In this document: positions 1-64,000 of the stretch, piece by piece
Position numbering within the stretch: position 1 is the first letter of the stretch
Layout: each line of letters begins with the position of its first letter
From: Saprospiraceae bacterium
GTDB taxonomy: Bacteria > Bacteroidota > Bacteroidia > Chitinophagales > Saprospiraceae
Reading direction: 5' to 3'
Length of the DNA stretch: 64,000 bases
Assembly (NCBI GenBank): GCA_026986005.1
Contig: JALSPK010000212.1
Span: forward strand, 1-64,000
Translations under genes and position numbers: made by a program
Notes under the pieces: generated by a model
Database searches by the model: none
Told to the model about the DNA's origin: nothing
What the model saw: only the letters and a program-made list of their open reading frames with translations

Positions 1-231
1 TTTGGAAAAAACAATCTTTTTAATCTGAAATAATAAAGTGTGTGGGGGGGAGTAAAAAAAACGATAAAAATATTCAAGATGCCCTCGATAAACTCAATCA
101 ACTTATTTGCGTTGATTCTTCCCCCTATCTTTTTCTGCAACGAAGTGAAAGAAAAATATAAGGGGGAGCGCAGTGCATTGAGCATTGCAGAGGGAGCAAC
201 GTTGATAATCTCTATGAAATTCTTGATTGAT

Positions 232-265
232 TTTGTTTCAAATAAATTTGAAACGCTATTTAAAG
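232..265 (-). repeat. Hairpin repeat, copy A
   Basis: On the minus strand this reads CTTTAAATAGC, then a palindrome with arms GTTT and AAAC around the core CAAATTTATTTG. It matches copy C (361-394) except for one base in the left flank. It shares its left flank and core with copy B on the plus strand, whose outer stem is different but still pairs. The paired change suggests selection for the folded form. Confidence 0.7.
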
Positions 266-311
266 TAAACCATCGGAAATTCAAGAGTGCCTGTACATTA
301 GTCAGGGAAGG

Positions 312-343
312 CTTTAAATGGCATCGCAAATTTATTTGCGATG
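312..343 (+). repeat. Hairpin repeat, copy B
   Basis: This copy reads CTTTAAATGGC followed by CATCGCAAAT and ATTTGCGATG, a perfect 10-bp inverted repeat around two bases. The core CAAATTTATTTG is identical to copies A and C, which lie on the opposite strand. The outer arms are ATCG and CGAT here, against GTTT and AAAC in the other copies, so both arms changed together. Confidence 0.7.
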
Positions 344-360
344 TATAATGAGTGCCTTTT

Positions 361-394
361 TTTGTTTCAAATAAATTTGAAACGCCATTTAAAG
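361..394 (-). repeat. Hairpin repeat, copy C
   Basis: A near-exact second copy of the repeat at 232-265, on the same strand. The palindrome has 8-bp arms (GTTTCAAA and TTTGAAAC at 364-383) and the flank CTTTAAATGGC, which is identical to the flank of copy B. Confidence 0.7.
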
Positions 395-584
395 AGCTCG
401 CTGAATTGTAGAATATCATTGAACAGAGTACCGGTTAGGAAAGAGTAAAATTTAAAAATCGAAATCATAGGAATAAATCGAAAAGATGGAAAATTACGCT
501 GACTGAAGATTGCTGCAAGGAAGCGAAAATAATAATTCGCTCCAAGGCAAAGGTCTCCCAACCTCTTGACGAGTAGAAATAAAA

Positions 585-615
585 AAGCTTCTATAAAGGC
601 TGATTATAGAAGCTT
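585..615 (-). terminator. Rho-independent terminator
   Basis: A perfect 12-bp stem (AAGCTTCTATAA at 585-596 with its complement at 604-615) encloses a 7-base loop. On the minus strand the stem is followed by a T-rich run, so it fits termination of the lipoprotein gene that ends at 639. A T-run also follows on the plus strand, so it could act in both directions. Confidence 0.75.
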
Positions 616-638
616 ATAAGTGTGGTTTTTTTTTAATC

Positions 639-1070
639 TTATTGCTCTTTGAACTCTCTTGTTACTCTGTATGTGTTGGAATCCACGGGGCAAGTAAAAG
701 AAGCAAAGCTTATTTTTAGTTTTCCATTTAACATTTCTCCGCCACCAAATAATGTCTCTGAGTCGTATGAGAAATTTGAAATCTTAAATTTATTTTCATT
801 ATCAGATTCTAGTTTTCCTGAAAATGTAAATAGTTTATTGCCTTTATCATCTTTCATTGTGCCCAATAGATCTGTTTCATTTTCTTTTGTTATTACAGCT
901 GTTGCGGCATCTGTGTTGAGTAGTGTTTGTGTAGCTTCACAACTATAAGTTTTTATGTTACCATTGAAAGTCTTTATAAATTTGTCTATTGGTTTAGCAG
1001 GCTCTTCATCTTTTTGACAAGCAACGGTAAATATAGATACAGCAAATAGTAAAAATAGTATTTTCTTCAT
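639..1070 (-). CDS. Small lipoprotein of unknown function
   Basis: This 143-residue protein begins with a lysine-containing n-region, a hydrophobic stretch and a lipobox ending in TVAC, so Cys18 should be lipidated after signal peptidase II cleavage. The mature start (CQKDEE) is followed by an acidic linker and a beta-rich body with two cysteines (near the CEAT and FTCP segments) that could form a disulfide. I do not recognise a family. It is a monocistronic minus-strand gene with a strong terminator 24 bases past its stop, and it sits downstream of the sigma/barrel pair. Envelope localisation is well supported. The function is unknown. Confidence 0.85.
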   Translation of the reverse strand: MKKILFLLFAVSIFTVACQKDEEPAKPIDKFIKTFNGNIKTYSCEATQTLLNTDAATAVITKENETDLLGTMKDDKGNKLFTFSGKLESDNENKFKISNFSYDSETLFGGGEMLNGKLKISFASFTCPVDSNTYRVTREFKEQ

Positions 1071-1150
1071 GTCTTAAGTTTTTTAATAAATAAAATGTTT
1101 TTTATACAAATCCTTAAACGTCTTTGGTTATCAAAAATTGTAACATTTTT

Positions 1151-2518
1151 TTAAAACTTAAATCTACTTCCCAGTTTTATGCCGTAACTAAAATATTTTT
1201 GCTCCAATGGGTTTTTGTCTGCTCCAATACTATTTATATTGTATTTTATATTGGGTTCAAAATAGAAGCTATGATTTTTGTAGTCAAAAATCACTTTTAT
1301 ATTTGAAATAAAATTCAGACCTGTATTAGTTTTAAATATAGCTTCATCATTGATATTCACCGGATAATTATCAAAACCTATAATTTGACCCCTTTTGGCA
1401 AAAACAATATTGTAACTTAATCCGGAACTAAGTTGCAATTTCCAGTTACTGATATTCATCGAATAACCAATAGACAGAGGAATGTCAATAAAGTGATAAT
1501 AGTTATATATTACCTTGTCCCAATTTAATTGTTTGGCAACCTCTTTTAGGCTTCTCTCCACAGTTAAAGAACCATCTGAATTTGTGATTTCCTTTGTTAC
1601 ACCCTCTTTCTGTGAATATAAATTCAAGGAATCTTTACTTGTAAATCGCTCGTCAATCTGAGTGTAGTTTATTCCTGAACTGATAAATAGTCCTGATTTA
1701 TTTTTTAAATTAAAAGCGAGGTTTGCGTTTATTGCTTCAAGATATGATTCTGTTGTTTCTCTTATGGTTTTGTATTCTATGTAGCTTTTGTCAGTAGCCC
1801 TCAATGATTTATTTACCAATGCAAATCCGATTCCAATATCTAAGGATTTTTCCCAAGGTCTTGCGGGGCTTTTTACCCTTGTTTTTGTGATTTTCGGATC
1901 AAAATCAACCAACTTCAATTCGAAAATATTATCAGAACTCAGCAAATTGATACTATTTCTCAATCGAAGCATGTTATAACTCAATCTCTCTTCTGACCGT
2001 TCTTTCTTTGCATTTATATATCTCTCCTTACCTTCCAATATACTCATATGCTTTTCATCCCTTACTCTATTATCCTTGATGATATCTGCGTTTTTGTATA
2101 TGTCCAAAGTCTCTTTAGAAACAAAAAGGTTTGATTTAGAAACTATGTCTCTTGAATTATTCCTATTATTTCTAATACTAACGTTACCTGATTTAGTCTT
2201 TTTTAAATTGTTACTTTCCGTATTTTTGACAAGTTCCGTAATTAGACTTTTATCCTTGATTTTTTTAGTTTTTTCTTTTACTGCTGGTACATTTGTAGTT
2301 GCAATTTCAGAATCGGTATTTTTCGTATTAGATAATTGTGTGTTTAAAGAATATATAATTATTGGTATTATTAACAAAGGTACTAATAACCACCAAACCG
2401 GATATTTTTTATTTTTTTTATCTAATTTTCTTTCGATTCCTTTCCACAGTTCATTGGTATCAATCGGTACTTCGAGATCAACAAACATCTCTCTTATATC
2501 TTTTTCAAATTCTCCCAT
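1151..2518 (-). CDS. Putative anti-sigma/beta-barrel envelope protein
   Basis: This 455-residue protein starts 2 bases after the stop of the ECF sigma factor gene, so the two are probably translationally coupled. Residues 1-40 are short, charged and helical and contain the ELWKGIERKL segment typical of short cytoplasmic regions in Bacteroidota sigma-associated membrane proteins. One membrane helix follows (about 42-60). A polar Lys/Asn-rich linker runs to about residue 215. The rest alternates like an outer-membrane beta-barrel (GIGFALVNKSL, SSGINYTQI, LSSGLSYNI) and ends in an aromatic residue (RFKF). I infer an anti-sigma regulator whose C-terminus may insert in the outer membrane. The anti-sigma role rests on gene position, not on a recognised domain signature. 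Confidence 0.65.
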   Translation of the reverse strand: MGEFEKDIREMFVDLEVPIDTNELWKGIERKLDKKNKKYPVWWLLVPLLIIPIIIYSLNTQLSNTKNTDSEIATTNVPAVKEKTKKIKDKSLITELVKNTESNNLKKTKSGNVSIRNNRNNSRDIVSKSNLFVSKETLDIYKNADIIKDNRVRDEKHMSILEGKERYINAKKERSEERLSYNMLRLRNSINLLSSDNIFELKLVDFDPKITKTRVKSPARPWEKSLDIGIGFALVNKSLRATDKSYIEYKTIRETTESYLEAINANLAFNLKNKSGLFISSGINYTQIDERFTSKDSLNLYSQKEGVTKEITNSDGSLTVERSLKEVAKQLNWDKVIYNYYHFIDIPLSIGYSMNISNWKLQLSSGLSYNIVFAKRGQIIGFDNYPVNINDEAIFKTNTGLNFISNIKVIFDYKNHSFYFEPNIKYNINSIGADKNPLEQKYFSYGIKLGSRFKF

Positions 2519-2520
2519 AA

Positions 2521-3060
2521 TTAAATCGCCATTTTTTGAATTTCGAATAATTTTTCTTTTATCTTTACTTTTGCTCTTGTGAGTAATGCTCTAGAACTAC
2601 TCTCTTTAAGACCCAGTTCATCACCTATTTCCCTGTGGCTATAGCCATCTATCACGTACATATTAAAAACCTGCCTGTATTTATCCGGCAATTGGTTTAT
2701 TATTTTCATTATATCGTCCACATCAAATTTTTGATATATTTCAGGCATTTCATTTCTGTCATCCATCATAGTTTCAGGCATAACTTCTTTTGTCCTGTAT
2801 GATTTTCGTATTTTTTGTAATGCCGTATTCACTGTTATTTGTCTCATCCAAGCTTTGAATGCGTAAGGTTCGGATCTAAAATTTTGTATATTATTAAATA
2901 TCGAAATAAAAGCTTCTTGTATGATATCCTTAGCTTCACTTTCGTCACGCATATACCTTTTGCTTATCGCAAAGAGATATGGGGCAAAAGTATCTACCAA
3001 TGCTTTTTGTGATCTTCTATCATCATTTTTACATCCTATAATCAAATCTTTTACTTCCAA
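2521..3060 (-). CDS. RNA polymerase ECF sigma factor
   Basis: This 179-residue protein has the two domains of the extracytoplasmic function sigma-70 family. Region 2 lies around residues 25-90 (YMRDESEAKDIIQEAFIS, with the AWM motif that follows it). Region 4 lies around 120-172 (LPDKYRQVFNMYVIDGYSHREIGDEL, then ESSSRALLTRAK). Sigma-1.1 and region 3 are absent, as expected. The start is a TTG preceded by a good ribosome-binding site (AGAGGAAA), which supports this unusual start. The next gene encodes a membrane-anchored beta-barrel protein and is the likely partner. Which genes it controls cannot be read from the window. Confidence 0.92.
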   Translation of the reverse strand: MEVKDLIIGCKNDDRRSQKALVDTFAPYLFAISKRYMRDESEAKDIIQEAFISIFNNIQNFRSEPYAFKAWMRQITVNTALQKIRKSYRTKEVMPETMMDDRNEMPEIYQKFDVDDIMKIINQLPDKYRQVFNMYVIDGYSHREIGDELGLKESSSRALLTRAKVKIKEKLFEIQKMAI

Positions 3061-3103
3061 TTTCCTCTGTCTATGCGTTTTTTTATTAGTTATGTTAAAA
3101 CAA

Positions 3104-3164
3104 GGTCGGCAAATTATATTAGCGAAAACAAAAAGAACGAATAATTATTTTCTAATTGCCGACC
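3104..3164 (-). terminator. Hairpin between lipoprotein gene and sigma gene
   Basis: GGTCGGCAA at 3104-3112 pairs exactly with TTGCCGACC at 3156-3164, and TTA/TAA adds pairs across a one-base bulge. The loop is long and AT-rich. On the minus strand the stem is followed by TTGTTTTAAC, so it could end transcription of the large lipoprotein gene that stops at 3180. Because it lies upstream of the sigma gene it could instead be regulatory. Confidence 0.45.
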
Positions 3165-3179
3165 CGATTGATAGTCTTA

Positions 3180-4877
3180 TTATTCATTGTACACGGAGTA
3201 ATAAATTTTAATATTCGTAGTATCTGTTCCCGAAAATTGCGTTCTGACCTTTGCTTCAAGCCCTCCGACGATCATCCCGTTTTTGTTATATTCTTCTATG
3301 TAAATTCTGTGTTCTAGACCACTGTATATGTACAAACGTTCTCCTTTACTATTTTTAATTGTCGGAGTACAATTACAGTTGTTGATATTATACTCTCCAA
3401 CTCCCTTGAATGGGTAAGAATTTATTTCATAAAAAGCTTTACCTTTTTCAAAAGTCAATGAAAAAATATCTTTATCGTTATTTGTCAATTCCATTAGATA
3501 TGACTCATCTCCATATTGCATAAGGGCAAAGGGTTCTTGGCAAATATAAACTTCGTCTGCATCAAACACCTCTACCTCGTTTAATTTTGTTCTGTGAACT
3601 CCTGTGTTTAATTTTGTGTCAATATCAGTAGCAGTCCACTGTACATAATTTTCGGATTCTTTTATTATGACTGGAATACTAACATTTCCGTTTTCATCAA
3701 AAAAGTAAAAAAGAGAATCTTTGTCAGTGAATATCGTTACATATCCGTTTGAAATTATTTCATCGTCGCAGTTAAAAAACCCACCTGTAAAATTTAAGTT
3801 TTTATAGTCCTTTTCTATTGTAATAGTATTCTGCTGTTTTGCTTCAACATCAAATATATATGACTCATTGTCCAAATTCAACTCGATCTTACTTTTCTTA
3901 TTTGAGGGGATAAAACAGTGAATCATTCCTTTGTCATTTGCAGAAAGGCTAAGTTTGTAAGAGCTTTTAGTACTCAAAAAAGCCTTTGTAAATGGGAGAA
4001 AAGTATTTTGCGCTTCAATTTTTATTTCCGTCTTTTCAACAGGAAATCTTTTTGCAAAATTATATATTCCGGATTCTATTACTTCTGCATAATAGTACTG
4101 AATGCCATTTTCTTCAATTAAAATGGCAACTCCGGTTTCCATCCATTTATTTTTCTTAATATCAAATTTCCACAAAGTCAACTTTTCCTCTGTTTGTGAA
4201 ATAATAGGAGTTAATCCTAGCCTTAATTCTATAGTATTGTTCCCCCCAAGTTTTACGCTCTTCCCCAATTCATCCGTAATATTAATACTCAATGATCCAT
4301 AAGAGTCCAAGCCATAAAGCTTGAATCGTTTGGAATACCCTACAGGGTCTCCATACTGCTCTTCAGGAGAAGCAAGTGATGATACATAATTCCAATTCAT
4401 GATAATAGTACCTTTGTACTTATCACCATCTTTTTTAAATTCATCACCTGAAATTTGAATTTTATTCACTTCATCACCAACAATTTTATCTTTGTCATCA
4501 AAATTTATTATAGATGTTTTTCTAATCGGCTTTATAATAATTTTAATGTAGGACGTTGAACTAAGTTGCGGATAAAAAATCTTAATTGCGTCTTCAAATC
4601 CATTCATGTAAACACTAACTGACGATCCTTCTATATTGGCTTTAATATTATTAAAATAAAACACGCCGTTAAAATCCGTTTTTTGAGTGTATTCTCCTAT
4701 GACAACAGATGCTCCTTCTACCGGCATATCTCTAGTCGTAACAACTTTACCTTTTAAAGATGCAAAAACATATTTTTGCGTAGGAAATTCATTTTCATCT
4801 GTAGAAATGATATCTATATTTTTTCTACACGAAAGCACCCCTAAAATCAATATTATTCCTATTATATACTTATTCAT
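3180..4877 (-). CDS. Large lipoprotein with carboxypeptidase-like regulatory domain
   Basis: This 565-residue protein opens with a lipoprotein signal (LGVLSC, lipidated Cys17). Residues about 40-115 form a carboxypeptidase regulatory-like beta-sandwich (LKGKVVTTRDMPVEGASVVI, then TDFNGVFYFNNI), a common module of Bacteroidota surface proteins. The remaining ~450 residues are beta-rich with no catalytic motif that I can see. A Cys-Asn-Cys pair (NNCNCTP) occurs near the C-terminus. It is probably a surface or periplasmic lipoprotein. It lies upstream of the sigma gene on the same strand, separated by 119 bases with a hairpin, so it may be a separate unit. Confidence 0.8.
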   Translation of the reverse strand: MNKYIIGIILILGVLSCRKNIDIISTDENEFPTQKYVFASLKGKVVTTRDMPVEGASVVIGEYTQKTDFNGVFYFNNIKANIEGSSVSVYMNGFEDAIKIFYPQLSSTSYIKIIIKPIRKTSIINFDDKDKIVGDEVNKIQISGDEFKKDGDKYKGTIIMNWNYVSSLASPEEQYGDPVGYSKRFKLYGLDSYGSLSINITDELGKSVKLGGNNTIELRLGLTPIISQTEEKLTLWKFDIKKNKWMETGVAILIEENGIQYYYAEVIESGIYNFAKRFPVEKTEIKIEAQNTFLPFTKAFLSTKSSYKLSLSANDKGMIHCFIPSNKKSKIELNLDNESYIFDVEAKQQNTITIEKDYKNLNFTGGFFNCDDEIISNGYVTIFTDKDSLFYFFDENGNVSIPVIIKESENYVQWTATDIDTKLNTGVHRTKLNEVEVFDADEVYICQEPFALMQYGDESYLMELTNNDKDIFSLTFEKGKAFYEINSYPFKGVGEYNINNCNCTPTIKNSKGERLYIYSGLEHRIYIEEYNKNGMIVGGLEAKVRTQFSGTDTTNIKIYYSVYNE

Positions 4878-4953
4878 TTTCGTAGTTTCTTTTTATTTGT
4901 TGCTTCTATGATGTTATTATTATTCTAAATGCTGCATAAAGTTAGAAAAAAGT

Positions 4954-5027
4954 TTAAAAAAGATATAATTTTTATACACTTTTGCGTGTAATTTCAATAT
5001 TCACCTATATAAAAACAGGTGTTTTTT
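4954..5027 (+). promoter_or_regulatory. Candidate leader region of ftcD
   Basis: A near-consensus -7 element (CACTTTTG at 4977-4984, one mismatch to TAnnTTTG) sits inside the dyad TACAC-N6-GTGTA (4975-4990). It is followed by a weak hairpin (CACCT 5002-5006 with AGGTG 5017-5021) and six T. This could be a promoter overlapped by an operator, plus a weak attenuator, ahead of ftcD. The evidence is pattern only. Confidence 0.25.
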
Positions 5028-5062
5028 AAAATTCTAATAATTATTTAAAATAATAATATACA

Positions 5063-6745
5063 ATGAAAAAACTTATAGAATGTGTTCCGAATTTTAGTGA
5101 AGGACGAGATCTTACAATAATAAAAAAAATTACTGATGAAATAAAAAATTCCGATGGAGTCAAATTGTTAGATATTGATCCTGGACATGCCACGAACAGA
5201 ACTGTTGTGACATTTGTAGGTGAACCCGATGCTGTCGTTGATGCTGCGTACAAGGCAATCAAAAAAGCTGGGGAATTGATAGATATGTCAAAACATTCGG
5301 GAGAACATCCGCGCATGGGTGCAACAGATGTATGCCCATTTATACCTATTGCAAATATCACTATGGAAGAAACCGTCATTTATGCTAAAAAATTGGCAAA
5401 AAAAGTAGGAGAGGAATTAGGTATCCCAACTTATCTTTATGAAGAAGCCGCAACTAGCCCGGAAAGGAGGAATCTTGCAATAATAAGAGCCGGAGAGTAC
5501 GAAGGTCTGGAGAAGAAATTTGCAACGGGAAAACTACTCCCTGATTTTGGTGAAGCAAAATTCAATGTCAGATCCGGTGCTACTGTGATAGGTGCAAGAG
5601 ACTTTCTCGTTGCATATAATATCAATCTCAATACTACATCAACAAGACGGGCAAATTCTGTTGCATTTGATATTAGAGAGAAGGGAAGAATAAAAAGAGA
5701 AGGTAATCCTATATCCGGAAAAATAGTAAGAGACGCAAATGGAAATGCAGTAAGAGAACCAGGAACATTGAAATCAGTAAAAGCCATTGGTTGGTTTATC
5801 GAAGAATATGGTTTAGCCCAAGTATCGATGAATCTTACCAATATAAAAGTTACTCCTTTGCATAAAGCTTTTGAAGAAACAGTCAAAAGTGCTTCAAACA
5901 GAGGGATGAGAGTGACCGGAAGTGAATTGATAGGATTGGTTCCTAAGAAAGTATTGATAGATGCAGGGAAGTATTTCTTGGAAAAACAAGAAAGATCAAC
6001 AGGAATTCCTGAAGAAGATATTATATTTATAGCTGTAAAATCAATGGGATTGGATGAGCTTAAGCCTTTTGACCCTAGGAAAAAAGTGATAGAGTATTTG
6101 CTTGAAGATAATGGTAACAATAAATTGATTGAACTCACTATCAAGGGATTTGCAGATGAGACTTCAAGAGAAAGCCCTGCACCTGGTGGAGGTAGTATCG
6201 CTGCTTATTGTGGAGTGTTAGGTGCATCTTTGGGGACGATGGTTGCCAATCTGTCTGCTCACAAAAGAGGTTGGGATAATAGATGGAAAGAATTTTCCGA
6301 ATGGGCGCAAAAAGGACAAACTCTCAAGGACAAATTATTGTTTTTAGTCGATGAAGACACCAATGCATTCAATAAGATAATGGATGCGATCAGAATGCCT
6401 AAAACTACTAACACAGAGAAACAACTCCGAACTAATGCAATGGTAGAGGCTACCAAATACGCTATTAAAATCCCTTTTGATGTAATGAAAACATCGTTTG
6501 AAACATTAGATCTCCTCGACTATATGGCTAATGAGGGTAATCCCAACTCCGTATCAGATGCGGGCGTGGGAGCTCTATCCGTGAGAACTGCTGTTGAAGG
6601 TGCATTTATGAATGTAAAAATTAATTGCAAAGACCTGAAAGATGAAGATTTTGTAAACAATATACTAAAACAAGGAAATAAAATAATGGATTTGACCAGT
6701 AAAAAGGTTGATGAGATATTGAAGGTAGTATATGATAAGATGTGA
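5063..6745 (+). CDS. ftcD: Glutamate formiminotransferase / formiminotetrahydrofolate cyclodeaminase
   Basis: This 560-residue bifunctional enzyme catalyses the last step of histidine breakdown. It moves the formimino group from N-formimino-glutamate to tetrahydrofolate, then deaminates the product to methenyl-tetrahydrofolate. Residues about 1-300 are the transferase (start KKLIECVPNFSEGRD, SGEHPRMGATDVCPF). Residues about 345-560 are the helical cyclodeaminase (ESPAPGGGSIAAYCG). The full length matches the two-domain form seen in mammals and several Bacteroidota. The gene stands alone: no other histidine-utilisation gene is in the window. It ends 25 bases before copy 1 of the dispersed repeat. 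Confidence 0.95.
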   Translation: MKKLIECVPNFSEGRDLTIIKKITDEIKNSDGVKLLDIDPGHATNRTVVTFVGEPDAVVDAAYKAIKKAGELIDMSKHSGEHPRMGATDVCPFIPIANITMEETVIYAKKLAKKVGEELGIPTYLYEEAATSPERRNLAIIRAGEYEGLEKKFATGKLLPDFGEAKFNVRSGATVIGARDFLVAYNINLNTTSTRRANSVAFDIREKGRIKREGNPISGKIVRDANGNAVREPGTLKSVKAIGWFIEEYGLAQVSMNLTNIKVTPLHKAFEETVKSASNRGMRVTGSELIGLVPKKVLIDAGKYFLEKQERSTGIPEEDIIFIAVKSMGLDELKPFDPRKKVIEYLLEDNGNNKLIELTIKGFADETSRESPAPGGGSIAAYCGVLGASLGTMVANLSAHKRGWDNRWKEFSEWAQKGQTLKDKLLFLVDEDTNAFNKIMDAIRMPKTTNTEKQLRTNAMVEATKYAIKIPFDVMKTSFETLDLLDYMANEGNPNSVSDAGVGALSVRTAVEGAFMNVKINCKDLKDEDFVNNILKQGNKIMDLTSKKVDEILKVVYDKM

Positions 6746-6767
6746 TATTAGATAAAGAAAAAGCTGA

Positions 6768-6930
6768 TATCAAACCGTTATCAAGATGGAGAAATAGTAA
6801 AAAGAATTAGATTTTGCTTATTCAATGAAAAAAATCTTTGCATAGCTTTAGCTAAGGAAATATTTTTTAAAAATAAAGAAGTGAAAACCAAGCTTTTTAT
6901 AATCATCATATTGGTAGCGCTTTGGTGTAA
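6768..6930 (+). repeat. Dispersed repeat with terminal inverted repeats, copy 1
   Basis: This ~160-bp intergenic element lines up over its whole length with 59789-59943. Shared segments include CAAACCGTTATCAAGAT at the left end, ATGAAAAAAATCTTTG, TAGCTTTAGCTA and CTTTTTATAATCA. The ends form an imperfect inverted repeat (13 of 17 positions by my count), and the middle holds a small conserved palindrome (TAGC/GCTA). It is non-coding and MITE-like. It fills most of the 302-base gap between ftcD and the next gene. Confidence 0.75.
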
Positions 6931-6975
6931 AATAAAATATTATAAAAAAGAATATGCAAAAAATAATGGGGTAGT

Positions 6976-7008
6976 TTTGAAACGATTGTAAATATCGTTG
7001 TATCTTTA
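6976..7008 (+). promoter_or_regulatory. Candidate Bacteroidota promoter
   Basis: TTTG at 6976-6979, a 21-base spacer and TATCTTTA at 7001-7008 fit the Bacteroidota -33/-7 pattern (TTTG, TAnnTTTG) with one mismatch. This would give a leader of roughly 30 bases before the start codon at 7048. Confidence 0.4.
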
Positions 7009-7047
7009 TGATAGTTTTTATTGATTAAAATTTAATACTAATCCATC

Positions 7048-10000
7048 ATGAATAAGCCCAAGAACACCGATTTTATTGGTATTATTTTTATTGCCTATAT
7101 ATTTCTTATCGCAAATTTAGAGGTTTGTGCTCAATCATTTGATTGTCCTTGTCCTGTTGGAGGTGAATATAAAATTGGAGAAGAGCTTCCCGACACTCTA
7201 AATGGTAAATTTTCTCAAAAGGATTTTAAAATAGAAATTGATAAATCTTGCTGGGATTTTGGGTCTCTTGACCAGATTCCCGATGACGGTAGACATCCAT
7301 TTGATAAATTTGAATTTATTGTCACAGATGCAGGACAATTTAGTTTTACCGGATCTGACAATAACAAATTAATAATTGGGGTATATAAGGTCAATTTTAC
7401 TGGCACACCAATCTGTGATAGTCTTATTTTGGGGGTAGGTGCATATGTAGTTGATAGCGCTGTTTTATATTTTGAAGAACCGCAAAATGATGGCAAGGTG
7501 AATAATGTTGTTTACCTGGATACCGGAGTTGTTTATGGAGTTGTGGTCGTAGATTATGATACGGATTTTAGAGGAGATTACCATTTTTCTATCAAACCTT
7601 TGGAGCAAGGCAAAGTCTTGTTTTCTAAGGCTGTTTACTCTGAAGAATGTGAATTTTATAGCTGCTATCAAGATACTGCTAATCTCGATATTCCTATACC
7701 TGATGTGCCCACAGGATACACTATTGTTTGGAATGACGAATTGATGAATACATCTATTTGCGGGGAGCAAAGATTGATACGAGATTATACAGTTGCAAAT
7801 GATGATGGCGATACGATAAATTGTACTTCTGAATATTATTTTACAGGGACAGATCTATTATCTCATTATAAGTGGCCAAAAAATTGGGATGGTTTACAAG
7901 GTCATAACCCAATACTATTTTGTAATGATTTAAGTGATTTGGATGCAAATGGGAATCCTGATCAGGATATTACAGGTAAACCATCCGGTTTTACCTATGC
8001 TTGTAATACAATTGAAGTTTATTATCAAGATAATCTATATCAATTAGAGGACAGAACAAAGATTCTTAGAAATTGGACAATAATCGATAATTGTACAGGT
8101 ATTGTACTCCAACACATACAAGTAATTATTGTAAAAAATGAATTTATCTTTAAAAATATAGTAGGTGATAGCCTTAGATTTAAAACTAAGTCGATGTCAT
8201 GCTTTGCTGATATTGATATACCGAAAATACCTCTTTTGGGAGAAAAGTGCAGCACAATCTCAGCTTATTGGACTACGATTGATGATGTAAATACTATCGG
8301 AGATGTAAACGAAAATGGTTTTTATGACAGTACTGAAGTATGGGTTTTGAAAGATGTACCTGTTGGACAATATAATCTTTGCTATCATATGGTCGATAGT
8401 ACTGAGTACCAAACAGAAAAATGCATTAACTTTACGGTATATGACGGAAATCCTCCTGTCCCGGGTTGTAAAACAATAAAAATTGATTATCCTTATTGTG
8501 GATTGACTAAAATATCTGCAACTTCCTTTAATGGAAATTCATTTGATAATTGTAGTTCGCTATTTTTTAAAGTTGTAAGAGGCAATAATGGATTTGGAAA
8601 TGACGCAGAATGCAATTTTTTAAAAGATGAACTAAGGGAGAATGATGCTTGGTATTCAGATTCTGTCTCAGTATGTTTTGAAGATGTGAAACACAGTAAA
8701 GTTATGGTTTCCCTAAGGGTTTTTGATGTAAACCCAGGTGATGGAGCTATAGAACCACAGCGCTTTGAGAATGGCGGAGATTTATACAATCATTATGCAG
8801 ATTGTTGGTCTGTTATCAATTTTAAAGATACACTTAAGCCCTTTATAGAATGTAATGATTTGTTTTTGGAATGCGATGAAAGTATTATCCCCACCCAAAA
8901 CTCAAGATTGTATCCTAGAGTTGAAACCGGATGTGTCTTTGACTTGGAGTATTCAGATTTTTGGGTGGAAAATTGCGGTTCTGAAATCATAAGAACCTGG
9001 ACAATTAGTATTGATAATGCATCATCTCAATGTGAGCAATCAATTTTTTTACAAGAAGAAAATACATCTTTTGATCCCTGTTCAATTGTTTTTCCAAAAG
9101 ATATTAAAGTTAATTGTGCACTAGATACAGAAACCTTCCCGATTTGGGAAAGCACATCTTGCAACGATATAAGAGCAGTAATTATCAAAGATGATACATT
9201 CAAATATACGGAAGATGGTTTTTATAAAATAATCAGAGATTGGGCTGTGGTTGATAATTGCGTGTATCAATCCGGTGTTGGAGCAGAAGACAATATAGAC
9301 ATGTTGGCAGGAAATATATTAAAATGCGATAGTTTGGTAAATGATGGGTACTATAGATACAAGCAGACTATTTTAGTGTATGATGTTTTACCTGAAATAA
9401 TAGATTGCCCTGATGTTGAGATAGCATGCTATGAAAGCTTATCTCCGGAGGATAACAAAAAATTAGAATTAAGACTTAATGATATTTGCAATTATAACTC
9501 AGTTAGGTACACAGATAAGCATTTTGATCAACAATGTGGTGAATTAATAAAAAGAACATGGACTATTTCTAATGGAGTAGATACATCTTATTGTCTGCAA
9601 AAAATTAAAATAATACCGGATAAAGCATTCAACCCCTGCTCAATAGTTTTTCCGAAAAAAGAAATAAGTATTCTGTTTAATGATTTGGATAATCTTGAAA
9701 TGCCGGTTTGGGCTAATAGCCATTGCAATAATATTGAAGCTAAAATAGTAAATGAAGATACAATTATTGTAGAACAAGGTCATCGGTTTGAGTTGATTAG
9801 AGAATGGGCTGTAATCGATAAGTGTAAATATACCCCTAATATTGGTGCTGAATCCAATATTGACTCAATATCACAAAACAGGATTGATTGCTCTTTTCTG
9901 GTAAATGACGGCTATTATAAATTCATTCAAACTATAAGAGTAACTAGTCCTACATCTATTGATGTTGTGGCAAGAGATACATGTTTCGGCATAAAAGATT

Positions 10001-12000
10001 GCCTGGCTTATGATCTTAAATTGTCCGCAGAACTAATAGACTCTTGTGGAATCGCTAATTCTGCAGAGTGGAAATACATTATTACCAATCTTTCCACATT
10101 TATTGTAGTACAATACTCTTATAATGTCTTGCCACACCCTAATCAAGGGGTGGTCGGGGATATTGAGAAAGATATTTTGAATAGTACCGATGTAGCAGTC
10201 GCACAAGTGTTGAATGCTTTGAATGTGGGTAATTATAAGATAACCTGGACGGTAAAAGGACATTGCGGAAAAGTAAAAACAATTAATCAATATTTTTCTA
10301 TTACAGATAGAAAAGCTCCAACACCTATTGTGCCAACCGTGTCAGAAATTGAATTGGTTGACGGTAAACTTGAAATTACAGCTATTGATTTTGATGGTGG
10401 GGACTGTGAAGGTTGTATCGCCTCATACGATAATTGTACACCCAAGGATAGACTTAGCTTTTCATTCACAGATCAAATCCCAAATATTTGGGAAGATTTT
10501 TCCGTCTGGGAAACTCAATTTGAAAAATATGGAAAATACTTTTTTAATCCGACTGACGGAAGTATAAGTACAAAAGAGAATTATCTGGAGGGAAAGGCAG
10601 ATGCATGGTTGCTGTCGAGATCTTCTTCACAAAGACTTGTAATCAAATCCGCAGATGATATAAATGCTAAAAATGCTCCTTCCAGAATATATGTTTGGGA
10701 TAATTTTGCTTATAATGATGATTGTGATGACAATAACTTTGAATTTTCAAATATTGTTATTCATTTAAAATCTGAAACAGTAAACAATATATCCGGTCAT
10801 ATCACTTTAGTTGATTCAAAAACGCCCTTTGACGGCATGAATATGGTAGCGAAAAATGAAAATGTTGTTAGTAAAACTGTCTCGGATATGGGAGATTTCG
10901 TTTTCCATTTAAAAAATGGGAATTACAATTTGGCAGGAAGCACTGATGACAATTATTTGGCAGGAATAAGTGTCAGGGATCTCTTGTTGATCAAATTGCA
11001 TCTTCTGGGATTAAAAATAGCCAACAGTCCATATAAAGTGATAGCAATGGATTCAAATAAAGATGGAAATATCACAGCATCTGATATTAATTCTATTTCA
11101 AAAGTATTATTGAGAAAAAGCTTGGATTTTGACAATAACTCATGGCTAGCTATTTCAAAAGACTATGAATTTGATAACTCATCTAATGCCATTGAAGAAG
11201 TTGAAAATGCAAAAATACGTAACATCAAAATAGAAGAGAAAGACGTTCAAAATATGGATTTTTATGCGGTAAAAATTGGAGATATAGATTTCAGTACATT
11301 CAATTCATTGCCCAAAGATAGTGAAGATGTTAATATTTTTATAAAGAACAAGAAGTTTAATAAAGGGGAATTTGTCAATGTTCCGGTTTATGCAAAAGAT
11401 TACAATGAAGTAATAGGAATGCAATTCGCATTGAATGTACAAGGAATGGATTTTGTTGATATTGACTTTGGAGTATTGAAAATCTTTAGTGATAGTTACA
11501 ATGAAGTAGTAGGAAATTTATTTATAGGGTTTAACGATTTTGAGAAAAAAACAATTGGTGATAATGAAGTGCTTTTCACAATTAAATTTAAAGCAAAAAA
11601 GGATTCTGATTTGAAAGATGCATTAAAACTGAATAGTGCATTATTGAGTTCAGAAGCATATAAAACATTAGATTTGAATGTAGCTAAATTGACTTTTAAA
11701 GTGATAGAGACCAACGATGTGAATTATGAAAATTACGGTACCGAATGCGTATTATTTCAGAATATTCCAAATCCATTTTTGGAAACAACTGAAATATTGT
11801 TTAAGACTATGAATACATCTAAGTACAAAATAACTATTATTGATGTCACAGGAAAAAAGTTAAAATCTTATTTCGGAAATGCAAATAGAGGAATCAATAA
11901 GGTAAAAATCAAAAACGATGATTTAAACTCAAAAGGAGTCCTGTTCTATAGATTGGAGACTACTGATTTTATCGCTACTAAAAAAATGATAGCACTTTAA
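7048..12000 (+). CDS. Giant secreted multi-domain protein with dockerin-like and T9SS sorting domains
   Basis: This 1650-residue protein has a signal peptide ending near EVCAQS. The long cysteine-rich middle contains repeated Ig/HYR-like modules: the segment starting CSIVFPKDIKVNC (about 680-860) is repeated from CSIVFPKKEISI (about 863-965), each ending in a VNDGYYxxxQT stretch. About 1248-1295 is a carboxypeptidase-regulatory-like fold. About 1300-1362 is a type I dockerin-like segment with a calcium loop (DSNKDGNITASDI). About 1430-1560 resembles a cohesin-type beta-sandwich. The last ~80 residues are a T9SS type A sorting domain (NIPNPFLETTEILF, ending in KKMIAL). It is likely exported by T9SS to the surface or medium. 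No enzyme motif is visible. Confidence 0.85.
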   Translation: MNKPKNTDFIGIIFIAYIFLIANLEVCAQSFDCPCPVGGEYKIGEELPDTLNGKFSQKDFKIEIDKSCWDFGSLDQIPDDGRHPFDKFEFIVTDAGQFSFTGSDNNKLIIGVYKVNFTGTPICDSLILGVGAYVVDSAVLYFEEPQNDGKVNNVVYLDTGVVYGVVVVDYDTDFRGDYHFSIKPLEQGKVLFSKAVYSEECEFYSCYQDTANLDIPIPDVPTGYTIVWNDELMNTSICGEQRLIRDYTVANDDGDTINCTSEYYFTGTDLLSHYKWPKNWDGLQGHNPILFCNDLSDLDANGNPDQDITGKPSGFTYACNTIEVYYQDNLYQLEDRTKILRNWTIIDNCTGIVLQHIQVIIVKNEFIFKNIVGDSLRFKTKSMSCFADIDIPKIPLLGEKCSTISAYWTTIDDVNTIGDVNENGFYDSTEVWVLKDVPVGQYNLCYHMVDSTEYQTEKCINFTVYDGNPPVPGCKTIKIDYPYCGLTKISATSFNGNSFDNCSSLFFKVVRGNNGFGNDAECNFLKDELRENDAWYSDSVSVCFEDVKHSKVMVSLRVFDVNPGDGAIEPQRFENGGDLYNHYADCWSVINFKDTLKPFIECNDLFLECDESIIPTQNSRLYPRVETGCVFDLEYSDFWVENCGSEIIRTWTISIDNASSQCEQSIFLQEENTSFDPCSIVFPKDIKVNCALDTETFPIWESTSCNDIRAVIIKDDTFKYTEDGFYKIIRDWAVVDNCVYQSGVGAEDNIDMLAGNILKCDSLVNDGYYRYKQTILVYDVLPEIIDCPDVEIACYESLSPEDNKKLELRLNDICNYNSVRYTDKHFDQQCGELIKRTWTISNGVDTSYCLQKIKIIPDKAFNPCSIVFPKKEISILFNDLDNLEMPVWANSHCNNIEAKIVNEDTIIVEQGHRFELIREWAVIDKCKYTPNIGAESNIDSISQNRIDCSFLVNDGYYKFIQTIRVTSPTSIDVVARDTCFGIKDCLAYDLKLSAELIDSCGIANSAEWKYIITNLSTFIVVQYSYNVLPHPNQGVVGDIEKDILNSTDVAVAQVLNALNVGNYKITWTVKGHCGKVKTINQYFSITDRKAPTPIVPTVSEIELVDGKLEITAIDFDGGDCEGCIASYDNCTPKDRLSFSFTDQIPNIWEDFSVWETQFEKYGKYFFNPTDGSISTKENYLEGKADAWLLSRSSSQRLVIKSADDINAKNAPSRIYVWDNFAYNDDCDDNNFEFSNIVIHLKSETVNNISGHITLVDSKTPFDGMNMVAKNENVVSKTVSDMGDFVFHLKNGNYNLAGSTDDNYLAGISVRDLLLIKLHLLGLKIANSPYKVIAMDSNKDGNITASDINSISKVLLRKSLDFDNNSWLAISKDYEFDNSSNAIEEVENAKIRNIKIEEKDVQNMDFYAVKIGDIDFSTFNSLPKDSEDVNIFIKNKKFNKGEFVNVPVYAKDYNEVIGMQFALNVQGMDFVDIDFGVLKIFSDSYNEVVGNLFIGFNDFEKKTIGDNEVLFTIKFKAKKDSDLKDALKLNSALLSSEAYKTLDLNVAKLTFKVIETNDVNYENYGTECVLFQNIPNPFLETTEILFKTMNTSKYKITIIDVTGKKLKSYFGNANRGINKVKIKNDDLNSKGVLFYRLETTDFIATKKMIAL

Positions 12001-12146
12001 TAACAAATTCTGAAGAAAGGAGATAGTGTCTGTCTATAAATGATTTAACACCAATTTATTTGTATATAGACCAAATCTAATTACGCTTTGTACTAAATAA
12101 AAATAGTCTTTTTTTAAATATATTAAAATAAAACATAAATTAAATG

Positions 12147-12154
12147 TATATTTG
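12147..12154 (+). promoter_or_regulatory. Possible -7 element (TATATTTG)
   Basis: This is an exact TAnnTTTG match about 90 bases upstream of the adhesin gene, in an otherwise featureless 245-base AT-rich gap. No -33 TTTG is found at the right distance, so the call is weak. Confidence 0.25.
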
Positions 12155-12245
12155 CAAATATTAATATTGGCAATAATTTAAAATAACGATTATACTTAGT
12201 GTTTATCTTAAAAAGATTGCTTTAAAAAAAAATATAAATTTAACT

Positions 12246-15149
12246 ATGATTTCTAGAATTGGAAGTGGACTTATGCTCCTAAGTTTTGTATTATTATCAA
12301 TCGTTATTTTTTCTTATTCAGGAAATCCTCCAAATGGTAAAACCGGAGCACCAGGAGAAGGACTTTGCTCCGACTGTCACAACCCAAATGGGGGTGGATT
12401 TGGTGGTAGTTTAGAAATTGCAGGACTCCCATCAGATATTGAAGCAGGAATGACTTATGAGCTTACAATTACTACATCTTTTACATCGGGAAGCCCGATA
12501 AAAACAGGTTTTCAAATGGTCGGTCTTGATGGCTCTGATAATAATGTAGGTACATTGTCCAACCCATCACCAAATACTGTTCTCACTAATTCAGGCGGAA
12601 GAAATTATCATGAACATAATCCTGCAGTAAATTTTGATGGTGAAACTTTTGTTTCCAGAACAGTTGATTGGACAGCACCATCCGGACCTAATGGAGAAAC
12701 AATTACTTTTTATGCATCGTCTATGATAGCCAATGGAAACGGAGCAAATACCGGTGATGATCTAGTCACAACTAATGTTTCCGGCACACTAAATGTTCCT
12801 TTAGACCCTCTTGAAATAACTTTACTAAATCAATCCGACATTACATGTTTTGGAGAAAATGATGGAATGGCTGAAGTAGATGTAATTGGAGGAGAGACTC
12901 CGTATTCATATTTGTGGAGTAATGGTGAGACAACTAACCCGGCGGTTAACCTAGTTCCCGGCGTCAACAATCTTGTAGTTACTGATAATCTAGGCTCTAC
13001 AATTGATTTTGATGTTACAATCTTGGAACCGGAACAACTCTTAATAGTTAATGACGTTGTTACTCCAAATACTTGTCCAAATGGTGAGGATGGATCAATA
13101 TCTGCAGATTATCAAGGAGGCACAAACCCAATAATATATGAATGGTCGACCGGCTCTAGCGAATCGGAAATAACCGACTTGGGTGAAGGACTTTATTCTC
13201 TTACACTTACAGATGAAAATGGCTGTACTACCACTAATGAATGGGAGTTGGAAGCACTTTTTTCAGGACCGGAATTTGATATTTTAGGACCAAGCGAAAT
13301 TTGCGATGGCTCAAACGAAGAATTAAGTTTAAGTGAAGAATACGAGTTTTATGAATGGTCAACCGGAGAGACTACATCTACTATTATAGTCAATAGTTCC
13401 GGTGATTATTCTGTTACAGTTGAAGATGAAAACGGTTGTACAGGTATTTCTGAAATTTTCATTGATGAGGCTATTGAACCAAATGCTAATATTATTGAGA
13501 TGAATAATACATTTTGTCAGGGAATTGGACAAGTAACTTTATCGTCAGAAGATGATGCTAGTGAGTATTTGTGGTCAACTAATGCAACCACTAAAAGTAT
13601 AACTGTTGATTTGGCTGGCAGCTATTCATTAACTGTCACCAATGAGAATGGCTGTACGGATATTGATAATTTCACTTTTTCAAAGCCAGATTCCTTTATA
13701 ATAATTATTGATACAATTGTTAGCAATAAATGTAATGGAGATAGCTTGGCTTGGACAATTTTTCATGCAAAAGGAGGGATAAAACCATATACATTTACCT
13801 TCTTTGATACATTACACAAGGATACATTGTATTTTTATGAAGGAGATACTATTTTCAATTTGCAAGGTGGTGAATATCTACTAACAGCTAAAGATAAAAA
13901 TGAATGTATTGACTCACAAATAATATCGGTGATAGATCCATTAAAATTGATAAGTAACTTGAGTTTTTCGGCAGAAACTGCTACCGGTTTAAATGATGGA
14001 AAAGCTAGTGTAATGCCTACCGGCGGAACTCCCCCAATTGATAGCATATTGTGGAGTACTGGTGAAACTAGCCTTGAAATAATAAACTTGAGTCCCGGTA
14101 ATTATTCCGTAATAATAATTGATTCCAACGAGTGTCTGTTAGAAGATTTTTTTTCAATCTCTTCCGGAGATTGCAAATTGTCTGCTACAGCTATTTTGGA
14201 TAATGCAAAATGCAATGGTAGCACAGATGGTAGCATTACCTTAAATGTAACAGGTGGAATAGCTCCCTATCAATTTACTTGGTCAAATGGGAAACTGTCA
14301 AATGATAGTGTTTTGGATAGTATTGGAGCAGGAAATTATAATGTAACTATTGTTGATGCAAATAATTGTGAGTTTTCATTACAGAGCCTTGTCGTTCTCG
14401 AACCTGAAAAATTAGTACTGAACCTTGAAGTTAAAGATGAAACAGAGAGAGGGAAAAATGATGGATCTGCAACTGCAACTATTACTGGAGGCATCTCTCC
14501 TTACACAATAACTTGGAGTACAGGCAAACAAGGGCCATCAATAGATGGTCTTGATCCGGGTAATTATTCCGTTGAAGTGAAAGACAATAATAATTGCACG
14601 CTCAATGAAAGTTTTAAAATTTTACAAGGAGCTATTCCTGACAATGATGGAGATGGATACAATGAAGATGAAGATTGTGATGATACTAACCCAAATATTA
14701 ACCCTGGCGCTGAAGAAATTCCAAATAATGATATTGATGAGAATTGTGATAGTATCATATTGATTATAGATGTCGATGGAGATGGATTCAATTCAGATGA
14801 GGACTGTGACGACAATAATCCTAATATTAATCCCGATGCAGTTGAAATTCCAAATAATGGTATTGATGAAGATTGTGATGGTTCTGATTTGATTACCTCT
14901 AGTGAAGATACGGATGCTAATAGTATTAATATTTATCCAAATCCTGTAAATGATTATTTAGTTATTGATATTAAGATTAGCGGAGACTATACTTTAGATA
15001 TTCTTTCAATGAATGGTGAAAAATTACAATTAGAAATTAAAAAAAATATAGCTGATGTAAGAAAATTAGAAAACGGTCTATATCTTTTAAAGATAGTACA
15101 ACATAATACTCAGGAGACATACATTCAGAAAATTGTAATAATGCATTGA
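12246..15149 (+). CDS. SprB-repeat surface protein with CXXCH motif, MopE-like repeats and T9SS sorting domain
   Basis: The 967 residues hold, in order: a signal peptide (1-25); a choice-of-anchor V type domain starting with a haem c attachment motif (CSDCH, 41-45) and running to about 185; at least five SprB-like repeats with the signature C-NGDGS-GG-PY-W-G plus related Ig-like modules (about 190-790); two MopE-like putative metal-binding repeats of 43 residues, rich in Asp and each with a DCDD motif (about 798-880); and a T9SS type A sorting domain ([13 protein letters not shown] to the end). SprB is the gliding adhesin of Flavobacterium, and MopE binds copper. A role as a surface adhesin that also carries redox or metal sites is inference. 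Confidence 0.85.
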
Positions 15150-15226
15150 TGTCAAACAATACTAAAACTCTTTGACGGTTTCTAGCGATAACAAAACGAC
15201 CGATATAAATTGTTTTATTTGTTTGA

Positions 15227-17671
15227 TTAATACAATTTTCCACTTATGCTAATAATTACATTTCTTCCCGGTGCACTTACTCCTGAAGAAAAGCTCCTAT
15301 AGTGGCTGTCAAAGATGTTTTCAATCGCAAAATTAATGCGGTATTTCATGTTAAACTTGTATTCAAAATAAACATTGTGAGTTGACCAACTATAAGTCCC
15401 CTCAATTGTAGCATTTTCAGGATTATCAACAGATCCACCATACAATTCCAAAGGCTTTTTTGCATTGAAAAGAAAAATATATCTCACAGCTAATTTCCCC
15501 GATAGATATCCCAATCTTATATTTCCAAACAAGGGAGGAATATGTGCTGCCGGATTAATTACAACCCCATTTTCATATATATTACCCTTAGTATAGACCA
15601 TGTTTGCAGAGAGTCTAAAGTTTTTTATTTTGCTTTTCAATCTTAATGATAAACCGTATACCTTTTCTTTTTCTGCATTTTGGTTTGCAATCACCTTCAA
15701 TGTATCTCTTCCCTCAATATAAACATCAGATCCGTCAGGCAAATTAAATCTCTTACGAACTATTGCATCTTTAAGAATTGTATAAAAACCTGTAACACTA
15801 AAATTACTATAAAAATATTCTGTTTTGATTTCTTTTTTTAAGGACAATTCAATATTATTTGATTTTTCTGTTTTAAGATTCAAATTCGGTATCATTATCT
15901 CTCCCTTTTTTATCCTTATTTTTCCTAAATCATCAATGTTGGGATTGCGAAAAGCAGTAGATATATTAGCAGATATTTTCCAAAAATGGGGTAGCTTATA
16001 TTTTTCCCCCAATGACATAGCATAACTAGTATTGTTATTTTCAACTCCCTTGATATAACTATCATGCCACTTGATAAGGCTCTCATTTTTATACCTGATA
16101 GATATATGATTCGTTTCAATTCTAGAACCCAAACTTATTTGAAAAGGATAATCTTTCTCCCCAAAAACATATTGTAAATACCCACCTATTCTATAATCCT
16201 GTGCAAAACCAGAAGGATATCTTGATAGGATATCTCTTTTGATATCCCCGGTATAGATATTCTGTCTTTTGGCACTAGAGTTCAAATCATTGTTTTGAAA
16301 ATCCATACCATAAACAAATTCATGGTTTTTATTTGTTAAATATTTTTTGAAGTCGGCAGAAAGGGAAAATATAAATAATCGTTCTGTATTGAATATTCTC
16401 CAGCTTTTACCGAATTTTCTGCTTATCCTATCTTCATTTATCTTTTGAAGTCCGGCAATGATTATTGCATTATCGTATATCGTGTTTGCTTGAGACAAGT
16501 CTAAACGCAATGAACTCAATATACGAATTTGAGGCCCATAATACCACTCTGAATATTTAAACTTTCCCTCTTTTTTTTCTATTAAAAAATCATAACGAGG
16601 AATATTACTAGAAGTAGAGAATTGAATATTAGCTGTGATTCTTGTTGCATTGTTGACTTTGAATACAGATTTGTTTAATATATTTAATTGTGAAAAACCT
16701 GTACCAATCTGGGTGTTATAATCTCTATTACGGACTATTGTATCTTTACCATCAATAAAATCTGTATAATATAGCCTTTTACCAAAATCAGGATATTTTT
16801 CAGGTCTGTTATCACCGGCTCTTAGATTTGAAAAACTAGAACTCGATACTATTAATACTGAAGCGAATTTAGATAAGCCATAATTTAATCCGATAAATCC
16901 GGTTTTTTCACTCGATGCAGAGGAATACCTGAATTTGTATTGTGAAAATTTTGTATTGAAAGCAGGGTTTTTAGTTTTGAAATGTATAACACCACCAATC
17001 GCATCACTTCCGTAAGTCAAAGAGCCGGGGCCAAATATTACTTCCACTCTGTTAAGTGAAAAATTATCGACAGTAATGGTGTTTTGCAAATGCCCATTTC
17101 TGTATATTGCATTGTTCATACGCACTCCATCCAAAACCAAAAGAACTCTGTTGGCCTCAAATCCTCTCAATACAGGACTACCTCCTCCGAATTGTGATTT
17201 TTGTACAAAAATATTGCCCGACATAGCTAATGCATCAGCTGTACTTCCGGAGTTGGTCACTTGTATTTCTTTTTGAGTGATTATGTCTGTTTCAGAGATT
17301 ATGTCTTCACGATACTGTTGATTTCTTCCGATTATGACTACTTCATTTAGCTTTAATTCATCCCTTTCCAGCACTACAATATTATTGTTGCTAACGATTG
17401 TTTTAAGGTCTATTTTAAGCTTTTGGTAACCGATTATTGAGAAAGTTAAATATTGTACCGGTAATATATCCTTTATTTTGAGTTTCCCGTTTATATCGCT
17501 GATACCTATAAAAGTGTCAGTTTCATTAAATACGGAAACTCCGTTGATGGGATTCTTGTCTTGATTATAAATGACAATTATTTGTGCATTTGATATACAT
17601 GGTAAAAGCACTATGCCAAGTACTATTATTTTAAGCTTTTGGTAAAATAATTCTAAAAGTAGTTCCTTCAT
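15227..17671 (-). CDS. TonB-dependent outer-membrane receptor
   Basis: This 814-residue receptor has a signal peptide (cleavage near ISNAQ), a short carboxypeptidase-regulatory-like domain (about 30-105), a plug (about 120-235, with MSGNIFVQKSQFGGGSPVLRG and VLLVLDGVRMNNA) and a beta-barrel to the C-terminal ISGKLY. The plug wording (RVEVIFGPGSLTYGSDAIGGVI) is typical of siderophore, haem or cobalamin receptors, but the substrate cannot be assigned. The start codon lies 41 bases inside the upstream histidine kinase gene. The signal peptide requires that start, so the overlap looks real and implies co-expression. It converges with the SprB-repeat gene. Confidence 0.9.
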   Translation of the reverse strand: MKELLLELFYQKLKIIVLGIVLLPCISNAQIIVIYNQDKNPINGVSVFNETDTFIGISDINGKLKIKDILPVQYLTFSIIGYQKLKIDLKTIVSNNNIVVLERDELKLNEVVIIGRNQQYREDIISETDIITQKEIQVTNSGSTADALAMSGNIFVQKSQFGGGSPVLRGFEANRVLLVLDGVRMNNAIYRNGHLQNTITVDNFSLNRVEVIFGPGSLTYGSDAIGGVIHFKTKNPAFNTKFSQYKFRYSSASSEKTGFIGLNYGLSKFASVLIVSSSSFSNLRAGDNRPEKYPDFGKRLYYTDFIDGKDTIVRNRDYNTQIGTGFSQLNILNKSVFKVNNATRITANIQFSTSSNIPRYDFLIEKKEGKFKYSEWYYGPQIRILSSLRLDLSQANTIYDNAIIIAGLQKINEDRISRKFGKSWRIFNTERLFIFSLSADFKKYLTNKNHEFVYGMDFQNNDLNSSAKRQNIYTGDIKRDILSRYPSGFAQDYRIGGYLQYVFGEKDYPFQISLGSRIETNHISIRYKNESLIKWHDSYIKGVENNNTSYAMSLGEKYKLPHFWKISANISTAFRNPNIDDLGKIRIKKGEIMIPNLNLKTEKSNNIELSLKKEIKTEYFYSNFSVTGFYTILKDAIVRKRFNLPDGSDVYIEGRDTLKVIANQNAEKEKVYGLSLRLKSKIKNFRLSANMVYTKGNIYENGVVINPAAHIPPLFGNIRLGYLSGKLAVRYIFLFNAKKPLELYGGSVDNPENATIEGTYSWSTHNVYFEYKFNMKYRINFAIENIFDSHYRSFSSGVSAPGRNVIISISGKLY

Positions 17672-18821
17672 TAACCTTTGATTTTAGTACAAATATTTTA
17701 CCTTTGTGATAGTCTTTTATTATCCTCTTGGCAAGCGATAGCCCTAGTCCCCATCCGCGTTTTTTGGTAGAGTATCCCGGTTGAAATACTGTTTTTAAGC
17801 TAGATTGGGGTATCCCTTTTCCAGTATCTTGCAAGTCGATTATTACTTTGTCTCCTTCTGTTTTTGTCGTGATACGAATTTCACCTTTGTCTTCCATAGC
17901 GTCAAGAGCATTGCGAAGTATATTCTCAACAACCCAGGAAAATAGGTGTTCATTGACTTTTGCTTCCAATAGTTCATTTTTATTGTATTCGAAAAAGTAT
18001 TTAATGTTTTTCGGCGAACGCTTTTTCAAATATTCAACACTATTCTTAATGATATTATTAATATTTTTTATATCAAGAACAGGTGCAGAACCTATTTTAG
18101 AAAATCTATTAGCAATTAATTCCAATTTCCTCAAGTCTTTTTCCATTTCGTTAATGGCTTCAACCTGATCTTCCGTAGGCGCGGTTACCGTCTTCAAATA
18201 TTCAGTCCATCCCATTATTCCGCTGATAGGGGTGCCTAATTGATGAGCTGTTTCTTTAGACATACCGACCCATACACGATTTTGTTCAGCGCGTCTAACC
18301 GAACTAAAAATCATATACCCAAACAGTATAAAGATACTAATCAAAAGACCTTGGACTAAGGGAAACCATGTAATAAGTCTATACAACTGAGATTGTTTGT
18401 AATATATTCTTGGATAAATTGGCATTTTGCTTTGCAATGAATCATTGTCCTGCAATGGTATAATCGGTGCAATTCCAGATTCTTGAATCTCCTTAATTTG
18501 TTGCATTAAAAATTCTTGGTCGTTATCTTTATCATCACCCCAGTTATATCCTTCCAACGTAACACCATCATCCAATATCATTGGGTTTTTGGTGTCGGTA
18601 GTGATATTGTATTCAAGATTGAAATCCTTTTGATCATTGACTTTATAATCAGGATTATTAAGACTTTTTAGAGCAAGAGTATAATATTCAATACTTTTCT
18701 TTTCCTTTTCTGCAAGTTTATTGGATAGGTAATTGGTATAAAAAATAGTAAATACTATGATTATAAGTCCTATAATCATAAGTAGTATTTTCAACCAAGA
18801 TTTTTGTTTATAGATATCCAT
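17631..18821 (-). CDS. Membrane sensor histidine kinase
   Basis: This 396-residue kinase has membrane helices at about 11-31 and 153-174 enclosing a ~120-residue periplasmic sensor region. The dimerisation/phosphoacceptor helix follows (ETAHQLGTPIS, His193), then a HATPase domain with N box (NILRNALDAM), G1 (DTGKGI) and G2 (GWGLGLSLAK) motifs. The H box variant with Ala-His-Gln-Leu-Gly-Thr-Pro is common in Bacteroidota kinases. No response regulator is adjacent. Its 3' end overlaps the start of the TonB receptor gene by 41 bases, so the two are probably expressed together. The signal is unknown. Confidence 0.92.
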   Translation of the reverse strand: MDIYKQKSWLKILLMIIGLIIIVFTIFYTNYLSNKLAEKEKKSIEYYTLALKSLNNPDYKVNDQKDFNLEYNITTDTKNPMILDDGVTLEGYNWGDDKDNDQEFLMQQIKEIQESGIAPIIPLQDNDSLQSKMPIYPRIYYKQSQLYRLITWFPLVQGLLISIFILFGYMIFSSVRRAEQNRVWVGMSKETAHQLGTPISGIMGWTEYLKTVTAPTEDQVEAINEMEKDLRKLELIANRFSKIGSAPVLDIKNINNIIKNSVEYLKKRSPKNIKYFFEYNKNELLEAKVNEHLFSWVVENILRNALDAMEDKGEIRITTKTEGDKVIIDLQDTGKGIPQSSLKTVFQPGYSTKKRGWGLGLSLAKRIIKDYHKGKIFVLKSKVNEGTTFRIILPKA

Positions 18822-18898
18822 TAATTAGCTTTGCTCCTACAAAATTAATAATAAAACTCAAAAGGTTTGAAAAACTTGTGTTTTAATTGGGTAATTTG

Positions 18899-19537
18899 CT
18901 ATTTGTCTTCTGCCCTTTGCTCAACAACACCTACATATATCCCTGTCCCCTTACCTACTTTAAAAAGAAAAGTGTGATTAAAAAAATCTTTCATCTCATC
19001 CCTAAAAGTTCTTTTGAAATTGACAAAATCACTTCTTTCCAACCATTCTAATATTTTGATCACAATTGGGGTTTTGCCAACAAAATCATGTATGACAACA
19101 TACTTTCTAGAGACTCTTTCCATTTCCGAAAGTATCTTCTTTCTCTCAGCTCTTTTTGTTCCATGCAAAACAAATGAAGAGGTCACAATCTCATACTGAT
19201 TGTCATCTATATTTGTTAGGTTTTTTGCATCCGAATAAAAAAAATCAATATTAGGATGATTTTTTCGTGCTTCTGCAAGCATTTTTTCTGAAAAATCAAC
19301 CCCGGTTACCTTTTTTGCCCCGGCTTTTGAATATACCGATGCCCAAGCACCTGTCCCTGTACCAATATCTAGGACAGTCGTACCTTTTATATCAATATTT
19401 TCTTTCAAAATTGATTTAGCCTTCTCAAATCCTGACTCCACATACTTATCCAGCCTACCGTAAATAGGTGCGATAAGGTTAAAGATAAATTTGGCTCTTT
19501 TTTCAGGATCTGCGGAAAAATAATGATTTATTCCCAT
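18899..19537 (-). CDS. Class I SAM-dependent methyltransferase
   Basis: The protein has 212 residues from the ATG at 19537. An in-frame TTG 12 codons upstream is possible but less likely. The SAM-binding glycine motif is VLDIGTGTGAWA, followed by the acidic loop VTGVDFSEKML and a motif II region (YEIVTSSFVLHG). The N-terminal part (HYFSADPEKRAKFIFNLIAPIYGRLD) recalls the UbiE/menaquinone methyltransferase group, so a small-molecule substrate is likely. Assignment to menaquinone synthesis is not justified. It is divergent from the thioredoxin lipoprotein gene and downstream of no clear operon partner. Confidence 0.85.
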   Translation of the reverse strand: MGINHYFSADPEKRAKFIFNLIAPIYGRLDKYVESGFEKAKSILKENIDIKGTTVLDIGTGTGAWASVYSKAGAKKVTGVDFSEKMLAEARKNHPNIDFFYSDAKNLTNIDDNQYEIVTSSFVLHGTKRAERKKILSEMERVSRKYVVIHDFVGKTPIVIKILEWLERSDFVNFKRTFRDEMKDFFNHTFLFKVGKGTGIYVGVVEQRAEDK

Positions 19538-19654
19538 ATTATTGCTTTGATAAATGAATATATTTTGTGTCAATTAATGGTGTTAGGTTCTGAAATTTAT
19601 GCGATATTACAACAAATTTAACATTTTTATGTTTATATTGCAAAATTAATTAAT

Positions 19655-20131
19655 ATGAAAATACAAAAAACAATATTTTTATTGAGTTTTTTATTGATTT
19701 TAATGTCCTCTTGTGGTGGGACAAAGAATGTAGTCAAAGCCGAAAAGAAATCAAATCAGAAAAAGCAATTGGAATATGTCCAGTTTTATACCGGTGGTAC
19801 TTTGACCGAAGTAATAGATAGAGCAAAAAGAGAAAACAAACTCGTATTCGTTGATGTAATGGCAGAGTGGTGTGCACCATGTAAATTGATGGAGCAAGAG
19901 ATATATACTTACGAACCTCTATTTAAAAAAATGAATAAAAACTTTGTTAGTTACCAAGTAGATATTGAAAAGGGGATAGGCCCCAATCTATCACTTTTGT
20001 ATAACACAAAGACTGTTCCTACATTATTATTCTTGGATACCAAAGGTCGAGTATTGGCAAAGAATAAGGGTGCGCTAGGTATTCAAGCTATGCTTGACAT
20101 GGTTGATGATGTGATTAGAAGTAGAAATTAA
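19655..20131 (+). CDS. Thioredoxin-fold lipoprotein
   Basis: This 158-residue protein starts with a lipoprotein signal (LMSSC, lipidated Cys20) and a Lys-rich tether. The thioredoxin-like domain follows (about 45-155) with the active site WCAPC (Trp72 to Cys76) and the cis-proline segment TVPTLLFLD. It resembles the DUF255/thioredoxin_7 group and should act as a thiol-disulfide exchange protein anchored in the envelope. It is transcribed divergently from the methyltransferase gene across 117 bases. The sequence TATATTGC just upstream could be part of a promoter. Confidence 0.88.
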   Translation: MKIQKTIFLLSFLLILMSSCGGTKNVVKAEKKSNQKKQLEYVQFYTGGTLTEVIDRAKRENKLVFVDVMAEWCAPCKLMEQEIYTYEPLFKKMNKNFVSYQVDIEKGIGPNLSLLYNTKTVPTLLFLDTKGRVLAKNKGALGIQAMLDMVDDVIRSRN

Positions 20132-20244
20132 TATAAAGTTAATATTGATAATTATCTCAATAGGTGTGCAATGATGTAATTTTGTGAGAATATTACAATT
20201 TATATTATAAAAATCTGCCACGGCTTAGCACATTACAATTTAAC

Positions 20245-20922
20245 ATGATGAAAAAGAAAATATTGATAGTTGATGACGAGCCTGATATTTTAGACATTTT
20301 AAGTTATAACTTAGAAAAAGAGGGATATGATTTAATGCTTGCCAATAATGGTGAAAAAGCCATTTCTAAAGCAAATGAATTTAAACCGGATCTGATATTG
20401 CTTGATATCATGATGCCCAAGAAAGATGGCATTGAAGTTTGTAGGGAATTGAGACAAAAATCAAAATTTTCAAATACTTATATAGTATTTCTAACTGCCA
20501 GAGGCGAAGAGTTTTCTGAAGTTGCCGGATTTGAGGCAGGTGGAGACGATTATGTTGTCAAACCCATACGACCAAGAAGTTTGATGTCCCGAATCAAAAA
20601 CATACTTAAAAAAGAAAGGATTATTGATGATAAAAAAGAGGTGCTGGTATTTGCTGACCTTACGATTGACACAAACAAACACAAGGTTTATATCGGAGAC
20701 AAAAAGATAGATTTAACAAAAAAAGAATTTAAAATTTTGTTATTTCTCTCTTCAAAACCCGAACGTGTTTTTACTCGAGAAGAGATTTATAATCGAGTTT
20801 GGGAAAGCAATACAATAGTAGGTGAAAGGACTCTTGATGTTCACATTAGAAAAATACGAAAAAAACTACAAAAAGAGTATATCAAAACAATAAAAGGAGT
20901 GGGATATTCATTTGTGTACTAA
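20245..20922 (+). CDS. PhoB/OmpR-family response regulator
   Basis: This 225-residue regulator has a receiver domain (1-120) with acidic pocket Asp10-Asp11, phosphoacceptor Asp54 (LLLDIMMP) and the conserved Lys in VVKPI. A winged-helix DNA-binding domain follows (about 130-225: LTKKEFKILLFL, ERTLDVHIRKIRKKL, IKGVGYSFVY). The next gene, 15 bases on, is its likely kinase. The pair resembles PhoB/PhoR by family, but no phosphate-uptake genes are nearby, so phosphate control is not claimed. Confidence 0.93.
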   Translation: MMKKKILIVDDEPDILDILSYNLEKEGYDLMLANNGEKAISKANEFKPDLILLDIMMPKKDGIEVCRELRQKSKFSNTYIVFLTARGEEFSEVAGFEAGGDDYVVKPIRPRSLMSRIKNILKKERIIDDKKEVLVFADLTIDTNKHKVYIGDKKIDLTKKEFKILLFLSSKPERVFTREEIYNRVWESNTIVGERTLDVHIRKIRKKLQKEYIKTIKGVGYSFVY

Positions 20923-20937
20923 TAAGTGATCTAGGTA

Positions 20938-21972
20938 ATGAGCAAATATATTAAAACATCTAAACTTGCATTGTATCTGGCTTTTGTCAATATAATTTTA
21001 TTTGGTTTGTTTTATTTTTTCATAAGATTGATTAGCAATATGTTATTGACTTTTACTCTTGTTTTTGGGGTACTTGTGTTTTTCTATTTTATCAACAAAT
21101 TCTTTTTGGAGATCTTTATTGGCGAAAATATAGATAAGTTCTACGATATAATGGACTCCAATAATGGCATGTCAAACATCAGAAAAAAAAAGAGGACATT
21201 AGCTGAGGTTGAAATGGAAATGGGGGATTGGGCAAAAGCTAAGCACTCCGAGATTTTGCTTCTCAAACAAACAGAAAATTATCGAAAAGAATTTTTAGGA
21301 AACATCTCACATGAACTTAAAACTCCGATTTTCATAGCTCAGAGCTACATCGAGACATTACTCGACGGGTCTATTAATGATGAAAAAGTCAATAGAAAAC
21401 ATCTGAAAAAATCTTTGAAAAGTATAGTTAGATTGTCAGCAATCGTACAAGAACTGGAAGAGATATCAAAGTTGGAAAGAAATCCGGATAGCTTGATAAA
21501 AGATTCTTTCGATGTTAATTCTTTGATCTGTGAAGTAATAGATTCATTAGAGATTAAGATAAATGAGTTAGGAGTTTTTATTAATAACAAATCAATAGTT
21601 GGCACAAAATGTTCTGTCTATGCCAATAGAGATAAAATAGAACAGGTTATTTACAATCTATTGGAAAATGCCCTTAAATATCGTGCTAAAAATAATGCAT
21701 GGATTAAAATAAATACAAGTATCAATAACAATAAATGCACTGTAGAAATAGAAGATAATGGGATTGGCATACAAAAAGAGGATATCCCCAGAATTTTTGA
21801 AAGATTTTATAGAGTGGATAAAAACCGTTCAAGAAAAAAAGGCGGATCCGGTCTTGGACTTGCTATTGTTAAACATATCATCGAAGCCCATAATCAATCT
21901 ATAAACGTGCAGAGTGAAATCGGAAAAGGAACTAAATTTAAGTTTACTCTTGATGTAAAACATACAGGATAG
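20938..21972 (+). CDS. Sensor histidine kinase, PhoR-like
   Basis: This 344-residue kinase has two closely spaced membrane helices (about 10-31 and 36-57) with almost no periplasmic loop, so it probably senses within the membrane or through a partner. The phosphoacceptor motif is GNISHELKTPIF (His125). The ATPase domain shows the N box (NLLENALKYR), G1 (DNGIGI) and G2 (GGSGLGLAIVKHI). It is 15 bases after the response regulator gene and is clearly its cognate partner. Confidence 0.92.
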   Translation: MSKYIKTSKLALYLAFVNIILFGLFYFFIRLISNMLLTFTLVFGVLVFFYFINKFFLEIFIGENIDKFYDIMDSNNGMSNIRKKKRTLAEVEMEMGDWAKAKHSEILLLKQTENYRKEFLGNISHELKTPIFIAQSYIETLLDGSINDEKVNRKHLKKSLKSIVRLSAIVQELEEISKLERNPDSLIKDSFDVNSLICEVIDSLEIKINELGVFINNKSIVGTKCSVYANRDKIEQVIYNLLENALKYRAKNNAWIKINTSINNNKCTVEIEDNGIGIQKEDIPRIFERFYRVDKNRSRKKGGSGLGLAIVKHIIEAHNQSINVQSEIGKGTKFKFTLDVKHTG

Positions 21973-21996
21973 TTAGTGTATATACATTATTTATTT

Positions 21997-22004
21997 TATA
22001 TTTG
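21997..22004 (+). promoter_or_regulatory. Possible -7 element (TATATTTG)
   Basis: This exact TAnnTTTG match ends 15 bases before the ATG at 22020. If it is real, the leader is only about 10 bases. No good -33 box is visible, so a promoter separate from the kinase operon is uncertain. Confidence 0.3.
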
Positions 22005-22019
22005 GCAAAAAAATATACT

Positions 22020-24245
22020 ATGTCCAGCAATGTCAACCAACAAAAATTCGGAACTTTCTTAGGTGTTTATCTTCCTAGTCTTCTTACAATACTGGGTTTA
22101 ATAATGTATTTGCGATTTGGCTGGGTAGTTGGTAATATGGGCTTACCCATGACTGTATTAATAGTCATTTTGGCTAGTTCCATTACTTTTATTACAGGTT
22201 TGAGTGCATCAGCTATTGCGACAAATATTAAAGTTGGTATTGGGGGAGAGTACTACTTGGTATCAAGAAGTCTAGGAATAGAGCCGGGTGGAGCTATTGG
22301 TATACCTCTGTACTTATGCCGTACATTGAGTATTACATTTTATAGTTTTGGCCTTGCCGAGGCATTGTTGATGTTTTGGCCAAAGGATTGGGGCGAAGCT
22401 CCTGCTACTGCAGTACAGATGATGGCAGTAGGTATAATTGTCATTGTTACTCTACTTTCCGGCAAAAGTGCAAAGCTGGTACTTAAAGCTCAAGTACCGA
22501 TATTGATTTTGGTTATATTGTCCTTTTTAGCATTGGCTATCGGAGTGTTTTCTCATCCGTTGAGAATGCCGGAGTGGACACCTAGTTACAGAACTGCTCC
22601 CGAAGGGTTTTGGTATGTATTTGCTGTATTCTTTCCGGCGGTTACCGGTTTTACAGCCGGTATCGGCATGAGCGGTGACTTAAAAGATCCCGCTAGTTCT
22701 ATACCAAAAGGAACACTTGGAGCAGTAGTTACAGGAGCAATACTATACATGATAATTCCCGTTTTATTATCAATTACAGTTCTGCTTAATTTAAATGAAT
22801 TATCAGATCCGAATTTAGGTGTTGGTACCTGGACAAAAATTTCATTTTTAGGTGGAATGCTGGTTTATCCTGCTGTATTAGGAGCAATATTATCTTCAGC
22901 ATTCGGCAGTGTATTGGCAGGACCACGTGTATTGCAAGCTTTGGCTTTAGATGGGTTGGCTCCCAAGTTTTTGACCAAATTGTCAAAGTCAGGGCAACCT
23001 ACCATAGCTACTTGGGTGAGTGGAGCGATTGCATTGGGAGCAGTAATGTTAGGCAATCTGAATACAATAGCTCAATATGTTTCCGTATTGTTTTTGACAC
23101 TATATGTCGCTATTAACTTAAGTGCTGCAATCGAACAGTTGGTCAAAGAGCCTTCATATAGACCTAGGATTAAAGTACCTTGGTGGGTTTCTTTACTTGG
23201 AGCTTTAGGTGCTATGTGGGTGATGTATTTGGTCAATCCATACGCCTGTGTTTTTGCCTTGATACTAGAAGCATCCTTGTTTGTTTACCTGAAATCAAAG
23301 TCTTTGGAGCAACAATGGGGAGATGCCACTTCCGGAATTTGGATTAATCTATCTAGATACGCATTGTTGCAATTGAATAAAAAGAAACTTTTATCCAGAA
23401 ACTGGAGACCGTTTATGTTATTATTTTCAAGTGATATAAAGGGAAGAATTAAATTGGTAAAATTAGCAGCTGCTCTCGGACAAAACAGGGGTGTTTTGAC
23501 GATTTCAAAGCTTGTTTTTGATAAAAATATTACTCCTTTGAAAAGAGAGGAGATGCAAATTGAAATGCTTGATGAACTAGAGAAAAATCAGTTGGAGGCT
23601 TTCTGTGAAGTAAATCCCGTAGAAAATCTGAATGATGGCATTTTAAGTATCTCCAGTTCACATGGAGTAGGAGCTTTGAAGACAAATACGATTATATTTG
23701 GATGGTCAGAAGAGAAAAATAATCAAGTGAGTCAACTAAAACTTATAAAGAAGCTGTCGCTTATGAATAAAAATATCATATTAGTCAGATTCAATGTCGA
23801 ATACAATAGCGAAAAGCAATTTAAAAAAATTGATTTATGGTGGGGCGGTAAAGAGAAAAACGGAGACCTTATGCTTCTATTTGCTTATTTGTTAAAACTC
23901 AATAAACAATGGAGTAATGCTGACATAACTATTCGCTCTGCAGTTAATACTGTTGATGAAAAAGACATGCTTAATGATAGAATAAATGCACTATTACCTG
24001 ATGCTAAAGTCGATGCAAAGGTTGAAATTTCCCTGATTAACAAAACAGGTTTTAAGAGTATTCTTAATGAGAAAAGCAAGGATGCAGACATTGTGTTTAT
24101 CGGTTTGGCAATACCAAAAGATAATGTAGAAAGGGATGTCTCCAACTCCATAGATGAGCTATCAAAAGAGTTGAAAATAACTGTTTTTGTTCAAAATAAC
24201 GGGATGACAGACTCTGTCCCCAGATTGTTGAAAGATGTTGTTTGA
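22020..24245 (+). CDS. SLC12-type cation-chloride cotransporter
   Basis: The protein has 741 residues from the ATG at 22020. An in-frame TTG at 22002 would add six residues but overlaps a promoter-like motif. The N-terminal ~440 residues carry about 12 membrane helices of the amino-acid-polyamine-cation fold (FLGVYLPSLLTILGLIMYLRFGWVVG, then FFPAVTGFTAGIGMSGDLKDP). The ~300-residue soluble C-terminus contains a USP-like alternating alpha/beta segment. This matches the Na-K-Cl cotransporter (SLC12) family rather than an amino-acid permease. Ion specificity cannot be read by eye. It ends 3 bases before the convergent protease gene, leaving no room for a terminator. Confidence 0.85.
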   Translation: MSSNVNQQKFGTFLGVYLPSLLTILGLIMYLRFGWVVGNMGLPMTVLIVILASSITFITGLSASAIATNIKVGIGGEYYLVSRSLGIEPGGAIGIPLYLCRTLSITFYSFGLAEALLMFWPKDWGEAPATAVQMMAVGIIVIVTLLSGKSAKLVLKAQVPILILVILSFLALAIGVFSHPLRMPEWTPSYRTAPEGFWYVFAVFFPAVTGFTAGIGMSGDLKDPASSIPKGTLGAVVTGAILYMIIPVLLSITVLLNLNELSDPNLGVGTWTKISFLGGMLVYPAVLGAILSSAFGSVLAGPRVLQALALDGLAPKFLTKLSKSGQPTIATWVSGAIALGAVMLGNLNTIAQYVSVLFLTLYVAINLSAAIEQLVKEPSYRPRIKVPWWVSLLGALGAMWVMYLVNPYACVFALILEASLFVYLKSKSLEQQWGDATSGIWINLSRYALLQLNKKKLLSRNWRPFMLLFSSDIKGRIKLVKLAAALGQNRGVLTISKLVFDKNITPLKREEMQIEMLDELEKNQLEAFCEVNPVENLNDGILSISSSHGVGALKTNTIIFGWSEEKNNQVSQLKLIKKLSLMNKNIILVRFNVEYNSEKQFKKIDLWWGGKEKNGDLMLLFAYLLKLNKQWSNADITIRSAVNTVDEKDMLNDRINALLPDAKVDAKVEISLINKTGFKSILNEKSKDADIVFIGLAIPKDNVERDVSNSIDELSKELKITVFVQNNGMTDSVPRLLKDVV

Positions 24246-24248
24246 TTC

Positions 24249-26060
24249 TTAATACTTAACGATTTTTTTCACTATTTGTACACCTTTTTGTTGTGATTTT
24301 ACTATGTATATGCCGGGGTTTAGAAAGCTTAGATTTATTTGTGAGTTATTCAATATAGATTTTTTCAAAATCAAATTCCCTACTAAATCATAAAGTTCAA
24401 TTCCCTGACTATCCGTATTGTTTTTAAATTCAATATTGATTTTATCCAAAAACGGATTTGGAAAAATAACCAAATCACTATTATCCAAAATGATATTTTT
24501 ATTTGATATCGTAAAATCAATAGCTTGTTTTACCGCCTCAAATGCGTTTAATCTACCATATCCATAAACTGAATTTGGTATTTCAGCTGTAAATATTCCT
24601 CTACAAGTATCAATCTCATATTTAGGGTTAGCAGAATTGATAAGTATTTCCTCAATATCATTTACACGTCCTTTCAATTTTGGATTAGCTGATACCATTA
24701 GAGCTACTACACCGGCAACATGAGGCCCGGCCATACTTGTTCCACTACTATATCTGTATCTATTGTTTGGGACACATGATAAGACACTGCTTCCCGGTGC
24801 TGATATATCAGGTTTTAATCGATCGCTTCCATCAATAGTGACAGGCCCTCTACTGCTGTATCCTGCAATTGTGTCTCCATACTTTACTGCCGTAGAGTCA
24901 AAGAACAGTCTTGTCGCTCCAATGGTAAATGCATTTTCAAACATTGCAGCCGGATTTTTTATACTTCCACAATTTCTTATACCATCATTTCCTGCTGACA
25001 CAACTACAAAAACACCGGAATTTCTCAAATTATCTAAAGCTAATTCCATATATTTCCAGTTTGTCGAATCGCATCCTTCTTTTATTGGGCATCCCCAGCT
25101 ATTATTGATGACATCTGGAGATAATTCTGGGTCTGGATTGTTACCGCTAGTGTCAGTTGGAGCCATAAACCATTCAAAGCATTCAATATAAGTCGAAGGT
25201 TTACCCCATCCTCTCTCCATATTACGACAACCGATCCATTTTGCTTCCGGTGCAACTCCAAATGCCAAACTGTCATTGCTGCCCACCATAGTTCCCATAG
25301 TGTGTGTACCGTGACTATGATCATCACAAGGAATAGGAGAATCAAGACCGCAAGGATTATTTGAAGGGGCAACAATTGAGTCGTTATTCAATGGACTTAT
25401 GTCGTGTATTGCATCGTGCCAGTTGTAATTATGATCAACAGTACTATTATTGAGAAATCCTCTGTATTTTTTATTGAGGGCGGGATGAGTCCAATCATAT
25501 CCCGTATCTTGTCCGCCCACAATCGCTCCTTTTCCTTTGATATTCATGTCCCATACTTCGGGTGCTTGGATCATTTTTAGTCCCCAAGTTATTGTAGTAT
25601 CTTTATTAATATCAGATATCGATTCTTGTATCTTAGTGTGATCTTTTGTCGGAGAATCATATGATATAAATTCAACCTCCCTTTGTCTTGCCAATAATCT
25701 GACTATTTCCAATGTAGCTTTTGATACAGCTATAGAATTCACAATATAAAACCGCTTGTATTTATAACCGAATCTATCTAGCAAATCAATAATTTCATTT
25801 TGATTTTTTGAATTATTTTCTTTCAAATACTTATAGACAAGCTTTGCTTTTTCCTTCTTAGATATGTTTGTTGGTAGAGCTTTTGACTTGAATTGTAGGT
25901 CTAGATACACTAATATGTCAACATTGTTGTTTTTTTCAAATTTCTTAATTAAATCAGATGAAACTTTATCCCTCCAATTTTCGTTGTTACTTACAAAACC
26001 AAAACAGACAGAATAAAAAAGCAAAAATACTACTACTGTTAAAGGTGACTTTAATGACAT
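24249..26060 (-). CDS. Subtilisin-like (S8) protease with T9SS sorting domain
   Basis: This 603-residue secreted protease has a signal peptide (1-23), an I9-like propeptide (about 30-135) and an S8 catalytic domain. Its triad is Asp185 (GGQDTGYDW), His250 (DDHSHGTHTMG) and the Ser in GTSMAGPHVAG. The oxyanion Asn lies in VVSAGNDG. The last ~80 residues form a T9SS type A sorting domain (LVIFPNPFLDKINIEF, GIYIVKSQQ, KIVKY). It should be exported across the outer membrane by T9SS as a zymogen and degrade extracellular protein. It is divergent from the DksA-like gene. Confidence 0.93.
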   Translation of the reverse strand: MSLKSPLTVVVFLLFYSVCFGFVSNNENWRDKVSSDLIKKFEKNNNVDILVYLDLQFKSKALPTNISKKEKAKLVYKYLKENNSKNQNEIIDLLDRFGYKYKRFYIVNSIAVSKATLEIVRLLARQREVEFISYDSPTKDHTKIQESISDINKDTTITWGLKMIQAPEVWDMNIKGKGAIVGGQDTGYDWTHPALNKKYRGFLNNSTVDHNYNWHDAIHDISPLNNDSIVAPSNNPCGLDSPIPCDDHSHGTHTMGTMVGSNDSLAFGVAPEAKWIGCRNMERGWGKPSTYIECFEWFMAPTDTSGNNPDPELSPDVINNSWGCPIKEGCDSTNWKYMELALDNLRNSGVFVVVSAGNDGIRNCGSIKNPAAMFENAFTIGATRLFFDSTAVKYGDTIAGYSSRGPVTIDGSDRLKPDISAPGSSVLSCVPNNRYRYSSGTSMAGPHVAGVVALMVSANPKLKGRVNDIEEILINSANPKYEIDTCRGIFTAEIPNSVYGYGRLNAFEAVKQAIDFTISNKNIILDNSDLVIFPNPFLDKINIEFKNNTDSQGIELYDLVGNLILKKSILNNSQINLSFLNPGIYIVKSQQKGVQIVKKIVKY

Positions 26061-26151
26061 ATTGTGTATTTAATTATTAGAACAAATTGTATAAATCAAT
26101 AAAATAAAACCAAAGATAAAAAAGTTATATTACAAACCAACTTAAATACTC

Positions 26152-26523
26152 ATGGAAGATTTAATTAAAAACAGATATTCTGATAAAGAATTAGAAGAAT
26201 TTAGATTGATAATTGAAAAAAAATTGAATAAAATTGCAGAGCAAATCAAATTTTTAAGAGGACAGATTGAAGATATCTCCAATAGTGCTGACGGACGGAT
26301 AAAAGGACTGGATGATGGAGTTGGCACTGCAGAAAGTGAAAGGGTTATGCAGATGCTTGCTAGAGCCAATAAACACAAAAAGCACCTTGAAAATGCAATG
26401 CTTCGAATCGATAATAAGGCATATGGTATTTGCCGTGTTACGGGAAAATTAATTTCAAAAGAAAGATTGAAAGCAGTTCCTCACGCTACATTGAGTATAG
26501 AAGCAAAACAAATGAAAAAATAG
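26152..26523 (+). CDS. DksA/TraR-family protein without zinc site
   Basis: This 123-residue protein has the coiled-coil N-terminus and C-terminal segment of DksA/TraR regulators (YGICRVTGKLISKERLKAVP). The four zinc cysteines are reduced to one: the first Cys pair reads CRVT and the second is gone. Zinc-free DksA-like proteins occur in other bacteria and are usual in Bacteroidota as far as I recall. It would bind the RNA polymerase secondary channel and tune transcription with ppGpp. It is convergent with prfA, 7 bases apart. Confidence 0.82.
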   Translation: MEDLIKNRYSDKELEEFRLIIEKKLNKIAEQIKFLRGQIEDISNSADGRIKGLDDGVGTAESERVMQMLARANKHKKHLENAMLRIDNKAYGICRVTGKLISKERLKAVPHATLSIEAKQMKK

Positions 26524-26530
26524 AGCTTAT

Positions 26531-27613
26531 TTAAATCCCTATTTCATCTATTTCCTTAAGCTTTTCCATATTTTCTGCCAATCGTAGTGCATTTATTATC
26601 TCATCCAAATCCCCTTCCACAATTTTGTTGAGGCTGTATAGCGTGAGCCCTATTCTATGATCGGTAACTCTGTTTTGGGGATAATTGTATGTCCTTATCT
26701 TATCAGATCTATCACCCGAGCCAACAAGTGTTTTTCTTTGTGCAGTGCGCTCTCTTTGATCTTGCTCTCTCTGTGCTTCTTTGATTTTAAGATATAGTCT
26801 TTGAAGCGCTATCTCCCTGTTTTTTAATTGGGATCTTGAATCTGTACTTTCAGATACTATCCCGGTTGGGATATGAGTAAATCTTACTCCTGATTCCGTC
26901 TTATTTACATGCTGACCTCCTGCTCCACTAGCTCTAAAAGTATCAGTTCTCAAGTCCTCTTTTTTTATCTTAATGTCTTTTTCCTTGTATTTAGGTATTA
27001 CGGCTACAGTAGCCGCAGAGGTATGAACTCGACCCTGTGACTCTGTTTTTGGTACTCTCTGAACACGGTGTGCTCCGGATTCAAATTTTAATTTTCCATA
27101 CACTTCATTACCTTTTACCTCAAGTACCAATTTATTATATCCTCCTACAGAACCTTCGTTTACATAAAGTACTTCTGTAGTCCAACCTTGTTGCTCAAAA
27201 TATTTTAAGTACATCTTGTATAAATCTCCTGCAAAAATACTGGCCTCATCACCACCGGTTCCGGCTCTGATTTCAAAAATAATATCTTTACTGTCATCTG
27301 GATCTTTAGGGATAAGCATCATCTTCAGTCTCTCTTCAAACTCTTCGTCTTTGCCTTCCAGCTCTTCAAGCTCCATCTTTGCCATTTCACGCATGTCCTC
27401 ATCTTCATCTTTGAGCATAGCTTTTGAACTTTGGATATTATCCATTACATTCTTATATTCATCAAAAACAACTAGAATATCTTTTAATTCCTTGTACTCC
27501 TTGTTTATTTTTTTGAATTTATCCAAATCACTTGCTATTTCCGGATTAGAAAGTTGTTCTTCCAAATAGATAAATTTCTCTTTTATACTATCGTATTTAT
27601 TAAGTAAACTCAT
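26531..27613 (-). CDS. prfA: Peptide chain release factor 1
   Basis: This 360-residue protein has the length and domains of bacterial RF1. It has an N-terminal coiled-coil domain, then domain 2, which includes the RF1 stop-codon recognition region, and the catalytic GGQ loop (FRASGAGGQHVNKTES). RF1 reads UAA and UAG. The C-terminal RIGLTLYSLNKIVEGDLDEII is typical. It lies just downstream of tRNA-Gln on the same strand but behind a terminator, so it has its own promoter. Confidence 0.96.
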   Translation of the reverse strand: MSLLNKYDSIKEKFIYLEEQLSNPEIASDLDKFKKINKEYKELKDILVVFDEYKNVMDNIQSSKAMLKDEDEDMREMAKMELEELEGKDEEFEERLKMMLIPKDPDDSKDIIFEIRAGTGGDEASIFAGDLYKMYLKYFEQQGWTTEVLYVNEGSVGGYNKLVLEVKGNEVYGKLKFESGAHRVQRVPKTESQGRVHTSAATVAVIPKYKEKDIKIKKEDLRTDTFRASGAGGQHVNKTESGVRFTHIPTGIVSESTDSRSQLKNREIALQRLYLKIKEAQREQDQRERTAQRKTLVGSGDRSDKIRTYNYPQNRVTDHRIGLTLYSLNKIVEGDLDEIINALRLAENMEKLKEIDEIGI

Positions 27614-27664
27614 AACTATATCTTATAACAATTTGATGAAAATAAAGATTAAATATAAACAAAA

Positions 27665-27689
27665 AGCGCCTTGACAAAGTCAAAGCGCT
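27665..27689 (-). terminator. Terminator after tRNA-Gln
   Basis: AGCGC and TTGAC pair with GTCAA and GCGCT (one C/A mismatch between the two blocks) around a 3-base loop. On the minus strand the stem is followed by five T. It sits 6 bases past the 3' end of the tRNA and upstream of prfA. Confidence 0.85.
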
Positions 27690-27695
27690 TTTTTG

Positions 27696-27766
27696 TTGTC
27701 CCACAAGGATTTGAACCTTGACAAACAGTACCAAAAACTGTCGTGCTACCGTTACACTATGGGACA
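27696..27766 (-). tRNA. tRNA-Gln (anticodon TTG)
   Basis: The 71 bases fold into a full cloverleaf: acceptor TGTCCCA with TGGGACA (7 bp), D stem GTGT/GCAC, anticodon stem ACAGT/ACTGT with loop TTTTGGT, and T arm CAAGG/CCTTG with loop TTCAAAT. The discriminator is A. The anticodon TTG reads CAA, and CAG by wobble. CCA is not encoded. Confidence 0.95.
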
Positions 27767-27889
27767 AAAATATTTCGACTTATTCGAAACCGGACGCAAA
27801 GATATTTCAATATTTTAATTTATACAAATAAATATTGAATTTTATATGTTTTTTTTTCAATTTTAGTTTTAACCTTGAAAAAAAGATAT

Positions 27890-28327
27890 TTAATTTTGTG
27901 GAGTTTTCGTATTTACCTTATAGATTAGTGAGGTTACTAGCCCCATTAATGCCATCTGAATCACTCCAAAAACAAACCATTTCCACACCAAAGATAGCTC
28001 GATGTTATAGATTACATATTGATTGAAATTCACTCCCCCATATATTAATACACCCATCAAGAACCCATAGCAAAGCCCTGAAAATATACCTTCTCTAAAA
28101 TGTCCCTTTGCAAAAAATATATAAATATTTACAAAAAAGACAGAAAAGACTATTCCCGTTATCTGCATTATCCACATCATGTTTTCCATTTCCGGCCTCC
28201 ATATTTCCTTAGTCGCTTCATATGATGACCTTAGTATTACTCCATGTATCAAAAAATCTGTTGCTTGCATTACGATAAAAACCGCTACAACTGATAGTAA
28301 AAATTGTTTTTTGTCAAATCCTTTCAT
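27890..28327 (-). CDS. Small integral membrane protein, unknown function
   Basis: This 145-residue protein has about four predicted membrane helices (about 9-30, 50-72, 80-100 and 112-136), with no signal peptide or recognised motif. The loop after helix 1 contains charged residues (RSSYEATKEIW). I cannot name a family. It starts 151 bases after a TonB-like gene on the same strand, with a hairpin between them, so it may be transcribed alone. It belongs to the inner membrane. Confidence 0.7.
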   Translation of the reverse strand: MKGFDKKQFLLSVVAVFIVMQATDFLIHGVILRSSYEATKEIWRPEMENMMWIMQITGIVFSVFFVNIYIFFAKGHFREGIFSGLCYGFLMGVLIYGGVNFNQYVIYNIELSLVWKWFVFGVIQMALMGLVTSLIYKVNTKTPQN

Positions 28328-28404
28328 GTATATGTTTTTTTGTGATTAATAAATTATATAAATCACAAGATAGCTATTTATTTAGATCAACCCTAAATAA
28401 TGAA

Positions 28405-28436
28405 CTTAATTGTCGTAGTAACGACACAATATTAAG
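28405..28436 (-). terminator. Possible terminator after TonB-like gene
   Basis: TGTCGT (28411-28416) pairs with ACGACA (28421-28426) around four bases, and the flanks CTTAAT and ATTAAG add six more pairs across a small bulge. It lies 43 bases past the stop at 28479. There is no strong T-run, so the role is uncertain. Confidence 0.35.
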
Positions 28437-28478
28437 TGCTAAGAGATATCTTTATTTTAAAACCAAATTATGGTGTTG

Positions 28479-28970
28479 CTATTGTTTTGAGGCTAGTCTT
28501 GAAGATGAAATTGAAGACCTAGGATCAAATCTAATAGGTAAAGTATACCATATATTTACACTTTTGCCCGCTTTTTTCCCGGGAATCCATCTTATGTCGT
28601 TCATGCTTTCAATGGCTTTTCTGGCACTTTCAACAATTTGTGGATCTTTGTTTCTAAGGATTTTGATATTTGAAATCAAACCTGATTTGTCAACGATAAA
28701 CATAGCCATCACTTCTTGGCTGGTATGGTTGTCTTCAAAATCAATGGGGTCCAGATTTACTTTTATATAATTGTTCAGTTTGATTCTGGAGCATCTTTCT
28801 TTTTCGTAGGAATCAAAAATTTCTTCACAACCGGGAAACCTTGGCATTTCATCCACGGTTTCAAATTTGTCCAAACTTACTTTAATGTTCTCACTCATCG
28901 AACCCTGTGCCGAGGATTCAACAGCAATCAACAGTACAAATAAAAGAATTTGAAATAATCGGTTTTCCAT
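28479..28970 (-). CDS. TonB C-terminal-domain protein
   Basis: The protein has 163 residues from the ATG at 28970. The open frame extends 16 codons further upstream but would then overlap a good promoter, so the shorter start is preferred. The signal peptide ends near ESSAQG. The body has the PRFPGCE segment and later Cys seen in Bacteroidota TonB-like proteins, then a TonB C-terminal fold (AMFIVDKSGLISNIKILRN, ARKAIESMNDIRWIPGKKAG, LPIRF). It lacks the long N-terminal proline linker of a true energiser, so it is probably a periplasmic TonB-domain protein rather than the main TonB. Confidence 0.82.
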   Translation of the reverse strand: MENRLFQILLFVLLIAVESSAQGSMSENIKVSLDKFETVDEMPRFPGCEEIFDSYEKERCSRIKLNNYIKVNLDPIDFEDNHTSQEVMAMFIVDKSGLISNIKILRNKDPQIVESARKAIESMNDIRWIPGKKAGKSVNIWYTLPIRFDPRSSISSSRLASKQ

Positions 28971-28987
28971 TTTTCTATATCTGGCAG

Positions 28988-29019
28988 CAAATATATAAAA
29001 ATGGTGTGTTTTTTTCAAA
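28988..29019 (-). promoter_or_regulatory. Promoter of the TonB-like gene
   Basis: On the minus strand TTTG (29019-29016), a 20-base spacer and TATATTTG (28995-28988) match the Bacteroidota -33/-7 consensus exactly. The start codon at 28970 is 17 bases after the -7 box, so the leader is about 10 bases. Confidence 0.6.
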
Positions 29020-29036
29020 TTATTTCACTACTTTAT

Positions 29037-29633
29037 TCAAAATCTATAACCAAAATTTATTCCACCTCTTGGGAATAGTTTTCTTTCAAATCCGGGAATA
29101 ACACTTTTTTCCATAGTTTCAAGATTAAGACGATATACATAGTTAAATACATTCAAGCCTAATCCAAAGTATCCACCATAATAAATTCTGCTATGTCCTA
29201 TCCTACCTTTATATCCGAGCGAATAACCGATATTTACTTCATTGAAAACTGTTTTGTGATCATCTAACTTTGCATTAAATAATACTGCAAATACTACTTT
29301 CAATGCTAAATCTAAAAGATTGTATTTCCCATAAATAAACCTTGAGTATTTGATATATGGAGATCCCCAAAACCCTGTAGCTGCAATATCTCTATTTTTA
29401 AAATACATTCTGTATTCTATTGAAATATCGGCATATGACATTATCTCTTTAGGATAAAACATGTATTCTCCTGTAGCATTTAACCCTGTCTTATTATTTA
29501 AAATATGTTCGTAGGACAAACATAGGGTTCTGAAAGCAATTGGTAATATATTCCATTTTATTTCATTCTGGGCAATTGCAGGAGATGATAAAAATGAAAA
29601 CAAAACGATAAATAAAATAAAAATCCTTTTCAT
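29037..29633 (-). CDS. Outer-membrane beta-barrel-like protein (DUF3575-like)
   Basis: This 198-residue protein has a signal peptide ending at AIAQN, followed by alternating strands in the style of small Bacteroidota barrels. It opens NEIKWNILPIAFRTLCLSYEHILN and closes GGINFGYRF with a terminal Phe. The opening (KxNxLP...SYEH) resembles DUF3575 proteins, which have no known function. A -7 element (TATCTTTG, plus-strand 29711-29718) lies about 78 bases upstream, suggesting its own promoter. Confidence 0.7.
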   Translation of the reverse strand: MKRIFILFIVLFSFLSSPAIAQNEIKWNILPIAFRTLCLSYEHILNNKTGLNATGEYMFYPKEIMSYADISIEYRMYFKNRDIAATGFWGSPYIKYSRFIYGKYNLLDLALKVVFAVLFNAKLDDHKTVFNEVNIGYSLGYKGRIGHSRIYYGGYFGLGLNVFNYVYRLNLETMEKSVIPGFERKLFPRGGINFGYRF

Positions 29634-29710
29634 GATATTGTTTTTTTAGTGTTAACACTTTCTCTATATACCGGTTTTATTAAAATAGCATAATTCATGG
29701 TAACTATATG

Positions 29711-29718
29711 CAAAGATA
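29711..29718 (-). promoter_or_regulatory. Possible -7 element (TATCTTTG)
   Basis: This exact TAnnTTTG match on the minus strand lies 78 bases upstream of the start at 29633. No clear -33 TTTG is seen at the expected distance. Confidence 0.35.
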
Positions 29719-29789
29719 TTAAGAAAAAGAGACTATTTTTATCTAATTTCGATAAAAACACATATGTTTTTATATAATATGTATAATTT

Positions 29790-30503
29790 CTAGTCTTTTA
29801 TACAACGTACGGAAAAACCGTTTTTCTTGTCTGCATAGTCTATAAATATATTATGTTTCTGAGAAACAAGACTGCAATAATTGGCTTCATCTATATTGTT
29901 TACTTCTATATTCCACCAAAAGCCACTGTATCCTCCCAATAAAAAATATGCATCGCTAATAAGACTACGGTAACCACCCGGCAAAGCGGAAAAACCGTAT
30001 CTGTTTTTTCTTTTAAGAATAGAGCCAGCTTCCCAATCCCATCCGGTAGATGATTTTAATGTGGTACTGGCATTTAATGCATATTGATCATTATCTATCA
30101 GTTGTTCGAGTTTTATCCAGTCTTCGTCACTTGGCAAATGCCAACCTTCCGGACATGCTTTTTTAGCAGCTTCCCATTGATACAAGGCTCCGTATATTGC
30201 TCCGAGACTGTCACTATTGCCATAATAGCACCAACCGTCATTAGCAATATTGTTTATCCACTCTGTATTGTCAGTAATATGTTTGATGTCTTCTCCGGTG
30301 TAGTTTAGATTTTCTGCCATCCATATCCGGTCGTTGATTTTTACCCAATTATAAGTTTTCCCGTCTCTTGAATCTTTAAACGTTCCTGTTTCCGGTGTAT
30401 AATCTTTATCATCAAACGGGTTTACCGGTTTTTTACAACATCCGCTGCTCAACATGATTGATGAGATTAGACTTCCTATAAATAATATATATATTAATTT
30501 CAT
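29790..30503 (-). CDS. FISUMP-domain lipoprotein
   Basis: This 237-residue protein has a lipoprotein signal (SSGCC, Cys22) and a Fibrobacter succinogenes major paralogous domain (FISUMP). Its hallmarks are DSRDGKTYNWVKI, WMAENLNYTG, GWCYYGNSDS, YGALYQWEAAKKACPEGWHLPSDEDW, GFSALPGGYRS and the ending GFSVRCIKD. The domain is common in surface lipoproteins of Bacteroidota and Fibrobacteres, and its role is not established. It is the last of a minus-strand group of secreted proteins; 70 bases separate it from the beta-propeller lipoprotein gene. Confidence 0.88.
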   Translation of the reverse strand: MKLIYILFIGSLISSIMLSSGCCKKPVNPFDDKDYTPETGTFKDSRDGKTYNWVKINDRIWMAENLNYTGEDIKHITDNTEWINNIANDGWCYYGNSDSLGAIYGALYQWEAAKKACPEGWHLPSDEDWIKLEQLIDNDQYALNASTTLKSSTGWDWEAGSILKRKNRYGFSALPGGYRSLISDAYFLLGGYSGFWWNIEVNNIDEANYCSLVSQKHNIFIDYADKKNGFSVRCIKD

Positions 30504-30573
30504 CTTTTTAAAATTTTCATTAAAAAATATAACAAAATAGCTACCTGATTTTTATTTTCAAACTTTTTCGCTC

Positions 30574-31818
30574 TTATTTTTCCCACAGTTTAAAGCAAAT
30601 TATCTGGTGTCTATCCGGTTGATAAAATACCCCGGCAGTCGAATCTATATACGGAGGCATAATCTCAAACCTCGCGAAGACATTATCCGGATTAACGTTG
30701 CGATGCGGACTATCGATTCTCAGCAACTCTTCTCCTGTATTCATATCCACTATAATCAATTGATTACCTTCATTCACATGATATATCATATCTTTATAGT
30801 AGCTTATTCCTCCAAGGCCACCTCCTGCTTTATCGTTTTCCCATATTATACTACCGTCTTTGGAATCCAAACAGAAAATCTTTTTATTATCAGCTAACAA
30901 ATACAGTCGACCGTTCAATAACAAAGGTTCGTTTCCTCTAAACCAATTGCCATCATGAGTCAAAGGAGTCCGCCATACCAATTTGCCGGTCGATTTATCA
31001 TAAGCTTCTGCTCCTAGATAGTTGGTGATAAAAATATATTTGTCATCATACAAAGGATGCGACGAATAAAAATCACCTCCTTTGGCTCTGGTCTCCCATA
31101 CAAAACCGCCTTTTGTCAAATTATAACTGTATAGTTTTTTGTATTGTGCCTCGTATGTACCGTACATCATAGTATCTCCATTCTCCAATACTTCAAATGA
31201 TACCGTATTGAGTGAGCTAAATCCTCCATATTCTTTTCTTGTGATTGTCAATATCTTTTCTGTCTCCAATGATGGTATATGAAGTTTAATCAGACTGGTG
31301 GAATCAGGATATTGAACTGACGGGCCATATAAGGCAGTAAGATATACGCTATTATCAAATTGGGCTAAATATACATAAAATTTATTATTTAGTTTTTTTA
31401 CTAAGCTCAGGTTATCCAAATCAAATATAAAACCTCCGTCAAGTCCGGATGTTATAAGGTATTTGTCAATTATTTCCATATCACCGAGGCCATTATATCC
31501 TGTTTTGAAAACCTTAAGTCTCTTACCAGTATTGGTATCAAAGAAAAAAATGCGAAATATCTTGTCAATATACGGGGGAAAGCCGTTATATATCAATATA
31601 TTTTTATATTTTTTTACTTCTCCGACAGAACCTATGGAATTTTGATCGGTGGTAGGAGTAAAATATCTGAATTCCAGTATTTTCTCAAGCGGATAGTCTG
31701 TAGTGTCCTCCGGAGGGCAATCCGGAGGACATATCTTTTCGTCCACTTCACAGGGAGGGCAAGCCGTCAGGCTTGCCAATATTCCCGTCAATATTATAAA
31801 TCTGAATAATGTTTTCAT
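30574..31818 (-). CDS. PQQ-like beta-propeller lipoprotein
   Basis: This 414-residue protein has a lipoprotein signal (SLTAC, Cys20) and an unusual Cys/Pro-rich start to the mature chain (CPPCEVDEKICPPDCPPE). The rest repeats blades of the PQQ-like type (DKSTGKLVWRTPL, LDSKDGSIIWEND, VDMNTGEELLRI). The fold resembles BamB or quinoprotein propellers, but no cofactor site is evident, so a binding or scaffold role is more likely than catalysis. It starts 12 bases after the alpha/beta hydrolase gene, which indicates an operon. Confidence 0.85.
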   Translation of the reverse strand: MKTLFRFIILTGILASLTACPPCEVDEKICPPDCPPEDTTDYPLEKILEFRYFTPTTDQNSIGSVGEVKKYKNILIYNGFPPYIDKIFRIFFFDTNTGKRLKVFKTGYNGLGDMEIIDKYLITSGLDGGFIFDLDNLSLVKKLNNKFYVYLAQFDNSVYLTALYGPSVQYPDSTSLIKLHIPSLETEKILTITRKEYGGFSSLNTVSFEVLENGDTMMYGTYEAQYKKLYSYNLTKGGFVWETRAKGGDFYSSHPLYDDKYIFITNYLGAEAYDKSTGKLVWRTPLTHDGNWFRGNEPLLLNGRLYLLADNKKIFCLDSKDGSIIWENDKAGGGLGGISYYKDMIYHVNEGNQLIIVDMNTGEELLRIDSPHRNVNPDNVFARFEIMPPYIDSTAGVFYQPDRHQIICFKLWEK

Positions 31819-31830
31819 GGCTTTATGATT

Positions 31831-33471
31831 TTATCTATGCTCTGTAAAGAAAAAATGACCATATATATTCCTATCAAGTAAGTTTATTAAACTAGTTTGG
31901 GTATTAATATCATTTTGTATGGTCAGATGATTTGAGCCGGGAAAATTAAACTTAGGAATATTATCGACTGTATTCCAATCTTTCTGGGAGTCTACGGTGA
32001 GAAGTCCGTCGTATGGAATAAAATCAATAGATACGCTATAATCGTTTGGATACCATTCGCCAGATTCACAGCTTTGAATCGGGACATTATATACCGGTCC
32101 TTCATCTTCATAGCAGGTACCTAAATCTGAAGACGTTTCCTCATAAATTCTAGCTCCGGCTATTACTTCATAATAATCATTCAAATCAGTAAATCCTTGA
32201 AATCCTATTGCATATTCATCTCTTAAGTGAGGAAGGTTGCCCCAAAATACAAGGGGATCCAAACTCCATGGCCACCATCGGGGTGTGGTAAAAGCTTTTT
32301 TGTCATAATGCTCTTCATACCATATCTCCTGATCCTCATAAAAAGTCTTGATTTTATTAAATACTCCTACGGCTTCATCATTTAACGTTTGTGCAGAAAA
32401 TAACGATTGCGCATTCGGATCTTTCAAAGCGGTATAAAGCAATTTGAATGCTGAATAGTGAGCATTTTTATGTCCTGAAGTGATATCAGTTGTAAAAGCA
32501 ACACGTTTTTTTTCATCCCCATCGGAAGTGATCTGCTCCGATATATTCAATTCGCTAGAACCGGGATCTAATACTTCAGCAGCTTCACTTGTTAACTGTT
32601 TGATAAAAAAACTTGTCAAAAAAGTTTTGTTATTAAAAATCATTTTACTAAGTCCATCTGCTAGAGGTTTTTTTAGGTCGACAACTGCACAAACAGCATT
32701 AAATCCCCAGAAGTCATGAATAAAATCAATAAAATCCTCTGTTGTCTTATCTATTCCTATATTAAATGCACTTAAGTCGATATCTTCAACACTATAAATT
32801 GTTCCATTATAACTGATGTTACCAAATATTAAATGCTCGGAAATAGGACCTGATGCTATTACACCAGCATTATATGCAAAATGGCCTTCTAATTCCTCAA
32901 ATTCAGGGGTGGTAATATTATTGTTATTGGCAGGTTCAATATATTGAGCAATCCTGCTACCACCATGAGGACTACTATAGGTAACAATACCATTGATAGG
33001 CTCAGGATTGCCTTGCTCCGATACTTTTCGAAGTACAACTCCGCCCAGACTATGACAGATACCAAAACTTTGATCATATAGTGTGACTTTAGGTTTGGTT
33101 ACATTATACCAATTATCATTTATTTTATTTTCCAGCCCTGTCCATGCTTCATCCCATGATGTTTGATTTGCTCCATAATCAGGCCTTACTGAGACAACCT
33201 TGTAATTTGATTCAACCCAATCAGCTGCTTTTTCCCATGAAGCGGCACTACCATTCATACCGTGAATCCAATAAATAGCTTTATCACCCGGGAAAACCGG
33301 AGGATGAGGCGGAATGAAAGTTCCCGGATTATCGGTAGGTGGAGTGTATTGAACATCTCCTACATCTATGACTGATGTTATCGAGTCGCAATTGACTTGT
33401 CCGTCCAATATTGTACCAAATGCATTAAACATCAGTACAAATATACTAATTTTTATTATATTATTTTTCAT
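31831..33471 (-). CDS. Secreted alpha/beta hydrolase, lipase-like
   Basis: This 546-residue protein has a signal peptide (1-24), a proline-rich stretch and an alpha/beta hydrolase domain from about 62. Its oxyanion segment is IYWIHGMNGSAASW and its nucleophile elbow is ICHSLGGVV (Ser141). The elbow has Cys where lipases normally have Gly (C-x-S-x-G). The following VTYSSPHGGSRIA is also typical of lipases and thioesterases of the PGAP1 type. The C-terminal half (about 330-546) is not recognised and shows no T9SS sorting domain. The likely activity is hydrolysis of an ester substrate outside the cytoplasm. It lies between the T9SS cargo gene (13 bases) and the propeller gene (12 bases). Confidence 0.8.
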   Translation of the reverse strand: MKNNIIKISIFVLMFNAFGTILDGQVNCDSITSVIDVGDVQYTPPTDNPGTFIPPHPPVFPGDKAIYWIHGMNGSAASWEKAADWVESNYKVVSVRPDYGANQTSWDEAWTGLENKINDNWYNVTKPKVTLYDQSFGICHSLGGVVLRKVSEQGNPEPINGIVTYSSPHGGSRIAQYIEPANNNNITTPEFEELEGHFAYNAGVIASGPISEHLIFGNISYNGTIYSVEDIDLSAFNIGIDKTTEDFIDFIHDFWGFNAVCAVVDLKKPLADGLSKMIFNNKTFLTSFFIKQLTSEAAEVLDPGSSELNISEQITSDGDEKKRVAFTTDITSGHKNAHYSAFKLLYTALKDPNAQSLFSAQTLNDEAVGVFNKIKTFYEDQEIWYEEHYDKKAFTTPRWWPWSLDPLVFWGNLPHLRDEYAIGFQGFTDLNDYYEVIAGARIYEETSSDLGTCYEDEGPVYNVPIQSCESGEWYPNDYSVSIDFIPYDGLLTVDSQKDWNTVDNIPKFNFPGSNHLTIQNDINTQTSLINLLDRNIYGHFFFTEHR

Positions 33472-33484
33472 TTTTATTGATTTT

Positions 33485-34585
33485 TTATTTTACAAAAAAG
33501 AATTTCTTGGTAATAACCTTATCTTTACTTATAGCTTTTATAACATAAAACCCTTGTCTATTCAAATACTTGTTTACATTTAATGAGAATTTCTTTTGTC
33601 CTGTCATTTGTGGTATATTATAGATTACTTTACCATCTAAAGTATTAATTGACAAAACAACCTGCTCTCCAACAAACAAATCGGGAAGTTCAATAGACAA
33701 TGTACCCGAATTTAAAGGGTTCGGAAATAACATTAAATCAAGATCTGTCTTCAATTGATTGTCATTCGCCGTTATTTGTGGTTGTGGTGAGCAACAATCA
33801 AATTGATAATCTTCATAATAAGTTGTTTTTACTCTTTTTGAACATAAACCATTTGATAAAGTATCATTTACCACACTTGTTTTTGTTGATAATAAATTTT
33901 CACGACATTGGTCGATATCAAACAAATCTATGTCTGTTTCTTTAATATTAGGGTCATCAGAATCAGGAGGACTGACTGGCATTGGACCACCGGTCTTAAA
34001 AATAAATGTAGTAATTGTCTTAGGTGTATTTTCATTGAAAATAGTTACACTTGTTGAATCTCCAATCATAGTTACACCGGGTTCTACAACAACAAAAGGA
34101 ATATTTTTATTTGCTAATTCCGTTTGTATGTTTGCTGGGAATACTTTATTTACCAAAATCCCTTTTAATAACACATCTTGCTTATGCAAATCATACAATT
34201 TGATAGTGGTTGTAGTATAAGAAATTTGATTATTAACAGTTTCACCACCTTTCGGACCAATTGTATAAGATGTAAGTCCATTTTTGTTAAATAACCATTT
34301 ATTTGAAAGATATTCCCATTTTTCATGACTGTTGATTGCGTCTGTCAAAATAATTTCGTGGTTAATATCTCCTGTTCTATCAATCCACTCGTGATGTGAT
34401 TTGGTCTTTTGTGTGTACTTAAGGCTCGGGATATCGTAAGGGTGGATATCTTCAAATGCAGTATTCTGAGGTAAATACATTATCTCGTCTTCGATCGTAG
34501 TGTAGGTAACATCAGTAACACAATCAATGTTTTGTGCTTGTACTTGTAAAATTCCTGCTATTAATACCAAAATGATTAATAACAA
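33485..34585 (-). CDS. T9SS cargo protein with frameshifted start
   Basis: The open frame encodes 366 residues and begins, at a TTG, directly with a hydrophobic signal core (LLIILVLIAGIL then QVQAQ). No family is recognised for the body. The last ~80 residues are a T9SS type A sorting domain (LMLFPNPLNSGTLSIEL, NRQGFYVIKAIS, ending KKFFFVK). The frame lacks a basic n-region. Just upstream a good ATG (34647, MKKLNFVY) enters a run of eight C and then stops. One more C would join that start to this frame. The gene is therefore either phase-variable, frameshifted or misread. It leads a group of secreted-protein genes. Confidence 0.7.
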   Translation of the reverse strand: MLLIILVLIAGILQVQAQNIDCVTDVTYTTIEDEIMYLPQNTAFEDIHPYDIPSLKYTQKTKSHHEWIDRTGDINHEIILTDAINSHEKWEYLSNKWLFNKNGLTSYTIGPKGGETVNNQISYTTTTIKLYDLHKQDVLLKGILVNKVFPANIQTELANKNIPFVVVEPGVTMIGDSTSVTIFNENTPKTITTFIFKTGGPMPVSPPDSDDPNIKETDIDLFDIDQCRENLLSTKTSVVNDTLSNGLCSKRVKTTYYEDYQFDCCSPQPQITANDNQLKTDLDLMLFPNPLNSGTLSIELPDLFVGEQVVLSINTLDGKVIYNIPQMTGQKKFSLNVNKYLNRQGFYVIKAISKDKVITKKFFFVK

Positions 34586-34605
34586 ATTTCCTGTTCTGCC
34601 ATTTA

Positions 34606-34647
34606 TTATTCTAAATGGGGGGGGTAAACAAAATTTAATTTTTTCAT
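34606..34647 (-). promoter_or_regulatory. Out-of-frame start and poly-C tract
   Basis: An ATG at 34647 opens MKKLNFVY and then crosses eight C (34624-34617) and stops at a TAA (34608-34606). With nine C (or six) the frame would continue through RIINGRTGN into the signal peptide of the downstream T9SS cargo gene. Confidence 0.7.
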
Positions 34648-34683
34648 GATAAAAAATTTAGTTAAAAAATAAATATTTCATTA

Positions 34684-34743
34684 ATAATCAAGCAATTATC
34701 ATGCCAAAAAATATTTTAAATTTTTATATAAATGCTTGATTAT
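34684..34743. repeat. Inverted repeat between divergent genes
   Basis: ATAATCAAGCA (34684-34694) is exactly repeated inverted at 34733-34743, with 38 bases between. It lies in the 245-base AT-rich gap between the T9SS cargo start (34647) and the feo operon. It could be a hairpin or paired operator half-sites. Nothing else is recognisable in this gap. Confidence 0.4.
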
Positions 34744-34892
34744 ATAATTATGATGCATTGAGATAGTGTTATGCTGCAAAGAATTATGTTTTTTTATGTG
34801 ATATTTTTATTTGTATTTCATTTTTTTTAATTAGGTAGTGATATTAGCGCTGTTTTGATTTTGATTTTCATACTCACAGGGTATTCTGATAT

Positions 34893-35996
34893 TTGATTAA
34901 TTTTAAAATCATAATTTTTTTAAACAAAGTGCTTATATTTGTTGTGATAGTAATAGACTATTTATTATTTATGATGATGTATTCATATAATCCGGTTTAT
35001 TCTCTTTTAATCTTCATTGTGTCATCAATGATCATATACCTGTTTTTCAGGCCGAATAAAGGGTTGACATGGCTGTTGTTGAATAGTTATAAAGTAGATG
35101 AGAAGATAGTGATTGAGGATATACTTAAGCAGTTGTACCATAACAGTAACAATAATATCACTACAAATTTCTTAGTAAATGCCTTAGGCTATAAGGATGC
35201 TGTTATAATTTCCGGAATTGATAAGATGATTGATAGTGATTTAGTGTATTTTGATAATGATTTTTTTAAGTTGACAGAAGAGGGGTTTGATTATGCTGTA
35301 AAGATAGTAAGAGTACACCGGTTGTGGGAAAGATATTTGGCCGAAAAAACCGGCTTTGACAAAGCGGAATGGCATGGCATAGCAGAAAGAAAAGAACATG
35401 AAACCAATGAAGATGAAGCTATGGAGTTGGCTACACAATTGGGTAATCCTATTTTTGATCCTCATGGAGATCCAATACCAACTTCTACGGGTAAAATTGC
35501 AGAAATTGACAGTATTCCTTTATCAGGATTGGCGATTGGTGAAGTAGGAAAAATTATTAATATTGATGATAATCCTGAGATTATTTATAAACAAATATTA
35601 GCAGAAAACATTCATATTGGTTCTCAAATAAAAATATTGGAAAATAATTCAACGAGGGTTACCTTTTATTCTGAGGGGGAAGAGTTCAGATTAGCACCAA
35701 TAGTTGCTGGCAATATCAAAGTTTTCATACTCAAAAACCAGGAGGAAATACAAGACAAAAGTATTGTTAGATTAACAGCTCTCAATCCGGGAGAGACAGC
35801 AATTGTAGAAGGTATTTCAAAAGAGAGCAGAGGGGATAGTCGGAGGCGCTTGCTTGATTTGGGCTTTGTGCGAGGAGCCAAAGTATCCATTGATCTCGTC
35901 AATCCGTTTGGTGAACCGACCGGATACTATATCAAAGGGACAACAATTGCATTACGTGATGATCAAGCATTGAAAATATTAATAAAAAAAGACTGA
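34893..35996 (+). CDS. Membrane-anchored DtxR-like/FeoA fusion protein
   Basis: The 367 residues start from a TTG at 34893. An ATG at 34971 would give 341 residues and remove the first membrane helix. One or two N-terminal membrane helices (about 5-27 and 33-52) precede a DtxR/MntR-type winged helix (about 60-125) and a metal-binding dimerisation domain (VRVHRLWERYL, EWHGIAERKEHETNE, NPIFDPHGDPIP). Compared with DtxR, the ancillary ligands His, Glu and His are kept and the primary Cys is replaced by Glu. Two FeoA-like SH3 domains follow (about 205-285 and 290-365). The feoB genes start 3 bases later. It is likely an iron-linked regulator or accessory part of FeoB held at the membrane. Confidence 0.82.
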   Translation: MINFKIIIFLNKVLIFVVIVIDYLLFMMMYSYNPVYSLLIFIVSSMIIYLFFRPNKGLTWLLLNSYKVDEKIVIEDILKQLYHNSNNNITTNFLVNALGYKDAVIISGIDKMIDSDLVYFDNDFFKLTEEGFDYAVKIVRVHRLWERYLAEKTGFDKAEWHGIAERKEHETNEDEAMELATQLGNPIFDPHGDPIPTSTGKIAEIDSIPLSGLAIGEVGKIINIDDNPEIIYKQILAENIHIGSQIKILENNSTRVTFYSEGEEFRLAPIVAGNIKVFILKNQEEIQDKSIVRLTALNPGETAIVEGISKESRGDSRRRLLDLGFVRGAKVSIDLVNPFGEPTGYYIKGTTIALRDDQALKILIKKD

Positions 35997-35999
35997 TTT

Positions 36000-36764
36000 A
36001 TGGATGTTTTACCTCATAGTAACTGTGAAAACTGCGATCAATTCAATACTGATGGATTGAAAAAACTTGGAATTGATATCGATGATTTTGATTTTGTAGT
36101 GGCGCTTGCCGGAAATCCCAATACGGGGAAAAGTACGGTTTTTAATGCATTGACAGGTTTAAGACAGCATACAGGCAACTGGCCGGGCAAGACCGTAACA
36201 CGTGCAGAAGGTGCATTTCAATATAATGACAAAAAATATAAATTAGTAGATTTGCCTGGCACTTATTCTCTTTTATCTACATCGGAAGACGAAGAGATAG
36301 CTAGAAACTTTATATTATTTGGTAAGCCCAATGTTACTGTAATCGTCGTAGATGCAAATAGACTGGAAAGAAATTTGAATTTAGTACTCCAAATTTTGGA
36401 AATTACTAACAAGGCTGTCTTATGTCTCAATCTCATGGATGAAGCAAAAAGAAATAAGATAGATATTAACGTTAGGTCTTTGGCAAGAGACTTGGGTATA
36501 CCCGTCGTGCCTACAAGCGCAAGATACAAGGAAGGCATCCCCGAACTTATTCAAACGATCAATGACTTAGCTGATGGTAAAATTATCTGTAAGCCGCATA
36601 AGATTAAAAATATACCAAAAGACATTGAAGAAGCTGTCGAACTGTTAAGCGTTAGGGTTAAAAAAGAATTTCCTAATATCCCCAATAGTAGATGGATAGC
36701 CTTTAGACTTTTGGAAGGGGATGCGCAGATTATTGAAGCCTTGGAGTCAGGTGTATTTTTGTAA
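36000..36764 (+). CDS. feoB: FeoB G-domain protein (split FeoB, N-terminal half)
   Basis: This 254-residue cytosolic protein is the GTPase part of the ferrous iron transporter FeoB. Its motifs are G1 [17 protein letters not shown]2 region [10 protein letters not shown]3 DLPGTYSL, G4 NLMD and G5 TSA, followed by the helical guanine-dissociation-inhibitor segment to about 245. It stops (TAA) just where the FeoB permease would begin. The downstream permease gene is in the same reading frame, separated by TAA AAC TAG TAA. It starts 3 bases after the DtxR-FeoA gene. It should regulate ferrous iron uptake by GTP binding. Confidence 0.9.
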
Positions 36765-36773
36765 AACTAGTAA

Positions 36774-38192
36774 ATGGATAAAATAACAATAAAAAATATT
36801 ATTGCTTTGGCAGAAGAACTTCGTTGGAAAATCGGAGATGATTTTCACGATAATCTTGCAGAAGGTATATATGCAGATGCAGCTGAAATAGTAGAGGATG
36901 CAATTATTAGCAAGTCCAATAAAACCGCACGATTAGATAATAAAATTGATAGAATAGTTACAAGTAGAGTATGGGGATTTCCCATTATGTTTTTTATCTT
37001 AGGGATAGTTCTTTGGTTGACTATTCAAGGGGCGAATTATCCTTCAGCTATGCTGTCGGATTTTTTACTCGGAGATATTAGGCCTGTATTAAAATCACTT
37101 GCGTCCGGTGTGGGTATGCCCTGGTGGCTATCCGGTTTTTTAATAAACGGGGTGTATTTAGCAGTAGCCTGGGTCATTGCGGTAATGCTGCCACCTATGG
37201 CTATCTTTTTCCCTCTTTTTACATTACTGGAAGACTTTGGATATTTGCCTAGAGTCGCTTTTAATCTTGATTATTTGTTTAAAAAATCAGGAGCACATGG
37301 TAAGCAGGCGCTTACTATGAGTATGGGATTTGGCTGCAATGCTGCGGGGGTAGTAGCTACAAGGATAATAGATAGTCCAAGAGAAAGATTAATCGCAATT
37401 ATAACAAACAATTTTTCACTGTGCAATGGTAGATGGCCTACACAAATACTTTTAGCAACAATATTTATAGGTGCAGTGGTTCCTGCTTCAATGTCGGGCA
37501 TGGTATCATTGGCAGCTGTTTTTGGCATAGCTGTATTAGGTATATTTTTTATGTTTTTTGTGTCTTGGGCTTTGTCAAAAACTTTGTTGAAAGGCGAAGT
37601 GTCAACTTTTAATCTAGAGTTGCCTCCATATAGACCCCCTAATTTTTGGCAGACCATATACACATCAATCATCGATAGGACATTGATTGTTTTGTGGAGA
37701 GCTATTGTATTTGCAGCTCCTGCAGGTGCAGCTATTTGGCTAATATCAAATTTGAATATAGGAGATCAAAGTATTGCTGCATGGATAATCCAATATTTGG
37801 ATGGTTTTGGTTTTATAATCGGTTTGAACGGAGTGATTTTATTAGCGTATATAGTTGCTATTCCGGCAAATGAAATTGTGATACCTACTATACTTATGCT
37901 TACGGTACTAGTGACAGGTATGCAAGCAGGAGAGGGAGCCGGAGTGATGTTTGAGTTGGACTCAGTTAATGATACGGCTGCGATATTGAAAGCAGGTGGT
38001 TGGACTGTATTGACTGCGATAAACGTGATGTTGTTTAGTCTGCTTCACAATCCTTGTAGTACCACAATATATACTATATACAAGGAAACAAAAAGTAAAA
38101 AATGGACATTAATCGCAACAATTTTACCTATAATTATGGGATTAGTTGTTACTTTTGTCGTCGCTCAAATATGGCGAATTATTGCAAATTGA
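36774..38192 (+). CDS. feoB: FeoB permease (split FeoB, C-terminal half)
   Basis: This 472-residue protein holds the membrane part of FeoB. A ~60-residue cytosolic start is followed by about nine helices. The two Gate motifs contain the conserved Cys residues ([11 protein letters not shown] and LLHNPCSTT), and [10 protein letters not shown] lies between them. A full FeoB is about 700-770 residues, and the two halves together give 726. It begins with its own ATG 10 bases after the stop of the G-domain gene. The pair probably assembles as a two-subunit ferrous iron importer in the inner membrane. Confidence 0.92.
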
Positions 38193-38210
38193 TATTAAAA
38201 TTAAACTAAT

Positions 38211-40442
38211 ATGAATAGATTGTTCCTGATATTGTTTTTTGTAATACAAATTATAAGTTCGTATTCTCAAGTTAAACAGCAAAACCCTCAGATTGATAAA
38301 ATAGATGTTTTACATTATGATTTTGATATAAAACTAACAGATGCCAATGATATTATTGAAGTTTATGAAGCGGTCAGCATTAGGTTTATGAAATCAACAA
38401 ATTCATTTTTTTTAGACTTGAAAAATAAAGAAAGCGATAAAGGAATGAGTGTCATCGAAGTACTAAATGGAGATGCAAAGATAAAATTTAAACATATAAA
38501 TGATAGATTGTATTTTAAAGGTCATTGGGAAAAAGATAGTGTTGATACATTTAAAATAAGCTTTAAAGGCATCCCGGCAGACGGTCTTATTATTTCAAAA
38601 AACAAAAAAGGGAAAAGAACGTTTTTTGGAGATAATTGGCCCAACAGAGCACACAATTGGCTTTGTGTGATTGACCATCCATCCGACAAAGCTAGTGTTG
38701 ATTTTACAGTACGCGCACCAAGTCATTATGAGGTTATTGCAAATGGAATTTTGGTTGAAAAAGTAAAAATAAATGATGAGTTTAACCGAATTAGTTACAG
38801 TACAGGAGATGTGCCTTTGGCAACAAAAGTCATGGTCATAGGAGTAGCAGATTTTGATATTAAAAATTATGGAAATATTTATGGTATACCTATTAGTTCG
38901 TGGGTTTTTAATCCGGTCCCGAAAGGAGGCTTAGATGATTATATTTCCGCTATGGATATTATGAAGTTTTATACTGATTCAATCGGTAAATACTCGTATC
39001 ACAAACTAGCCAATGTACAATCCAAGACAAGGTATGGTGGTATGGAAAATGCAGGAAATATTTTTTATTATGAGGGATCTGTAAATGGCAGACATCAAGT
39101 TGAGCCTTTGGTAGCCCACGAGGTAGCTCACCAATGGTTTGGCAACAGTGTAAGTGAAAAATCTTGGTATGATATATGGTTGAGTGAAGGATTTGCAACT
39201 TATCTTACTGATATGTATCTTGAATTCAAATATGGGGAACAAAGACTTATGGAAAGGATGAAAACCGAAAGGAAAAAAGTAATCAGGTACAATTCAAGAA
39301 TTTCAAAATCCGTTATTGATACTACTGTGACAGATTGGAATAAATTACTGAACCCCAACTCTTATGAGAAAGCTGCTTGGTTTTTGCATATGTTGAGAAA
39401 CAAAATCGGAACAACCAATTTTTATTCTTTGCTTAGAAATTATTATAAGAGATATAAAAATTCTAATGCCTTAACAAAAGATTTCAGAGCCATAGCAGAG
39501 CAGGTGTCAAATGAAAATTTAAAGCTGTTTTTTAACCAATGGCTTATTAAGCCCGGACACCCGAAGCTTAATATAGATTGGCAAATATTAGATACTGTTT
39601 TATATGTAAAAATTGTTCAAAACAAAGATTTATTTTATTTTGATTTACCTATTAGGATTGTTAGTAATAAGAACTTATTAGATTTTACTGTGCATGTTAG
39701 CAGTTATAAAGATGTATATGCACTACCTGTTAATTCATCTTTTGACGATGCTAATACCAAATTGACTCTAGATCCAAAAGTCATTTTACTACACGAAGCT
39801 AAAGTTCTTCATTCAAAAAATATGGAGATAAAATTCCCTGTCATACAAGGAAGTGATTTTCTTCAAGAGGGTGATTTGTTATTTCAGGATTTGGATTGCG
39901 GTCCTCTTTGTGATGCAATTGAAAGCGTGACCTTTGGTTTGGATAGTGCTCATTTTTCGCACGTAGGAATAGTATCTAAAAAGAAAAATGGCAAAGTGTT
40001 GATTGCTGAAGCGATGGGAAATGCCGTAAGGGAAGTAGACCTTAGTACTTTTCTGGATAGATATAAGGATAAATTTAACAGACCAAAAGTAGTGGTTGGA
40101 CGGTTAAATGATGAGAGTATCATTAAAAATTCGATTATTAATCTCAAAAAGTATATCGGTAAGCCTTATGATGATGTTTTTAGTATCAAAAACGATAGAT
40201 ATTATTGCTCTGAACTGGTTTACTTTACTTTTAAAGACAATAAGGGAGAGAGTGTTTTTTCTTTGTTGCCAATGAACTACAAAGACAAGGCAACTGATAA
40301 ATATTTTGAATCATGGGTGGAGTATTTTAAAAAGTTGAACACTAAAATTCCACAAGGACAGCAAGGTATTAATCCGGGGGGAATTTCCAGGTCTTCAAAA
40401 ATAATTATTTTATATAAATACGGTAATCCTGAAGGCTGGTAA
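38211..40442 (+). CDS. M1 aminopeptidase fused to YiiX-like cysteine hydrolase
   Basis: This 743-residue protein has a signal peptide (1-20) and an M1 (gluzincin) aminopeptidase core: exopeptidase motif GGMENAG (about 276-282), zinc site HEVAH (His303, His307) and Glu326 in LSEGFATY. From about residue 540 an NlpC/P60-superfamily domain of the YiiX/YebB type follows. Its catalytic His is in HFSHVGIV (about 583) and its Cys is in YYCSELVYF (about 665). I know of no common M1 protein with this tail. It lies 18 bases after feoB and may be transcribed with it. It is probably periplasmic or surface-exposed and acts on peptides, and perhaps on amide or lipid-linked substrates. Confidence 0.85.
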   Translation: MNRLFLILFFVIQIISSYSQVKQQNPQIDKIDVLHYDFDIKLTDANDIIEVYEAVSIRFMKSTNSFFLDLKNKESDKGMSVIEVLNGDAKIKFKHINDRLYFKGHWEKDSVDTFKISFKGIPADGLIISKNKKGKRTFFGDNWPNRAHNWLCVIDHPSDKASVDFTVRAPSHYEVIANGILVEKVKINDEFNRISYSTGDVPLATKVMVIGVADFDIKNYGNIYGIPISSWVFNPVPKGGLDDYISAMDIMKFYTDSIGKYSYHKLANVQSKTRYGGMENAGNIFYYEGSVNGRHQVEPLVAHEVAHQWFGNSVSEKSWYDIWLSEGFATYLTDMYLEFKYGEQRLMERMKTERKKVIRYNSRISKSVIDTTVTDWNKLLNPNSYEKAAWFLHMLRNKIGTTNFYSLLRNYYKRYKNSNALTKDFRAIAEQVSNENLKLFFNQWLIKPGHPKLNIDWQILDTVLYVKIVQNKDLFYFDLPIRIVSNKNLLDFTVHVSSYKDVYALPVNSSFDDANTKLTLDPKVILLHEAKVLHSKNMEIKFPVIQGSDFLQEGDLLFQDLDCGPLCDAIESVTFGLDSAHFSHVGIVSKKKNGKVLIAEAMGNAVREVDLSTFLDRYKDKFNRPKVVVGRLNDESIIKNSIINLKKYIGKPYDDVFSIKNDRYYCSELVYFTFKDNKGESVFSLLPMNYKDKATDKYFESWVEYFKKLNTKIPQGQQGINPGGISRSSKIIILYKYGNPEGW

Positions 40443-40454
40443 ATAGAGTCTTTT

Positions 40455-40895
40455 TTACCGTTTACCTTTGAAAAAATCCTTTAACAGCATACTGCTTTGT
40501 TCATCCATCAGACCAAACTCAAGTTTTGTTTTGGGATGAAGTACTTGTTTCCCGCATTTCATAAATCCATTTTTACTGTCTTCAGCGGCATATACGACTC
40601 GGTCTATCTTAGCCCAATTTAATGCAGAAGCACACATCATACATGGCTCAAGAGTCACAAAAAGAGTACAATTTTCAAGGTATTTGCTTCCGAGGTAATT
40701 GGCTGCTGCCGTAATAGCCAAAATTTCAGCATGAGCAGTTGGATCATTTAATGTTTCAACCTGATTATGAGCTTTAGCTATTACAATATTATTAGACACA
40801 ATAATTGCGCCTACCGGTACCTCGTTCTCTTCTCTTGCTTTTTTCGCTTCTTCAAAAGCTTTTTTCATAAAATATTCATCTGAAAACAAATCCAT
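40455..40895 (-). CDS. tadA: tRNA adenosine(34) deaminase
   Basis: This 146-residue enzyme converts adenosine 34 of tRNA-Arg to inosine. The zinc site is His55 in TAHAEI (with catalytic Glu57) plus Cys85 and Cys88 in EPCMMC. Length and motifs match TadA rather than cytosine deaminases. It is convergent with the peptidase gene and divergent from guaB. A -7-like TACATTTG lies 16 bases upstream on the minus strand (plus-strand 40912-40919). Confidence 0.93.
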   Translation of the reverse strand: MDLFSDEYFMKKAFEEAKKAREENEVPVGAIIVSNNIVIAKAHNQVETLNDPTAHAEILAITAAANYLGSKYLENCTLFVTLEPCMMCASALNWAKIDRVVYAAEDSKNGFMKCGKQVLHPKTKLEFGLMDEQSSMLLKDFFKGKR

Positions 40896-41002
40896 GATTA
40901 TTATTTTTAAGCAAATGTAGCTTTTTAATATTTCAAAGAAGTCTTTTGCATCAAAAAAATCAATTATTTTATGCGAATATTTTAAAAGTATAAACTTACT
41001 TT

Positions 41003-41010
41003 TATCTTTG
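41003..41010 (+). promoter_or_regulatory. Possible -7 element of guaB (TATCTTTG)
   Basis: An exact TAnnTTTG match followed by C, as in strong Bacteroidota promoters, ends 3 bases before the ATG at 41014. A transcript from it would be leaderless or nearly so. No clear -33 box is present. Confidence 0.3.
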
Positions 41011-41013
41011 CGT

Positions 41014-42492
41014 ATGGAAAAAACAAATAAATTTTCGTCGATAAAGGAAATGCTGACATTTGATGATGTATTGTTGGTACCCTCATATTCAGAAGTACTA
41101 CCTAGAGAGGTAAGTGTTTCAACTCAATTTACAAAAAATTTAAAGATAAATATACCTATTGTTTCTGCTGCTATGGATACTGTAACAGAGTATAAATTGG
41201 CTATTGCATTAGCCAAAGAAGGAGGTATTGGTATTATTCACAAGAATATGAGTATTGAAGAACAGGCAGCACAGGTACGCAAAGTAAAAAGGTCTGAGAG
41301 TGGCATGATAACAGATCCTGTCACACTTGGTTTGGAAGCGAATATCGGGGATGCTCAACGTTTGATGAAACAGCATTCAATTGGAGGAATTCCAATTGTG
41401 GATAAAAACAATAAGCTCGTCGGTATCTTAACAAATAGGGATTTGAGATTTCAAGAAGACAGTACTAAATCAATAGTTGAAATAATGACAAGAGATGGGC
41501 TAATCACTGCACCTGTTGGTACAAGTTTGGATGATGCAAAGCATATCTTACAAAAATACAGAATTGAAAAATTGCCTGTTGTGGATGACAATAATATTCT
41601 TATGGGACTTATTACTTATAAGGATATTTTGAAAATTAAAAATTATCCTAATTCCGCCAAAGATAAATACGGTAGATTACTTGTGGGTGCTGCAGTAGGT
41701 ATCGCTTCCAATACGATGAATAGGATTGAAGCATTGGTGAATGTCGGAGTAGACGCCCTGACTGTTGATACCGCACACGGACATTCTGCCGGTGTTTTGC
41801 AGATGATTAAGGAGATAAAGAAAAAGTACCCTGATATTGAGATAATAGGTGGAAATATCGCTACGGCAGAAGGAGCATTGGCATTGGTCGAAGCAGGAGT
41901 AGATGCGGTTAAAGTGGGAGTTGGTCCGGGAAGTATTTGTACCACTAGAATCGTAGCGGGTGTAGGTGTACCTCAACTTTCTGCTATCATGGAAACTGCA
42001 CAAGCACTCGAAGGAACAGGTATTCCTGTAATCGCTGATGGTGGTATTCGATTTACCGGAGACATAGCTAAAGCAATTGCAGCAGGTGCAAGTTCTATTA
42101 TGGCCGGTTCATTATTTGCAGGAGTGGAAGAAGCCCCGGGTGAAACTATTATTTTCAAAGGAAGAAAGTTTAAGATTTATCGTGGTATGGGTTCAATTAG
42201 TGCAATGGAAAAAGGGTCAAAGGACAGGTATTTTCAAGATACGGAAGATGATGTCAAAAAGCTTGTACCGGAAGGAATAGAAGGTAGAATCGCATACAAA
42301 GGAACACTTTCCGAAGTGATGGTTCAATATATAGGTGGGCTTAAATCTGGAATGGGATACACAGGATCAAGGACAATTAACGATCTTAAAAAGGCAAAAT
42401 TCGTGAAGATTACAAATTCCGGAATGGTCGAAAGTCATCCTCATGATATCGCAATCACTAAAGAAGCTCCAAATTATAGCTTAGGACAATAA
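41014..42492 (+). CDS. guaB: IMP dehydrogenase
   Basis: This enzyme oxidises IMP to XMP, the first committed step to GMP. It has 492 residues from the ATG at 41014; an in-frame TTG two codons earlier overlaps a promoter-like motif. The N-terminal [13 protein letters not shown] is canonical. Two CBS domains occupy about 95-210. The catalytic loop is GPGSICTTR, the flap includes the RGMGS segment, and phosphate-binding glycines follow DGGIRFTGD. Full length and intact. Exonuclease III follows 98 bases later. Confidence 0.96.
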
Positions 42493-42590
42493 ATACAAAC
42501 AATCCGATAACTGTTTTGGCAAGATTTTTACAATTTTAGTAAAAATTATGACAAAACTTAATAAATAGGTAAATATAAATTTATAATTAA

Positions 42591-43355
42591 ATGAAAATAG
42601 CAACATTCAACGCGAATGGAATTCGAGCCGCTGCAAAAAAAGACTTTTGGTCTTGGTTTATGAAAATGGATATTGATATTTTAGGTATTCAGGAAACCAA
42701 AATACAGGAGAATCAATTGAACCCAATGGAATACAAGCTGATGGGATACGACAATTATTGGCATTCGGCAGAGAAAAAAGGCTATAGTAGTGTTGGTATT
42801 TTGACAAAATACAAACCATTAAATGTAGTGAAAGGGATGGGAATTGAAAAATATGATAGAGAGGGTAGAGTGATAAGAGTGGATTTTGAAAACTTTAGTG
42901 TGGTAAATGCATATATACCTTCAGGTACTAGTGGAGAAGAAAGACACCAATATAAATTGGAGTTTTTAAAAGATTTTAGACAGTATTTGCAGGAAGTACA
43001 AAGCAAACAGCAGAATCTAATCGTAATGGGTGACTATAACATCGTTCATAAGAGAGCAGATATTCACAATCCGGATAGAAAAGACAATCCATCGGGATAT
43101 AGACCGGACGAAAGAGCTTGGCTTGATGATTTTTATTCTTCAGGTTTTCACGATGCGTTTAGAATGATTTATGCTGATGACATTTTATTTAGTTGGTGGA
43201 GCTATAGAGCAGGTTCACGGCAGAGAAACAAAGGATGGAGAATAGACCACATTAGCGTTTCTGATAGTTTGAAAGATGAAGTAAAAGACGTAAAAATCTA
43301 TAAAGATCCGGTTTTTTCAGATCACTGTCCGGTTGTATTAGATATAAATATTTGA
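42591..43355 (+). CDS. xth: Exodeoxyribonuclease III
   Basis: This 254-residue endonuclease/exonuclease/phosphatase-family enzyme acts on abasic DNA and 3' ends during base-excision repair. The motifs are all present: ATFNANGIRAA at the start, the metal ligand Glu in ILGIQETKIQ, MGDYNIVH, WRIDHISVS and the terminal FSDHCPVVLDI with the catalytic Asp-His. It is followed after 15 bases by the dehydrogenase gene, so the two may share a transcript. Confidence 0.94.
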   Translation: MKIATFNANGIRAAAKKDFWSWFMKMDIDILGIQETKIQENQLNPMEYKLMGYDNYWHSAEKKGYSSVGILTKYKPLNVVKGMGIEKYDREGRVIRVDFENFSVVNAYIPSGTSGEERHQYKLEFLKDFRQYLQEVQSKQQNLIVMGDYNIVHKRADIHNPDRKDNPSGYRPDERAWLDDFYSSGFHDAFRMIYADDILFSWWSYRAGSRQRNKGWRIDHISVSDSLKDEVKDVKIYKDPVFSDHCPVVLDINI

Positions 43356-43370
43356 ATTAAATAAAAAAAA

Positions 43371-44306
43371 TTGAAAAAAGTATTAATAACTGATGGAGTC
43401 CATGATTTATTGGTTGAAGGATTGAAAAATGCAGGATTTGTTTTAGATTATTTTCCTGATATTAAATTGGACGAAGTAAAGAGAATTATTCATGATTATT
43501 GTGCGATTGTGATCAATACCAAAACCGTAATGGATAAGGACATGATTGATAGAGCTGATAAGCTTAAATTGATAGTTCGCTTGGGTTCGGGGTTAGATAT
43601 AATTGATTTAGAGTATGCTAAGAAGAAAAATATAGTTGTTAGAAATACTCCTGAAGGTAATAGAAATGCGGTTGCCGAACATGCTTTAGGGCTATTATTG
43701 TCATTGTTCAATAATATTGTGGCGAGTAATGTAGAGCTAAAGAATATGCAATGGAACAGAGAAAAAAACAGAGGGATAGAGCTTGACGGGAAAACAATAG
43801 GAATAATAGGATTTGGAAATACCGGAAGTCAATTTGCTAAAAAATTGAGTGGATTTGATGTGAAAATCTTAGCTTTTGACAAATACAAGCAGCGTTTTGC
43901 TGACAATCTACGTTACGTAGAGGAAACAACGATAGATTTGATTTTAAAAGAATCAGATATTATTAGTTTGCATGTTCCTTTAACGAAAGAAACATTGTAT
44001 TTTTTTAATTCTGATTTTATTGCAAAAATGAAAAAAGAGTTTTATTTAATAAATACATCAAGAGGTAAAGTTGTAAATACAAAAGATTTGCTTGAAGGAC
44101 TAAAAGCGGGGAAGATAAAAGGTGCGGTTTTGGATGTATTGGAAAATGAAAAAATAAATTCTTTTTCAGATAGAGAGTTAAAAGAATATAAGGATTTAAA
44201 CTCTATGCAAAATGTTTTAATTACTCCACATATAGCAGGTTGGACAAAAGAGTCCAAGATCAAAATATCGGAGTTGGTGTTAAAAAATATTTTAAATTTT
44301 TGTTGA
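43371..44306 (+). CDS. D-2-hydroxyacid dehydrogenase
   Basis: This 311-residue NAD-dependent dehydrogenase is of the SerA/glyoxylate reductase group. The start is TTG (no ATG fits, and the N-terminal KKVLITDGVHDLL is needed for the fold). The catalytic domain frames a Rossmann domain with GIIGFGNTGSQFAKKL. The catalytic Arg is in NTSRGKVVNT, and the His is in ITPHIAGWT. It lacks the ACT domain of E. coli SerA, as many phosphoglycerate dehydrogenases do. A serine-synthesis role is possible but not shown, because no serB/serC is near. A featureless 211-base gap follows. Confidence 0.88.
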   Translation: MKKVLITDGVHDLLVEGLKNAGFVLDYFPDIKLDEVKRIIHDYCAIVINTKTVMDKDMIDRADKLKLIVRLGSGLDIIDLEYAKKKNIVVRNTPEGNRNAVAEHALGLLLSLFNNIVASNVELKNMQWNREKNRGIELDGKTIGIIGFGNTGSQFAKKLSGFDVKILAFDKYKQRFADNLRYVEETTIDLILKESDIISLHVPLTKETLYFFNSDFIAKMKKEFYLINTSRGKVVNTKDLLEGLKAGKIKGAVLDVLENEKINSFSDRELKEYKDLNSMQNVLITPHIAGWTKESKIKISELVLKNILNFC

Positions 44307-44517
44307 AGTTTAGAATTGATTAAAATTTAGTTTTTTTATTTTATAAAATCCATCGCTTCTATAGTGTAGTTATGGTTTATTGATTTTTGTAATATTAAAA
44401 TTATCAAAGGACTTAGGATAAATATTTAGAAAGCTATTATGAAAGAATGAAAAAATTATTTATTATTGTGCGCTTAAATAATTTTTGAAATATTACTATA
44501 AATATAAATTTGTTGAT

Positions 44518-47500
44518 ATGAAGAAAAATTTACTATTGATTTTAGTACTTTTTATGACTGGTATTTTAGGGATGAATGCCCAAGCCAGTATGGAAGGAAC
44601 CGTGAAAGATAAAGACGGAGGCGCTCCACTAGATTTTGCTTATGTGAAATTGTACAAAGGAGGCTCATTGATTACAGGTACACAAACCGATATTGATGGG
44701 AATTATTTGATGTCAAATTTGGATCCGGGGACATATGATGTCGAGGCAAGTTATCTCGGCTATCAATCTGGCAGGACAGTAGGAGTTGTGGTGAAAGCCG
44801 GTGCGATTATGCGTTTGGATTTTGAATTGTCAGCCGGAGGCGTAAAATTAGAGGATGTTGTGATCAAAGCATATAAAGCTCCTCTAATAGATATTGATAA
44901 TACCACAACAGGGGGTACTGTGACTTCTGATCAAATAGCCAATCTTCCTACCAAAAGTGTGAATGCAATAGCAGCTACTACTGCCGGAGTATCATCTCAA
45001 GATGGAGGTGATATGTCATTCAGGGGAGGTAGAACAAACTCAAATGCAATTCTTGTTGATGGTATTCGTGTGTCTGCCAACTCAATTCCTCAGTCTGAAA
45101 TTGAGCAGTTACAGGTTATAACAGGAGGTCTTGCTGCAAAATACGGAGATGCTACCGGAGGACTTATCTCTATTACAACTAAAGGACCATCAAGAAAATT
45201 TTCAGGTGGTGTTGAGGTGGAAACTTCTCAGTACCTTGATCCTTATGGCTACAATTTGGCGAGCGGATATCTATCTGGTCCTATTATCAAAAATGAAGAT
45301 AAAACAGTATTGGGTTTTAGGCTTTCAGGTCAATACAAATATGTAACTGACAATAATCCTTCTGCTATTGGTTATTACGCAGCACCCGAATCCGTAATCA
45401 AAAAAATTGAGGAAAAACCTGTATCTAAGTTTAAAACAACACGAATAACTACTGCCAATTATTTGACCAATGAAGATATCGGTGATCCTATGAAAATATC
45501 ACCAAATGATGAAAATAAAGATATTAACATCAATGCTAAACTTGATGCTAGAATCTCTGATAATATGGATATTTCTCTTTCAGGAGGATATGTGGATAAC
45601 CAAAATAGATTTACTCCTGGCAGGAATAGTGGAGAAAAACAAAAATGGCGTATACTAAACTGGACTCATAATCCATATCAAAATACAAATAGATACAGGG
45701 GAAACTTCAGATTGAGACACAAAATAGGAAAGCAGGGTGTAGAAGTAAATAAGGATGAAGGCAAATCTGGGTTTATGATTAGAAATGCAAACTATACTAT
45801 TAGGCTTGGTTATGAACGAATGACTAGAAACACGGAGGATTTCACTCATAAAGACCAGTTGTCAAGATATGGTTATTACGGAAGTCGGGATGCAGAATTA
45901 CAGACTATTGTAGCTGTAGTCGATACCGCGATATGGAAAGGTCGTGGTGTCCAATGGATAAATACCAGACCGTATGATTTTGTAGGATATTTACAGTTGT
46001 TCAAACCATTTAAACCTAGTACTACCATAAATCCTACATTGGCCAAATTTAGCGTTGTTAATGGTGATAGAAATGATAATTTTAGTGAAGTATGGGATGA
46101 TTTGTATTACAATGCTGGTCGTGTATATAATGGATTTTCCAAAGAAGACAATGAAAGATATAATTTTAATGTTTCAGCAGGTTTTGATATTTTTCCAAGC
46201 GGAAGCACTAAAGGAAGACACAGTATTGAGATAGGAGTTGTAGGAGAGATGAGAGTTAATCGCTATTGGTCTGTTAGTCCAATTAAAATGTGGGAATTGG
46301 CTAAAGAGCTTCAAAATAGTTGGATAGTGGGTTTGGATACGACTGATATACTAGAAGGAGAGGAGTTTGTACAGCCAGTTCAAGGAGAGGATCATACTTG
46401 GCTGAGATACAACACAAAATTGAACAGGAATGAAGATTCAAGATTTTACAAAACAGTTAGGGACTTATTAGGGAGAGATGAACATGATTATGTATTTGTC
46501 GATAGAGATCTTACTCCGGAGCAATTGAGACTTGACATGTTTTCAGCCAAGGAGTTGAACGGTAAAGGTATGATGTATTATTATGGATATGATTATTTGG
46601 GTAATAAATTATCAAATAATGTTAAGTTCAATGATTTTTTCTCTGAAGAGGGTAGAAAAGATTTTTGGTCTCCTGCCGCAAATCCATTGTATGGTGGTAT
46701 TTATTTGCAAGACAAATTCTCTTTCAAAGATATCATTATGAGGATTGGTGCAAGAGTTGATTATTATGATGCCAATACGAAAGTATTAAAAGATCCATAT
46801 TCGCTTTATGAGATAGAAACAGCAAAAGAATTTTATGATTCACATGAAGGTTTAGACAAACCGGAGTCAGTTGGAGATGATTATAAAGTATATGTTTCCG
46901 AAGCCGGTTCAAATCATGTTATAGGATTTCGTAAGGATGATCAGTGGTACGCACCTAATGGGATAGCAACAGATGGTAGTAAGATATTCAAAGGAGGAAT
47001 TGTGACTCCATATTACAAGGAGAGAGTTGACAGTTTGAGAAACATTCAAGCCAAATTCTTCAATCCGGATATCTCATTTGAAGATTATACTCCACAGGTG
47101 AACATAATGCCTAGAATTGCATTTTCATTTCCTATTTCAGATGATGCCGGATTCTTTGCACACTATGATGTATTGGTGCAAAGACCTGCTGATAGAAGTA
47201 CAATGACACCTATAGAGTACTATTATTTTGAGCAAAAGAATGATCAAACTTATAACAATCCAAATCTTAAGCCAAGTAAGACAATTGATTACGAAGTAGG
47301 ATTTCAACAAAAGTTGAGTGGTAACTCTGCATTGAAGATTCAAGCATTTTATAGGGAGATGAGAGACATGATTAGGGTTAGACCTTATATTTTCGTTCCT
47401 GCTATATCAAAATATAGCAGTTTCGGTAATTTGGATTATGGTACGGTTAAAGGGTTTTCATTTACATATGACTTTAGAAGAAAGGGGAATATTGAGTTTC

Positions 47501-48132
47501 AGGTTAATTATACACTTCAGTTTGCATTTGGTACCGGATCAAGTTCCAGTTCTGCTGCCTCTACCAGTAATAGAGGAATTATTAGAAACCTATATGCGGC
47601 AGATTTTGATGAAAGACACAGTGTATCCGCAATTGTTGATTACAGATATTTCCACGGGAAAAAATACAATGGACCTGAATTGTTCGGATATAAGATATTT
47701 GAAGACGCTGGAGTAAATATACAGACTTCTGCTACTTCAGGAAGACCATATACCGTAAGAGCACAACCGACACAATTTGGTGCAACAGGATTTTTGGGTG
47801 AGATAAATGGAGCTAGAAAGCCGTGGTATCTTGAGATAAACCTAAAAGCGGATAAAACGATAAAAATTACTAAAAAATTGGTTGCAAATATCTACCTCAG
47901 GGTTGAGAATTTGTTGAATACAAAAAATATTATTGGTGTGTATGGATATACCGGTGACCCCGATGATGATGGATTTTTGCTGTCTCAATACGGAGAGACA
48001 AAAATCAATAATATTGAGGCACAAGGTAAACCAATCGAAGCTTTTTATGATCAATATGATTGGAGATTGGCTGCACCGGGACACTATTCGAGACCAAGAA
48101 GAATCTATATGGGAGTAATGTTTAATCTATAA
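44518..48132 (+). CDS. TonB-dependent receptor with carboxypeptidase-like domain
   Basis: The protein has 1204 residues from the ATG at 44518. The frame is open 11 codons further upstream, but the signal peptide (KKNLLLILVLF, cleavage near MNAQA) begins here. A carboxypeptidase-regulatory domain (about 23-105) precedes a plug (about 115-235, with MSFRGGRTNSNAILVDG) and a large barrel ending in RIYMGVMFNL. It is longer than most nutrient receptors and is followed after 9 bases by a 1426-aa exoprotein, then by a PorV-family gene. This context suggests a surface complex rather than a plain nutrient receptor. Confidence 0.9.
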   Translation: MKKNLLLILVLFMTGILGMNAQASMEGTVKDKDGGAPLDFAYVKLYKGGSLITGTQTDIDGNYLMSNLDPGTYDVEASYLGYQSGRTVGVVVKAGAIMRLDFELSAGGVKLEDVVIKAYKAPLIDIDNTTTGGTVTSDQIANLPTKSVNAIAATTAGVSSQDGGDMSFRGGRTNSNAILVDGIRVSANSIPQSEIEQLQVITGGLAAKYGDATGGLISITTKGPSRKFSGGVEVETSQYLDPYGYNLASGYLSGPIIKNEDKTVLGFRLSGQYKYVTDNNPSAIGYYAAPESVIKKIEEKPVSKFKTTRITTANYLTNEDIGDPMKISPNDENKDININAKLDARISDNMDISLSGGYVDNQNRFTPGRNSGEKQKWRILNWTHNPYQNTNRYRGNFRLRHKIGKQGVEVNKDEGKSGFMIRNANYTIRLGYERMTRNTEDFTHKDQLSRYGYYGSRDAELQTIVAVVDTAIWKGRGVQWINTRPYDFVGYLQLFKPFKPSTTINPTLAKFSVVNGDRNDNFSEVWDDLYYNAGRVYNGFSKEDNERYNFNVSAGFDIFPSGSTKGRHSIEIGVVGEMRVNRYWSVSPIKMWELAKELQNSWIVGLDTTDILEGEEFVQPVQGEDHTWLRYNTKLNRNEDSRFYKTVRDLLGRDEHDYVFVDRDLTPEQLRLDMFSAKELNGKGMMYYYGYDYLGNKLSNNVKFNDFFSEEGRKDFWSPAANPLYGGIYLQDKFSFKDIIMRIGARVDYYDANTKVLKDPYSLYEIETAKEFYDSHEGLDKPESVGDDYKVYVSEAGSNHVIGFRKDDQWYAPNGIATDGSKIFKGGIVTPYYKERVDSLRNIQAKFFNPDISFEDYTPQVNIMPRIAFSFPISDDAGFFAHYDVLVQRPADRSTMTPIEYYYFEQKNDQTYNNPNLKPSKTIDYEVGFQQKLSGNSALKIQAFYREMRDMIRVRPYIFVPAISKYSSFGNLDYGTVKGFSFTYDFRRKGNIEFQVNYTLQFAFGTGSSSSSAASTSNRGIIRNLYAADFDERHSVSAIVDYRYFHGKKYNGPELFGYKIFEDAGVNIQTSATSGRPYTVRAQPTQFGATGFLGEINGARKPWYLEINLKADKTIKITKKLVANIYLRVENLLNTKNIIGVYGYTGDPDDDGFLLSQYGETKINNIEAQGKPIEAFYDQYDWRLAAPGHYSRPRRIYMGVMFNL

Positions 48133-48141
48133 TCAACAAAA

Positions 48142-51100
48142 ATGATAAAAAATAATAATATGAAAAATTTAATATTGATTTTGTTAAGTGTTTTTATATG
48201 GCAAACGGGTTTTGCTACGATATATTTACCAAAAGACAAAAAGAAAAGAAAAGAAAAACAAAAGGTGAGTACCAATATTTCTCTTAGAGAAAGTTGTGAG
48301 CAACCTACTGATAAGTTTTATCAAAGTATCAACAATGTAAGGGCGATATTGACAACAGGTGGAGACACTTGGACGGAAAATAGTGTAGGCTCCTATTTTG
48401 TTCCTAGAAAAGAGAATACGGAAGAAGAAGTTTCATCTTTGTATTCAGGTGCAGTATGGATTGGAGGAAAAGATAATGCCGGCAACCTTAAAATGATGGT
48501 TTCGGGTCACAGAAGCTCAGGTATATTTGATATTACTGCAGGTCCGTTGGATATCGCTTCAGGTGATACCGAAAAGGAAATTTGTGATAGATGGGATATC
48601 CATTTCAAAGTTACAGGCAGAGAAATAGATAAGCATATTGCAAATTATAACGAGGATCCCAATTTGAATTGTGATTCTATCCCTGATGGCGTGAAGTATT
48701 GGCCTGCAAAAGGGAATCCGTATTTTCAAGAGAAATTCGGCTTCAAGTTGCCTGAAGATCACGATCTAGCTCCATATTTTGATAGAGACGAAGATGATAA
48801 CTATGATCCTTGTAATGGAGATTTTCCTACCATACATATAGAAGCACCCGAGGGAAAGGGACAATGCGATGATGGAATCTATGCTGATGAAATGTTCTTT
48901 TGGGTTTATAATGACGCAGGAAGTACTCATAGTAAATCAAAGGCTACTCCAATACAAATGGAAGTACAAGTAGAAGCCTTTGCTTGGAATACAAATGATG
49001 AGATAAATGATATGACCTTTCAGAGATATAAGCTAATTAATAGAGCAAACTCAGACATTGGAGATTGTTATTTTGCTTGGTGGGTTGACCCGGATTTGGG
49101 TTGTGCAGATGATGATTACGTCGGTTGTGTCCCTCCTCCGGTTAACTTGATGTTTGTTTACAATATGGATGATCATGACGGTAAAGACGGTTGTTCATGT
49201 GATAATGGTGTCAATACATATTGTGAAAATATTCCTATGATAGGGGTTGATTACTTTAGAGGTCCTTTAGCACACTTTAAGTATGGTATAGATTCTCTAT
49301 TTAGAGTTGATACTGTTATTGTTGGGACAGATACGAGTTTAGTTGATGTATTTGTTAAAATGGATACGACATTATTACCAATTGCTCTTGACGAGGATGG
49401 TGATACAACTATTGAGTTAGGAATGACATCATTTATATATTATATGAGATCAGATGCTAGCGTAGAAAATGAGAGAAAGGATCCTGATCAGCCGGATCAG
49501 TTTTACAATTATCTCAGAGGATATTGGAGATTCGGTACTCCTATTACCAGAGGCGGAAGCAATAATGGATACAATCCGGGAAGTACAGATACTGTAAAAT
49601 ATGTATTCCCTGATGCTCCAAACGATCCTAATGGATGGAGTATGTACAGTAAAAAAGTTGGTAGAGCAGATATGAGAACTATTCAATCAACCGGACCTTT
49701 TGTTTTGAAACCGGGAGACGTTAATGAATTGATTATTGGTGTACCTTGGGTTCCTAATATACCACATCCGGGTCCGGGACTGGAACAACTTCTCGCTGCG
49801 GATGAATTGGCTCAATCATTGTTTGACAACTGCTTTGAATTACAGGATGGTCCGGATGCTCCGGATATTGATATTGTTGAATTGGATAAGCAATTGATTT
49901 TACTCTTATCAAATGATAAATTATCTTCTAACAATGCAAATGAAGACTATCACGAAGTTGGCTTGAAGATTGATAAAGATAAAACTGATGATTACGAGTA
50001 TAGATTTGAAGGATATCAAGTATATCAATTGTATAATGGAGATGTTTCAGTTCAAGAATTGGATGATTTTGAAAAAGCGCGATTGATTTTTCAATGTGAT
50101 TTTAAAAATGGTATAAATACCCTGTATAACTGGAAAGCTATTACTAATCCAAGTGAAAATGGTGCATCAGAAAAGATATTTATCCCTACGAAGAAAGTTG
50201 TTGGAGCAGATGCTGGCATGAAACATATAATCAACATCAAAGAAGATCAATTTGCACAAGAAGGTAGGGATTTAGTAAATCATTCGCCTTATTACTTTAT
50301 GGCGATTGCTTATGAGACAAATAACTATCAAGAATTTAAACCTAAAACAGGAGAAGGTCAAAGAGAACCTTATTTTCCCGGCAGAAGAAATGTAAAAATC
50401 TATAAGGGCGTTCCTCGTACGATATCATATACCAAACTAAATGTTGAACCATTTGTAGAGCCTCAAATAACAAAGATTGACGGTATCGGTAACAGTAATT
50501 ATTTTGTTGAGATAACTGATGAAACAGAACAAAAAATATTGGATGACAATGTAGCAACAGATTTGGTTTATAAGGAAGGTTTTGGTCCGATTAAAGTTGA
50601 AGTCTTTAGCCCGTTTGAAATTCAAAATAGTGATTATAGACTTGAATTAGTTGACGATAATATGAGTGATGACATCTTAGATAATAAAGCTTATTGGCAA
50701 TTGACAAACCTAACTACTAATAAGGTATATAAGTCTGATACGACTATTAGTGTCAATAACGAACAAGTAATCTTTGGAGAAGGGTTTGCAGTAACAATAC
50801 CTCAGTCTAAAGACAAATTTAATAGAGAAGAAGAAGACAATGGGATTATCGGTAGTAAATTGAAGTATAAAGATGATAATGGAGTACGTTGGATGCAAAT
50901 ACTAAAAGATAACTCAGGGGTTAGGTTCAGTAGGTTTATAAACAACAATGTTGTTTCTTGGGATATAACACATTATTTATTGACTGGTGAAGGAGAAACA
51001 TTTAATGCTATTGACCCAAATGGAGCTTTATCATCACAAATGGATGAAGCACCGTTTGTTCCTTTTATTTTGACAAAGAGTGATGTATCTCCCGGCCAAT

Positions 51101-52422
51101 TTTATGTTTCCCCAAGTTCTAGAGAATTTAATGGTAAACTGGCAAAAACCAATTATTTATTGAAAAACGAATGGAAAGATTTGATAAATAATGTTGACAT
51201 TGTTTTTACTTCTGATAAATCGAAATGGAGTAGATGTGTTGTTGTAGAAACTTCCTATGATGGTTTGTATCCGGAAGAAATTGGTGGTGAGATTCCTGAA
51301 TTGATGAAACCTGAAGGTGATGTAAAGCAGTTTAGGCTAAGAGGAGCACCATCGGTAGGCAAAGAAGATGCGGATGGAGATGGTTTGCCTGATCCCGATG
51401 GTGATGGTATTGGTATGGGATGGTTTCCGGGTTACGCAATTGATGTTGAGACAGGAGAGAGATTGAATATTTTCTTTGGTGAAGCATCTGTGTATGGAGG
51501 TAATGAAGCTATTGATACATTGTATAGAGGTAAAAAAGCTCCTGGACGAGATATGATGTTTAATCCTACAAGTGATATGTTTGTGAGAATACCTGGAGAG
51601 CTAGGTGAAGCGATTAGCAGTGAAACAACTTACCCATGGAACTTTACTTTTGGTGGACAACATATGGTTTACGTTACTCATACAAGGTATGATGAATGCA
51701 CTGAGTTAAGGAACTACTTTTCCGGAGAAGGAACAAGTTCTGAGGTTTCAAAAAATATTAAAAAGGGTTTGAAAACTATTACTTGGAGTTCAATTATTAT
51801 GAACAATGGTGATGATTCAACTGCGGTAATGAGATCATATAATGATGGTTTGATACCTAATGACGTAAAAATTGAAATTAGAATGAAAAGTAGCTATAGA
51901 GTACCAACAGATATCAAAACAAACACCGGTAAACTTACAAAAAGTATGGAATTCTTGAAAGGTGAAAGAAATGGATATGGAACATACTTATTCAATTTCA
52001 ACGGAAGAGCGGCAGAAGCGGCAGAAGCACTTGATAAAGAGAATGCATTAGAAGATGTCAATGTAGTGCCAAATCCATATTATGCGTATTCCGAATATGA
52101 AACTTCACAGTTTAATAAGCAAGTGAAAATAACAAATCTACCGGGTAGATGTGAGATCACTATATATTCAATTGACGGTAAATTTATCAAGAAGTTTAAT
52201 AAAGATGAATTGGGCATTGATTATAGAGTTAAAGGACTTGATAATAGTAATTTGAGATACAAGCAAATTCAATCGGATGTTGTTTGGGATATGAAAAATC
52301 ATAAAGGAATACCGGTAGCAAGTGGCGTCTATTTAATCCATATCGTATCAAAAGATCTAGGTGTAGAAAGGACGATTAAATGGTTTGGAATTCAAAGAGA
52401 ATTTGACCCAACCGGGCTATAG
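48142..52422 (+). CDS. Large exported protein of unknown function with FlgD/T9SS-like C-terminus
   Basis: This 1426-residue protein has a signal peptide (about 1-26; an ATG at codon 7 is an equally good start) and no catalytic motif that I recognise. It is rich in Asp, Asn and Gly. It has a cysteine-rich CSCDNGVNTYC stretch and a calcium-loop-like segment DADGDGLPDPDGDGIG (about 1075-1090). The last ~120 residues form a beta-sandwich like FlgD-Ig or T9SS sorting domains (NVVPNPYYAYSEYE, TIYSIDGKFIKKF, GIPVASGVYLIHI) with an unusual tail IKWFGIQREF. It lies between the TonB receptor and PorV genes and is probably displayed on the cell surface by the same system. Confidence 0.78.
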   Translation: MIKNNNMKNLILILLSVFIWQTGFATIYLPKDKKKRKEKQKVSTNISLRESCEQPTDKFYQSINNVRAILTTGGDTWTENSVGSYFVPRKENTEEEVSSLYSGAVWIGGKDNAGNLKMMVSGHRSSGIFDITAGPLDIASGDTEKEICDRWDIHFKVTGREIDKHIANYNEDPNLNCDSIPDGVKYWPAKGNPYFQEKFGFKLPEDHDLAPYFDRDEDDNYDPCNGDFPTIHIEAPEGKGQCDDGIYADEMFFWVYNDAGSTHSKSKATPIQMEVQVEAFAWNTNDEINDMTFQRYKLINRANSDIGDCYFAWWVDPDLGCADDDYVGCVPPPVNLMFVYNMDDHDGKDGCSCDNGVNTYCENIPMIGVDYFRGPLAHFKYGIDSLFRVDTVIVGTDTSLVDVFVKMDTTLLPIALDEDGDTTIELGMTSFIYYMRSDASVENERKDPDQPDQFYNYLRGYWRFGTPITRGGSNNGYNPGSTDTVKYVFPDAPNDPNGWSMYSKKVGRADMRTIQSTGPFVLKPGDVNELIIGVPWVPNIPHPGPGLEQLLAADELAQSLFDNCFELQDGPDAPDIDIVELDKQLILLLSNDKLSSNNANEDYHEVGLKIDKDKTDDYEYRFEGYQVYQLYNGDVSVQELDDFEKARLIFQCDFKNGINTLYNWKAITNPSENGASEKIFIPTKKVVGADAGMKHIINIKEDQFAQEGRDLVNHSPYYFMAIAYETNNYQEFKPKTGEGQREPYFPGRRNVKIYKGVPRTISYTKLNVEPFVEPQITKIDGIGNSNYFVEITDETEQKILDDNVATDLVYKEGFGPIKVEVFSPFEIQNSDYRLELVDDNMSDDILDNKAYWQLTNLTTNKVYKSDTTISVNNEQVIFGEGFAVTIPQSKDKFNREEEDNGIIGSKLKYKDDNGVRWMQILKDNSGVRFSRFINNNVVSWDITHYLLTGEGETFNAIDPNGALSSQMDEAPFVPFILTKSDVSPGQFYVSPSSREFNGKLAKTNYLLKNEWKDLINNVDIVFTSDKSKWSRCVVVETSYDGLYPEEIGGEIPELMKPEGDVKQFRLRGAPSVGKEDADGDGLPDPDGDGIGMGWFPGYAIDVETGERLNIFFGEASVYGGNEAIDTLYRGKKAPGRDMMFNPTSDMFVRIPGELGEAISSETTYPWNFTFGGQHMVYVTHTRYDECTELRNYFSGEGTSSEVSKNIKKGLKTITWSSIIMNNGDDSTAVMRSYNDGLIPNDVKIEIRMKSSYRVPTDIKTNTGKLTKSMEFLKGERNGYGTYLFNFNGRAAEAAEALDKENALEDVNVVPNPYYAYSEYETSQFNKQVKITNLPGRCEITIYSIDGKFIKKFNKDELGIDYRVKGLDNSNLRYKQIQSDVVWDMKNHKGIPVASGVYLIHIVSKDLGVERTIKWFGIQREFDPTGL

Positions 52423-52483
52423 AAGTTGGGATTTATTAATAATTTAATGTTCGAAAGAATTAGAAAATATAAAATATTTGAAA

Positions 52484-53536
52484 ATGAAAAAAATAAAATT
52501 ATATCTGATTATTTTTGCCTTGATTGGTACTGCAAATTTATTTGCAGGTAATCCTGATAGACAAGGTGAAGCAGGTGCAAATGAATTATTGTTCAATCCT
52601 TGGGCCAATAGTGCCGGACTGCATAGTATGAATACTTCATCAATTATGGGAGTAGCTGCAATGAGATTAAACGTAGCAGGCATATCTCGAGGATACAACA
52701 AAGCTATGATTAGTGTAGCAAACACAAGATTATACGAAGGTTCTGATCTTCAGTTTAATGCTCTAGGTATTGTAGTAAGAATGGGTAAAACAGGAGCTTT
52801 AGGTGTTACTTTAGCTGCTGTAGATTTTGGAGATATTGCTATTACAACAAAAGCGTCACCTGATGGTAATGGAGGGACATATTCACCTTCTTTTTATCAT
52901 ATGGGGGTCGGATATTCTTATACTTATGCTAATAAGATTTCTGTAGGTGCATTGCTTAGAGTTGTTGGTGAATCGCTAAGTGATGTCTCTGCTATGGGGG
53001 CAGCTATAGACGCAGGTGTTCAATATGTATCAGGAGAAAAAGACAATTTCAAATTGGGGATTTCTTTGAGAAATATCGGTACTCCGATGAAATTTAGTGG
53101 AACCGGACTAAATTTTAGAGGAAAAAATCCAGGTAATAATACCAATGAATATCAGATCACTTTTCAACATAGAGCTGAAGGATTTGAATTGCCTTCTGTC
53201 CTGAATATGGGGTTTTCCTATGATTATTATCTTTCAAATAGCATCTTTGTAAGGGGATTGGCCAATTTCACATCCAATGCGTTTTCTCTAGATCAAATTG
53301 GAGGTGGAGTGGAGTTCTTTTTTAGAGATTTGATCGTTTTAAGAGGAGCATACAGATATGAGATTGGAGCAAGTAGTATTGAGGAAAACAATATATATTC
53401 AGGTTTTGCCGGTGGTTTTTCTATCAATGTGCCAATGTCTAAAAAGAGTAAGAATAAATTGGCTTTGGATTATTCATATAGAACAACTTATAGATTTAGA
53501 GGAACTCACAATTTTGGAGTAAGAATAGTGATTTAG
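52484..53536 (+). CDS. PorV/PorQ-family outer-membrane protein
   Basis: The protein has 350 residues from the ATG at 52484 (a TTG two codons earlier is in frame). The signal peptide ends near NLFAG. The mature start (EAGANELLFNPWANSAGLH) and the FadL-like barrel are typical of PorV/PorQ proteins, which in T9SS shuttle cargo from the translocon to the attachment complex. It is the last gene of the receptor-exoprotein operon and is followed by a strong terminator. It may be a dedicated shuttle for the 1426-aa exoprotein rather than the general PorV. Confidence 0.82.
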   Translation: MKKIKLYLIIFALIGTANLFAGNPDRQGEAGANELLFNPWANSAGLHSMNTSSIMGVAAMRLNVAGISRGYNKAMISVANTRLYEGSDLQFNALGIVVRMGKTGALGVTLAAVDFGDIAITTKASPDGNGGTYSPSFYHMGVGYSYTYANKISVGALLRVVGESLSDVSAMGAAIDAGVQYVSGEKDNFKLGISLRNIGTPMKFSGTGLNFRGKNPGNNTNEYQITFQHRAEGFELPSVLNMGFSYDYYLSNSIFVRGLANFTSNAFSLDQIGGGVEFFFRDLIVLRGAYRYEIGASSIEENNIYSGFAGGFSINVPMSKKSKNKLALDYSYRTTYRFRGTHNFGVRIVI

Positions 53537-53569
53537 AATATACTATTTAATTTAATAATAAATTTTGAA

Positions 53570-53610
53570 AACTTAACGTTTCTATGTTCATTGCATGGAA
53601 ACGTTAAGTT
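53570..53610 (+). terminator. Strong terminator after the PorV operon
   Basis: A perfect 13-bp stem (AACTTAACGTTTC at 53570-53582 with its complement at 53598-53610) encloses a 15-base loop and is followed by a T-rich ATTTTAAG. It closes the three-gene operon ahead of greA. Confidence 0.85.
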
Positions 53611-53643
53611 ATTTTAAGTACAAAACACGATAAACAGATAAAG

Positions 53644-54117
53644 ATGTCCGGAATTAATTATATGACTCAAGAAGGTTATGATAAACTGTTGAAGCAGTTG
53701 GATGACTTAAAAATTAATGAAAGAAGAAAAATTTCTCTAGCAATAGCAGAGGCTCGAGAAAAAGGAGACTTATCAGAAAATGCGGAATACCATGCTGCAA
53801 AAGATGCTCAAGGTATGCTCGAAATGAAAATAAGTGAATTGGATAAGATGCTTGCAAATGCTAGAGTTATCGATGAAAGTATTATTGATACATCAGCTGT
53901 CTCAGTATTGACAAATGTAAAGATAAAAAATGTAAAAAATGGCTTCACTGTTACTTATAAATTGGTATCTGAATCTGAGACAAACATTAAGGAAAAGAAA
54001 ATATCAGTAAATTCTCCAATTGGTAAAGGACTTTTGGGAAAAAAGGTTGGAGACATAGCTGAAATTCAAACTCCCGCCGGTTTGATGGAATTTGAAATTT
54101 TAGAAATTAGTATATAA
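53644..54117 (+). CDS. greA: Transcription elongation factor GreA
   Basis: This 157-residue factor stimulates transcript cleavage by stalled RNA polymerase. The N-terminal coiled coil holds the two acidic tip residues (AREKGDLSENAEYHAAKDAQ), and the C-terminal FKBP-like domain contains the glycine-rich SPIGKGLLGKKVGD. Length is normal. It leads an apparent operon with the HIT protein gene (5 bases) and the nucleotidyltransferase gene. Confidence 0.95.
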   Translation: MSGINYMTQEGYDKLLKQLDDLKINERRKISLAIAEAREKGDLSENAEYHAAKDAQGMLEMKISELDKMLANARVIDESIIDTSAVSVLTNVKIKNVKNGFTVTYKLVSESETNIKEKKISVNSPIGKGLLGKKVGDIAEIQTPAGLMEFEILEISI

Positions 54118-54122
54118 ATATT

Positions 54123-54518
54123 ATGGCTTCTATATTTACAAAAATAATCAACGGTGAGATTCCTTGTTACAAAGTTGCGGAATCTGACAATTTTTTTGCC
54201 TTTCTTGATATTTTCCCCTTAAAAAAAGGTCATACACTCGTAGTACCAAAAAAAGAAATCGACTATATTTTTGATATTGATGATAATATGTTAAAAGATT
54301 ATATTGCTTTCGCTAAGAAAGTAGCCTTAGCTATTGAGAAAACGATACAGTGCAAAAGAGTAGGAATTAGTGTTATAGGTCTGGAAGTTCCGCATGCCCA
54401 CATACATTTGATTCCGCTTGATGAAATCGGGGATATGAATTTTTCTAATCCTAAAATAAAATTTAGTGATCAGGAATTTCAAGAAATTGCCAATGATATA
54501 GCTGAAAATTTTAAATAA
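54123..54518 (+). CDS. HIT-family nucleotide-binding protein
   Basis: This 131-residue histidine-triad protein (Hint branch) hydrolyses nucleoside phosphoramidates or related nucleotides. The triad is His91-Ala-His93-Ile-His95 in EVPHAHIHLIPL. The N-terminal SIFTKIINGEIPCYKVAE is typical. It begins 5 bases after greA and ends 2 bases before the next gene. The greA-HIT order recurs in Bacteroidota as far as I recall. Confidence 0.93.
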   Translation: MASIFTKIINGEIPCYKVAESDNFFAFLDIFPLKKGHTLVVPKKEIDYIFDIDDNMLKDYIAFAKKVALAIEKTIQCKRVGISVIGLEVPHAHIHLIPLDEIGDMNFSNPKIKFSDQEFQEIANDIAENFK

Positions 54519-54520
54519 GG

Positions 54521-55765
54521 ATGATACCACCCGAAGCAATCATACTTGCAGGAGGTATGGGAACCCGCCTAAAAGATATCGTGAAAGATATGCCAAAACC
54601 AATGGCATCTGTCAATGGAAAACCGTTTTTGTATCATCTGATGAGCAATCTTAAGAGACAGGGGATAAATCACTTTATTCTATCTGTGGGTTATAAAAAT
54701 CAAGTAATAAAAGACTATTTCGGCTACGAATTTGAAGGTGCTAAAATTTCTTATGCTGTAGAAGACACTCCTTTGGGTACAGGTGGAGCTATTAAGCTGG
54801 CCTCTACTTTTGTGTATGATGAAAATTTCTGGGTAATCAATGGAGATACTTTTGTTGGGCTAGAGCTAAATAAATTTTACGTTAAGACTACATTAAAAAA
54901 CATCTCTCTCGCTCTTGTGGAAATGGAGAATTTTGACAGATATGGCATTGTGGAAACCGATGATAAAAAGATTATTAGTTTCAAAGAAAAAGAATATTCG
55001 GAAAAAGGATTTATCAATTCAGGAATTTACCTAATGTCAAAAGATTTTATAAATACTTATTTACCAAATCATAAAAAATTCTCTTTTGAGAAAGATATTT
55101 TGGAAAAGCTTGTAGATAATATAGAAATTGGTTTTTACAAGACAAATTCTTCTTTTATAGATATCGGTATACCTGAAGATTATTATAAGTCACAGTTTAT
55201 GTTTTCTGATAGTCTCGACTCCAAAAAAATATTTCAATTGAATAAATCTTGGACTATTTTCTTGGATAGAGATGGTGTTATCAATCAGAGATTGCCGGGT
55301 TCTTATGTAAAATCACCTAAAGATTTCAAATTTTTACCGGGTGTTAAGGTAGCGATTGCAAAATTGAGCAATCATTTTAATAGGGTAGTAGTAGTCACAA
55401 ACCAACAAGGACTTGGAAAGGGGTTGATGACTGAGCAAGAATTAAAAAATGTTAATGAATTTATGCTTTCTGAATTGAAAAAAACAGGAGGCAGGATTGA
55501 TGGTGTGTATTATTGCACTAAATTGCAAGAGGAAAAACCTAATTGTCGAAAACCAAACTCGGATATGGCTCTTATGGCACAAAAAGACTTTCCTGAAATA
55601 GATTTTAAAAAAAGTATTATATTTGGAGATTCAATATCCGATATTGAATTTGGAAAAAACCTAGGTATGAAAACTGTACTTCTACCTACAAAAGAAGAAG
55701 AAAAATATCTTTATACCAACATTGAAGTTGATTGGAGGATATCGACTTTAGCAGAATTAGTGTGA
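54521..55765 (+). CDS. Sugar-phosphate nucleotidyltransferase fused to GmhB-like phosphatase
   Basis: This 414-residue protein joins two steps of nucleotide-heptose (or related sugar) synthesis. Residues about 1-230 are a nucleotidyltransferase (LAGGMGTRLKD, DTPLGTGGAI, NGDTFV) close to D-glycero-alpha-D-manno-heptose-1-phosphate guanylyltransferase (HddC). Residues about 240-414 are a HAD phosphatase like GmhB (LDRDGVINQR with Asp249, VVTNQQGLGKGLM, and GDSISDIEFG). The GmhB zinc cluster is partial: only YYCTK and NCRKP cysteines are seen. Heptose as the substrate is inferred from family resemblance. It is the last gene of the greA operon. The 183-base gap after it holds nothing I recognise. 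Confidence 0.85.
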   Translation: MIPPEAIILAGGMGTRLKDIVKDMPKPMASVNGKPFLYHLMSNLKRQGINHFILSVGYKNQVIKDYFGYEFEGAKISYAVEDTPLGTGGAIKLASTFVYDENFWVINGDTFVGLELNKFYVKTTLKNISLALVEMENFDRYGIVETDDKKIISFKEKEYSEKGFINSGIYLMSKDFINTYLPNHKKFSFEKDILEKLVDNIEIGFYKTNSSFIDIGIPEDYYKSQFMFSDSLDSKKIFQLNKSWTIFLDRDGVINQRLPGSYVKSPKDFKFLPGVKVAIAKLSNHFNRVVVVTNQQGLGKGLMTEQELKNVNEFMLSELKKTGGRIDGVYYCTKLQEEKPNCRKPNSDMALMAQKDFPEIDFKKSIIFGDSISDIEFGKNLGMKTVLLPTKEEEKYLYTNIEVDWRISTLAELV

Positions 55766-55948
55766 AAATACTAAACAATTACAATAGGTTTAAAAAAATC
55801 AGAATAATTACTGCATTATAGATAAAACATATAGAAGTAGATGAAAATTAAAATAAGGAAAGAAATTTTTTATAAAAAAATCCTTCTTTGAACAAACTAA
55901 ACTGACATAATCTGTGTCAACTTTAATAAATAAAATATTCTGCATAAA

Positions 55949-56668
55949 ATGAAGTTTAAATCGCTAATAACGTCTTTTGTCTTCATAGTAGTAACTTTCA
56001 ACTGCTTTGGTCAAACTGAAAATGCTTCCCAAACAAATACAAAAAACTACCTTGGACTTGAATTTTCAATGATGAGCATAGCTCTTAAAAGCAATTGTCT
56101 TCAAAATGGAAACTATGTAAATGGGAGAACATCTTACAGCAATAGATTTAATGTATTTACAGTTGAATATCTGCGAAAATTTAAAACTATAAATTTATTG
56201 CTTTTAGGAAGTTATCTACAAACATCTAGAGAAATGAATTCCTCTTACACTAGTTTTGAAAATAAGCTAATAGAATATGAATATCAAGGAAATTTTAAAC
56301 ATTCACAATACTTTCTTATGCTTATACCTAGTTTAAATAAACTAGATCAATATTTTTTTTATTTGAAGCCGGGAATTGGGGTAAATTATAACATAATAAA
56401 ACAAATCGGGAATTCCAATATAATAATTAATGGTTTAGATGATAAATTTAAACGCATAAGAGTTTTACCGAATTTGAATCAATCTAAACTTTCTATTAGA
56501 TTGGCTATAGATTTTGGTATGAAATCACAATTTTTTAACGAATCTCTATTATTGATGGCAGGAATAAGACTCTCGACCAGTACTCATATCAAAATGAAAA
56601 AAGAGAATATTTACACTAACTCTAATTTGACCCAATTATATTTAAGTATATTATTAGCTCTTAAATAA
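55949..56668 (+). CDS. Putative outer-membrane beta-barrel protein
   Basis: This 239-residue protein has a signal peptide ending at NCFGQ and a body of alternating strands (NYLGLEFSMMSIALKSN, LRLAIDF-like segments, LYLSILLALK at the end) as in small outer-membrane barrels. No family is recognised. The next gene, 6 bases on, encodes a lipoprotein, and the two probably form an operon. The coding sequence is as AT-rich as its surroundings. Confidence 0.7.
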   Translation: MKFKSLITSFVFIVVTFNCFGQTENASQTNTKNYLGLEFSMMSIALKSNCLQNGNYVNGRTSYSNRFNVFTVEYLRKFKTINLLLLGSYLQTSREMNSSYTSFENKLIEYEYQGNFKHSQYFLMLIPSLNKLDQYFFYLKPGIGVNYNIIKQIGNSNIIINGLDDKFKRIRVLPNLNQSKLSIRLAIDFGMKSQFFNESLLLMAGIRLSTSTHIKMKKENIYTNSNLTQLYLSILLALK

Positions 56669-56674
56669 CTCACG

Positions 56675-57043
56675 ATGAAAAAAAACAAAAAATATAAATT
56701 TTTAACGTTATTGACTATCACAATGCTATATTTATACAGTTGTCAAGTAGATACTTTCTACTATATTTCAAATCATAGTTCCAAAGAGATCAAAGTGTTG
56801 TTTATAGACAATTACGACAAAGATACTTTAGACAGATTTATTCTTGAACCCATAGTATCATACAATTTTTATGATTCTTACCAAGGTGTTGAATGGGTCT
56901 CTCCAAAAGACACTTTCAAATATGGAATGAAACTGATAATCACACAGGACGGCATCTTATCAAATAAAGAGTACTGGAACATAAATTGGGAAAGTTTTGG
57001 GAAAAACAAAGTAAATTTAAATATAAATGATGAAGATTTTTGA
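56675..57043 (+). CDS. Small lipoprotein, unknown function
   Basis: This 122-residue protein has an n-region rich in Lys, a hydrophobic stretch and a lipobox ending YLYSC, so Cys23 should be lipidated. The mature part is beta-rich (DTFYYISNHSSKEIKVLFID) with no recognised fold. It directly follows the beta-barrel gene and may be its partner at the outer membrane. No homologue comes to mind. Confidence 0.68.
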   Translation: MKKNKKYKFLTLLTITMLYLYSCQVDTFYYISNHSSKEIKVLFIDNYDKDTLDRFILEPIVSYNFYDSYQGVEWVSPKDTFKYGMKLIITQDGILSNKEYWNINWESFGKNKVNLNINDEDF

Positions 57044-57063
57044 CACTTTCTCTTTCAATGTTC

Positions 57064-57094
57064 TTTGTCATCTCCAAATTTAGACTTACTTTCG
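57064..57094 (+). promoter_or_regulatory. Candidate promoter of tgt
   Basis: TTTG at 57064-57067, a 19-base spacer and TACTTTCG at 57087-57094 (one mismatch to TAnnTTTG) precede the start codon at 57114 by 20 bases. Confidence 0.45.
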
Positions 57095-57113
57095 TTGCTC
57101 AATATATAAATAT

Positions 57114-58244
57114 ATGAGTTTTACTATAAATTCTAAAGACAAGCAGAGCAAAGCAAGAGCAGGAATCCTACAAACTGATAATGGTCAAATACAGACTCCG
57201 ATTTTCATGCCGGTAGGCACTATCGGTACTGTCAAGGCAGTCCAACAACGCGAGCTGAAAGATGATATTAATGCACAGATTATTCTTGGTAATACTTACC
57301 ACTTGTACCTAAGACCCGGTATGGAAATCATGCAACAAGCGGGGGGGCTGCACAAGTTTATCAATTGGGATAGACCTATGCTAACGGATAGTGGTGGATA
57401 TCAGGTCTATTCGTTGGCTAAAAGAAGGAAAATAACCGAAGAGGGTGTTATGTTTTACTCGCATATTGACGGTTCAAAACACTACTTTACTCCTGAATCA
57501 ATAATGGATATCGAAAGACAAATCGGGGCTGATATCATGATGGCTTTTGATGAATGTCCACCCTACCCTTCTGATTACAGATATGCAAAAAATTCAATGG
57601 AATTAACTCACCGTTGGTTAAAAAGATGCATGCAAAGATTTGATTCTACCGATGGTATTTACGGACACAAGCAAATATTAGCACCTATCGTACAGGGAAG
57701 TACTTATAAAGATTTGCGTAAAGCTTCCGCAGAGTTCATAGCAGAACAAGGGAGAGAACTAAATGCAATAGGAGGTCTTTCTGTAGGAGAACCACACGAA
57801 GATATGTATGAAATGACTAACTTGGTATGTAGTATCTTACCCGAAGACAAACCCAGATATTTGATGGGAGTTGGTACTCCGGTCAATATCCTTGAAAGCA
57901 TAGCTCTTGGTGTTGATATGTTTGACTGCGTGATGCCAACTAGAAATGCAAGGCACGGTATGCTATTTACTTCCGAAGGAATGATCAATATTAAAAATGC
58001 TAAATGGAAAGAAGATTTCAGCCAAATAGATGATGATATTGATTGCCATTTGAGCAATGTTCACACCAAGGCCTATCTGCATCATTTATTTAGAGCAAAA
58101 GAGCTTTTGGGACTGCAAATAGCATCAAATCACAATCTATGTTTTTATTTAAAATTGGTAAAAGATGCTAGGAAACATATTATTGAAGGAGATTTTATCG
58201 TTTGGAAAGAAGCACAAACCAAAAAACTCGGGTTGAGGCTATAA
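57114..58244 (+). CDS. tgt: Queuine tRNA-ribosyltransferase
   Basis: This 376-residue enzyme swaps guanine 34 for a queuosine precursor in tRNAs for Asp, Asn, His and Tyr. The substrate site is MLTDSGGYQVYSL, the central active region is AFDECPPYPSDY, and the nucleophile lies in DCVMPTRNARHG. The zinc motif of classic bacterial enzymes (CxCxxC plus His) reads IDCHLS here, so at most one Cys remains. Bacteroidota enzymes often show this loss, as I recall. It has its own candidate promoter. The permease gene follows after 33 bases, an order I recall as common in this phylum. Confidence 0.94.
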   Translation: MSFTINSKDKQSKARAGILQTDNGQIQTPIFMPVGTIGTVKAVQQRELKDDINAQIILGNTYHLYLRPGMEIMQQAGGLHKFINWDRPMLTDSGGYQVYSLAKRRKITEEGVMFYSHIDGSKHYFTPESIMDIERQIGADIMMAFDECPPYPSDYRYAKNSMELTHRWLKRCMQRFDSTDGIYGHKQILAPIVQGSTYKDLRKASAEFIAEQGRELNAIGGLSVGEPHEDMYEMTNLVCSILPEDKPRYLMGVGTPVNILESIALGVDMFDCVMPTRNARHGMLFTSEGMINIKNAKWKEDFSQIDDDIDCHLSNVHTKAYLHHLFRAKELLGLQIASNHNLCFYLKLVKDARKHIIEGDFIVWKEAQTKKLGLRL

Positions 58245-58277
58245 AGAATAATAATAAACTAAGAATAACAATGTAAA

Positions 58278-59366
58278 ATGTTAAAAACTCTTGATAAATA
58301 TATAATCAAAAAGTATCTAGGTACATTCTTCTATACAATGATTCTTATTACGACCATTGCTTTGGTCGTAGATTTTCCCGAAAGGATAGATAAGTTTCTA
58401 AACGGCCCGATGACTTTAAATGAGATATTATTTGACTATTACTTAAACTTTATTCCATGGATAAATGGTCTTCTTTGGCCTTTGTTTGCTCTTTTATCTG
58501 TTATTTTCTTTACTTCCAGAATGGCGAAAGATACTGAATTTGTCGCTATTCTCAGTTCGGGAATCAATTATTACAGAATATTGATACCATATATGATTGC
58601 AGCATTATTCATCACAATCATTCATCTTTTTTCCAATAATGTTATTATCCCTCGTAGCACAAAAATCAAAGGAGACTTCGAAAACAAATACCTTTATAAA
58701 TCTCAAAAGAAAACACTATCCGATAAAGTATTTTTCTATCTTGATACAAATACAGTCGCCTATTTCAGATATTACAGAAAAAGAGACACTTCAGCAAGGG
58801 ATTTCAGGCTTGAAAAGTACAGCTCCAATGAATTAAAAGAAATTTTGGTAGCCAATAAAATTAAACTTAAAAAACTTCCAAACTTATGGACAATTGAAGA
58901 TTATTATATAAGAAAAATCGATGGTCTTCATGAGAAATTAAACATTCACAAAGGGAAGAAACTGGACACATTACTAAACCTTTACCCAAATGACTTTGTA
59001 CATTATGAAAACCTCCCCATGCTCATGACTTCTTCTGAAATGAGAAAACATATTGAATACGAACGAAAAAAAGGACTCAGTAGTGCAAACAACCTAATAG
59101 TAGAATTACAAAGAAGGAATGCCGATCCGGTATCTATTCTTTTCCTCACATTAATTGGGTTTGCCATATCTTCTAGAAAATCAAGGGAAGGTATGGGCTT
59201 GCATCTAGCCATGGGTGTAGGCATTGGAAGTCTATATGTTTTGGCCTCAAAATTTTCTATCACATTTGCAAACAGTATAGATATAAACCCCATATTAGCA
59301 GTTTGGCTTCCTAATATTATCTTTGGTATCATCGCTTTAATCCTACTGGTAAAAGGACAAAAATAA
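58278..59366 (+). CDS. LptF/LptG-family permease
   Basis: This 362-residue inner-membrane protein belongs to the permease pair that, with the ATPase LptB, pulls lipopolysaccharide from the inner membrane. The N-terminal LDKYIIKKYLGTFFYTMILI is characteristic. About three helices precede a ~150-residue periplasmic beta-jellyroll, and three more helices follow (DPVSILFLTLIGFAIS, then the terminal ILAVWLPNIIFG). Whether it is LptF or LptG cannot be decided by eye. It is convergent with napD, 23 bases apart. Confidence 0.9.
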   Translation: MLKTLDKYIIKKYLGTFFYTMILITTIALVVDFPERIDKFLNGPMTLNEILFDYYLNFIPWINGLLWPLFALLSVIFFTSRMAKDTEFVAILSSGINYYRILIPYMIAALFITIIHLFSNNVIIPRSTKIKGDFENKYLYKSQKKTLSDKVFFYLDTNTVAYFRYYRKRDTSARDFRLEKYSSNELKEILVANKIKLKKLPNLWTIEDYYIRKIDGLHEKLNIHKGKKLDTLLNLYPNDFVHYENLPMLMTSSEMRKHIEYERKKGLSSANNLIVELQRRNADPVSILFLTLIGFAISSRKSREGMGLHLAMGVGIGSLYVLASKFSITFANSIDINPILAVWLPNIIFGIIALILLVKGQK

Positions 59367-59389
59367 TTCCATTGATTGATTTAAATTCC

Positions 59390-59740
59390 CTAAAACCTCC
59401 CTTTCAAATCCCCATGGTAAGTGATATCACTAACCTTAGCATTCGGGTCATTTAGCCATTCAGGTAACAACTTATTCACATCTAATACCTCTCTGTTTTG
59501 TTCCAATTCATCCGCGCTATATGCAAATACCATTTCTGCAGATATTACTAATGGAAATTTCTGAATTGCCTGCATTTTAGCCACTTCCTCTTCTACTCCT
59601 GCACCTTCAATTGTTACTATAATGTGACCTTTGTCATCATGCAGATGATATTCACAAATATCCTTTTGGGATTTGATAAAAATAATTAATTCCGATGTAT
59701 TCTCCGGTGCTGTATTAACAACAATACTTGATATATTCAT
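59390..59740 (-). CDS. napD: NapD-like chaperone for nitrate reductase
   Basis: The protein has 116 residues from the ATG at 59740 (a TTG nine codons earlier is in frame). The core (NISSIVVNTAPENTSELI, HLHDDKGHIIVTIEG, AMQAIQKFPLVISAEMVFAY) matches NapD, a small ferredoxin-like protein that binds the NapA signal peptide and helps its maturation. It has a ~25-residue C-terminal extension. It is the last gene of the nap operon, separated from napB by a repeat element, so it may be transcribed through that element. Confidence 0.82.
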   Translation of the reverse strand: MNISSIVVNTAPENTSELIIFIKSQKDICEYHLHDDKGHIIVTIEGAGVEEEVAKMQAIQKFPLVISAEMVFAYSADELEQNREVLDVNKLLPEWLNDPNAKVSDITYHGDLKGRF

Positions 59741-59788
59741 ACTTTTATAATAAAAATTAATAATCAATCAAATTCAATACTTCTTTTT

Positions 59789-59943
59789 ATGCCAAACCGT
59801 TGTCAAGATAGTGAAAAAGAATTGGTTTTTGTTTGTTCGATGAAAAAAATCTTTGGATAGCCTTAGCTATGGAAATAATTTTTGAAACAGAAAAAGCAAA
59901 AAATAAACTTTTTATAATCAGCATCTTGATAGCGGTTTGGTAT
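59789..59943 (+). repeat. Dispersed repeat with terminal inverted repeats, copy 2
   Basis: This copy fills the gap between napB and napD. Its ends, CCAAACCGTTGTCAAGAT (59792-59809) and ATCTTGATAGCGGTTTGG (59923-59940), pair at 16 of 18 positions. The pairing extends outward through AT. A small palindrome (ATAGC/GCTAT, 59857-59870) lies in the middle. It aligns in the same orientation with copy 1 at 6768-6930. One end touches the napB stop codon. MITE-like and non-coding. Confidence 0.8.
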
Positions 59944-60545
59944 TAGTTTACTCCTTCTGAAATATTATCCTTAAGATTCGACTTGCCTTTACCTGATGAA
60001 TTTCTAAATACAGGTTTAAAAGTATTTCGTATAAGTACAGTTGCATTGGTCTGAGGAACGTGACATTGGTTGCAATTGAATTGAGCCATATTCACCTGTT
60101 TGTTTTTTGTACTTATAGAAGTAATTTCTCCCTCCTTTGCTTTAACTTTGTACATTCCATTATTTTCCACAATTTGAGGTCTATAATCAGTAAAATGTGT
60201 TTGAGGCATTGGTGTAGCTTTTTCTGCCTTTGCTTTTTCCGGCATATGACATTTCAAGCAGAGATTATGCTCTTTAGTTATTACCATCATCCCTTTTACC
60301 GTATGAGGTATCAAGGGTGGCGCATTTTCAAATGAACGGTCAATAGGCTCGCTTTTATTTTCAGCCACATCCGAATATTTAGCCATTTCGCCTACATCCG
60401 TTTCATCTTTCAAAAGGATTTCGCTCTTATTTGCAACTTTAGTGCCCAAATCATCTTGGATTTTTCCATCTTTCTTTTCTCCGCTACATGAGCTGATAAA
60501 TACCATTAAAACCAAACTAATCAAAACTATTAAAAACTTTTTCAT
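59943..60545 (-). CDS. napB: NapB, dihaem cytochrome subunit (lipoprotein form)
   Basis: The protein has 200 residues from the ATG at 60545 (a TTG nine codons earlier is in frame). It has two haem c motifs, CLKCH and CNQCH, with MPQTHFTDYRP between them, as in NapB, the small electron-transfer subunit of periplasmic nitrate reductase. The N-terminus looks like a lipoprotein signal (VFISSC then SGEKK) with an acidic linker of ~50 residues, so the protein may be tethered to a membrane instead of soluble. It follows napH by 156 bases. A repeat element abuts its stop codon. Confidence 0.9.
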   Translation of the reverse strand: MKKFLIVLISLVLMVFISSCSGEKKDGKIQDDLGTKVANKSEILLKDETDVGEMAKYSDVAENKSEPIDRSFENAPPLIPHTVKGMMVITKEHNLCLKCHMPEKAKAEKATPMPQTHFTDYRPQIVENNGMYKVKAKEGEITSISTKNKQVNMAQFNCNQCHVPQTNATVLIRNTFKPVFRNSSGKGKSNLKDNISEGVN

Positions 60546-60701
60546 TTTATTAAAATTTATACGTTTATTCAATTTTATTTTAAACTAATCAGTCTAGAGC
60601 TCACAGACCAATGGCGAAAATGCTTGTTTTTCACATTCTTTCATATTTAATTATCCAATAGATAACAGATGTCTTTGGCTCAGTACAATACTAAACACAC
60701 A

Positions 60702-61490
60702 CTAAAACAACTTAAATCTTAGTGCTTTATCTTCACAAACTTCTATGCATCTTCCGCAATTTGTGCATTCACCTTGCGAAATATTTCCTGATTTTTTCCC
60801 TACTATTCCCAATACCTGTACTTCAGGGCACACCACTTTGCAATCCATACAGGAGCTGCATTTATCATTATCCAATCTAACTTTCAACAACCTGTATCTA
60901 GATATCAAGCTATACAATCCACCTACAGGACATAAATGACCACAAAATCCATTTTTCAGAACAAGTAAGTCAAACAAAAAAATCACTAATAAAAGCGTTC
61001 CTCCAATTCCAAAACCAAATACAACTCCTCTTACGACAAATCCAATCGGATTGATAATTTCATAAGCGGCTACTCCTAGTATTACTGTCATTATTAATGA
61101 TAAAATAATAATATAGTATCTGGCTGAACGTGTCAATTTCAAATACTTATTTCCACCTAATCCTTTCCTTCTAAGGTATGCCGCCATATCGGTTACTATA
61201 TTTACGGGACAAACCCAACTGCAAAAACTTCTACCTACAAATAAGCCATAAAAAATAACCACAATCACTACTCCTATAATAATATCAAAACTGACAATTG
61301 TCCCTGTTGCCAGAATCTGTAAAACTGCAAATGGGTCTGCAAGATAAAATCTATCCAACACCTTTGCAGAGCTTAAATTGCCTTTCAATACTGTCCAACC
61401 AAAATGATTAGTTCCCCAAAAAAGCAGCAATATGCATATTTGGACAATTCTTCTTAAAACTAAAAATTTATAGTTGCCTATTTTACTCAT
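60702..61490 (-). CDS. napH: NapH, membrane quinol dehydrogenase subunit
   Basis: This 262-residue protein has four to five membrane helices and two cytoplasmic CysxxxCysPro motifs (CSWVCPVN, CGHLCPVG). It ends in a pair of 4Fe-4S ferredoxin motifs (CSSCMDCKVVCP and CTNCGRCIEVCE). With NapG it takes electrons from menaquinol and passes them toward NapAB. Its start overlaps the stop of napG by 8 bases (ATGAGTAA), so the two are coupled. No napC is seen, so NapGH is probably the sole quinol-oxidising module. Confidence 0.94.
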   Translation of the reverse strand: MSKIGNYKFLVLRRIVQICILLLFWGTNHFGWTVLKGNLSSAKVLDRFYLADPFAVLQILATGTIVSFDIIIGVVIVVIFYGLFVGRSFCSWVCPVNIVTDMAAYLRRKGLGGNKYLKLTRSARYYIIILSLIMTVILGVAAYEIINPIGFVVRGVVFGFGIGGTLLLVIFLFDLLVLKNGFCGHLCPVGGLYSLISRYRLLKVRLDNDKCSSCMDCKVVCPEVQVLGIVGKKSGNISQGECTNCGRCIEVCEDKALRFKLF

Positions 61491-62292
61491 CGTTTAACAG
61501 TGATTCTGTATCGTTCAAATAATCTAGTGTCGATTTATCTACTTTATTCTTATCTATGTAAAAATTTGTAGAATCTATTCTGTTTTCGTCTTCACTTTCC
61601 CATCCTTTGATATAATCATTATTGACCTTACCAAGAGCTTTCTCTTTCGGAAGGACAAAAATTGCAGCTTTTTCAGTAATACAGGCATGTTCACACATAC
61701 CACATCCAGTACATACATCAGGATTTATTATGGGTTTCATCATAGCATGCTTACCTGTTCTTTCATTTCTTTTTACATCCAAAGTAATTGCCTCATCCAT
61801 CAACGGACAAGCTCTGTAACATGCATCACATCTAATTCCCCAATATGCCAAACAATTGTTTTGATCAATAACTGCTACTCCCATATCCGCTTTGTTGATA
61901 TTGTATTTATCAGATTCTTTATCAATAACCAAATCTTTCAATAATGAATTGGTAGGGCAAGCTTCTACACAAGGAATATCCGTGCACATATAGCAAGGAA
62001 TCTCTCTTGGAGTAAAAAAAGGTGTACCAGTCAAAGCATCATCACTAGCCTTAGCCAGTTTCAATGTATCATATGGACACTCCTCAACGCAAATACCGCA
62101 TTTGATGCAAGACTTTATAAAATCGTCTTCTTTAATCGCTCCGGGAGGTCTAAGAACAAATTCTTCCTCTTTGTTCTCCTCTACATATGCAGCCCATGGC
62201 AAACCACCAAGCATCATCAACCCCCCATTCTTTACTAAACCCTTTAGTAAATCACTCCGACTTATTTTACTTTTGTTTTGCATATCTTCCAT
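61483..62292 (-). CDS. napG: NapG, ferredoxin-type subunit
   Basis: The protein has 269 residues from the ATG at 62292 (the frame opens nine codons earlier at a TTG, and an ATG also lies three codons later). Four 4Fe-4S motifs are visible: CIKCGICVEECP, CYMCTDIPCVEACP, CDACYRACP and CTGCGMCEHAC. NapG normally has a twin-arginine signal. Here the N-terminus reads SRSDLLKGLVKNGGLMMLGG, with a single Arg, so the export route is unclear. It overlaps napH by 8 bases and starts about 100 bases after napA. Confidence 0.92.
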   Translation of the reverse strand: MEDMQNKSKISRSDLLKGLVKNGGLMMLGGLPWAAYVEENKEEEFVLRPPGAIKEDDFIKSCIKCGICVEECPYDTLKLAKASDDALTGTPFFTPREIPCYMCTDIPCVEACPTNSLLKDLVIDKESDKYNINKADMGVAVIDQNNCLAYWGIRCDACYRACPLMDEAITLDVKRNERTGKHAMMKPIINPDVCTGCGMCEHACITEKAAIFVLPKEKALGKVNNDYIKGWESEDENRIDSTNFYIDKNKVDKSTLDYLNDTESLLNDE

Positions 62293-62396
62293 TTGTTCAC
62301 CAATGTTACAAAAAATCAATAATACCTTGCCTTTAACCTTTGAGCCTGTTACTTTTTACTATCTTACCTACCAAAACGAAGTAAAGGCTGAGGACA

Positions 62397-64000
62397 TTAT
62401 ACTTTATATACTTTAACAGCACATTTCTTGTAGTCCGTTTCTTTTGAAATAGGGCAAGTTGCATCGAGAGTAACTTTATTAATCAGTACTTTTTCATCAA
62501 AAAACGGTATAAAAATTGAACCCTTTGGCATTCTGTTTCTTCCTCTGGTTTCCACATGAGTTTTAACTCTACCCCGTCTTGATTCAACCCAAATGGTATC
62601 CCCTTGTTTTAACCCGAATTTTTCCGCATCAGCCGGATTCATATAAGCTAATGCCTGAGGTACTGCCCTATACAATTCAGGTACTCTCATAGTCATTGTC
62701 CCAGTATGCCAATGCTCCAAAACACGACCTGTGCACAACCACAACGGATATTTCTTATCCGGCATTTCTACAGGATCCATATATGGTCTAAAAAATATTT
62801 TAGCTTTATTTTTCAAAGATTTTTTTGTCGAATCAGTCACTCCTTTCAAATCTCCTTGTGGAATCGCTTTTAAAGCACCCCCATAAAATGCAAAATCTCC
62901 ATAATTTTGTTTAGCGGCATAGGGATCGTACTTAGAATTAAATCTCCATTGAGTTTCTTTACCATCAACATATGGCCATTTCAATCCTCTTACTTCATGA
63001 TATTTATCAAAAGACGCTAAATCATGAGCATGACCAATACCAAATTTTCTGTAATCCTCCCACAAATACTTTTGGATAAAAAAACCATATCCTTTCCAAT
63101 CCTCTCCCATAGTTCCTTTAATTGAACGTTTATCTCCTACTGCTTCTGTATTACCAAATCCTTCACCTACAGAATCCGGCCAAGTATATTTTTTAGCATC
63201 TTCATTACCAAACAAAACATCAAACAGAGTATCATCCGGCTTGTATCCCATTTCTCTTGCCTTTGGTAAAACATCAGGTAGTCCACCTTCAAGACCGGGT
63301 ATATTTTGAGCACCCCAAACATCTCTAATCTTGAATCTTTTTGCTATCTCCACTATATGATAGACATCAGGCATACTATCCCCCACAGGTGTCACTTGCT
63401 GTCTCCAATGCTGTGTCCTTCTCTCGGCATTACCATATGCACCCCATTTCTCATACATCATAGCTGAAGGAAGTATTAAGTCCGAAACTTTAGCTGAAAC
63501 ACCAGGATAACTATCAGAACAAACAATAAAATTGTCCATTTGTCGTGCTGCCTTTAGCCAATGGTTTGTATTGGCTGTTGCAGCCCAAGGATTATTGACC
63601 TGTACCCACGCAAATTTTATTTTTCCATCCTCCAAATCACGCATTATTTTCACAATGTGAGAACCAACCTTTGGGTTAATTGTGCCAGATGGTATTTTCC
63701 ACAATTTTTCTGAAAAAGCTCTATGTTTTGGATTTTTAACAACAAGATCCGCTGGCAATCTATGCGCAAAAGTGCCTACTTCTCTTGCAGTACCACAAGC
63801 AGATGGTTGTCCTGTCAAACTAAAAGCTCCATTTCCCGGTTGAGCATGTTTGCCAAGTAATAAATGAATCATATATATTTGCTCATTTACCCAAGTACCT
63901 CTTTGGTGCTGGTTGAATCCCATTGTCCAAAAAGAAGTAACTTTTCGTGCTTTGTCAATATAATTACTTGCCAGCACTTCCAATTTTACCTTAAATGTAT
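62397..64000 (-). CDS. napA: NapA, periplasmic nitrate reductase large subunit (partial)
   Basis: The frame is open to the right edge, so the N-terminus, including the Tat signal and the 4Fe-4S cysteines, lies outside the window. The 534 residues present match the molybdopterin-binding domains of Nap[91 protein letters not shown], and the terminal FKKCAVK-like [11 protein letters not shown]. It reduces nitrate to nitrite in the periplasm. It heads the order napA-G-H-B-D as seen here. Genes upstream cannot be seen. Confidence 0.95.

What the first reader, a model, noticed from the sequence alone, without database searches (positions are those of the whole stretch)
34606..34647. Poly-C tract between start codon and signal peptide
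ATG at 34647 gives MKKLNFVY, crosses eight C and stops after 13 codons. Adding one C joins it to the T9SS cargo frame and yields a complete signal peptide with a basic n-region. Runs of C or G at such a place are classic sites of slipped-strand phase variation, here controlling a surface protein at the head of a gene cluster. A single-base assembly error is the main alternative.
Basis: seen in the sequence. Interest (0 to 1): 0.66.

Follow-up and report, generated by a model that had tools for sequence, protein, structure and literature searches.

The report
Poly-C on/off switch for secreted proteins
A run of eight C's near the start of a surface-protein gene puts most of the gene out of frame, and the same promoter–start–C-run arrangement recurs, with different run lengths, in front of other secreted and toxin-like genes in this bacterium and its relatives, so it is probably a slipping-DNA on/off switch and not a one-off sequencing error.

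Summary
On the minus strand, ATG 34647 is followed by C8 (34617-34624) and stops after 13 codons. A ninth C would join it to a type IX secretion cargo frame (379 codons), which has no usable start codon of its own. The tract is not alone. The host, a Saprospiraceae draft genome, and its relatives hold at least 13 loci with the same anatomy: ATG, 23-38 nt, C5-C10, signal peptide. In 11 of 13, a sigma54-like -24/-12 element lies 54-66 nt before the ATG. Two loci are ON and 11 OFF; seven OFF loci need +1 and four need -1, which argues against programmed ribosomal frameshifting or one shared error. The orthologous operon in another species (33-39% identity) keeps the leader, with C7. Other tracts control lipoproteins ending in bacterial-competition-type domains (Tae4 amidase, DUF6973). 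Best reading: slipped-strand phase variation of a sigma54-driven set of secreted proteins. Length variation within a population could not be shown, because only one genome per species is held. The mechanism is known elsewhere; the shared promoter–tract module and its use on T9SS cargo and toxin-like lipoproteins appear undescribed.

The parts
34692..34708 (-). sigma54-like -24/-12 promoter element TTTGGCATGATAATTGC (GG and GC 10 bp apart), 44 nt before the ATG
   Evidence: Only three strict matches in the genome, all before poly-C-start genes; reversed control 0. rpoN is encoded. Promoter activity inferred.
34645..34647 (-). ATG start codon
   Evidence: same position relative to promoter (54-66 nt) in 11 loci
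34606..34647 (-). OFF-state mini-ORF MKKLNFVYPPHLE* (13 codons and stop)
34617..34624 (-). poly-C tract, C8 (ON at 6 or 9 C)
34535..34624 (-). remainder of the signal peptide in the cargo frame (PPPFRIINGRTGNLLLIILVLIAGILQVQA), lacking its own start
33485..34624 (-). T9SS cargo reading frame (379 codons and stop), out of frame with the ATG
   Evidence: homologue in G004 (34%)
33500..33730 (-). Por_Secre_tail T9SS type A sorting domain of the cargo
   Evidence: PF18962 E 3.3e-6, TIGR04183 E 5e-7
31831..33471 (-). second gene of the operon: alpha/beta hydrolase (Palm_thioest-like), 546 aa
   Evidence: 33% identical to the same-position gene in G004
30574..31818 (-). third gene of the operon: PQQ-type beta-propeller, probable lipoprotein, 414 aa
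   Evidence: 39% identical to the same-position gene in G004

Best explanation
The C8 tract is a contingency switch. Slippage during replication changes its length by one base. At 9 C (or 6 C) the ATG at 34647 is in frame with a full signal peptide and a T9SS cargo protein (ON). At 7, 8 or 10 C translation ends after 11-13 codons (OFF); because the tract lies in the n-region of the signal peptide, no exportable product is made. The assembled genome is in the OFF state. The switch sits behind a sigma54-like promoter, so expression probably needs both an activator signal and an in-frame tract. The same module (promoter, ATG, tract, signal peptide) controls a set of unrelated secreted proteins in this genus, including lipoproteins with C-terminal antibacterial-type domains. 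Shown: sequence, frames, absence of other starts, recurrence, and length differences between loci and species. Inferred: slippage within a population, promoter activity, expression, biological role.
For: Thirteen loci in six genomes share the anatomy with tract lengths from C5 (interrupted) to C10; 2 ON, 7 needing +1, 4 needing -1. The sigma54-like element precedes 11 of 13 at 54-66 nt from the ATG; three of three strict genomic matches are at such genes. The operon in G004 with only 33-39% protein identity keeps promoter, ATG and tract, C7. Homologous cargo genes G004:C254 (C8, ON) and G001:C176 (C7, OFF) differ in state. The frame after the tract varies mainly at third codon positions (10, 9, 21 variable columns), so the ON frame is coding. 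No alternative start gives a full signal peptide. All switched proteins are secreted or lipoproteins, the usual class for such switches.
Against: No length variation within one population could be examined; only one draft genome per species is held. Some tracts are short (C5-C7) and MutS is present, so switching may be slow. Most loci are OFF (11 of 13; p 0.14 against one third ON). One relative has the tract interrupted by T. The codons before the tract show no third-position excess (5, 6, 2). Two of the 13 loci lack the sigma54-like element.
Confidence: 0.75

Rival explanations
1. Assembly or sequencing error: the true tract has nine C and the gene is simply ON.
For: Draft genome in 220 contigs, no reads available. 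Homopolymers are error-prone.
Against: Eleven of 13 loci would need errors, of both signs and in runs as short as C6. Other C8 and C9 runs in the genome lie inside long open frames without breaking them, for example L007, L018, L010, L005, so C8 runs are not generally miscalled.
Confidence: 0.06
2. The tract is a recoding site: ribosomal frameshifting or RNA polymerase slippage yields a fixed fraction of full-length protein from an unchanging tract.
For: Out-of-frame states predominate, and G003 keeps the same offset although its run is interrupted. The sequence of prolines encoded by CCC could stall ribosomes.
Against: The needed shift has both signs (seven +1, four -1) and is zero at two loci, which excludes one programmed ribosomal shift. 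Runs of C6-C7 are short for transcriptional slippage, which is described mainly for runs of A or T (PMC3711429).
Confidence: 0.1
3. The loci are decaying genes whose frames were broken by ordinary indels in a tract that has no function.
For: Most are OFF. An own paralogue at C118 has lost the tract and carries an in-frame stop near its signal peptide.
Against: The bodies are long and open without further stops (379-899 codons) and, in the lipoproteins, the signal peptide varies mainly at third positions. The tract is retained at 33-39% protein identity. In 13 cases the break is in the tract and nowhere else.
Confidence: 0.06
4. The mini-ORF is a regulatory leader peptide (polyproline stalling) and the cargo is started from a non-canonical codon downstream.
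For: Every reading of the tract gives Pro-Pro(-Pro) after 7-13 codons.
Against: The cargo frame has no start codon that gives a full signal peptide; two loci are fused in frame to the body; the mini-ORF length and ending vary freely.
Confidence: 0.03

Closest known systems
Neisseria pilC (phase variation by frameshift; Jonsson 1991, cited in PMC7593972; the position of the G tract in signal-peptide codons is from my own knowledge)
   Same: Homopolymer tract in the coding region of the signal peptide; +/-1 changes switch an exported surface protein on or off.
   Different: Single gene pair in a host-adapted pathogen, no shared promoter–tract module, no T9SS cargo.
Helicobacter pylori oipA (PMC10564699)
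   Same: Repeat in the signal-peptide coding region, frame switching by slipped-strand mispairing, surface protein.
   Different: CT dinucleotide repeat, not poly-C; not part of a promoter-linked family.
Neisseria opc (poly-C in the promoter; PMC3960869)
   Same: Poly-C tract controlling a surface protein.
   Different: Acts on transcription strength through promoter spacing; here the tract is in the coding frame.
Bacteroides phase variation by invertible promoters (PMC3090145)
   Same: Phase variation of surface structures in Bacteroidota.
   Different: DNA inversion; here no inversion but homopolymer length.
Tae4 amidase effectors (PF14113; PDB 4hfk, 4j30, 6ijf)
   Same: One poly-C gene (G000:C220) ends in a Tae4-like domain with the conserved Cys and Gly-His in the alignment.
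   Different: Carried by a lipoprotein with a long N-terminal module, not a stand-alone T6SS effector; no immunity gene identified; frame-switched by poly-C. This is not the window gene itself.

Membership tests
Simple-sequence contingency locus (slipped-strand phase variation) | Mono- or short-unit repeat within a coding or promoter region, longer than chance | tested here: met
   C8 at 34617-34624; 18 C>=8 runs in the genome against about 4 expected
Simple-sequence contingency locus (slipped-strand phase variation) | Gain or loss of one unit switches an intact downstream frame on or off | tested here: met
   9 C gives 387 aa; 7, 8, 10 C give 11-13 aa
Simple-sequence contingency locus (slipped-strand phase variation) | Tract length differs between related loci or species | tested here: met
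   C6, C7, C8, C10 among homologous leaders; C7 OFF versus C8 ON in homologous cargo genes
Simple-sequence contingency locus (slipped-strand phase variation) | Tract length varies reversibly within a clonal population | not testable with these tools
   No reads; one genome per species
T9SS cargo protein | C-terminal type A sorting domain | tested here: met
   PF18962 and TIGR04183 above cut-off
T9SS cargo protein | N-terminal Sec signal peptide | tested here: met
   Present only in the ON reading, MKKLNFVYPPPFRIINGRTGNLLLIILVLIAGILQVQA|QN; judged by eye, no signal peptide predictor was available
sigma54-dependent promoter | -24/-12 element with GG and GC 10 bp apart, and an RpoN in the genome | tested here: met
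   TTGGCATGATAATTGC; RpoN DNA-binding domain 7e-52. Transcription itself not tested.
Programmed ribosomal frameshift | Same direction of shift in all family members | tested here: not met
   +1 needed at seven loci, -1 at four, 0 at two

The most novel reading that the evidence does not exclude
A portable leader cassette (sigma54 promoter, ATG, poly-C, signal-peptide n-region) that puts a double lock, regulated plus stochastic, on a whole set of surface and antibacterial-type proteins in Saprospiraceae, and that moves between species: the window leader is 152/153 identical in G003 although mutS of the two species is only 74% identical.
Probability: 0.35. Interest if true: 0.72.

Novelty: new variant of a known kind. 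Interest (0 to 1): 0.58.

Why it matters
Homopolymer phase variation is known mainly from host-adapted pathogens. Here a draft-genome Bacteroidota genus (Saprospiraceae) seems to use it on T9SS cargo and toxin-type lipoproteins through one shared promoter–tract module. That would mean that part of the secretome is bet-hedged, that gene callers truncate or miss these genes (11 of 13 are out of frame in the assemblies), and that the switch can be read directly from metagenomic reads by counting C's.

Tried and rejected
ATG followed by ACCCCCC within 45 nt is not enriched over its reversed control, so the tract alone is not used as evidence. A scan of 84,980 genomes for promoter + TACCCCCC gave 45 stretches; only the three Saprospiraceae ones show the same anatomy, and a Roseovarius hit is judged chance. 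The search for related loci with the cargo protein found nothing. The AlphaFold model of the cargo is unusable outside the sorting domain (mean pLDDT 43), so no fold search was made. PADLOC gave nothing. The idea that slippage is helped by loss of MutS was rejected: MutS is present in all five genus genomes. Local DNA hits to the leader at C11 and C89 are AT-rich similarity without a tract. A conserved DNA stretch before the tract-less homologues had no Rfam match. Literature searches found no paper joining Saprospiraceae and phase variation and no slippage phase variation of T9SS cargo; the library holds open-licence papers only.

Full report
What is there. On the minus strand the window reads TTTGGCATGATAATTGC (34708-34692), 44 nt, ATG (34647), then 23 nt from the start of the ATG to C8 (34624-34617), then ATTTAGAATAATAAATGG. 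From the ATG the reading is MKKLNFVYPPHLE and TAA at 34608-34606. The frame after the tract is open for 379 codons. It begins PPPFRIINGRTGNLLLIILVLIAGILQVQAQN and ends in a T9SS type A sorting domain. One more C gives one 387-residue protein. The cargo frame has a stop 36 nt before the tract, no start codon between that stop and the tract, and its first TTG codons only 39 and 54 nt after the start of the tract, at the beginning of the hydrophobic core. The TTG start that an ORF caller picks (34585) would therefore lack the basic n-region.

It is one of a family. The own genome (3.8 Mb, 220 contigs; 34% GC in the window) has 18 C>=8 runs, against about 4 expected from composition. Four of these have the same anatomy: ATG, 23-38 nt, tract, signal peptide. 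The strict motif TTTGGCAYNATNNTTGC occurs three times in the genome and not once in the reversed control, and all three occurrences lie before such a gene (TGG 59-64 nt before the ATG). The fourth gene has the same motif with TGGTAC. This is the -24/-12 signature of sigma54 promoters (GG and GC 10 bp apart; family knowledge), and RpoN is encoded. Two further intergenic sigma54-like sites in the genome also precede proteins with signal peptides; one of them (C1:3807) has an extended n-region with a C5 run, in frame. That locus is not counted among the thirteen below.

Relatives. A family-wide pattern scan (298 genomes) and genus-wide scans gave further members: G001 four, G002 one, G003 one, G004 two, and one in another genus (G081, matching record UBA2365). 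The host family is Saprospiraceae, judged from the record titles of matching contigs. Of thirteen loci, two are ON and eleven OFF; seven OFF loci need one more C and four need one less. The homologous T9SS cargo genes G004:C254 (C8, ON) and G001:C176 (C7, OFF) differ in state; these two lack the sigma54-like element. Other homologues of that cargo have no tract and an ordinary signal peptide. In six related lipoprotein leaders the ATG-to-tract distance is 34 nt without exception, and after the tract variation is concentrated at third codon positions of the ON frame (10, 9, 21 variable columns), so the ON frame is translated and selected. Before the tract the sample is too small and shows no third-position excess (5, 6, 2).

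What is switched. In the window the tract heads an operon of T9SS cargo, alpha/beta hydrolase and PQQ-propeller protein. G004 has the same three genes in the same order at 33-39% identity, again behind a poly-C leader (C7, OFF). A second own copy (C118) has the three genes without a tract and with a stop in the first. Other poly-C genes are different: lipoproteins with a shared N-terminal part and differing C-terminal parts, of which one is a Tae4-like amidase domain (PF14113, 4e-14; conserved Cys and Gly-His in the alignment to solved Tae4 structures) and one is DUF6973 (3e-18). This looks like a polymorphic antibacterial set, but no immunity gene was identified and no activity is shown.

Mechanism. 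Slipped-strand mispairing in the tract is the simplest account. The tract sits between the start codon and the hydrophobic part of the signal peptide, so each +/-1 change decides whether an exportable protein is made. Mixed offsets exclude one programmed ribosomal shift, and a shared assembly error would have to be of both signs and affect runs as short as C6. Several other C8-C9 runs of the genome lie inside long intact frames, so such runs are not generally miscalled. Not shown are variation inside a population, expression, and promoter activity. Short tracts (C5-C7), the presence of MutS and the excess of OFF states (p 0.14) leave room for slow switching or partial decay.

A loose end. G003, whose mutS is 74% identical to the own gene, carries 153 nt of this leader with a single difference, a T inside the tract (CCTCCCCC). 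Identity starts a few bases before the promoter and runs to the contig end; nothing else of that contig matches the window. This is either recent transfer of the leader or operon, or an assembly or binning artefact: the contig ends 59 nt after the difference, and the cargo body is not found in G003.

Known or new. Frameshift phase variation near the start of exported proteins is known from Neisseria pilC (Jonsson 1991, cited in PMC7593972) and from slippage in the signal-peptide codons of H. pylori oipA (PMC10564699). Bacteroidota phase variation is best known for DNA inversion (PMC3090145). No paper in the searched library joins Saprospiraceae and phase variation. The mechanism is thus known; the sigma54-plus-tract module, its set of cargoes and its host are new as far as could be checked.

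Noticed in passing
L119:7026-7178 versus window 34563-34715: A 153-nt leader from promoter to signal peptide is 152/153 identical in G003, a species with only 74% identical mutS; the only difference is a T inside the C tract, the upstream flank is unrelated and the G003 contig ends there. Recent transfer or assembly artefact.
   Followed up: partly
L123:984-3098 (minus) and L228:4688-6313 (+): Poly-C-controlled lipoproteins end in a Tae4-like amidase domain and in DUF6973; related ones (L126, L232) share the N-terminal part but have other C-terminal parts, like a polymorphic toxin set.
   Followed up: partly
L234, L237, L238, L239, about 70-200 nt before the ATG: Homologues of the G004:C254 cargo without a tract share a conserved element (GAGCCTACCT..CAAGGCAGACTC.ACTACCGTG..GACGG.AGTGCGAAGGTA.GGTTTTCTTT) before an ordinary signal peptide; no Rfam match.
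   Followed up: partly
L216:1501-1850 (G000:C1:3807): Another intergenic sigma54-like site followed by a long secreted protein with an extended n-region and a C5 run, in frame; possibly a shortened, locked-on member of the family.
   Followed up: partly
L124 (G000:C118), 428-4378: Second copy of the three-gene operon (cargo, hydrolase, propeller) without a tract and with an in-frame TAG near the signal peptide of the first gene.
   Followed up: partly
window 34893-38192 (+): Divergent iron operon: a DtxR-type repressor with a C-terminal FeoA domain, followed by FeoB split into a G-domain protein and a Gate-domain membrane protein.
   Followed up: no
window 38211-40442 (+): Peptidase M1 joined to a C92 (YiiX-like) papain-fold amidase domain in one protein.
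   Followed up: no
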